Origin: a virus
Virus record (IMG/VR): IMGVR_UViG_3300002835_000734
Location: 1-30,994 of that record
DNA: 30,994 nucleotides
Strand: one strand, 5' to 3'
How positions within the stretch are numbered: the first letter of the stretch is position 1; each line of letters begins with the position of its first letter. Made by a program: the position numbers and the translations under genes. The notes beneath the pieces were generated by a model. It was not told where the DNA came from and searched no databases. It saw only the letters and a program-made list of their open reading frames with translations. Positions 1 through 30,994 of this stretch are shown piece after piece.

Positions 1-2303
1 ACTGGATTTTTCCAATTGTTTTCTATGTTGCTCTTAATGATTTCTGCAAAGCCCGGTTTAGTATAGCATATTACCCAAGCGGGGGTGTAGCCTAAGGTAT
101 TACCGTCTAGTTGTTGACTTGTCATCCATAATGGCAAGATATAGGTATTTTCTTCACTTCCTATTACGTCGATTACTTGTTGTCTCATATTAGGTAAACT
201 ATTAGGATATAGCAATCTAGCAAATCCTGGTGTTAAACTAGTATAGAACTGTGTTTGTCCGCCCTGTCCGATATAGCTCGTGAATATGTCAGTGGAACTT
301 GTGTACCAAGGGCCCTCATTTAAGGGTATAAATCTTGGCCAAAATATTTCTTTACTGACACTTTGCCCAGCTGGATTTACTAAATTATCAATAACACTGC
401 TATATACGACTTCATATATAATTTCGCCAGTTTGTTCGTCTCTAGCAATTGCAGTCTTTATTTCACCTAATGTAATTTGTCTCCAATAGTGATTTATAGT
501 CACCGCGGCTATGTATTCATCTAATGAACTAGAATTTATTCCGTATGCATGTTCATATATGATACTTGTTGCTTTACCAAAATTGATATCATTTGGTCTA
601 TATATCATTTCATTAGGAATCAAGCTATCATTATCAAGTAGTGTCTTTAGTAGTTCTCTGTCTGGAATACTTGAAGAACATTTAATATAAAGAGTATCCG
701 TTGGATATGGGAACAGTTGCTCCACTGACAGTGTAAATGTTCGTTGTGAACTGACTATGGCAAAATTCGGAGAATATGCTTCAATGGTGAACGTAAAATC
801 CCTAGTCTGATTGGCGTCGGTGAAAGTATCGCTAGGTTGAAAAGCAATATTGCCAGCTAATTCTCCAGAATCGAGTAGCACAAGATTAGCCGGAAGAGAA
901 CCTGATACAATGCGATATTGTAGAGATATATCACTAGCCGCCGACACCCTAAGAGTGCTAGTAGTTCCATTAAATACTGTTCCTAAATTTTCAGGACTGA
1001 CCCAAATAATGTTCCCGTTCAACGCATTCCTAATTTGGAATGAGAAATTCACGAACGGTGATGTTATTGATGGATTTTGTATTTTACGAACCGCTACTGA
1101 AAAGGTAAATTCACTGATTGAGTTATCCGCAATCACAGGATTGCCTGTTATCCAACCCGTTTGACTATCGCCAAACAACCCTAATGGTAGATCAGCAAAA
1201 ACATATTCAAGTTCACTGTTATCAAAATCTTTTCCTAATATTTGAAAAGAAAATCTGTCATTACTACTACTTTTTCCGATATAAGCAAATTGAGTGGGAA
1301 GGTATGTTCTACCTTCGGAATTAGGTGGGAACAAATAGAAAGCATAATCAATATCATTCACTAAAATATTATATGTTAGCGGTCTAGTATTCAGTATTGT
1401 AGGTATTCTAGTATTGAGGGGCCGACTTGGACCACCGATAGATAGCGGTGCATTTTGATTTACTACTGTAATCGAATATGTTTGTAGAGCAGTTCCAAAA
1501 TCAGTAATCAATCTTAATGTAAATTCATAAGTTTCAATGGTGGGTTGACCGACAGAAATATTAGGTAACAGTACATCCATATACCCGGCGTCATTTGATA
1601 GTTGATATGTTGGACCGTTAACGGTAGTAGATATTGTAAACGTAGTAGAGTTAATTACTTCTCTGACATAGTACGTTTCTCCTGCCGTAAGGCCACCTAG
1701 TACAGTACCGGAGAATGATACAGGTCGTCCGACACTAAATCCCAAAGTACTATAGCAGGTGATTGTGTTATCTAATACAGCAAGTGATGCAGTAGTGACA
1801 GAACCCAAGGATACGTTCACGACAGGAGGATTGGGATATCCTCTTATTAATCCAAATTCGTTTATTTCCAAACCAGGTGGAAGAGTACCCTGAACTAATG
1901 CAATCAACGTTGGTGTATCTGCAATTGGCACATTATATCTGATAGGATATTCTATCCATATGCTATCATTAGTCACAAATAGTGTCCCGGAAGGGGTTAC
2001 AAATTCAGGAGCGTCGATCCCGGACAAACTTATGTTAAACGTCCTGTCTCGAATATTTCCAAGATTATCTGTTGCTCTTACTACAAATGTATATGGTGTG
2101 TTATCCAAAACCGGTTCTGTTCTACCAAATATCACCCCGGAGGTAGTTAGTGAAGTACCTGTAGGTAGTACACCACTAATCAGTTCATATGTGACTGAGA
2201 TGGCCGGTGATACAGGAGTAGCGGACAATTGAAAATTGACAATAGATCCAGAAGTAAATGCTCCTATATTACCAGCCGGGGTGTTCCAAATGGGTTGTGC
2301 CAT
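1..2303 (-). CDS. Virion structural protein with Ig-like (He_PIG-type) repeats, 3' end beyond window
   Basis: This reading frame stays open from the ATG at 2303 to the window edge, giving at least 767 residues; its C-terminus is missing. At least four repeats of a putative-Ig (He_PIG-like) pattern, LP-x-G-L followed by G-x-I-x-G, are visible near residues 48, 130, 370 and 460 (for example LPPGLEINEFGLIRG). A module of the type GLTAGETYYVREV lies near residue 195. The last ~250 residues look like a C-terminal region I know from structural proteins of marine T4-like phages: a tract starting near TLYIKC, then NHYWRQITLGEIKTA and LPLWMTSQQLDGNTLGYT. It probably forms a tail, baseplate or fibre-associated part of the virion. 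It starts 7 nt after the lysin stop codon, so it is the last gene seen in the fibre transcription unit. The exact structural role is unknown. Confidence 0.8.
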   Translation of the reverse strand, partial: MAQPIWNTPAGNIGAFTSGSIVNFQLSATPVSPAISVTYELISGVLPTGTSLTTSGVIFGRTEPVLDNTPYTFVVRATDNLGNIRDRTFNISLSGIDAPEFVTPSGTLFVTNDSIWIEYPIRYNVPIADTPTLIALVQGTLPPGLEINEFGLIRGYPNPPVVNVSLGSVTTASLAVLDNTITCYSTLGFSVGRPVSFSGTVLGGLTAGETYYVREVINSTTFTISTTVNGPTYQLSNDAGYMDVLLPNISVGQPTIETYEFTLRLITDFGTALQTYSITVVNQNAPLSIGGPSRPLNTRIPTILNTRPLTYNILVNDIDYAFYLFPPNSEGRTYLPTQFAYIGKSSSNDRFSFQILGKDFDNSELEYVFADLPLGLFGDSQTGWITGNPVIADNSISEFTFSVAVRKIQNPSITSPFVNFSFQIRNALNGNIIWVSPENLGTVFNGTTSTLRVSAASDISLQYRIVSGSLPANLVLLDSGELAGNIAFQPSDTFTDANQTRDFTFTIEAYSPNFAIVSSQRTFTLSVEQLFPYPTDTLYIKCSSSIPDRELLKTLLDNDSLIPNEMIYRPNDINFGKATSIIYEHAYGINSSSLDEYIAAVTINHYWRQITLGEIKTAIARDEQTGEIIYEVVYSSVIDNLVNPAGQSVSKEIFWPRFIPLNEGPWYTSSTDIFTSYIGQGGQTQFYTSLTPGFARLLYPNSLPNMRQQVIDVIGSEENTYILPLWMTSQQLDGNTLGYTPAWVICYTKPGFAEIIKSNIENNWKNP

Positions 2304-2310
2304 AATTATA

Positions 2311-2934
2311 TTACTTTAATGCCTTCAATGCAATATCATAGTGATGCTTTCTATCAGCTAGACCAATAGTACCACCATTGATACGCTTAGTTAAGCCAAC
2401 AAAGTCACCTTTGTCTGCATAGATGCTTAGCTTGTTTGCGTCCCAGAACCAACCAGCACTTGCTACAGCACCTTCAGCAGTTTCAAGATATGCAACAGCT
2501 TCATCCAATGACATGCCTAGTGACTTAGCAAAGCGACTATAGTTATCTTTACCGGTCAACTGAATTAGTCCACGACCGCAGAATTTGTAGCCGTCACCTG
2601 ATGCTTCTGTTCCATTGCCCATGCGATTTGCATAGACTTTGTTTGCAATCTTTACTGGCTTACGAGCATATTGGTTTGCGATTTCTAGTGTAGTGAAACG
2701 TTTTGGCCAAGTTTTTCTAAGTGACGCAGCACTATAGTTCAACCCTTCCTTAACAAAGTTGAATCCGCCGGACTCGTGAGCAATCTGTGCTAGGAATGCA
2801 GCCATTCTCTTTGGATTCTCGAATAAGTCAAAGTGGTCACCGATCTTGTTTAGCGGTTCTACATATTTTGCAAGAACAGTTGCCTTGGTCTTCGGGCATA
2901 CTTCTCTCAATAATTCTAATGTTACTCTACTCAT
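2311..2934 (-). CDS. GH19 family lysin (chitinase-like muramidase/endolysin)
   Basis: This 207-residue protein is a compact glycoside hydrolase family 19 domain, the fold shared by class I chitinases and many phage endolysins that cut peptidoglycan glycan strands. The first catalytic acid is E54 in the motif HESGGF (53-58). A second acidic residue, E63, follows in VKEGLNY. The substrate-groove signature GRGLIQLTG is at 120-128 and INGG at 185-188. No signal peptide or binding domain is present, so export would need a holin or delivery as a virion part. The ATG is preceded by a strong purine-rich site (AGGGGGAAATT). It lies between a small basic protein gene and an Ig-like virion protein gene in a late unit. 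Either a classical endolysin or a virion-associated lysin fits; the family call is secure. Confidence 0.93.
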   Translation of the reverse strand: MSRVTLELLREVCPKTKATVLAKYVEPLNKIGDHFDLFENPKRMAAFLAQIAHESGGFNFVKEGLNYSAASLRKTWPKRFTTLEIANQYARKPVKIANKVYANRMGNGTEASGDGYKFCGRGLIQLTGKDNYSRFAKSLGMSLDEAVAYLETAEGAVASAGWFWDANKLSIYADKGDFVGLTKRINGGTIGLADRKHHYDIALKALK

Positions 2935-2952
2935 AATTTCCCCCTGTTTTAA

Positions 2953-3111
2953 TTATGGTCTTCCCTGACCTCTATATGCTTTATAATTTTTACGCTTGTG
3001 CTTATTCATAGTAGAAAACTTAATACTACTATGTGACGCCCCAATTGAAGTCTTTCCCTTTACTTGATTAGAGAATGATACTTTTTGAGTTGAATTTACT
3101 GATTTTGCCAT
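2953..3111 (-). CDS. Small basic protein (52 aa), conserved T4-like type
   Basis: A 52-codon frame starts MAKSVNSTQKVSF and ends NYKAYRGQGRP before TAA. It is Lys/Arg/Ser rich with no membrane segment. The ATG has a good ribosome binding site (AAAGGTAATATT). The ending, Asn-Lys-His-Lys-Arg-Lys followed by YKAYRGQG, resembles short basic proteins I have seen in other T4-like phages of aquatic bacteria. Function is unknown; the charge suggests nucleic-acid or virion binding. It is co-directional with its neighbours, 17 nt after the fibre stop and 18 nt before the lysin start, so it belongs to the same late mRNA. Confidence 0.7.
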   Translation of the reverse strand: MAKSVNSTQKVSFSNQVKGKTSIGASHSSIKFSTMNKHKRKNYKAYRGQGRP

Positions 3112-3128
3112 AATATTACCTTTCTATG

Positions 3129-6100
3129 TTAAGCAAATGTCGCTCCGACTGTATACCAGTCAGTTGAAGTCGGTGCTACGTATTGTAATGTTGCGCCGGC
3201 TGAGTGTGAGTACGCCGTGTTAACTGTTCCGCCATTGATATCAGCACCTGTATTAGGCCAAACCGAAAGAGCGTTAGCAGACGTATTAGTGATAGTGATT
3301 ATCATGCCAGGAGTAGCTACTGGTAATTTTACCCCAGTATTCAATAGTGGTACTACTGTACTGACTACATTTATTTCTTTAGTAAGAGCAACTGCGGTCC
3401 CTTGAGTGAGTCCTAACGCAATAATACCTGTCTCTACTGAACGAATATGGTATCCGGTCGCAACAATATTTGCACCTGAGATAGTGTTGCCGGCTGCTGT
3501 AATATTGCCAGAGGCTGTAATAAATGCAGTGGTAACGTTTCCGGATACAGCAAGTGAAGTGAGAGTACCAACACTTGTAATATTAGGTTGAGCAGCAGTT
3601 GTTACAGTACCTGCCGTGGTTGCGCTTGTCGCAGAACCAGCAGTAGCAACACTTAGGTTTGCAACTTGAGTTGTACTTGTAACTATGAATGGAGCAGTGC
3701 CGGTAGCTACATTAGATATTAACTGAGGAGCAGTTACGTTTGCGGTAGCAAGTACTCGTGCCGTTCCCAAATTACCCACATTAGCATTACCGGAAGCACT
3801 CAATGTGCCAGTTACAGAGAGAGTGTGTCCTGGATTAGTATTAGCAATACCAACATTGCCAGTACTTGCTACTCTCATCTTTTCAGTAGGGACACCACCT
3901 TGCGCTGCGTTTGCAGTATTGAATACAATCGCACCAGGTGCCGAACCTGATCCTGACGTATATGTAGCATCAACAATAGAGGTGATAGATGCAGCAGTAT
4001 TAGGACTGAATCCATCCCAACCTCTAAAATTAATTTCGCCCAACTGATCACCATTTAATACTTCGGTGTAAGTGGTAATGTTGCCTCTATATCTTTCAAG
4101 CGAAACATCATATGATACAGCAGCAGTAGGTCCAAAATACGCACCAGATACCGTCGACGGTGTAATGGTTGTAACAAAATTAGTTCCATCTGATTTAGAT
4201 AGATTACCGATAACATTACCGACAAACGTAGTTGCAGTTAGACCACCATTTGCTAAATTAGCACTAAATGCTGTATTTGAGTTAAGTGCATAGTTGCCAT
4301 TTGCAGTAGCAGAGATAAACGCCGGATAATAAGTACCAGTTGATCTCACGTTATTCAATACTGCCGCTGCGTTAGTTGCTGAAGTTGCTGTAGTTGCTGA
4401 ACCTGCGGTTGCTGCATTTAAGTTTGCAACCTGAGTAGTTGAGGTAACCACAAGCGGAGCAGTACCAGTAGAAACATTTGAGATAAATTGAGGAGCAGTA
4501 ACGTTAGCAGTTGCAAGTACTTGTGCTGTGCCTAGATTGCCTACGTTAGCATTACCTGATACACCTAATGTACCTGTTACATTGGCACCTGTTGATGTAG
4601 CAGTGATTCTAGTAGTACCAGCTACACCTAAGTTAACATTTCCACCAGCTGCGGTAACTACGACATTTGAAGTACCGTTCTGTAGCAAACCACTGTTGAT
4701 AGTAGTAATATTACCAGTAGTAATGATTGCTGTTGCAGTACCTAAGTTACCTACGTTAGCATTGCCTGTTGCGTTGATTGTGCCATTACCAAACACTATA
4801 TTTGCTGTTACGTTACCTACGGTTAACCCAGTTACCGTTCCGACAGAAGTGATATTTGGTTGTGCGTTTGTTGTTACTGTACCAGCAGTTGTAGCAGAAC
4901 CAGCAGTTGTAGCAGAACCAGCAGACGTTGCAAATGTTGCGTTAGCAACAGTACCAGTAACATTAGCTCCGGTTAGATTTGTTAAGTTTGCACCATTCCC
5001 GGAAAATAAGTTAGACGTAATTGTTCCTGTAGTAACAGAAACGTTGCCGGCGCTGATAGTTCCACTTACCAATAACGTAGTTAAAGTACCTACACTCGTG
5101 ATATTAGGTTGTGCGTTTGTTGTTACTGTACCGGCGGTTGTTGCTGAACCAGCAGTTGTTGCAGACCCGGCCGTAGCAACGCTCAAGTTTGCAACTTGAG
5201 TTGTACTTGTAACTATGAATGGAGCAGTACCAGTTGCTACGTTAGATATTAACTGAGGAGCAGTTACGTTTGCGGTAGCAAGTACTCGTGCAGTCCCTAA
5301 GTTGCCTACGTTAGCATTACCAGTAACATTTAATGTAGTGTCTATAGCAAGTGAAGTTAGCGAACCAACACTCGTAATGTTTGGTTGAGCAGCAGTAGTT
5401 AATGTACCGGTAATATTTGTTGCAGTAATGTTACCTGCACCAACATTGCCGGTTACCGTCACCGCACCGGCTGATAGAGTGCCGCTAGTTTTATTAAAGG
5501 TTAAATTAGCGTTACCTGCATAAGTCGAGCCACCGTCATTGAAAATAACTTGAGAATTAGCGCCTTGTGCAGGAACTAGAGTTGCAGTGTCCCAAGTTAG
5601 ATTGCCACTACCATTAGTTCTTAAGAATGCATTTGCGACACCGCCGGTAATGATGACGTTGCTATTTGGTCCTAAATTACTTACTCCAGAAACATTTAGT
5701 CCAGTTAATGTACCTACGCTAGTGACATTAGGTTGTGCAGCAGTTGTTAAGTTGCCGGCAAGCGATGTTGCTGATATATTTCCTGCTGTGATGTTTCCGG
5801 TAACATTGGCATACCCTGCAATGTTAGCTCCTGCATTGGTTACTACTAATACGTTAGCGGTACCACCTGACGTAATTCTAACATTGCTATTATTGTCTAC
5901 TCTTACTTCAGAGGTTCCGTTGATAATAAATGAACCAGTACTTACTGAAATGTTTGTTAATAAACTACCGTCACCTTGGAAGAAGTTTGCTCTAGCAAGA
6001 TTGCCTAAGTTAGCGTTGCCTGATGTGATATTACCGGTAACACCAATTGAGGTTAGAGTGCCAACCGATGTAATATTTGGTTGAGCAGCAGTTGTCACTG

Positions 6101-8216
6101 TACCGGCAGTAGTTGCGCTTGTAGCAGCGCCAGATAGGGCACCGACAAACGTAGTTGCAGTAATAGAGTTGTTTGATAGATTAGCAGTTAGGCCAGTACT
6201 TGTTAATTCTGCTACATTGCCTGTTGCTGCATTTGCAAAAACAATGAAGTTATTTCCTGTACCTGCGGCTACATTGATGTTATCTGCAACGTTAGCATAC
6301 GCAACGTTCAAGTTACTAACACGAGTAGTAGATGTTACTGTCAATGGAGCAGTACCAGTTGCTACGTTTGAGGTTAATGTACTTGCGACAACCGCAGTAG
6401 TTGCATTTAAATTGCCAACGTTAGCATTTGCGGTTACTGCAACTGAGCTTAGTGTACCAACACTAGTGATATTTGGCTGTGCTGCTGTTGTTACTGTGCC
6501 GGCGGTAGTAGCTGCACCACTTAATGCACCAACGAATGTAGTTGCAGTGATGGAGTTATTTGATAAGTTAGCGATAAGACCTGTACTTGTTAGTTCTGCA
6601 ATATTGCCTGATGCTGCGTTTGCAAAAACAATGAAGTTATTTCCTGTTCCGGCAGCTACACTCATCAAATCAGAGACATTTGCTTGAGCAACATTCAAGT
6701 TTGCAACACGAGTAGTCGAAGTGACTGTTAATGGAGCAGTACCAGTTGCTACGTTTGAGATTAAAGTACTTGCAGTAATGTTGCCGGCTGTTGCAAAGTT
6801 GCCTGATGTAGTTGTGCCGGTAACTCCTAATGATGTTAGTGTGCCAACTGATGTAATGTTTGGTTGAGCAGCAGTTGTTACAGTACCCGCTGTAGTGGCA
6901 CTTGTTGCAGCACCAGACAGAGCGCCTACAAACGTAGTTGCAGTGATAGAGTTGTTTGATAAATTAGCAGTAAGACCTGTGCTTGTTAATTCTGTTACGT
7001 TACCTGTCGCCGCATTTGCAAAGATAAGGAAGTTATTTCCCGTTCCAGCCGCTACACTGATGAAGTCGGCAACGTTTGCATAATTAACATTTAGGTTTGC
7101 AACACGAGTTGTACTCGTGACTACGAGTGGAGCAGTGCCGGTTGCAACGTTACTAATCAATTGGGGTGTAGTTACGTTTGCAGATGCAAGAACTTGCGCT
7201 GTTCCTAGATTACCTAGGTTAGCGTTACTAGTTGTACTGATGACACCGACAACGGTAAGTCCAGTAGTAGTAAAGTTAGCTCTTGCAGTACCGTTTACAA
7301 ATACAGATACGTTACCAGCAGCAGCAGGAATGCTTACGTTTGAGTTACCGTTTGCTAATGAACCAACTAAGTTACCAGCAGTTATGTTTCCGGTAACTGC
7401 TAATGCGCCGGAGATGTTTGATCCAATAGAAGTTACGACCATTGTGGTAGTACCAGCAATCACAATATTTAGATTGCCGCCAGCATCACTGATGTTAGCA
7501 TAACTGGTGCCATTTAAAATTCTAGTATTTGCTAATGCAGATACATTAGTAAGATTGCTGCCGTCTCCGTAGAAGAAGTTAGCATTTACAATATTAGCGT
7601 TAGCGTTGCCTGTAATATTAGCAGATGCAGCAGAGATCGCAGCAGTGGCGTTTACATTCCCTGCATTAACATTTGCCGTTACATTTGCATTAGTGGTTAC
7701 GTTTAGGTTACCAGTAACATTGGCATTGGCATTTACTACTAACGTATTACTAATTATATTGTTGGATATTAAATTGGCTGTAGTAGATATATTACCTGTA
7801 AAACTAGCAGTGTTCCCGTTAATCTGTGCGTTAACATTTACTGTTTGAGCAGTCAATGTACTTGATAATTGTAAGTTAGCAACTCCTGTAATAGTTGACG
7901 GGAGGTTGATGACAAGAGGGGTAGAGCCTTGCGTTACAACTGCTAGTGGTCCAGGTGTTCCGGCTCCGGCAGAAAGATTTAAAGTAGTACTTTCTGCTCT
8001 AACTTGCGCAATATTAGCACTGATAATAACGTTTCCAGTAGGAGAGTTAACTGTAGTACCAGTGCCTGGAACTCTGTTAACTGACAACACTGCCTGTTCT
8101 TGCAAGCCAGAAAATAATTCTGTAAAGTTTTCTTGTACCTTTTGGAATGCTGTTCTGATTGCATCCGCATTTGGATCATCCGGGAAACTACCAAAATCTA
8201 TATTTTTTTGGGCCAT
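3129..8216 (-). CDS. Giant repeat-built tail fibre / long tail-fibre-like protein (1695 aa)
   Basis: This is a 1695-residue fibrous protein. Residues 1-40 (around DFGSFPDDPNADAIRTAF) form an attachment head like that of T4-like aquatic phage fibres. Most of the rest is low-complexity beta repeat rich in Asn, Ala, Thr, Gly and Val. The module TT[AN]AQPN[IV]TSVG[TS] occurs eight times, the module NV[AS]TGTAP followed by VTSTT[RQ]V six times, and variants of NANVGNLGTA many times. Nearer the C-terminus come a globular region around RYRGNITTYTEV and GDQLGEINFRGWDG, then a NVGIANTNPG motif that often precedes fibre tips. The last ~100 residues (PGMIITITNTSANALSVWP to DWYTVGATFA) probably form the receptor-binding tip. 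No S74 peptidase chaperone is visible. It probably mediates host binding. A late promoter lies 29 nt upstream, and AGGA is 9 nt before the ATG. Confidence 0.85.
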   Translation of the reverse strand: MAQKNIDFGSFPDDPNADAIRTAFQKVQENFTELFSGLQEQAVLSVNRVPGTGTTVNSPTGNVIISANIAQVRAESTTLNLSAGAGTPGPLAVVTQGSTPLVINLPSTITGVANLQLSSTLTAQTVNVNAQINGNTASFTGNISTTANLISNNIISNTLVVNANANVTGNLNVTTNANVTANVNAGNVNATAAISAASANITGNANANIVNANFFYGDGSNLTNVSALANTRILNGTSYANISDAGGNLNIVIAGTTTMVVTSIGSNISGALAVTGNITAGNLVGSLANGNSNVSIPAAAGNVSVFVNGTARANFTTTGLTVVGVISTTSNANLGNLGTAQVLASANVTTPQLISNVATGTAPLVVTSTTRVANLNVNYANVADFISVAAGTGNNFLIFANAATGNVTELTSTGLTANLSNNSITATTFVGALSGAATSATTAGTVTTAAQPNITSVGTLTSLGVTGTTTSGNFATAGNITASTLISNVATGTAPLTVTSTTRVANLNVAQANVSDLMSVAAGTGNNFIVFANAASGNIAELTSTGLIANLSNNSITATTFVGALSGAATTAGTVTTAAQPNITSVGTLSSVAVTANANVGNLNATTAVVASTLTSNVATGTAPLTVTSTTRVSNLNVAYANVADNINVAAGTGNNFIVFANAATGNVAELTSTGLTANLSNNSITATTFVGALSGAATSATTAGTVTTAAQPNITSVGTLTSIGVTGNITSGNANLGNLARANFFQGDGSLLTNISVSTGSFIINGTSEVRVDNNSNVRITSGGTANVLVVTNAGANIAGYANVTGNITAGNISATSLAGNLTTAAQPNVTSVGTLTGLNVSGVSNLGPNSNVIITGGVANAFLRTNGSGNLTWDTATLVPAQGANSQVIFNDGGSTYAGNANLTFNKTSGTLSAGAVTVTGNVGAGNITATNITGTLTTAAQPNITSVGSLTSLAIDTTLNVTGNANVGNLGTARVLATANVTAPQLISNVATGTAPFIVTSTTQVANLSVATAGSATTAGSATTAGTVTTNAQPNITSVGTLTTLLVSGTISAGNVSVTTGTITSNLFSGNGANLTNLTGANVTGTVANATFATSAGSATTAGSATTAGTVTTNAQPNITSVGTVTGLTVGNVTANIVFGNGTINATGNANVGNLGTATAIITTGNITTINSGLLQNGTSNVVVTAAGGNVNLGVAGTTRITATSTGANVTGTLGVSGNANVGNLGTAQVLATANVTAPQFISNVSTGTAPLVVTSTTQVANLNAATAGSATTATSATNAAAVLNNVRSTGTYYPAFISATANGNYALNSNTAFSANLANGGLTATTFVGNVIGNLSKSDGTNFVTTITPSTVSGAYFGPTAAVSYDVSLERYRGNITTYTEVLNGDQLGEINFRGWDGFSPNTAASITSIVDATYTSGSGSAPGAIVFNTANAAQGGVPTEKMRVASTGNVGIANTNPGHTLSVTGTLSASGNANVGNLGTARVLATANVTAPQLISNVATGTAPFIVTSTTQVANLSVATAGSATSATTAGTVTTAAQPNITSVGTLTSLAVSGNVTTAFITASGNITAAGNTISGANIVATGYHIRSVETGIIALGLTQGTAVALTKEINVVSTVVPLLNTGVKLPVATPGMIITITNTSANALSVWPNTGADINGGTVNTAYSHSAGATLQYVAPTSTDWYTVGATFA
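6060..7240 (-). repeat. Three ~390-bp direct repeats inside the tail fibre gene
   Basis: Near-identical DNA recurs with a period of about 390 bp. The segment encoding NNFIVFANAA-type sequence falls near 6240, 6630 and 7020, and the segment encoding SNNSITATTFVGALSG near 6142, 6530 and 6927. Each unit encodes about 130 residues. Shorter ~180-bp relatives lie near 3600-3790, 4390-4560 and 5150-5340. One stretch of about 40 nt is identical between the copies near 3660 and 5190. These copies are likely substrates for homologous recombination that lengthens or shortens the fibre. Confidence 0.85.
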
Positions 8217-8245
8217 GTATTAACATCCTACTATTAGTCTTACTG

Positions 8246-8253
8246 TATTTATC
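8246..8253 (-). promoter_or_regulatory. T4-type late promoter element GATAAATA (tail fibre unit)
   Basis: Read on the minus strand, GATAAATA lies 29 nt upstream of the fibre ATG, just past the terminator of the preceding unit. It matches the T4 late consensus TATAAATA at 7 of 8 positions, and the same variant precedes gp13, gp14, gp19 and the 206-aa gene here. The predicted start is 5-6 nt downstream, leaving a short leader with an AGGA ribosome binding site. Confidence 0.75.
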
Positions 8254-8277
8254 GTTCTGGATTCATTTACAACTGGC

Positions 8278-8310
8278 AAAAAAATAGCCGGAAACTAGCC
8301 CGGCTATTTT
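8278..8310 (-). terminator. Intrinsic terminator after the 859-aa gene
   Basis: An 11-bp perfect stem (AAAATAGCCGG with CCGGCTATTTT, arms 8281-8291 and 8300-8310) has an 8-nt loop. On the minus strand a run of seven U follows. It lies just past the stop codon at 8330 and upstream of the next late promoter, so it separates the 206/859-aa unit from the fibre unit. The stem shares its AAAATAGCC core with the terminator at 23318-23350. Confidence 0.9.
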
Positions 8311-8329
8311 AATTATTGAAGTATTATTA

Positions 8330-10909
8330 TTACTTTTTGATTCCTGCAAGAGTTGCCCAATCCTTAGGACTGTCAATCATGCGATCATCTTGACCTGCAA
8401 TAACAGGAATTGTTGTTTGACCAGTTGACTTAGGCTTGTTTAAGCCACCGGCAATTACTTTAGTCATAAAGTCAATGTCTTGTTGAAATGAAGCGTCTGT
8501 TCCTTTACCAGGACCAGAACCTACTTGATTTGCCCACTCATCAACCTTTTCTCTCTTGTCTTTCTTGTCATCATATTCGATGTCTTTCTTTACTTTTTCG
8601 CCGGCTTTTTCTGCTTTGTCATCGTCTTTACCTTTATGACCTTCGTCATGTTCGATATCCTTAGCGACTTTCTTAGCAGCCTTTTCAGCTTTGTCATCTT
8701 CTTCTGATTGTGATTCTTCTGCAATGAACGAAAGCTTTCTGAAAAGATTAGCGAACGATTCAGCAACAGTTTCCTCTTCTTCGTCATCAGATTCTTGAAC
8801 AGCTTGATCGCTCATTCCGTCTTCTATGTCTTGACCGGCATCAGCTTTAGCAAGTGATGCATTTGCAGCAGCATTGCCCTGCGTATCATTTGATGAGTTA
8901 TCGGCACCTGAGTCTGGAGCATTAGCTTCAGAAACTTCAAATTCCATTTGGTCTTCTGACTCTACTTCGTCAACTACTTCTTTTGAACCACATGAGTGAC
9001 CAGCTTCCATCATCCCACCGCATTCGTTGCATGATTGTTCATTGGCAGGTTGATCATAATCACTGCATTCGCAGTCGCCGTCACATCCGCAATCTTTCTT
9101 GCTAGTTTCTTCATGATTACCATAAAGCTGTTCTTCGTCGCCTTCTTCGTCTGCATAGTCTTCTGCGCCATCAGATTGAATGCCTGATAATTTCTGCATC
9201 AAGCCCATCATACCATCATGACCGTCCACTACACCAATGTCTACGCCGCCTGCACCAATTTCGTCTGGTGCACCATGTGAAGGTTGAACTGACATTGCAC
9301 TTGAATGTGTATCTGCATTGTCATCACCGAAGAGACCGAGACCTGCGTTCTTTACAAATGCAAGAAGATGTTCTGCTTCTGCATCTTGTGCAGTAATAGT
9401 CACTGAGTCAGGTGCATTTTCTTGGCCTTTTGAGATTGATACCGAAAGACCTTCGTTTAGTAAGTCATTAAGTTGGCTATCCCATGATTCAAACGCATAT
9501 TCATTCACTTTAGCATCGTATCCTGTACGATCGGTGAATGTCTTGCCACCTACTGAGAACTTGCCGCCCTTTGGAGTCTTTGCAAGAGCAGCAGTGAATG
9601 CATTTCCTTCATCAAATTCAGCTTCCATAGCAGGCATTGCTGCGCTTGCCATACCAGGAACTGTTGCTGCTGGCATTGCAGGAGCAGTTTCATATACGCC
9701 CTGACCATAGCACTCATCAAGACCATCTTTGTATCCAGCGTGATAAGCACGAGCTTCTTCAAGATCATCATAATGCTTGATACGATTCGCAGCGCCACGC
9801 AATCCATCAGCGCGGCCTTCATGACGAGCAGCAGCAATACGGCCATTCATGCCTTCTTTAACTGGTGCTTTCTTTTTGTCGGCTGCTGCCTTCTTCATTG
9901 GTTCTTTCTTGTTGCCATCCTTGTCGATATCAAGGAAATCTGGCTTTGCTTTCTTATTCATAGTTTTTCCTTCTAATGTTGTTGGACTACGGCCAGCGCC
10001 TAAGCCAGCTCCCTTAGTATCTACGCCAGCAGATGATGGAAGATCGCCCTCTTTAACTTTTTTCTTATTCTTGTTGTCAAGCATGCCGCGCTTATTAGCA
10101 GTTGCCCATGCAATATCTTCTGCTTCGCCTTTTGACTTGCCTAATTTCTTTTCAGACTTTTCAATGTGCTTGACCATGCGATCAACCTTTTTACCTTCTT
10201 TCATGCCAACAGCCTGTTTAGCTTTGTCTGCCATACGACCCATAAATGATTTTTGTTGTGGTCGTTCTATCGCTTTGTTGGAGATATCATTTGCTGATTT
10301 GGCTGCTTTCTGATCGGCATGATACTGCTGCCATAGTTGTAATCCTAATTTAATCGGGTCTTCGTTGTAATTCCAAGTAGATTTTAACTGTTCAAGTTTC
10401 TTACTCATCTGGGGTAAGCTACCGACAACTCCGCTGTTTTCTTGCTGACGGATTCTATCGTAAATTTTATAAATCTCTTTGGCCAATTCTTCTTTAGAGC
10501 CGCTAGCAGATGATTCTTCTTGCATTGCTTGTTGACCTGCCTGCATTTGATTTGGGTTAGGTTGACCAGCAGCAGTAGCCTGCGGCTGTTGTCCGGGCTG
10601 AGTTGGTACAACAATCTGAGCTTTACCTTGTGCTGCTAAATCAGTCAATGCTTTTTGCATTGCTTGTCCTGCAGGAGAAGTATCATTGATGTTTAAGAAG
10701 CCTGCGCCAGTCGACTGGGTATCACCTTGCTTACCTACAACAGGAATAGGCTTTTGCATTGCCATATTTTCAAAAACATCCTTAAGTGATGCTGGCTTAT
10801 TTGCTACTTTCATCGGAGGAGTAGTTGAATCTTCTCTCAACATTCTTTTCTTAGTGACTTTAGGAGCAGTAGCTTCTAACTCAGCTAGTTTTTGCATAAT
10901 GTCTTTCAT
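8330..10909 (-). CDS. Large acidic, probably head-internal protein with Cys cluster (859 aa)
   Basis: I do not recognise a named family. The protein is long, hydrophilic and mostly disordered, with acidic tracts toward the C-terminus and Lys-rich stretches. Residues 1-10 read MKDIMQKLAE, ending in Leu-x-Glu like the capsid-targeting peptides cut by the T4 prohead protease. A DxDxDG loop (D327, D329, D331, G332) resembles a calcium-binding motif. Cysteines at 607, 609, 613, 615, 627, 630 and 640 form a metal-binding-like cluster. A block around KVDRMVKHIEKSEKKLG and IAWATANKRGMLDNKNKK near residues 235-285 is a pattern seen in other phage proteins. The ATG at 10909 is preferred over the TTG one codon earlier because GAGG lies 8 nt before it. 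It follows the 206-aa gene by a few bases and ends in a terminator. A head core or internal protein is an inference. Confidence 0.7.
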   Translation of the reverse strand: MKDIMQKLAELEATAPKVTKKRMLREDSTTPPMKVANKPASLKDVFENMAMQKPIPVVGKQGDTQSTGAGFLNINDTSPAGQAMQKALTDLAAQGKAQIVVPTQPGQQPQATAAGQPNPNQMQAGQQAMQEESSASGSKEELAKEIYKIYDRIRQQENSGVVGSLPQMSKKLEQLKSTWNYNEDPIKLGLQLWQQYHADQKAAKSANDISNKAIERPQQKSFMGRMADKAKQAVGMKEGKKVDRMVKHIEKSEKKLGKSKGEAEDIAWATANKRGMLDNKNKKKVKEGDLPSSAGVDTKGAGLGAGRSPTTLEGKTMNKKAKPDFLDIDKDGNKKEPMKKAAADKKKAPVKEGMNGRIAAARHEGRADGLRGAANRIKHYDDLEEARAYHAGYKDGLDECYGQGVYETAPAMPAATVPGMASAAMPAMEAEFDEGNAFTAALAKTPKGGKFSVGGKTFTDRTGYDAKVNEYAFESWDSQLNDLLNEGLSVSISKGQENAPDSVTITAQDAEAEHLLAFVKNAGLGLFGDDNADTHSSAMSVQPSHGAPDEIGAGGVDIGVVDGHDGMMGLMQKLSGIQSDGAEDYADEEGDEEQLYGNHEETSKKDCGCDGDCECSDYDQPANEQSCNECGGMMEAGHSCGSKEVVDEVESEDQMEFEVSEANAPDSGADNSSNDTQGNAAANASLAKADAGQDIEDGMSDQAVQESDDEEEETVAESFANLFRKLSFIAEESQSEEDDKAEKAAKKVAKDIEHDEGHKGKDDDKAEKAGEKVKKDIEYDDKKDKREKVDEWANQVGSGPGKGTDASFQQDIDFMTKVIAGGLNKPKSTGQTTIPVIAGQDDRMIDSPKDWATLAGIKK

Positions 10910-10913
10910 CAAC

Positions 10914-11534
10914 TTATCCTCTTCCTGTCTGCGGCTTAGCCGGGCGAGTGACCTTGCTCATTGGACTTTCTTTGCCCATCGAGGCCATCTGCGATTCTGG
11001 CTTGAAAGGATCAAATGCGTTGGGTGTCTTCTTACCTTCGTAAGGAATGTCGATTGTATTATCTTTCATTTGATCTTGAATGCTATCAAGATAGCTATTG
11101 CCGTATGCCTTAGCAGCTTCCTTAGCGCCTGGCTGTTCTTCTAGTTCTTCGTGATTCAATACAGGACTATGTGAAGCTTCGTTAGCATAGCCTTCGCTCT
11201 CGCTATTGATGCTGTCATCAAAGTTAGTGCCAACAACACGAACATAGTTTACATTATAACCCAACAACTGCGCAATTTGCTGAATCATAGGTTCATTTGC
11301 AGGATAGCGAAATTCTGCTTTGATGATATGAACTGGTTCGTTCTCTAAATCAGGAAACCCGTAAGGGCTTTTCTGAATCGGCGTTGAAACGGGATCAGAA
11401 ATCTTGATTGGGTCAAACTTGTTGAGATTATACTTGAACATGTCAAGAAAATTCTTATCAACGTGTCCGGCGATCTTAATAGTGTAATTGTAAGTGTGAA
11501 CACTCTCAACAATGTATTGTTTTAAACTGCGCAT
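10914..11534 (-). CDS. Hypothetical protein with capsid-targeting-like N-terminus (206 aa)
   Basis: No family is recognised with certainty. The N-terminus, MRSLKQYIVE followed by Ser, closely parallels the ten-residue targeting peptide of T4 internal proteins (MKTYQEFIAE followed by Ala), including the Ile-x-Glu cleavage signal. Residues ~15-115 look folded (mixed beta/alpha, with a segment EPMIQQIAQLLGYNVNYVRV). Residues ~120-206 are polar and Pro/Lys rich, probably disordered. AAGGA lies 7 nt before the ATG and a GATAAATA late promoter lies 27 nt upstream. It is followed immediately by the 859-aa gene, whose N-terminus has a similar layout. A role as a protein packaged in the prohead fits, but this is inference. 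Confidence 0.65.
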   Translation of the reverse strand: MRSLKQYIVESVHTYNYTIKIAGHVDKNFLDMFKYNLNKFDPIKISDPVSTPIQKSPYGFPDLENEPVHIIKAEFRYPANEPMIQQIAQLLGYNVNYVRVVGTNFDDSINSESEGYANEASHSPVLNHEELEEQPGAKEAAKAYGNSYLDSIQDQMKDNTIDIPYEGKKTPNAFDPFKPESQMASMGKESPMSKVTRPAKPQTGRG

Positions 11535-11561
11535 ATAGGATCCTTGAATAGCTTTATGATA

Positions 11562-11569
11562 TATTTATC
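11562..11569 (-). promoter_or_regulatory. T4-type late promoter element GATAAATA (206/859-aa unit)
   Basis: GATAAATA on the minus strand ends 27 nt before the ATG at 11534 and overlaps the few bases after the gp16 stop codon. It is part of a short inverted repeat (ATGATA, 4-nt loop, TATCAT). The leader carries an AAGGA ribosome binding site. Confidence 0.72.
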
Positions 11570-11570
11570 A

Positions 11571-12050
11571 TTACTCTTTGTTTTTAGTGTTAAACATCTT
11601 AAGTAGGTCATTACGATCAAGCGATTGACCTGTTCCCAATGGGGTAGATTCTATTTCTTCGGTTTTAGCTGCATTTTTAGCATCTAATTGTGCTTTTTTC
11701 ATTTGCAAATCAAGCATTTTGAGCTTCTTATTAATCTTTGCAGTCTTAGCAGTAATAGCGTGTCCTAGCATACTACTTGCACTATTGAAGATTTCTGAGC
11801 TAAAGCGTGATTCTACTTGCATACCCAAGTCCATCAAGTCTTTGTAACTTGAGGTAGCCATCTGTGCAAGCTCGTCCATCTCAGTATCAGCAGCTTCTAA
11901 CCCTTTTACTTGGGGCAACGCAGCTTCAATTTTATCTAATGTGCTAAGTGCGTTTTCAGTTACTTCTTCCGTCATATCCGGAAGTGGAATAGTTAGGTCA
12001 TTTTCGACAGACGAAGAAAGTTCAAAAAGTTGTTCTAGTTTTTTTGTCAT
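11571..12050 (-). CDS. 16: Terminase small subunit, gp16-like
   Basis: This 159-residue, mostly helical protein has the architecture of T4-type small terminase subunits. It has an acidic, variable N-terminus (1-50). A central helical hairpin follows (~65-125), with SSYKDLMDLGMQVE and then a Lys-rich helix KINKKLKMLDLQMKKAQ. The C-terminus ends in the short segment LDRNDLLKMF. T4 gp16 is 164 aa; it oligomerises on concatemeric DNA and stimulates the large subunit gp17 during packaging. gp17 is not in this window. The ATG is exactly 5 nt after an ACTAAATA late element and has no Shine-Dalgarno, which predicts a leaderless mRNA. The gene follows the head completion gene gp4. The call rests on size, helix pattern and remembered sequence resemblance. 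Confidence 0.75.
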   Translation of the reverse strand: MTKKLEQLFELSSSVENDLTIPLPDMTEEVTENALSTLDKIEAALPQVKGLEAADTEMDELAQMATSSYKDLMDLGMQVESRFSSEIFNSASSMLGHAITAKTAKINKKLKMLDLQMKKAQLDAKNAAKTEEIESTPLGTGQSLDRNDLLKMFNTKNKE

Positions 12051-12055
12051 ATGAG

Positions 12056-12063
12056 TATTTAGT
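12056..12063 (-). promoter_or_regulatory. Late promoter element ACTAAATA, 5 nt before the gp16 ATG
   Basis: On the minus strand the order is ACTAAATA, CTCAT, ATG. A T4-type late element spans about -13 to -6, so the predicted +1 is the A of the start codon. No Shine-Dalgarno-like sequence lies within 15 nt upstream of the ATG. The element overlaps the gap between the gp4 stop and gp16. Confidence 0.6.
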
Positions 12064-12064
12064 T

Positions 12065-12499
12065 TTACTTCTTCCCATTTCTGAAAATGTCATCTTCAGT
12101 TATTACACGAAAGCCGAACCCCTGAGCTTTGCAATACTGCGCCGCAGCTTGCCATTTGGCATGGTTAATTGCAACAACCATTCTATCTTTAGCATTTACT
12201 ACCTTACTCTCAATAACGCTTTGCTTTTTAGGTTTGATTTCAACTACTTCTGCTATTTTTTTACTGAACTTGTTCTCATAAACTACAAAGAAATCAGGAA
12301 CATATATGGTTGGTTTTCCAGTCAATGGATGCTTATATGGAATTCGCATTGACTCACTAGCCCAATATATGACATTGCTGTTAGTATCACAGAATGTCAT
12401 AAAGGTAAGCTCCCAACCAGAACGATATCTGGGTTTATGATTACCTATATACTTTTGTGGATTTTTAGGAACATATATCCCCTGAGCATATCTAGCCAT
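12065..12499 (-). CDS. 4: Head completion nuclease, gp4-like
   Basis: This 144-residue protein matches the T4 gp4 (gp50) head completion family in length and along its whole sequence: it starts MARYAQGIYVPKNPQKYIG and has PRYRSGWELTFM, IPYKHPLTGKPTIYVPDFF and VVEIKPK. The residues E30, D69 (in VPDFF) and E87-I-K89 form a PD-(D/E)xK-like nuclease pattern. In T4, gp4 acts with gp2 and gp13/gp14 on filled heads so that tails can join. The stop of the 118-aa gene is 1 nt before this ATG, and no clear ribosome binding site is present, so translation is probably coupled to that gene. Confidence 0.92.
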   Translation of the reverse strand: MARYAQGIYVPKNPQKYIGNHKPRYRSGWELTFMTFCDTNSNVIYWASESMRIPYKHPLTGKPTIYVPDFFVVYENKFSKKIAEVVEIKPKKQSVIESKVVNAKDRMVVAINHAKWQAAAQYCKAQGFGFRVITEDDIFRNGKK

Positions 12500-12500
12500 A

Positions 12501-12857
12501 TCACATGACTACGTTTCTCTGAACTGGTTCATTAGGCCTTGGAATGATACCAACACCATATAAGGATGCTTTTGGTCTAAATGTGTTGAGATAGTAGCAT
12601 ATGACTTGATTCATCTGCAATTTATTAGTTTTACCTTTAATAGTTGCTAATAAATCAAGAACATTGTAGTTTCCTTCTTGCGCAATTCTAAACAAAAGTG
12701 ATGCAAACGTACTGGCTTCAGTTTTGTCGTTTGAGTTACCCAAGAAAAATGAGTACACTACATCCCAGTCTGTAGCATTCACTCTGAGTCTTGTGGAGTA
12801 AAAATTATCAAAAATTCTTACTGCGCTGTCGGTGGAAGTAATAGTAAATATAGCCAT
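12501..12857 (-). CDS. Conserved T4-like hypothetical protein (118 aa) upstream of gp4
   Basis: No function recognised. The 118-residue product has a folded N-terminal part (VRIFDNFYSTRLRVNATDWD), a middle with FASLLFRIAQEGNYNVLDLL, and an end with QMNQVICYYLNTFRPKASLYG. It resembles a short conserved protein I associate with T4-like phages of aquatic bacteria. In T4 the gene next to gp4 is the baseplate wedge gene 53, but this product is shorter and I see no convincing gp53 features. The ATG lies 5 nt after a perfect TATAAATA late element and has no Shine-Dalgarno, so the mRNA may be leaderless. It is cotranscribed with gp4. Confidence 0.7.
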   Translation of the reverse strand: MAIFTITSTDSAVRIFDNFYSTRLRVNATDWDVVYSFFLGNSNDKTEASTFASLLFRIAQEGNYNVLDLLATIKGKTNKLQMNQVICYYLNTFRPKASLYGVGIIPRPNEPVQRNVVM

Positions 12858-12862
12858 AATAC

Positions 12863-12870
12863 TATTTATA
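12863..12870 (-). promoter_or_regulatory. T4 late promoter TATAAATA (perfect consensus), 5 nt before ATG
   Basis: On the minus strand TATAAATA is followed by GTATT and then the ATG at 12857. This is the exact T4 late consensus. Its usual start point falls on the A of the start codon, so it should give a leaderless mRNA for the 118-aa protein and gp4. Confidence 0.78.
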
Positions 12871-12886
12871 CTATATGTAACGGTCT

Positions 12887-14146
12887 TTATATGAATATGG
12901 GATTTGGATCTGATCCAAACGGAGCTTCTACTGGGAATCCGGTAACATTAGAATTACCGTTAAATTGATTTCCTGCTGTCGGCTCGTTCGTTATTACTGT
13001 AGGGGAGCGTGCTGCTCCTATAGTAGGTGATCCCCCTAATCCGGCGAAGCCAGGAGTTTGACTTGCGTTTGGAATATTGAACGGTGTATTTCTATTCAAT
13101 GGGACGTTTGTAGCTGAGTCACCGAACATTTGATTAAGTGCTAGTTGAGCATTTGTATTTAAGTTTGGAAATTTAGTATTGTTATACTGCTGTTCTGCTG
13201 CGGCAGCGGCAAATGTTGAACTTCCGGATTGCAGTGATCGGACTGAGCCGCCTGCGCCATCTACTAGCCCGCCTTGCCCTAATACAGTACCGTTGGTACC
13301 TGTTGGGGTAATTGGACTTGGTGTGCGGTCATATGTTGCTTCGCTGCCGAACCCGGTTACGATATCTCCTGGACTTCTTCCATCTAAGTTACCAGCGTTA
13401 TAGACTACAGTTTCATAATCTATAGTCATTCTATTTTCCATAGTACCGTTTCCGGAATCATATTTGTAAGTATCGTGTGCAAAATTAGTGATCATCGGAT
13501 TTATAAGCGTGTACGCAGTAAAGTCATGTTGGTTAAAACCAAAGACTGTTATGTTATTAAAGAACGGTAGTTTAACGCCTGCGTCAATGAAATCTTCATT
13601 ACTGCCTCCAGAAAAACCCCAATTGGTCCACCCTGCATCATCTTCATAGATGTCTCTATAATTATATGATTCTGTAGTTCGTAGAGGTGAGTCACCATCC
13701 TCGTCAGTAGCAGAATTAGCACCGCGTGTGGCTCTCAGCACATTAGAAGGCTTTGAGCCGTCTGTGTAGTAATATTTGTAATATGCTTCCCACAATTTGT
13801 TTATAGCGTTGCCGTTATCATCATGAAAGGATATTTCTATAGGATCATATTTGATTTTAGTTTGCACTATTCTTTTTCTGTTGTATTGATTCATTTGATG
13901 AGTGGTAAAATTGAATGAAGGTAGTTTAACTTCCTTCACTAAAATACCATAGTTGGCATCTGAAAAATACGCCTGAGGATTAATATCAAAGAATGTGTGG
14001 AATAGAAATTTGAATTTAGGGGTGTTTGCATACGAATTAGGTTTAAATATTTTAGAGGCATGTGTATAGTCTCTAAGGATTTGGCTGCCGAAGAAATCTC
14101 CGGCAGCACTATTCTGTAAACTTTCACCCCAATTACCTAAAGACAT
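12887..14146 (-). CDS. Tail-tube-fold protein (gp19/gp54-like) with long low-complexity C-terminus
   Basis: This 419-residue protein directly follows the tail tube gene. Residues ~40-125 (YANTPKFKFLFHTFFDIN, VKEVKLPSFNFTTHQMNQYN, then TKIKYDPIEISFHDDNGN) have the layout of T4 tail-tube superfamily proteins, in which two beta-sandwich segments are joined by a Lys-rich strand. T4 gp19, gp48 and gp54 belong to this family. A further barrel strand pair is visible near FGFNQHDFTAYTLINPMITN. Residues ~270-419 are Gly/Asn/Pro/Gln rich and probably disordered. It could be the tube initiator or cap (gp54/gp48-like) or a second tube component; I cannot decide which. Only 15 nt separate it from gp19 and no promoter is visible between them, so both share the gp19 late mRNA. 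Confidence 0.72.
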   Translation of the reverse strand: MSLGNWGESLQNSAAGDFFGSQILRDYTHASKIFKPNSYANTPKFKFLFHTFFDINPQAYFSDANYGILVKEVKLPSFNFTTHQMNQYNRKRIVQTKIKYDPIEISFHDDNGNAINKLWEAYYKYYYTDGSKPSNVLRATRGANSATDEDGDSPLRTTESYNYRDIYEDDAGWTNWGFSGGSNEDFIDAGVKLPFFNNITVFGFNQHDFTAYTLINPMITNFAHDTYKYDSGNGTMENRMTIDYETVVYNAGNLDGRSPGDIVTGFGSEATYDRTPSPITPTGTNGTVLGQGGLVDGAGGSVRSLQSGSSTFAAAAAEQQYNNTKFPNLNTNAQLALNQMFGDSATNVPLNRNTPFNIPNASQTPGFAGLGGSPTIGAARSPTVITNEPTAGNQFNGNSNVTGFPVEAPFGSDPNPIFI

Positions 14147-14161
14147 GGTATGCCCTAACTA

Positions 14162-14803
14162 TTATAGTGTGCCGATACCCGTTGCAGAACCAGCTGAACC
14201 AAGAGGTGCTCTTCCAACAAACTGGCCGATACCACTTGTCAACGGTGCTTGAATTGCGTTATCATAGCGAATTGATAGTGCAATAGTTGCAGGATCGTTA
14301 GTCGCATAGTTTAACTGACCGTAGTTAGCTGATTTGATGAAGCAACCGTAGCATTCCCAAGTTTCAAGAACTGTAGGAACAAGTGTTCCGTTACCACCAT
14401 CTAGAATTTCAATATTAGTTTGGAACTTATAGTCTTGTCCAGTTGCAGCAGATGCCTGCTCAACAAAGTCAAATTGCTTTTGAATTTGCTGACCGACGGC
14501 CTTTGAGACTGATCCTGATGCATCATCGCGGATGTTGACAGTCAATTCGCTCCAAGTGTGTTTACCAGCTACATACATTCTTGAGTTATATACGTTAAGC
14601 GTAACTTCATCGAATGTAAGATTAGGACGAGTGCAATCTACTACTTGTTTGGTAAGTTGTAGACCACCGTTGACATCAACCCCAAAGTTCAAGAAATTGA
14701 CTCTAAAGCGGAACTGTAGTTTAGGCATCAACAGACCTTGGTTGCCGCCTGCGTTGTCAGATGCTACGGTCATGTTGAACAATGATTGTGAGGCTGTTGC
14801 CAT
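14162..14803 (-). CDS. 19: Tail tube protein gp19
   Basis: The 213-residue product matches the T4-like tail tube (gp19) type of aquatic phages. It has a QFRFRVNFLNFG opening, then VVDCTRPNLTFDEVTLNVYN, a RMYVAGKHTWSELTVNIRDD strand pair and a C-terminal ETWECYGCFIKSANYGQLNY region. Hexamers stack to form the tube inside the contractile sheath. T4 gp19 is 163 aa, so this version has extra N- and C-terminal residues. An AGGAGA ribosome binding site precedes the ATG, and a GATAAATA late promoter lies 21 nt upstream. The separate promoter, after a hairpin past gp18, fits the need for high expression alongside the sheath. Confidence 0.88.
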   Translation of the reverse strand: MATASQSLFNMTVASDNAGGNQGLLMPKLQFRFRVNFLNFGVDVNGGLQLTKQVVDCTRPNLTFDEVTLNVYNSRMYVAGKHTWSELTVNIRDDASGSVSKAVGQQIQKQFDFVEQASAATGQDYKFQTNIEILDGGNGTLVPTVLETWECYGCFIKSANYGQLNYATNDPATIALSIRYDNAIQAPLTSGIGQFVGRAPLGSAGSATGIGTL

Positions 14804-14824
14804 TTTGTATTCTCCTGTTATAAG

Positions 14825-14832
14825 TATTTATC
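14825..14832 (-). promoter_or_regulatory. T4-type late promoter element GATAAATA (gp19)
   Basis: GATAAATA on the minus strand ends 21 nt before the gp19 ATG and follows the gp18/gp19 intergenic hairpin. The predicted leader of about 15 nt contains AGGAGA. Confidence 0.75.
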
Positions 14833-14837
14833 TTTTT

Positions 14838-14867
14838 ATCAACGGGTGCCCGAAAGCACCCGTTGAT
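14838..14867 (-). terminator. Strong hairpin between gp18 and gp19, without U-tract
   Basis: A perfect 12-bp GC-rich stem (ATCAACGGGTGC with GCACCCGTTGAT, 6-nt loop) lies between the gp18 stop and the gp19 late promoter. On the minus strand the bases after it are A-rich (AAAAAG), so it lacks the U-run of a standard intrinsic terminator. It may stabilise or process the gp18 mRNA 3' end, or act as a weak terminator. Confidence 0.5.
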
Positions 14868-14881
14868 AATTTATTATAATG

Positions 14882-17800
14882 TTAGTCTTGTGATAGCCCA
14901 TTTGCTAATCCTGCAATTTCTCCAGTATTGAAGACACGAACCGGAATGTAGATGAACTCAATTGCCTTAACTGGCTCAATTGCAACATCTACCCAAAGCT
15001 CGTTTCTATCGATACGGGCAGGAGTGTTATTTGATTCGTCGCAAACTACAAGATAATCGTAGATGCCTCTCTTAGCAACAAGATCAACTAGAAGTGTTTG
15101 GACAACCCCTGAAATCTCTTGTCTTGTCAGCGCATCATTTGGTTCAAAGATGAACGGTCTTGCTGCGACTGTCAATTGACGACGAAGATAAGCAATAAGT
15201 CTTGCAACGTTAATTCTGTCAAGTGCTGACTGTGAATTAAAGCTTGATTTATTACCGTAGTTCAACAAACCATTTCCAGTGAAGAACACGAGTGGGTTGA
15301 TTTGATTAGTATATAATACGTCACGAATTCCTATTCTTGTCTTGATTGGAACAAACTCACCTGTAATTGAATCAATGTAACCGATTGACGCTGCGTTATC
15401 AATTACCCCACGACGAGTACCTGCTGGGGCGAACCAAGGATAAGCGATACTATCGTTGCGAAGAATAGTTCTAATCATCATGTGTGATGGGGGAACTGCT
15501 ACTAAATTACCACGCAAGTCATTAGTAATCCCTGATGGATAGAATAGACCCATATAAGTATCACGGGTTACTAGACCTTCTTCTCCGGTTGATGATACGC
15601 CAGCAGCATTTGTTGCCCACGCTTGAATTGCAGTTGCGTCATCTGGCAGTCTCATTGGTGTGTCACCGATAATAAATCCAGTTTGACCACGATCATTGTT
15701 AAGAATAATCATGTTAGGTTGCAATTCAGGATAATTCGGAGTTGCAATCAAGTTGAATGGATTGTCATCATCACGAATTGCACCGTTAGAATCAATTGCT
15801 GCTCTCATTGCTTGAACAACCATTGCTCTCTGGGCATTACGACCCATATAAGGAGCACCGCTTGACTCTAGACCACTTACTGAAACCCATGCGGCCTTCT
15901 CAACTGGAAGTGTCTCATCCGGGAATTGAGTTGTGTTAAAGTAGTTAGTGCGGTATTGCTTAACATTGTACCCTGAACGACGAGTGTTGAACAATAGCAT
16001 ACCTACTGGATAAAGTGACGTAGTTGGCGCATCCAAATCCAAATAATTGCTAGATAGCAAGCTCACAATCGATGGGATAGGATCGTCAACTGGGTTAGTT
16101 GTACCGTTAAGGGCCCAACGAGCGTCAGCGAATACTACGCCGGTTGAACTTGTCTGGTTAGTATTATCAATTCTTACCCACTGATCAACGGTATCAACTT
16201 GCTGCCAACGATTAATGATTGGATAATTGTCTAAGTCAGATGTATCGATCCAAATGTCGCCGTATGCCAAAGCAGTTCCGTCTGATTGTACAGTTGGTTC
16301 ACTTGCACTTACGATTGGTCCGTTTGGATCCGTTAAGTTTGTACCGCTTGGGAGTGGGAAACCACTAGCGTCATAATTGACATTCTTATATCCTCTCCAT
16401 CCAGCTGATGTGTTAACCATGATATCTACTTCGTCAACAACTGAGTAGAACCAATTAGTTAGGTTAGCAGGAGCAGCTACCGGTGCACCTTCGTTTGCAG
16501 TCATATCAAATTCAACCCAGTTTGATAACTGAGTAGTATAGTTTGCTACTGCTACGCCACTAACTGGTGTAATAGCTGTGACTGCACCAGAAACAACTGC
16601 TGTTACTTCAACAACAAGATTATTAGTAGGCGCTGTGCCGCCCATAGCACTTCCTAAGAAAGTTACGGTATCACCGACTGCAAAACCTGATCCTGCATTA
16701 GGAAAGCTTGTAGGGTTAACGTAATATTTTCCATAAGCTGTTCCAACATTAATAGATAGGTTTGCACCTAATCCACTACTTGATGATTGCACTGGCTGGA
16801 AGACAAAAGGGTCACCAAATCCGTTTTTCACTCCTAATGTTGATCCAGGAATGAATCCTGCGGCGCTTAGTAATGATGGAGTAGTGGGCAAGCCTGTGGT
16901 GTTGCTTCTATCATTCATGTAGATTTCACCACCTTGGGTATGTGTAATCTGAATTGCTCCTGCATCGGTTACAGTAGCAGTTGTATAAGGGATAGCAGTA
17001 CTATTCCACTCATTTACAAAATCTGTAGCATCAGTGTCATCACCTAATGTTATTGAGTAAGTGCCACTAATTCCTGTTCCCGGCAAAGACACTATCACCT
17101 CAAGAGAATAGGGCCCAACAGTAAATGTTGGATTAGTAACGCTGCCCGTAACTATCGTTGGACCGGTTGCAAGTCTTTCCCAATAATATAGAGGAGGAGA
17201 AGCCTGAGAAGCAAATGTAGCTACATTAAAATCATACTGAGTATATACTGTTCCGGCTGGAATATTCTTACCACCAGTTGAATCAAGTGCATTAGTAGCA
17301 GCAACGTCAGAAGTAGCGTAGGATACTGTTTTAGGTACCCAAGTATTTAAAGTACTATTCCAAACAGAAATTGCAGTGTTTAGGCCAGATCCAGCTGTTC
17401 CGACTTTGAGCCAAACTGAACCACTTGGTCTAGGGAATGTTTGACCAGTAGTCCAAAGTGGCTGTTCAGCAGAAGTTCCATAATCGAAACCTGGCTGATA
17501 GTATGTACCAGCAGAAATACCCAAGTCAGCAAGAAGTGTTCCTGTTCCTGCAACAGTCAATGAAAATGGTGTAGTTACACCCAATTGACCAGCATTTTGA
17601 GTAGAAAACAATTGCAAACTTTGGCTTGTTCCTGTTCCTGCTGCTCTAGCCGACAAGAACTGGAAGTTTAGTAAATTGATTAGTGAGGCCATATAACTCA
17701 CAGTATTATCAGGTGCGGCTGGAACAGTAAGTGTTGCGCCGAAACTACCGTTGATGTTAATAGTAAGAGTATCACCTGCAGTCAATGTACTTACTGAATT

Positions 17801-18493
17801 AGCCCCTTGAATAGTTGGCCATGATTCTAACCATTCCGGAGAACCAATTGATACCCAAACATTGTCAACATTTTTATAGAAGAATTGAACTGCATCAGCC
17901 GCAGTAGGTACTTCATAAGTTGGAATAGCGTTTACTGCGTAGTCGCCGAAAACACCGGTTGACTGTAGCGGAAATCCGCCGTCTAATAGTGATGAATCAG
18001 TGATTACGATCGGTTGCTGTAGTGTAAACTGACCGGTAACTGAATCAAACTCATTAATACCCCAAGTTGTGATAGAAGTGTCTAACCAGTAAGTTCCATC
18101 TTCAGGTGCACCACTTGGTCTACCTGTTTGTCCTACGAGACTTGCTAAGTCGATGTCTGCTCTTAAGCAAAATGCACGATTAGTAATGCCAAGTGCTGAA
18201 TACGCTGCTAGCAATCCGTACTCGTTCAATTCATAACCCTGAATAGGAGTCCCATTCGAAGTAGTATAGAAGAACGGCTCTCCATAAAGAGTCACAAGAT
18301 CACGTTGGCTTGTTACCTGAAATAGTTTTCCAGCATTAGCTGCGGTAGTACCAACAGCTACTCCGGTACCATTTGGATTTGCTTTATTCTCTGCTGTTGC
18401 AAGAAGAATAAAAGGAATTGAGTTAGTGGGTGCTGGAAGATATTGCGATTCGTCTGTAATCGTTACTTCTACGCCCGGGGATACTAGTGCCAT
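14882..18493 (-). CDS. 18: Contractile tail sheath protein gp18, enlarged (1203 aa)
   Basis: The N-terminus (starting MALVSPGVEVTITDES) and the last ~180 residues (from GTRRGVIDNAASIGYID at 1025 to FNTGEIAGLANGLSQD) are the conserved sheath core. This includes RINVARLIAYLRRQL and RPFIFEPND near 1094-1120, the part that polymerises around the tube and contracts. T4 gp18 is 659 aa, so this protein is almost twice as long. The extra ~550 residues lie in the middle (~120-~800). They include modules of the kind DGTYWLDTSITTWG (~130) and YGDIWIDTSDLDNYP (~745), plus beta-rich stretches, which probably form surface protrusions. AAAGGAAA precedes the ATG and a CTAAATA late element lies 74 nt upstream. 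Confidence 0.95.
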   Translation of the reverse strand: MALVSPGVEVTITDESQYLPAPTNSIPFILLATAENKANPNGTGVAVGTTAANAGKLFQVTSQRDLVTLYGEPFFYTTSNGTPIQGYELNEYGLLAAYSALGITNRAFCLRADIDLASLVGQTGRPSGAPEDGTYWLDTSITTWGINEFDSVTGQFTLQQPIVITDSSLLDGGFPLQSTGVFGDYAVNAIPTYEVPTAADAVQFFYKNVDNVWVSIGSPEWLESWPTIQGANSVSTLTAGDTLTININGSFGATLTVPAAPDNTVSYMASLINLLNFQFLSARAAGTGTSQSLQLFSTQNAGQLGVTTPFSLTVAGTGTLLADLGISAGTYYQPGFDYGTSAEQPLWTTGQTFPRPSGSVWLKVGTAGSGLNTAISVWNSTLNTWVPKTVSYATSDVAATNALDSTGGKNIPAGTVYTQYDFNVATFASQASPPLYYWERLATGPTIVTGSVTNPTFTVGPYSLEVIVSLPGTGISGTYSITLGDDTDATDFVNEWNSTAIPYTTATVTDAGAIQITHTQGGEIYMNDRSNTTGLPTTPSLLSAAGFIPGSTLGVKNGFGDPFVFQPVQSSSSGLGANLSINVGTAYGKYYVNPTSFPNAGSGFAVGDTVTFLGSAMGGTAPTNNLVVEVTAVVSGAVTAITPVSGVAVANYTTQLSNWVEFDMTANEGAPVAAPANLTNWFYSVVDEVDIMVNTSAGWRGYKNVNYDASGFPLPSGTNLTDPNGPIVSASEPTVQSDGTALAYGDIWIDTSDLDNYPIINRWQQVDTVDQWVRIDNTNQTSSTGVVFADARWALNGTTNPVDDPIPSIVSLLSSNYLDLDAPTTSLYPVGMLLFNTRRSGYNVKQYRTNYFNTTQFPDETLPVEKAAWVSVSGLESSGAPYMGRNAQRAMVVQAMRAAIDSNGAIRDDDNPFNLIATPNYPELQPNMIILNNDRGQTGFIIGDTPMRLPDDATAIQAWATNAAGVSSTGEEGLVTRDTYMGLFYPSGITNDLRGNLVAVPPSHMMIRTILRNDSIAYPWFAPAGTRRGVIDNAASIGYIDSITGEFVPIKTRIGIRDVLYTNQINPLVFFTGNGLLNYGNKSSFNSQSALDRINVARLIAYLRRQLTVAARPFIFEPNDALTRQEISGVVQTLLVDLVAKRGIYDYLVVCDESNNTPARIDRNELWVDVAIEPVKAIEFIYIPVRVFNTGEIAGLANGLSQD

Positions 18494-18567
18494 AATTTAA
18501 TTTCCTTTGTATGATTCTGAGGTTTACCACCTTCTTGATATATACATTACATCAAGATTCTAATAAT

Positions 18568-18574
18568 TATTTAG
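18568..18574 (-). promoter_or_regulatory. Late promoter-like element CTAAATA (gp18)
   Basis: On the minus strand (A)CTAAATA lies 74 nt upstream of the gp18 ATG. The predicted leader is about 68 nt. It contains a 6-bp hairpin (CTTGAT with ATCAAG) and an AAAGGAAA ribosome binding site. The same CTAAATA variant precedes gp16 and the 453-aa gene. Confidence 0.5.
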
Positions 18575-18603
18575 TGTATAAGTGAAAAAACCTGGTTTAA
18601 CCG

Positions 18604-18617
18604 AACCTTTAAAGGTT
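18604..18617. repeat. 14-bp perfect palindrome between gp18 and the HNH gene
   Basis: AACCTTTAAAGGTT is a perfect palindrome, embedded in a larger TTTAACC/GGTTAAA symmetry (18596-18620). It lies between divergent late promoters. The right half contains AAAGG, 7 nt before an ATG at 18621 that opens only a 12-codon frame. It could be a protein-binding site or an RNA hairpin; no function can be assigned. Confidence 0.4.
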
Positions 18618-18623
18618 AAAATG

Positions 18624-18631
18624 CATAAATA
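18624..18631 (+). promoter_or_regulatory. Late promoter element CATAAATA, 5 nt before the HNH ATG
   Basis: On the plus strand CATAAATA is followed by TTCTT and then the ATG at 18637. This is the same 5-nt spacing as at gp14, gp16 and the 118-aa gene, and predicts transcription starting at the start codon. The nearest Shine-Dalgarno-like AAAGG is about 20 nt from the ATG, too far to serve it. Confidence 0.6.
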
Positions 18632-18636
18632 TTCTT

Positions 18637-18987
18637 ATGCTAAAAAGGCCCATATGTAAAGAATGTAATAAGAACTATTGTGCGATAAACTACATCCGCA
18701 ACGGTAAAACCTATTACCGAAGTATATGTGATAACTGCGGAAAAAAGAAGGCTAAGAAGAAACCTATTGTGCCCAGTTGGAAAAAGGCCGGATACAAAAA
18801 GAAACCGCAGTGTGATATCTGCGGCTTCAAGAGTATATATCCTAGTCAGATGACCGTCTTTCATATTGACGGTGATTTGAACAATATAGCATTCAGTAAT
18901 CTACGAACCATATGTCTCAACTGCATTGAAGTCGTTAAGCGCAAAGAGGTCACATGGAAGAGGGGAGACTTAACGGTTGATTACTGA
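18637..18987 (+). CDS. HNH-type endonuclease-like protein with Cys pairs (116 aa)
   Basis: The N-terminal half carries the zinc-type pairs C7/C10 and C31/C34. The C-terminal half has C59/C62, then HIDGD (76-80), N82-N83, N88 and C93/C96, which is the order of a zinc-stabilised HNH/EndoVII-like beta-beta-alpha nuclease motif. Such proteins act as homing or free-standing nicking endonucleases in T4-like phages. It is basic, with a Lys-rich linker at 35-56. The gene lies on the opposite strand to both neighbours. Its last 18 nt overlap the 3' end of the dNMP kinase gene, a convergent arrangement typical of an inserted homing-type gene. It may be cleavage-active or a DNA-binding relic. Confidence 0.75.
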   Translation: MLKRPICKECNKNYCAINYIRNGKTYYRSICDNCGKKKAKKKPIVPSWKKAGYKKKPQCDICGFKSIYPSQMTVFHIDGDLNNIAFSNLRTICLNCIEVVKRKEVTWKRGDLTVDY

Positions 18988-19605
18988 TTCCATCTGTTTG
19001 TGTAGATGGTCAATCGTTCCGGTGTTGTCAATGTGATAATCGTAATCTAGTCCAATACTGCTATATTCGCTAGCATGAACATCATGATTCTGTTCTAGCA
19101 AGTCTTTAAAGTATGTCTTATCTTTGTCGTTATCCGCTGTAGTGTGCAATTCTGCTATTTCAAGCCAGATAGGATCTGCCCCACGATGCGTTCGCAAAGT
19201 AACGCCACCTGCACTCTTGATAGCGTGTACTTCATTAGCAAAGCGACAATCAGTGATTACGATATCATCCTTGATTCCCCGTAAGCGATTCTCTACGCTT
19301 GCCACCCAGATATCGTTATGAAAGTTCTTGCGGGCAACGTCTGTTCCCCATTGCTGCAATACCCAACGGGGAGTCAGATTAGGGATACCCAATCGTTCTG
19401 CCCACCAAGTGTCAATTTCTTCTCGCCATTCACGGCTGGCTTTGGTTGAACCCTCAAGAAGTTCACGGTCCCAATTGAAGATAACTGCTACGGCATCTTT
19501 CAATGCGCCAGCAAAGCTCATACGCTTGAAGCCGTGAAATGTGCAGAGATAATCTGCTGCTGTGTCTTTGCCTGATCCTATCAGACCTGTTATTCCTATT
19601 ATCAT
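18970..19605 (-). CDS. 1: Deoxynucleoside monophosphate kinase, gp1-like
   Basis: This 211-residue kinase matches T4 gene 1 dNMP kinase. It has a Walker A P-loop GLIGSGKD at residues 7-14 (catalytic K13), SFAGALKDAV near 31-40, a substrate/lid region with RWVLQQWGTDVARK and NDIWV, and ITDCRFANEVHAIKSAGG near 117-134. It phosphorylates dNMPs to dNDPs for phage DNA synthesis in the cytoplasm. It has its own host-type promoter with a -10 TATAGT 6 nt before the ATG and no Shine-Dalgarno, so its mRNA is also predicted to be leaderless. It sits among late structural genes but has an early-type signal, as expected for a nucleotide metabolism enzyme. Confidence 0.93.
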   Translation of the reverse strand: MIIGITGLIGSGKDTAADYLCTFHGFKRMSFAGALKDAVAVIFNWDRELLEGSTKASREWREEIDTWWAERLGIPNLTPRWVLQQWGTDVARKNFHNDIWVASVENRLRGIKDDIVITDCRFANEVHAIKSAGGVTLRTHRGADPIWLEIAELHTTADNDKDKTYFKDLLEQNHDVHASEYSSIGLDYDYHIDNTGTIDHLHKQMESVINR

Positions 19606-19611
19606 TATTAC

Positions 19612-19640
19612 ACTATAACATAAGAAGTGAGTGTTGTCAA
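19612..19640 (-). promoter_or_regulatory. Sigma70-type promoter for dNMP kinase
   Basis: Minus strand: TTGACA (19635-19640), 17-bp spacer, TATAGT (19612-19617). The predicted start coincides with the A of the ATG at 19605. Confidence 0.82.
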
Positions 19641-19643
19641 GCC

Positions 19644-19799
19644 TTAATCTAGTAGTAAGTTACCGACTAACAGATTCATTTGGAGACTGCTGATTTCGTC
19701 ACGCAGATTTTCTTCTTGTTCAGGTGTCAAGGTACCGTCAGCTAGTCCTTGATTTAGTAGGTCAACAAGTTTATCGATAGTTTCTCTATCGTCAAGCAT
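19644..19799 (-). CDS. Small acidic hypothetical protein (51 aa) after gp13
   Basis: A 51-codon frame begins MLDDRETIDKLVDLLNQG and continues with DGTLTPEQEENLRDEIS, predicting two amphipathic helices with a net negative charge. Its ATG overlaps the gp13 stop in a TAATG arrangement, so translation is coupled. It ends just before the -35 of the dNMP kinase promoter. No function is recognised; a helical hairpin that binds a partner protein is plausible. Confidence 0.6.
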   Translation of the reverse strand: MLDDRETIDKLVDLLNQGLADGTLTPEQEENLRDEISSLQMNLLVGNLLLD

Positions 19800-20584
19800 T
19801 AGCCTTGGACCCAAGTGAGTGGTTGGCTGTAATCTACGTAGTTCTTGAGTTCTAGGATTAATCTCTCTTGATCGGCTTTACTCTCAGCCTTCATCGCAGT
19901 ACCGTTGAGAGTGGTGCCGCCACCTGGTCCTGCAATGCTACCAAACTTCTCACGAGCTTCACCGATGATGCCCTTAAGAACAGCAAGAATGTAGTCCCCT
20001 ATCCAAACGCCAGCACCCGGATCTTGAAGCAGTTCAATTTCAGGACGTTGAACATCTGCCCAAATTAAGATACGTTCTCCTGAGCCTTTGAAGTCTCTTA
20101 CTACTCTAAGTGCCTTAGTAACGGGATTGAACGTGTATGTTACATATCCACCGAACATACGAGCAGCTAGTTCAACGTAACCAGCATAGAAGTCATATGT
20201 CGCTAGTCCCCCGGTAAAGTTATAGTTCAACAGATAGGTGTTGAGAATGGCGCTTGAAAACGGGTCAAATGCTGTTGCACCAGGACCAGTTTCAAGACCC
20301 ACAGTACGCCTAAAAAGCGCCCTAACGTTGATGAATTCTGATGGAAGCGTGTATATTTCAACGTTCTTCTCCACTCTCATAAGAGTGTAGCTTTCTACTG
20401 TTGCGTTTTGCGCTCTCTGTCTATACAACTTGATAGTATAGTTATAGGCAGCTTCATAGTGATCCGGATCTAATTCAAGATCAATAATATCTCCGCCCAA
20501 ACGTAGACGAAGATTATCAAAGAGACCTTCCTTAAGTTGGGTTAAGTCAAGGTTAGTTGGTGTTGCTAGTAAATCTGCTGCCAT
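19799..20584 (-). CDS. 13: Neck protein gp13
   Basis: The 261-residue product fits the gp13 neck family of T4-like aquatic phages. It has an N-terminal LFDNLRLRLGGDIIDLEL segment followed by DHYEAAYNYTIKLYRQR. Then come IYTLPSEFINVRALFRRTVG, a middle FDPFSSAILNTYLLNY and ATYDFYAGYVELAARM region, and a C-terminal ERILIWADVQRPEIELLQD and GIIGEAREKFGSI portion. gp13 forms part of the neck with gp14, closing the packaged head and connecting it to the tail. T4 gp13 is 309 aa. The gene has its own late promoter inside a regulatory hairpin, and its SD (AGGAAA) lies in that hairpin. Unlike in T4, gp14 is not adjacent but about 5 kb away on the other strand. Confidence 0.85.
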   Translation of the reverse strand: MAADLLATPTNLDLTQLKEGLFDNLRLRLGGDIIDLELDPDHYEAAYNYTIKLYRQRAQNATVESYTLMRVEKNVEIYTLPSEFINVRALFRRTVGLETGPGATAFDPFSSAILNTYLLNYNFTGGLATYDFYAGYVELAARMFGGYVTYTFNPVTKALRVVRDFKGSGERILIWADVQRPEIELLQDPGAGVWIGDYILAVLKGIIGEAREKFGSIAGPGGGTTLNGTAMKAESKADQERLILELKNYVDYSQPLTWVQG

Positions 20585-20585
20585 A

Positions 20586-20621
20586 ATTGTTTCCTGTTAA
20601 TCTTATTTATCAGGAAACAAT
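20586..20621 (-). promoter_or_regulatory. RBS-sequestering hairpin at gp13 with a late promoter in its loop
   Basis: Perfect 11-bp inverted repeat ATTGTTTCCTG (minus-strand 5' arm, 20621-20611) with CAGGAAACAAT (3' arm, 20596-20586), 14-nt loop. The 3' arm contains the gp13 Shine-Dalgarno AGGAAA and ends 1 nt before the ATG. A transcript reading through from the upstream early operon can fold and hide the site. A transcript starting at the late element (+1 near 20598) lacks the 5' arm. This is the same logic as the known control of T4 genes e and soc. Confidence 0.72.
20604..20611 (-). promoter_or_regulatory. T4-type late promoter element GATAAATA (gp13)
   Basis: GATAAATA on the minus strand ends 19 nt before the gp13 ATG, with the predicted start at about 20598, between the two hairpin arms. 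Confidence 0.76.
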
Positions 20622-20644
20622 CATGTCAGTAGTTCTAACGTCAT

Positions 20645-20824
20645 TTACTGCTGCAATTTTTCAGCCTCAATGATGCGTTTGATTTTCTTTTCTAGTTCTT
20701 CAATGTCACGTTTTACTAAAACATTAATGTCAGGAGATGTTGAACCTTTGAGTTTTAGCTTAAGATTTGCTAAAGTACGTTTGTGCAATTTAACAATCTT
20801 ACTATCGGTGTCATCAGGCTTCAT
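20645..20824 (-). CDS. Small coiled-coil hypothetical protein (59 aa)
   Basis: A 59-codon frame starts MKPDDTDSKIVKLHKRTL and ends IIEAEKLQQ. The second half (VKRDIEELEKKIKRIIEAE) is a strongly amphipathic, heptad-like helix, so a small coiled coil is likely. Its ATGA overlaps the MazG-like stop codon, making it the translationally coupled last gene of the early operon that starts at 23001. Function is unknown. Confidence 0.65.
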   Translation of the reverse strand: MKPDDTDSKIVKLHKRTLANLKLKLKGSTSPDINVLVKRDIEELEKKIKRIIEAEKLQQ

Positions 20825-21231
20825 AAATCGCCTTCTTGACGGTTCTCGCTGTAGTGTGCATCAAACTTGCCGCCTGGATAGCGGTCTTCCAGCTTGTGTA
20901 CGTTTTCAGCAATAACATCGTTAGGGTCAAGTCCAAGTGCGTTACAAGCGTTAGCCCAGTACCACGCAATGTCACCGAGTTCACGCTTCATATGGAAGAT
21001 GTTTTCTTCATTGAGGGGCTTACCCTGGAAGAGAATCTTCTTCACAATCTCCTGAAACTCTCCGCCTTCGCTACCAAGACCAGTGCTTGCAGTCATTAGC
21101 AATGCAAGATTGACATTGGTGTTAGCATCAAGCTCCTTGAGGTGTTCAATGAGTGCAGTTAGGTCCTTACTTTGGTCACTGCATACAGAAAGGACGAAAT
21201 CTGCGTACTTGTTTAGATCAATGTTGTTCAT
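20821..21231 (-). CDS. mazG: MazG-like nucleotide pyrophosphohydrolase
   Basis: The 136-residue protein has the all-alpha NTP-PPase (MazG-like) metal-binding pattern: E55-x-x-E58 in SEGGEF and E84-x-x-D87 in RELGD, 25 residues apart. A conserved tail with NVHKLEDRYP (110-119) follows. Such enzymes hydrolyse NTPs or dNTPs to monophosphates. In phages they are thought to adjust nucleotide pools or alarmone levels. It overlaps the SGNH hydrolase gene by 14 nt and the 59-aa gene by 4 nt. An AAAAGG site precedes the ATG. The substrate cannot be told from sequence. Confidence 0.88.
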   Translation of the reverse strand: MNNIDLNKYADFVLSVCSDQSKDLTALIEHLKELDANTNVNLALLMTASTGLGSEGGEFQEIVKKILFQGKPLNEENIFHMKRELGDIAWYWANACNALGLDPNDVIAENVHKLEDRYPGGKFDAHYSENRQEGDL

Positions 21232-21841
21232 TTATAATTACCTTTTCTATATAATCACATATTTTGTATTGACTTTTGGGTCCCGGGTGAAATCCGGAAC
21301 AGATATCTAGATAAAACGAAAAGAGGTTAAGTAAGTTTACGTTAGTCGTAAACCACTTTGGTTCTTTTCCGGTTATTGCTATAGGATTATCAGTTCCATA
21401 TTTGGCTAAACCAAAGTGAGTTGTTGTTATTTTTTTATCTTTGAGATAACAACCTGCATGATGTATGGCGTGTAAACTTGTCATATATAGGTCATTGTCA
21501 TCATGTAATTCATAATACCGTTTGGCGATATCGGTTTGTTGCCACGGACCTATGTTACACATTTCATCTTTGAGATAGAGCATACCTCTAGTAAAAAAGG
21601 ACCAAAGTACGATTACTCTATCTTCATTCTCAAATTCAAAGTTTAAAATCCTATCTAATATCAGTTGATTGGATGCACCCGGTAGCGAACAATTTACTAC
21701 AGGGAGGGCCAGCCGCTCTCCCAATAATTCGCCCCATACCATTTTGCTAGGAGAAGAACCAGGGCTACCGGCTGCTGTAACGCAATCTGGTAGCCCTTCC
21801 CCATATGTCAACGAGCATCCAAACAGAACTAATCTACTCAT
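21218..21841 (-). CDS. SGNH/GDSL-type hydrolase-like protein
   Basis: The 207-residue protein has SGNH landmarks: block I GCSLTYG at 8-14 with candidate nucleophile S10, block III GASN at 55-58 (N58), and block V FHP with H185 near the C-terminus. The Asp usually three residues before that His is Ser (S182) here. D179 is nearby, so the catalytic triad may be changed. There is no signal peptide, so it acts in the cytoplasm or in the virion. SGNH enzymes commonly deacylate or deacetylate lipids and sugars; the substrate is unknown. Its ATG overlaps the 386-aa gene stop (TAATG), which links their expression. It belongs to the early-type operon with the MazG-like gene. Confidence 0.75.
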   Translation of the reverse strand: MSRLVLFGCSLTYGEGLPDCVTAAGSPGSSPSKMVWGELLGERLALPVVNCSLPGASNQLILDRILNFEFENEDRVIVLWSFFTRGMLYLKDEMCNIGPWQQTDIAKRYYELHDDNDLYMTSLHAIHHAGCYLKDKKITTTHFGLAKYGTDNPIAITGKEPKWFTTNVNLLNLFSFYLDICSGFHPGPKSQYKICDYIEKVIINEQH

Positions 21842-23001
21842 TAAAATGCTTTAAGGATAATCATGTCAATATTGAAGCGACCATTCGGGACAGCCTCAAC
21901 AGCCTTAATCTCACTGAAATACTTACGAGCAGCAGGCTTACTACCCATGATAGCTTTAATCTGTTCAACGGGCTTGCGAAGCGTCTTCATGCCGCTTTCC
22001 TTCTTATCAAAGCCAATGACAGTATTGCCCTTCACTAGCAAGCACTTGCTGTAAGCGTCTGCAACGTAGTGGTGCATCTTACGCTTCTTAGTGTCATAGA
22101 CCCAAGCTTCTGTTGCTTGATGAAGCTTGACGGGGCTTAGACCAGTAAGTTCAAGCATGAGTGCATCGTCCTTGAACGACTTGCAGTGCTTAAGCTTAGC
22201 AACGACCCGTTCAACGGGCACAGCCTTCTTAGCACGAGGCTTCTTAGCAACTTGCTTGAGACTGATGTAGCCATTGAATTCGGCAATGATATCCTCAATC
22301 AACTTGATAGCATAACGAAGCTGCATTTTGCTGTAGTTGCTATAACCTTCGTTCAGCTGGTCACACTTGCCTGCTTGAACTTCAAGATATTCGTTCAGCA
22401 GAGTGTTCCAACGCTTGATAGCTGATGCAAGATGCTGGGGAAGAACATTGCGGGAAGACAATGCACCGATGACCTTCTTGTCAATGCTGAAATCCTTAGA
22501 GAAGCCAGAATCAATAAATTCGTCAAACAGTGCTTCAATGTTGCCGAGGGCTTCATCAGCCTTTTCACGCATGATTTCCTGAATGTTGACTACCTTCTTA
22601 GGCTTTTCTTCGCCTTCGGTTTCTTCTTTCTTAGCAGTGAGTGCAGCACCTTCAAGAGCAAGGGTCTCAATCCACTTCACAATGCCAGTCTTGTAGCCAT
22701 CTGGAACAAGGTCAGGATTAACTTCTAGCAGATGGGCGGTAGCAGCCCAGTGACTATACATATCAACCTTCCAATCGGGAAGACGATTGACCTTAGTCAA
22801 GACATCTTTGGGAAAGTTCTGCTTGATATATTCCCTAACCTTGTTGCCGCAATCTTTGCGCTCAACATCATAGTGAGCGAAGAACCTTGCCTTATCCCAG
22901 TTGTCTGTGGGCATCAAGCTAAAGCGATTGACGCCGCGACGAGGGGCACGAGTAGTCTTCTTAGTGGATTTAGCTTTAATGATTGCGGGGCGGCGAGCCA
23001 T
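21841..23001 (-). CDS. Phage hypothetical protein with basic N-terminus (386 aa)
   Basis: No family is recognised. The first ~28 residues are very basic (MARRPAIIKAKSTKKTTRAP), and a second Lys/Arg patch lies near 255-272. An acidic/Lys linker (KKEETEGEEKPKK) near 124-136 separates an N-terminal helical part from a central helical domain (~140-250). The C-terminal part includes a beta-rich section (TEAWVYDTKKRKMHHYVA, then KGNTVIGFDKKESG). The layout suggests a nucleic-acid-associated protein. It is the first gene of an early-type operon with a clear TTGACA-N17-TATAGT promoter and an AGGAGA ribosome binding site. It is coupled to the SGNH gene. Confidence 0.72.
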   Translation of the reverse strand: MARRPAIIKAKSTKKTTRAPRRGVNRFSLMPTDNWDKARFFAHYDVERKDCGNKVREYIKQNFPKDVLTKVNRLPDWKVDMYSHWAATAHLLEVNPDLVPDGYKTGIVKWIETLALEGAALTAKKEETEGEEKPKKVVNIQEIMREKADEALGNIEALFDEFIDSGFSKDFSIDKKVIGALSSRNVLPQHLASAIKRWNTLLNEYLEVQAGKCDQLNEGYSNYSKMQLRYAIKLIEDIIAEFNGYISLKQVAKKPRAKKAVPVERVVAKLKHCKSFKDDALMLELTGLSPVKLHQATEAWVYDTKKRKMHHYVADAYSKCLLVKGNTVIGFDKKESGMKTLRKPVEQIKAIMGSKPAARKYFSEIKAVEAVPNGRFNIDMIILKAF

Positions 23002-23033
23002 ATTGTATCTCCTGAATTATCAGCTTATATATC

Positions 23034-23062
23034 ACTATACAACGGTAGGCTTGAAATGTCAA
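23034..23062 (-). promoter_or_regulatory. Sigma70-type promoter of the 386-aa/SGNH/MazG operon
   Basis: Minus strand: TTGACA (23057-23062), 17-bp spacer, TATAGT (23034-23039). The TGA stop codon of the 67-aa gene lies inside the -35 hexamer. The leader of about 25 nt carries AGGAGA. Confidence 0.87.
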
Positions 23063-23262
23063 GCCTTAAGTTTGTCAAAAATCATATTTTGTAGTTCGTT
23101 TTGTTCCTCAAACGAGAGGTAGAAGTCTGTAGTAGGGTCCCAATATGCACCCTCTTTCGGATCGTAGTACGTCACTCGTCCATTAGGATAGAAGAACGGA
23201 CCTTCAAGACCCTTACGCGGTTGATACTTAGTTTCACGATCACGAAGAATACGATAACCCAT
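23059..23262 (-). CDS. Small hypothetical protein (67 aa)
   Basis: The 67-residue protein is Tyr/Asp/Pro rich, with RETKYQPRKGLEGPFFYPNG and YYDPKEGAYWDPTTDFY, then a short C-terminal helix. It looks like a compact folded domain and has no membrane segment. It has a strong ribosome binding site (AAGGAGA) and its own TTGACA-N17-TATAAG promoter, so it is probably expressed early. Such short, individually promoted genes in T4-like phages are often host-takeover factors, but nothing in the sequence identifies its role. Confidence 0.68.
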   Translation of the reverse strand: MGYRILRDRETKYQPRKGLEGPFFYPNGRVTYYDPKEGAYWDPTTDFYLSFEEQNELQNMIFDKLKA

Positions 23263-23286
23263 CTTACTATCTCCTTGCTATATCTT

Positions 23287-23315
23287 CTTATAGCAGTTTT
23301 GGGTAACCATGTCAA
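23287..23315 (-). promoter_or_regulatory. Sigma70-type promoter of the 67-aa gene
   Basis: Minus strand: TTGACA (23310-23315), 17-bp spacer, TATAAG (23287-23292). It starts 2 nt after the U-tract of the receptor-gene terminator. Confidence 0.86.
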
Positions 23316-23317
23316 CC

Positions 23318-23350
23318 AAAAAAATAGCCTCAAATGAATGAGGCTATTTT
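23318..23350 (-). terminator. Intrinsic terminator of the TonB-dependent receptor gene
   Basis: A perfect 12-bp stem (AAAATAGCCTCA with TGAGGCTATTTT, arms 23321-23332 and 23339-23350) has a 6-nt loop and is followed on the minus strand by seven U. It begins 8 nt after the receptor stop codon. The sequence is similar to the terminator at 8278-8310. Confidence 0.93.
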
Positions 23351-23358
23351 CTTTCGTC

Positions 23359-25188
23359 TTAGTACTTTGCTCTAATGCCGATATACCCTGCTCTAGGATA
23401 TGTACCATATCCCTTTGCAGTCTCATAACTTTCATTGAAGACATTTTCAACACGCCCGGTCAATTCAAGCGATGCAGTCAAGGGATAACGAACAGTTGCG
23501 TCTACTAATACATAAGAATCAATTTTGTTTGTATTAGCAGCATTCTCCCAAGCCTTACCCACGTAACGAATGGTTGCACCTGTTGCAAGTCCGTTCGTCC
23601 ATGTATAATCGACACGAATTGAGGTAGAGTGTCGTGGACGACGAGGAAGGTCAAGTCCAGTATCCTTGTCAGTAGATTCAGTGTAGGTGTAGTTCGCAGA
23701 CACCGCTAGATTAGTCAATGGAACAATCGTAGCAATGACTTCTGCGCCCTGTGCTGATGTAGTACCTAGGTTACTGTAAGTGTAGGTCCCAAGATCAAAA
23801 TCAATTTGATTGTTAGTGTTGCGCTTAAAATAGTTAGCAGTAACATCAAACTGTTCATTGAACTTATGGGTGACTCCTACATCAAAACCCTTTGCTGTTT
23901 CTGCAAGAAGGTCATCGTTTCCATAGTCTCCGTACAATTGATAGAGAGTAGGGGCCTTGAAGCCTTCACCATAGCTTGCTCGTAGAGTAGTATCACCTAA
24001 CGCATATACAGCATCGGCACCAAAGGTAGTTTCGTTTCCGTAACCGCTATGCCAATCACGGCGGGCACCAGCATTAACTGATAGATTAGATAGTGGCTGA
24101 GTTGCAAGTTGGCCATAGATGCTATCAATATTTGCTGTAGCTTGATTACCACCACGAAAGCCAGAATAGTTGTACTTAGTTTCAAAGTCATTTGCCTCGT
24201 GTTCGTAACCAAAGATAGCTTTGTTAGAACCTAAATCAACTGTACCCTGATATTCAAATCGCTCATTGATTCCTGCACTGCGAAAGTTTTCAGTGTTATT
24301 GGTTTCATAGTTGTAGCGATTTAGCTTTACGCGGCTATGTGATGCACGATTCTTGAACTTGCCATCAAAAAACGAAGCATTAATACCAGCGTAACCGCTT
24401 AGGCTATCAGTATTTGAATACTCACCGGTGTCAGCAAGAATATAGCGAGGAGCAGGGAAGCCGTCAAAACTGAAACGAGTTTCTAGATAATTGCTACGCA
24501 AATCAATATTGACATTATCAGATAGACGAATGCCTACTTTAGCATTTGCTGCACTAGCCTTGAAGCCATCACGCTCACTACCATTAGCAGCAGCAGAAAT
24601 ACCATCGCTGCGTTCATGTCCGCCACCTATCAGATAAGAGACAGCGCCGACAGTATCGCTAAGGTCAGCATATGCACGAGCAGTATCAGAGTAGCCATAC
24701 TCTCCGCGAACACGACTAGTAAGATTATCGCTAGGAGCACGAGTAGTCAAACTTACCACTCCGCCAACTGCTTGGCTTCCCCAAAGAACAGAACTGGGGC
24801 CGCGTAATACCTCAATACGGTCAATATTGCCAGTGACCAAACTGCCAAAGTCAAAGCTAGCTGCTGGATTCGCAATATCGTTCATTCGCACACCATCTAG
24901 CAATACTAGAGTCTGTGCGCTTTCTGCTCCGCGAATTCTAACACTGGAAACGCTTCCGGTATTGCCCGAACGGTCAATCGTAATACCTGGGAGAGTGGCA
25001 AGTAGTTCTGCAATAGTTGCAGTCTGCCTATTTGTAATTTCATTACTATCAACTATAGTAACTTGAGTACCGGTATTTGCTATATTTGTAGGAGTGCGCA
25101 ATGCAGTCACTACGATTTCTGTCTGTGCATAAGTTGTAGACGAAAGCATTAATGCTGCGGTGGTGGCAAAAAGTTTAAATGTTTTCAA
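23359..25188 (-). CDS. btuB: BtuB-like TonB-dependent outer-membrane receptor
   Basis: With the TTG start at 25188 (preceded by AAGGAAA) the product is 609 aa. It has a signal peptide (MKTFKLFATTAALMLSS, cleavage likely after A21) and a TonB box near 23-30 (TEIVVTAL). A complete plug domain spans ~50-150, with IAELLATLPGI, SVRIRGAES, LVLLDGVRMND and DRIEVLRGPSSVLWGSQAVG. A full 22-strand-type barrel follows, ending in Tyr (IRAKY), as outer-membrane barrels do. Such receptors import cobalamin or other chelated nutrients using TonB energy. The TonB box and plug wording resemble BtuB; cobalamin as ligand is inferred. The gene has its own early promoter and terminator, no room for a cobalamin riboswitch, and no visible frameshift. 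An earlier TTG at 25245 lies inside the promoter and is rejected. A membrane receptor in a lytic-phage structural region is unusual. Confidence 0.93.
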   Translation of the reverse strand: MKTFKLFATTAALMLSSTTYAQTEIVVTALRTPTNIANTGTQVTIVDSNEITNRQTATIAELLATLPGITIDRSGNTGSVSSVRIRGAESAQTLVLLDGVRMNDIANPAASFDFGSLVTGNIDRIEVLRGPSSVLWGSQAVGGVVSLTTRAPSDNLTSRVRGEYGYSDTARAYADLSDTVGAVSYLIGGGHERSDGISAAANGSERDGFKASAANAKVGIRLSDNVNIDLRSNYLETRFSFDGFPAPRYILADTGEYSNTDSLSGYAGINASFFDGKFKNRASHSRVKLNRYNYETNNTENFRSAGINERFEYQGTVDLGSNKAIFGYEHEANDFETKYNYSGFRGGNQATANIDSIYGQLATQPLSNLSVNAGARRDWHSGYGNETTFGADAVYALGDTTLRASYGEGFKAPTLYQLYGDYGNDDLLAETAKGFDVGVTHKFNEQFDVTANYFKRNTNNQIDFDLGTYTYSNLGTTSAQGAEVIATIVPLTNLAVSANYTYTESTDKDTGLDLPRRPRHSTSIRVDYTWTNGLATGATIRYVGKAWENAANTNKIDSYVLVDATVRYPLTASLELTGRVENVFNESYETAKGYGTYPRAGYIGIRAKY

Positions 25189-25216
25189 AATAATTTCCTT
25201 TCTTATTTGAAGTATA

Positions 25217-25245
25217 GTTATAACATGTTTATAGAACCTTGTCAA
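25217..25245 (-). promoter_or_regulatory. Sigma70-type promoter of the TonB-dependent receptor gene
   Basis: Minus strand: TTGACA (25240-25245), 17-bp spacer, TATAAC (25217-25222). The HNH gene stop codon TGA lies inside the -35. The predicted leader is about 22 nt, with AAGGAAA before the TTG start. Confidence 0.88.
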
Positions 25246-25619
25246 CCGTTATTTTTGTTATAGTGATACACACCTTGATTCTTGAAGTCGCCGGCGAGCA
25301 TACCCTTATGCTGATGACAAAGCGGACATAGTTCGACTACATTAGATAATATGTTGTTCAAATGATTACCGTCAATATGATCAATGTGAGTTTTGCCAAG
25401 TGTCCAGGGTGCCTTATCATAATCGATTGCACAAGTGAAACCTAAATGACTGTCGGTATTGGTACAGCGTCCTGTACGAAATGGTGTAACACCAAATTTA
25501 AATGAAATCTTGTTATATCCTGCTTGATGACAAAGTCCACACACCGGGCGATAACGGGTGCCTGAATGTGCGACCGGACGATTGCAACCATGATTAATAC
25601 AAATAGGACGAATATGCAT
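25242..25619 (-). CDS. HNH endonuclease (125 aa)
   Basis: Zinc-type cysteines (C7, C12, C27, C30) precede a middle region with C52 and C63. A classic HNH motif follows: THIDHIDGNHLNN (H78, H81, N85, N88) and C98-x-x-C101 in ELCPLCHQHKG. This is typical of phage HNH homing or nicking endonucleases with a Zn-ribbon. The ATG at 25619 is chosen because GAAAGG lies before it and its promoter lies upstream; the longer frame would start inside the divergent gp14 gene. It directly precedes the receptor gene, whose -35 hexamer overlaps its stop codon. It may have mobilised the pair into the neck cluster. Confidence 0.85.
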   Translation of the reverse strand: MHIRPICINHGCNRPVAHSGTRYRPVCGLCHQAGYNKISFKFGVTPFRTGRCTNTDSHLGFTCAIDYDKAPWTLGKTHIDHIDGNHLNNILSNVVELCPLCHQHKGMLAGDFKNQGVYHYNKNNG

Positions 25620-25655
25620 GTTAATCAACCTTTCAATTCTGTTGTTGATATCTTC

Positions 25656-25684
25656 GCTATAAAGGTTTTGGCTAACCTTGTCAA
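25656..25684 (-). promoter_or_regulatory. Sigma70-type promoter of the HNH gene
   Basis: Minus strand: TTGACA (25679-25684), 17-bp spacer, TATAGC (25656-25661), with an A-tract immediately upstream of the -35 that could act as an UP element. It is divergent from the gp14 late promoter, with 11 nt between the elements. Confidence 0.82.
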
Positions 25685-25695
25685 CCTTTTTTTTC

Positions 25696-25703
25696 GATAA
25701 ATA
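25696..25703 (+). promoter_or_regulatory. Late promoter element GATAAATA, 5 nt before the gp14 ATG
   Basis: Plus strand: GATAAATA, then ACTAT, then the ATG at 25709. The upstream run is T-rich and contains no Shine-Dalgarno, so a leaderless gp14 transcript is predicted. Confidence 0.72.
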
Positions 25704-25708
25704 ACTAT

Positions 25709-27430
25709 ATGCCAAGATTAAGTCTCTATCGCCCTAATAAACAAGACGATTATCGTTTTTTAGACAGAACTATTTCCGAACAGCTTACGGTCGGAGGTAC
25801 CGATCTGTATATTCACAAATACTTAGGTCCGCAGACGGGGACTACTTCCACAGACTTCACGCAGCCTAATTATGATGCACTTGATCCACTAAACATTCAA
25901 GATTTGCTGTTCTTAGAGAACCGTGACCGAGTATATGACAAGAATATCTATCGTTTGCGCGGACACTATAATGTACAGAACTTGGACTTTGACTTAAGCC
26001 AATTTGGTTTGTTCCTGAATAATGATATAATCTTTATCACTGTCCACTACAACGATATGATAGATCTTGTAGGTAGAAAACTTATGGTCGGTGACGTACT
26101 GGAACTACCACACTTGATTGATTACAATCCACTCAATGAGGCTATACCTGTAGCGTTGAAAAGATTCATGCAAATCACCGATGCTAACTATGCAAGTGAA
26201 GGGTTTACTCAAACTTGGTTCCCGCACTTGTGGCGTATCAAATGTGAACCGCTTGTCAGTAGTCAAGAATTTGATGACATTCTCAAAGAACCTATCAATC
26301 AAGACAACTATCTCGGTAACTGGGACAGAGATAGAACTTATCCGCCAGGCTACACAATTACCTTTGGTGATACTATCTACGAATCTATCAGCGAAGTCCC
26401 GGCAGGTGTTGCGCCGCCGAATGCAACATACTGGCAGCTAGTTACTGGTAATAGTAGCTTAGCTGACATATTATCTACCTATAACAAAAACATAGCAATC
26501 AACAACGCCCAACTTGAAGAAGCTAAACGTATTGTTCCCAAAGCCGGATATGATTCGAGCAAACTATACGTTGTTCCTACTTATGGTGCATTAGAATCAA
26601 ATAATGTTCCATCAGGTAAGATAAATGAGCCGGCCCCACCAATTAACGTAATCACTTCAAGCAATACAGGAACTGCTATTCCAGTAGAGGGAACTGTAGT
26701 GTTTATGCGTAGTAAAAAATATAAAAATGCTAGTGCAGGAATCAAAATCAAGAAAGAAGTCCTAACTAGTATTTGGGATATGACTGCTGATGCAGATATG
26801 TCAGACAAACTTGATAAATTTGTTCAGGCAAGTCTGAACATGGTAGAAGAAGCACCTGTTTTAATAGGGAGCGGTTCTGGCTCAGTAGAAACTACCAAGT
26901 CTCTCGCAGTACAGTCATTGGGTATAATCACGGGTCCATATGGTACGGCTGACAATACTTACGCAACCGCAGACCAAAATCCAGAACTGCCGGGCTTTAC
27001 GGGTGATATAACTCAAAATATGGACTATCGTGCAGACTGTGATCCTGGATTTCAGTATATTACTAGATCAAGTCCTAGATCATTTGGATATAGCACAGGT
27101 TACCTGACGGGTGACGGCGAAGCACCAAATGGTTTCCCCGTTGGTGCCGGTATTGCTTTCCCGCAAAATCCACAAGTAGGTGACTATTTCTTACGTATTG
27201 ATTATATGCCGCAAATATTATATCGCTGGGACGGCAAGCTGTGGATTCGTATTAGTGAAAATGTAAGAACTGATACTGGATTTACTGCTGAGGACACATC
27301 ACTATTGTCCGGCTTTATTAACAACCAGGGTGAAATCTATCTAAATAATGCGGGAGAAGTTGTTCCTCAAGCACAACCACTATCGTCTGTGTTGCAACCT
27401 ACCCTAGACCCAGTACCCCCGGAAGTATAA
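25709..27430 (+). CDS. 14: Neck protein gp14 with C-terminal extension
   Basis: Residues ~1-215 match the gp14 neck family of T4-like phages: FLDRTISEQLTVGGTDLYIH, then DRVYDKNIYRLRGHY, FDLSQFGLFLNND, LVGRKLMVGDVLELPHL and WFPHLWRIKCEPLVSSQEFD. T4 gp14 is 256 aa; this one has 573. The extra part holds a carbohydrate-binding-module-like stretch at ~220-265 (NWDRDRTYPPGYTITFGD then YWQLVTG). Another module, NPQVGDYFLRIDYMPQILYRWDGKLW, lies near 490-515 with its W and Y residues spaced like small binding domains. gp14 joins gp13 at the head-tail interface. It is the first gene of a plus-strand late unit with gp15 and a NUDIX enzyme. Confidence 0.82.
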   Translation: MPRLSLYRPNKQDDYRFLDRTISEQLTVGGTDLYIHKYLGPQTGTTSTDFTQPNYDALDPLNIQDLLFLENRDRVYDKNIYRLRGHYNVQNLDFDLSQFGLFLNNDIIFITVHYNDMIDLVGRKLMVGDVLELPHLIDYNPLNEAIPVALKRFMQITDANYASEGFTQTWFPHLWRIKCEPLVSSQEFDDILKEPINQDNYLGNWDRDRTYPPGYTITFGDTIYESISEVPAGVAPPNATYWQLVTGNSSLADILSTYNKNIAINNAQLEEAKRIVPKAGYDSSKLYVVPTYGALESNNVPSGKINEPAPPINVITSSNTGTAIPVEGTVVFMRSKKYKNASAGIKIKKEVLTSIWDMTADADMSDKLDKFVQASLNMVEEAPVLIGSGSGSVETTKSLAVQSLGIITGPYGTADNTYATADQNPELPGFTGDITQNMDYRADCDPGFQYITRSSPRSFGYSTGYLTGDGEAPNGFPVGAGIAFPQNPQVGDYFLRIDYMPQILYRWDGKLWIRISENVRTDTGFTAEDTSLLSGFINNQGEIYLNNAGEVVPQAQPLSSVLQPTLDPVPPEV

Positions 27431-27433
27431 TAA

Positions 27434-28810
27434 ATGGCACAATATTTTTACGATAATCAAATAAGAAGGTTCTTAATTCAGTTTGCTAAAATCTTTAGTA
27501 ACTGGTATGTTACTAAAGGTAAAGACCCTAATGGAAACGACATTCTTGTTCGTGTACCAATTATGTACGGTGATAGCAGTAGACAAGCATCCACTATAAT
27601 CGCAAACAACAGTGCGAGTAATTTACCGTCGGCACCATTAATTACCTACTATATCAGCGGTCTTGAGTATAATCAAAAATGGACGCAAGACCCAACATTC
27701 GTTGATAAGATAAATGTTCGGCAACGGGCTTATAATCAAGAAACACAAAGTTATGACACAACGCAAGGCCAAGCATTTACTATTGAGCGAATAATGCCAG
27801 TGCCGTATACTCTGCGTATTAGTGTAGATTTTTGGACTACTAATTATCAACAGAAATTAGAGATTATTGAACAATTGGGTACACTGTTTAACCCAGCATT
27901 AGAATTACAAAGTACTGATAACTTTGTTGATTGGACTTCATTGAGTGCAGTTTTTCAGGATGGAATAAACTTTTCTAGTAGACAAATTCCCCAAGGTACC
28001 GGTAATCCTATTGATGTTCTGACTTGGAAATTCTATATGCCAATTTGGATCACTACATCAAGTAAGCTGAAAAAGCTAGGTGTTATTCATAAAGTTATTG
28101 CTAGTATTTTCAAAGGGACTGCATTAGATGACATTGAAGATGAAGATTTACTGTTAGGAACTAGACAAAAAATTAGTCCATATGGATATAAGCTACTACT
28201 GATGGGTAATCAATTGCAGCTATTGCCTCAAGCTACTGCATTTTATCCTCCCAATAGTTCACTTGAGCAACCCGTAAACCCCAATAGTGATTTGTATTGG
28301 AGTAGTTTACTAAATGTGTACGGTGCAATAAGACCGGGTATTAGTCAAATTTGGCTACAAAATCCATATTTGGAAGATGATATCGTAGGTACTATTGTTC
28401 CCAATCCAGTTGATGATAGATTCTTAATCTATAACATTGACCCTGACACTTTACCGCAAAACACACTTGATCCAATTGATGCTATTATTAATCCCCAACT
28501 AACCGGACCCAATGCAGGTTTACCGGGACCTTGGCCTGGAGCTAGATATCTTATAGTTGAAGACATCGGAAACGATGCAGATGATACTGTTTCTTGGGGA
28601 ACCTTAGTTGCACAGGCAAATGATATTATTGAATATAACGGAAGTTCCGGCGAATGGGAAATTGCATTCTCTGCTGATGAAGCAACTACTGTAGAATTTG
28701 TAACTAACCTAACCACTAATATTCAATATAGATATGTTCCCGGAGACGGAATGTGGATAAAGAGTTACGAAGGTTGGTATGGCGAAGGTGACTACTCAAT
28801 TGTCATCTAA
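27434..28810 (+). CDS. 15: Proximal tail sheath stabilisation protein gp15
   Basis: Residues ~1-230 match the gp15 family. It opens with FYDNQIRRFLIQFAKIFSN, followed by RVPIMYGDSSRQAST, SAPLITYYISGLEYN, TIERIMPVPYTLRISVDFW and LEIIEQLGTLFNPALELQST. gp15 caps the tail tube and sheath at the neck end and joins the tail to the gp13/gp14 neck. T4 gp15 is 272 aa; this protein is 458 aa, with a C-terminal extension that includes ARYLIVEDIGNDADDTVSWG and a Trp/Tyr-rich end. It starts 3 nt after the gp14 stop with GGAAG upstream. Its last 32 nt overlap the NUDIX gene. Confidence 0.9.
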   Translation: MAQYFYDNQIRRFLIQFAKIFSNWYVTKGKDPNGNDILVRVPIMYGDSSRQASTIIANNSASNLPSAPLITYYISGLEYNQKWTQDPTFVDKINVRQRAYNQETQSYDTTQGQAFTIERIMPVPYTLRISVDFWTTNYQQKLEIIEQLGTLFNPALELQSTDNFVDWTSLSAVFQDGINFSSRQIPQGTGNPIDVLTWKFYMPIWITTSSKLKKLGVIHKVIASIFKGTALDDIEDEDLLLGTRQKISPYGYKLLLMGNQLQLLPQATAFYPPNSSLEQPVNPNSDLYWSSLLNVYGAIRPGISQIWLQNPYLEDDIVGTIVPNPVDDRFLIYNIDPDTLPQNTLDPIDAIINPQLTGPNAGLPGPWPGARYLIVEDIGNDADDTVSWGTLVAQANDIIEYNGSSGEWEIAFSADEATTVEFVTNLTTNIQYRYVPGDGMWIKSYEGWYGEGDYSIVI

Positions 28811-29210
28811 TACAACCCAAGCTGCTGGTGTCTTTTTCTATAGTAATAGTACTGACAGATATCTATATTTGTTAAGAGCAGATAGTAAAAATCCTACATG
28901 GAGTATACCTGGCGGAAAAGTTGAAGATGGTGAGACATTATTTGACGGCATTGAAAGAGAATGTAGTGAAGAAATTGGATTCTTTGATAGCTCTTACAAA
29001 TTAATTCCTATTCAAAAATTTGTCAACAACAATTTCATATATCATACTTTCTTCTGTAAAGTAGATGATGAGTTCGTGCCTATGCTCAATGACGAACACT
29101 TTGGTTATGCATGGGTAAGGCGCGGCCTATATCCTAAGCCGCTTCATCCTGGTTTATTTTCTACGATTAATATTGATATTGTGATTGAAAAGTTGAATAG
29201 TCTTACTTGA
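28779..29210 (+). CDS. NUDIX hydrolase
   Basis: A complete Nudix box spans residues 46-68 (G46, E52, R60-E61, E64-E65, G67) and matches Gx5Ex7REUxEExGU, so the metal-binding catalytic core is intact. The total of 143 aa is normal for single-domain Nudix enzymes. These hydrolyse nucleoside diphosphates linked to another group, for example damaged or excess dNTPs, nucleotide sugars or RNA caps; the substrate is unknown here. GAAGG precedes the ATG. It overlaps the gp15 end by 32 nt in another frame, so it is expressed late. Its stop codon touches the stop codon of the convergent 105-aa gene with no gap. Confidence 0.92.
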   Translation: MAKVTTQLSSNTTQAAGVFFYSNSTDRYLYLLRADSKNPTWSIPGGKVEDGETLFDGIERECSEEIGFFDSSYKLIPIQKFVNNNFIYHTFFCKVDDEFVPMLNDEHFGYAWVRRGLYPKPLHPGLFSTINIDIVIEKLNSLT

Positions 29211-29528
29211 TTACATTCCGAGAAGTTTCTCTACAAAAGGGAATCCAATTGCACCTGCTAGAATGCCAGCTCCCATAAGCATCCATCTCCATTTTTCTAG
29301 AGCAGATACTTTCTTTTCAACCTTTGCGTGTTGTTCTTTATTTTCTTCTTGGAAGTTTGTAATGAGTTGTTGTGCTGCGGCTGCGTGGCCATCAATATGA
29401 GTGCGCAAACCCTTCAGGTCAGTTTTGATATCATCCATTTTTTCATTTAGATATCCATACTGTACCTGAAGGACTGCGATTTCTGTCTCAGTTTCTTTCA
29501 TCTTTTGAACTGTAGAAGCCTGAGCCAT
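29211..29528 (-). CDS. Coiled-coil protein with C-terminal membrane segment (XhlA/holin-like)
   Basis: The 105-residue protein has a long helical, coiled-coil-like region (~8-75, including LNEKMDDIKTDLKGLRTHID) and then a single hydrophobic segment near residues 80-104 (WRWMLMGAGILAGAIGFPF). This layout is that of XhlA-type proteins and some phage holins or holin partners. With a GH19 lysin elsewhere in the genome it could take part in lysis. A virion or membrane anchor role is an alternative. AAGGA precedes the ATG. It starts 10 nt after the 453-aa structural gene and is convergent with the NUDIX gene, with no terminator in between. Confidence 0.65.
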   Translation of the reverse strand: MAQASTVQKMKETETEIAVLQVQYGYLNEKMDDIKTDLKGLRTHIDGHAAAAQQLITNFQEENKEQHAKVEKKVSALEKWRWMLMGAGILAGAIGFPFVEKLLGM

Positions 29529-29538
29529 CTTTTATTCC

Positions 29539-30900
29539 TTATGCGCTTGCGATTGTAACAATCGGATTTGGCTGACCATTGTCTACGTTTGCAACTGCGG
29601 CTGAGTTGAACGATGAAATGACATCAGGGTTAACGTTAGCTAATACTGCAAGACCTGTACCAGAACCAGTTCCAGTAGCAGTAAAGGTGATACCAGTCAT
29701 GCTAGCCATTGCGCCAACTGCTGTCCAGTCAGTAGTACCTGCACTGTAGATTGTATATACAGTACCTGCTGACAATGAGCCTGCCGCAACTGTTGCTGGG
29801 AATAGTTCTGAGCTATGATCATTCACGCTGGAAACAAATTGTACGCCAGAAGCTGCGTTAGTTGCTCTGATTGACATTGTGTTTGGAAGCAATGCAGTAT
29901 TTGCAACGTTTGCAGTATAAACCGCGCCAGTTAGACCAGAAGTTGTACCAGTTACGAGATACTTTGTCTTGCCCTTTTGACGAACAATGAAGCCTGCTTC
30001 TGGAGTTGCATAAATGAATGCTGAACCAGCAGTAATAGCAGCAGTTGCGTTAGATGCTAAAGTAATAACATCCTGAGTTGCATATGATTCTGCATCTTCG
30101 TTAGTTAGACCAACGTTAGCGCCGCCGGGTGTAGTTGAAACACTGAAAGCAGCAGCATTAGCAATAGTCTTAACAAAGTAAGTAGTACCAGCAGTCAATC
30201 CACCGATATCAGTGTCAAGAATTACTGGAAGATTTGCAGTAAGAGTTTGTGCGTTGCCAACAGTAGTCAAGAAATTACCGGTTGCAGTTGCATTTGAGAT
30301 TTCAATGTTTGGCTGAGCGTTGCTGCTTACATAACCAAGTGTAGTTGGAACACCGTTTGCTGGGATGTACTGAATGACGCTTGCAGCACCAATAGTAGAA
30401 AAACTGGTACCGAGACCGCCTACCTTAGTGCTTGAAGTAGAAACAGTATACAGAGTACCTGTACCATTAACACCAATAGCAACGTTAGCAAGAACTTGCT
30501 TACCGAAGATTGCAGTGTTACCACCGACTACTGAGTAAGTATTTGCGTTTGTTGCTGGCCATTGAGGTCCGGTTGGGTTGTTGAAGTATGCATCAACTAC
30601 ACCAACTGACAATGCTGATGCAGTTGTACCGGTAGTCAATGTAACCGGAGTAGATGTTGGGTTAGCGTTTAGTGGAGTTGCAGAAACAGTGAATGTTGAT
30701 GCACCAGTGATTGCTAGAATATAGAAGGTTGTAGCAGCGGTCAAGTTTGTACCAGTTGTGATGCTAGGTACGAACGGCATACCAGCAATAACACCTAGTG
30801 AGCTTAAATTTTGAGAAACTGTTACGATATTTGTTGTTGCAGTAGTATTAGTTACTGTCAAGACTGCTTGAGCCTTTGCGATTTTTAGTGGACGTCCCAT
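29539..30900 (-). CDS. Virion structural protein with repeated beta modules (453 aa)
   Basis: No T4 homologue is recognised. The N-terminus, MGRPLKIAKAQAV, resembles a start I have seen on structural proteins of aquatic T4-like phages. Two modules of the type GLTAGTTYFVKTI followed by FSVSTTPGG occur near residues 50-75 and 230-262. A segment FIVRQKGKTKYLVTG lies near 305-320. A C-terminal module, LSAGTVYTIYSAGTTDWTAV with FTATGTGSGTG (~375-415), is common in phage fibre and capsid decoration proteins. It is very rich in Thr, Ala, Asn and Val and has almost no Cys. It is probably an exposed head or tail decoration protein. AAGGAAAA precedes the ATG, and a CTAAATA element lies 83 nt upstream. 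Confidence 0.75.
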   Translation of the reverse strand: MGRPLKIAKAQAVLTVTNTTATTNIVTVSQNLSSLGVIAGMPFVPSITTGTNLTAATTFYILAITGASTFTVSATPLNANPTSTPVTLTTGTTASALSVGVVDAYFNNPTGPQWPATNANTYSVVGGNTAIFGKQVLANVAIGVNGTGTLYTVSTSSTKVGGLGTSFSTIGAASVIQYIPANGVPTTLGYVSSNAQPNIEISNATATGNFLTTVGNAQTLTANLPVILDTDIGGLTAGTTYFVKTIANAAAFSVSTTPGGANVGLTNEDAESYATQDVITLASNATAAITAGSAFIYATPEAGFIVRQKGKTKYLVTGTTSGLTGAVYTANVANTALLPNTMSIRATNAASGVQFVSSVNDHSSELFPATVAAGSLSAGTVYTIYSAGTTDWTAVGAMASMTGITFTATGTGSGTGLAVLANVNPDVISSFNSAAVANVDNGQPNPIVTIASA

Positions 30901-30940
30901 TTGTTTTTCCTTAATGTTATATGCGAGTTCTAGTCGCTAC

Positions 30941-30990
30941 GCAGTGGGTACTGCATAAGTTCTCCTCATGAGAACATATAAAGTATTTAG
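30941..30990 (-). promoter_or_regulatory. Late promoter-like CTAAATA and structured leader of the 453-aa gene
   Basis: CTAAATA on the minus strand (30984-30990) precedes two small hairpins in the leader: GTTCTC/GAGAAC (30959-30975, 5-nt loop) and GCAGT/ACTGC (30941-30954, 4-nt loop). An AUG with a tiny frame of about ten codons also lies in this leader. The element may initiate late transcription; the role of the hairpins is unknown. Confidence 0.45.
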
Positions 30991-30994
30991 CTTT

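Follow-up and report, generated by a model that had tools for sequence, protein, structure and literature searches.

Two adjacent genes of the window, the whole stretch of about 31 kb analyzed here, raise the question of whether their products are loaded into a phage head through short N-termini of the T4 type. The sequence comes from a T4-like jumbo phage, of whose genome it is a fragment, and it contains neither a protease gene nor a capsid gene. An earlier note had read the start of the 206-aa protein as MRSLKQYIVE and that of the 859-aa protein as MKDIMQKLAE, both with [LI]xE at residues 8–10, and had pointed to FIAE inside the longer protein; the gene calls bear out both starts, and FIAE is present at residues 728–731. 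An in-frame TTG start would lengthen the 859-aa protein by one residue. The genes concerned and their nearest neighbors are the following:

8330..10909, minus strand: 859-aa gene; modular, with many [VLI]xE[GAS] sites; putative multi-site prohead-protease substrate
10914..11534, minus strand: 206-aa gene; putative internal head protein with a T4-type targeting/processing N-terminus; homologues in Atu_ph07, PA5oct, and MIJ3
11571..12050, minus strand: 159-aa neighbor (phrog_16202); L-F-E at residues 8–10, D/N substitutions at residue 10
12065..12499, minus strand: head-closure nuclease-like protein (phrog_218 head closure, 2.5e-41), which we take to be of the T4 gp4/50 type

The two genes are surrounded by genes for tail sheath, tail tubes, and head closure, and the order sheath–tube–head closure–159–206–859 is maintained down to PA5oct. 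An ORF is found downstream of the 206 ORF in 144 of 147 loci. Two features of the 206-aa protein are considered below:

11505..11534, minus strand: candidate capsid-targeting sequence MRSLKQYIVE, residues 1–10; predicted cut after Glu10
11229..11492, minus strand: predicted ferredoxin-like domain (beta-alpha-beta-beta-alpha-beta; AlphaFold2), residues 15–102

Among 50 distinct N-termini of the 206 family, Glu10 and I/L8 are each found in 49, residue 4 is L (48) or F (2), and residue 7 is Y, F, or H in every case; residue 9 is the most variable of residues 1–20 (2.50 bits). Five further distant homologues, 26–41% identical in the rest of their sequence, all carry L8-x-E10-S11, and D or Q never replaces E10 in the 50 N-termini or in these five. 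In T4 IPIII, residues 4 and 7 act mainly in targeting, and residues 8 and 10 in processing (PMC9026906, section 2.6). The 206 family shows both parts, i.e., targeting residues 4/7 in a short putative N-terminal propeptide and L/I-x-E at 8–10, and the T4-type reading previously proposed for this N-terminus stands, since the T4 capsid-targeting sequence is matched in register, at residues 4, 7, 8, and 10, and in the freedom of residue 9. Shared with T4 IPII and IPIII (MKTYQEFIAE) are the ten-residue register, a large hydrophobic residue 4, an aromatic residue 7, I/L8, Glu10, a small residue at 11, and, in relatives, a gp21-type protease. Unlike the T4 IPs, the 206-aa protein is the product of a conserved core gene and has its own fold, and no sequence relation to the IPs was detected; it was not filed as an IP, because it represents a core syntenic family rather than accessory variable cargo. 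We infer that it is very probably a head-internal protein behind a ten-residue address tag, which would be cleaved off, and that it may be injected.

The homologues from PA5oct and MIJ3 depart from this pattern, starting with MKSFRDYYDAS and thus lacking I8 and E10, with F4/Y7 retained in PA5oct. The PA5oct protein, gp282, is nonetheless homologous to the 206-aa protein (hhalign probability 97%) and is annotated as structural by ESI-MS/MS. Since this phage has a gp21-type protease and the homologue without I8/E10 is an annotated virion protein, cleavage seems to be dispensable for packaging there.

As the window covers just 31 kb, the further N-termini of this kind that the earlier note had suggested looking for in the same genome were sought in relatives, where a group of proteins with Glu as residue 9 came to light. 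The counts of called genes in this paragraph and the motif ranks given below depend on a simple ORF caller with fallible starts, and the Atu_ph07 homologue was missed through its choice of start. In four large relatives, 22 of 1,282 called genes encode an [LI]xE whose Glu is residue 10 (G001, 5/372; G002, 6/246; G003, 7/395; G004, 4/269), a frequency no higher than at neighboring positions, and four of the 22 are the 206 homologue itself; in PA5oct it occurs in 12 of 392 genes, the highest of 37 positions tried. The rule “[LI]xE at 8–10” taken alone was dropped as evidence, since it is not enriched in relatives. Across nine genomes with 3,124 called genes, the full-register motif matched only the 206 homologue (found in six relatives) and a pair of T4 proteins that begin with MKTYQEFIAE, against 0.1 matches expected; this search is descriptive, because the pattern was written after both matching groups had been seen. 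The 159-aa gene just upstream of the 206-aa gene, absent from the list of the earlier note, also encodes L-F-E at 8–10, and position 10 of its family is E in 53, D in 6, N in 4, and another residue in 4 of 67 N-termini, a few being register shifts. It was rejected as a third case of a targeting sequence, since Asp and Asn take the place of Glu10.

The AlphaFold2 model of the 206-aa protein has block pLDDT values mostly of 75–87 over residues 11–100, with a low-confidence helix at residues 4–11 just ahead of the folded domain, which starts at residue 15. A conserved N-terminal helix in the family would be an alternative account of the residue constancy. Foldseek assigned the model an ordinary ferredoxin-like/S6-like fold through matches with low TM-score, and the fold search returned six phage proteins of unknown function at E ≤ 9e-5, including the Atu_ph07 homologue. 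The 206-aa protein of the window has no match in PHROGs and Pfam and no sequence relative in the PDB, and scans started from the PA5oct and Atu_ph07 homologues revealed no intermediate relatives. Scanning 45 homologues gave weak matches only, with the virion structural protein phrog_14802 found for 16 of them (best 0.0012). A family set consisting of the window and 44 loci was drawn from 84 distinct 206 proteins with a greedy identity filter at 93%. The T4 DNA-end protector gp2 was rejected as a homologue (hhalign probability 0.1%). Searching the window record for an exact match to a presumed 26-base pattern gave no result.

The 859-aa protein presents a different picture. Position 10, proposed as a T4-type cut site, holds Glu in just six sequences of an alignment of 36 homologues that comprised the window and 35 of 55 references, chosen to limit alignment size. 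Of the T4-type N-termini claimed for both genes, that of the 206-aa protein is thus retained, whereas in the 859-aa protein Glu26 and internal sites are conserved instead. One [LI]xE[ASGD] lies within the first 45 residues in 51 of 55 distinct N-termini, the motif rate being 0.021 in this region versus 0.004 elsewhere; Glu26 is located further in than the cut sites of T4’s 10–19-residue propeptides. The candidate sites, with a slash marking the predicted cut, are the following:

10880..10888, minus strand: LAE, residues 8–10, the site of the earlier note; Glu 6/36, not conserved
10829..10840, minus strand: LRE/D, residues 24–27; Glu26, the conserved N-terminal site of the window’s clade
10046..10057, minus strand: VKE/G, residues 285–288; Glu 36/36; follows a helical module
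9851..9862, minus strand: VKE/G, residues 350–353; Glu 36/36; directly ahead of helical module 354–406
9449..9460, minus strand: LNE/G, residues 484–487; Glu 35/36; between helix 472–485 and strand 489–493
8924..8935, minus strand: VSE/A, residues 659–662; Glu 36/36, P1' mostly Asp; disordered stretch
8756..8767, minus strand: VAE/S, residues 715–718; Glu 25/25 non-gap rows; directly ahead of helix 720–729
8714..8725, minus strand: IAE/E (FIAE), residues 729–732; Glu 21/23 non-gap rows, P3 L/I; right after helix 720–729

Glu is retained at a rate of 0.85 at motif sites versus 0.46 at other Glu residues of the alignment (p 0.0015); Glu706 is kept in 9 of 36 rows only. In the predicted structure, where 469 of 859 residues have pLDDT below 50, the sites are located at module edges or in disorder, and pLDDT drops below 50 from residue 286, at VKE/G 285–288, whose position equals that of QGVAE/A in one locus (L378). 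The motif match LEE385 falls within a predicted helix and is unlikely to be a real site. PHROGs and Pfam gave weak matches only for this protein, and tblastn against named phages gave none.

The excess of such sites is specific for Glu. In 73 sequences of the 859 family, [VLI]xE[GAS] was seen 599 times versus 207 ± 13 in shuffled sequences, and controls replacing Glu yielded 55 seen versus 186 expected for Asp, 100 versus 94 for Gln, and 323 versus 234 for Lys. A genome-wide scan for this motif placed gp22, gp21, and gp23 as the top three genes in T4, and the 859 homologue at ranks 2, 2, 4, 3, 2, and 4 in G001–G006, respectively; PA5oct gp281 has a weak excess (z 1.8), and the Atu_ph07 neighbor is not among the top nine genes. 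The 859-aa protein appears to consist of modules in series, with many positions at which the phage head protease could cleave. A gp21-type protease (Peptidase_S77) and Gp23 were found in all six large relatives searched, and the five of 11 relatives without a detected protease are fragments of 72–171 kb. In the capsid homologues called in G001–G004, every [LI]xE site is located at 7–43.

The explanation that we favor, with a probability of roughly 0.6, is that the 206-aa protein is a tagged head protein and the 859-aa protein a multi-site protease substrate, both belonging to the core virion. Residues 4 and 7 of the 206-aa N-terminal peptide would bring the protein into the prohead core; a gp21-type protease would then cut after Ile8-x-Glu10, and the folded ferredoxin-like domain would stay inside the head. 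The 859-aa protein, arranged as beads on a string, would enter the prohead as well and be trimmed by the same protease after Glu26 and at inter-module [VLI]xE/[GAS] sites. Each would be a core virion component, either structural or ejected, and not an optional takeover factor. The sequences establish that the sites are conserved and Glu-specific, that the genes are syntenic with annotated virion proteins, and that relatives have protease and capsid genes; head entry, cleavage, location, and ejection are inferred. The packaging of both that was proposed earlier is supported only through annotation in PA5oct, where the 206 homologue and its syntenic neighbor, in the same gene order, are listed as ESI-MS/MS proteins.

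Other explanations account for parts of these data. The 206-aa N-terminus could be an amphipathic helix that docks onto an assembly partner and is never cut, [LI]xE being part of the helix; helix 4–11 of the model, the retention of F4/Y7 in PA5oct without I8/E10, and the similar LxxLFE start of the 159-aa neighbor, with Asp/Asn at residue 10 in 10 of 67 N-termini, agree with this account. We consider it rather unlikely, as a helix would be expected to tolerate changes at residue 10, where D and Q never occur although residue 9 is free, and the folded domain begins only at residue 15. A similarly doubtful proposal makes the 859-aa protein a component of the prohead core, comparable to T4 gp22/gp67, which would be fragmented and largely absent from mature heads. 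It shares many Glu-specific protease-like sites (recognized in the 859-aa protein by motif) with gp22, gp67, and gp68, its site enrichment in G001 and G002 is second only to that of the gp22-like gene, and its predicted disorder is extensive. However, each of the five genomes whose layout was compared has a distinct gp22-like gene next to its protease and capsid genes, the 859 gene being tens to hundreds of kb away, and the 859-aa protein differs from these T4 proteins in sequence, gene position, and the folded modules between its sites. Its PA5oct counterpart gp281, assigned by position rather than by established homology, is moreover annotated as a structural protein detected in virions.

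The earlier suggestion that both proteins are injected for takeover or counter-defence, like T4 IPI–III and Alt, appears improbable. It draws on the CTS-like N-terminus of the 206-aa protein and on CTS-like proteins of relatives that contain an ADP-ribosyltransferase domain (PF18760, 4.7e-14) or match a kinase family inhibiting host transcription (phrog_15752), as found in a scan of 10 of a set of 28 proteins. The takeover label fits those proteins better; it found no support for the 206-aa and 859-aa proteins, because both are conserved core virion genes, in fixed order and syntenic down to PA5oct, unlike the accessory T4 IP genes. An effector domain was found in neither protein in PHROGs, Pfam, and the 206-homologue scans. 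The T4 IPs, as described in passages of PMC12373910, share the leader only and vary between phages. Still less probable is that both are tail or neck components with motifs arising by compositional coincidence: the adjacent tail sheath, tail tube, and head closure genes would suit it, but composition explains neither the Glu/Asp contrast in the 859 family nor the N-terminal conservation.

Beyond the favored reading of two core virion proteins, we tentatively consider that the 206-aa and 859-aa genes are central to a system, with tag-joined module mosaics, for loading cargo into the heads of freshwater T4-like jumbo phages, an idea less likely to be right than wrong. Such a system would use short N-terminal targeting peptides, either ten-residue M[KR]x[LF]xx[YFH][IL]xES or nine-residue MRxxEFIxE, and many of its proteins would be in-frame module mosaics joined at prohead-protease sites, the 859 family being one such polyprotein; with joints at protease sites, one gene would therefore deliver several separate polypeptides to the host. 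Among the joints would be an 18-base tag that is nearly invariant, CAAGGTGTNGCGGAAGGC, translated as QGVAE/G; 80 loci were analyzed, out of a total of 120 or more matching stretches, and a further comparison used 33 of these tag ORFs, hand-picked and mostly with more than one tag. The GVAE joint of L378 falls exactly at the VKE287/G site of the window. The DNA sequence of the tag appears to be fixed as well, as if modules were shuffled through it.

If these readings hold, N-terminal peptides and Glu-specific sites would list the head contents of giant T4-like phages, otherwise found by proteomics, from sequence alone; the T4 targeting rule would reach an uncultured freshwater lineage, and an ADP-ribosyltransferase, together with kinase-like proteins that are encoded near the capsid gene, would be candidate injected enzymes. 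The PA5oct homologue, with targeting residues kept and cleavage residues lost, is a naturally occurring case on which the published distinction between targeting and processing can be tested. Head-internal proteins of the giant phages phiKZ and SPN3US are trimmed C-terminal to Glu, according to passages of PMC9026906 and PMC5694885; phiKZ differs in cutting at S/A-x-E, with mostly much longer propeptides. One point against the favored explanation is that the T4 motif is L/I-x-E, whereas many of the 859 sites are V-x-E.

The window phage is T4-like (record length, 30,994 bases), and its gene run comprises a tail-sheath-sized gene, tail-tube genes, and a head-closure nuclease, followed by the 159-, 206-, and 859-aa genes. 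The N-termini and coordinates given for the latter two in an earlier note were correct on re-check:

Window 10914-11534, minus strand: 206-aa protein, start MRSLKQYIVE
Window 8330-10909, minus strand: 859-aa protein, start MKDIMQKLAE

A highly repetitive 1,695-aa tail-fibre-like protein (window 3129-8216) adjoins these genes. Among the 1,282 genes from four large relatives, 22 have the [LI]xE pattern with its Glu at residue 10, a frequency resembling that at neighbouring positions. Taken alone it is a weak signal, and the pattern was therefore tested by conservation.

Homologues of the 206-aa protein were found in 195 matching stretches in IMG/VR, of which 80 were kept; 50 distinct N-termini, including those of phages Atu_ph07 and PA5oct, were compared. 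Residue 4 is L (48/50) or F (2/50), residue 7 is Y, F, or H in all 50, and residues 8 (I/L) and 10 (E) are each kept in 49, while residue 9, where at least 8 different amino acids occur, varies more than any other position in residues 1-20. In the T4 capsid-targeting sequence (CTS; MKTYQEFIAE, cut after Glu10 by the gp21 protease), targeting depends mainly on residues 4 and 7 and processing on residues 8 and 10, and Asp10 blocks processing only (PMC9026906). The near-fixation of these same four positions supports the CTS-like N-terminus proposed in the earlier note. A profile search of jumbo phages bearing the 18-base tag described below identified a homologue in 5 of 8, all five keeping M[KR]xFxxYLxES despite only 26-41% identity outside the N-terminus. 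The PA5oct and MIJ3 homologues (MKSFRDYYDAS) retained the 4/7 pair but lost the 8/10 pair. In a modest structural model (mean pLDDT 67), the predicted cut falls between a low-confidence helix (residues 4-11) and a ferredoxin-like domain (15-102), which is followed by a poorly predicted tail. The 206-aa protein very probably acts like a T4 CTS protein, with cleavage being predicted; as a core gene, it does not strictly qualify as an internal protein. In Atu_ph07 (L001 12001-12756), homology and the start MKTLQDYLTES begin at 12001, and the annotated start at 12088 is, judging from the sequence, probably wrong.

The Glu10 site proposed for the 859-aa protein did not hold, as E is kept in just 6 of 36 aligned rows (Q in 24). 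Exactly one [LI]xE[ASGD] is present within residues 1-45 in 51 of 55 distinct N-termini of this family, at five times the rate in the rest of the chain; the site is Glu15 in most and mostly Glu24-35 in the clade of the window, which has MLRE26|DS (the bar marks the predicted cut). Across 73 sequences, [VLI]xE[GAS] was observed 599 times vs. 207 ± 13 after shuffling, a spread that understates the error because the sequences are related; the Asp version is depleted (55 vs. 186 expected), the Gln version neutral, and the Lys version mildly raised. In T4, the same genome-wide scan ranks the known substrates gp22, gp21, and gp23 first, and the 859 homologue is within the top four genes in all six large relatives (G001-G006). 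Conservation of Glu in the family is 0.85 at the window motif sites vs. 0.46 for other Glu (p = 0.0015). The predicted structure (mean pLDDT 55; 469/859 residues below 50) consists of helical modules connected by disordered stretches. It places Glu26, 287, 352, 486, 661, 717, and 731 either in linkers or at the edges of modules, and Glu385 within a helix. The protein is probably a multi-site protease substrate with its N-terminal cut at Glu26, not Glu10.

Peptidase_S77 and Gp23 capsid genes were found in all six large relatives, and in the five whose gene order was mapped they flank a gp22-like multi-site gene; five smaller relative fragments searched gave no protease match. In the PA5oct record, gp282 (the 206 homologue) and the next gene, gp281, are both annotated as structural by ESI-MS/MS, in the same order as in the window and directly ahead of the terminase. 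According to the MIJ3 paper, MS detected just four proteins, and the MIJ3 label therefore does not count as independent proof.

Whole freshwater contigs G001-G006 show [VLI]xE[GAS] at 1.3-1.6 times expectation across all genes (Asp version, about 1.0), which is not so in T4, PA5oct, or Atu_ph07. The motif is also in strong excess in a second gene family, starting xxxEGYYPMG or xxxESYHPMG:

G001 12088-13614
G002 112004-113431
G003 281891-283522
G004 121306-123996
G005 93458-95878

The search for more CTS-like N-termini suggested in the earlier note was run on the relatives, counting [FYLIHMW][LI]xE[SAG] with Glu at 9-10. An excess over expectation (in parentheses) was observed in G001, 4 (0.38); G002, 6 (0.50); G003, 8 (0.54); G004, 5 (0.25); G005, 2 (0.21); and G006, 3 (0.25), as in T4, 5 (0.38), but not in Atu_ph07, 1 (0.88), or PA5oct, 1 (0.46); the majority in the relatives are nine residues long (MRxxEFIxE), not ten. 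Among 28 such proteins, the 206 family left out, single members match ART-PolyVal, GH19, and LysM:

G004 228075-228461 (L228): CTS-like N-terminus with ADP-ribosyltransferase domain
G003 43142-44440 (L174): CTS-like N-terminus with GH19 lysozyme domain
G003 174187-175903 (L180): three tandem copies, CTS-like N-termini with kinase-family match

The tandem copies lie one gene from the capsid gene, and the family matched is described as inhibiting host transcription. These proteins, rather than the 206- and 859-aa proteins proposed in the earlier note as possible takeover or defence-countering factors, are the takeover candidates. An adjacent pair of ~125-aa genes also recurs, both starting MRAxEFxxE and several ending FKGYKRK but otherwise dissimilar; in G013 and G014 it lies shortly after the 859-position gene:

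G001 16385-17154
G002 106520-107307
G003 275136-275932
G004 117507-118264
L430 and L431

Some CTS-like proteins are mosaics with GVAEG joints. The underlying 18-base tag, CAAGGTGTNGCGGAAGGC, is read in frame as QGVAEG, often in several copies per gene, and matches at least 120 stretches in viral contigs, including jumbo phages; between copies lie unrelated modules of 47-440 aa.

L310-L389: tag loci, e.g., L388:514-2280, L336, and L378:5301-7883
G004 229968-232448 and G005 130100-131782: further examples

In the 80 loci listed of these stretches, 100/100 copies share one reading frame and 20/20 spacings are multiples of three. The start was usable in 52 tag ORFs, and 23 of these carry [LI]xE[SAG] within residues 4-30; among 1,250 background genes, 115 do (p = 1.7e-10). 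The Ala codon is only GCG (79/85 copies) or GCA, vs. 11% GCG for Ala in these ORFs; the tag thus seems to be constrained at the DNA as well as the protein level, near-fixed codons being partly selected by the search pattern itself. Large tag-bearing contigs contain an S77 protease in 4 of 8 cases. In L378, a homologue of the 859-aa protein, GVAE joints are found at two positions, one of which, by inspection, matches the VKE287|G position of the window. Pfam matches among the 80 listed tag ORFs include DUF6321, GNAT acetyltransferases, Gp88, LysM, and a deaminase. A search for GVAEG in open-access PMC text, the literature from which novelty was judged, yielded a single paper, which was unrelated, and a description published elsewhere is possible.

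The window also contains a complete TonB-dependent receptor gene (23359-25245; plug and barrel) within the phage contig. Is it a receptor decoy, an exclusion factor, or an uptake gene? Copies 89-100% identical are present in 14 viral loci, and the relative G003 contains another receptor.
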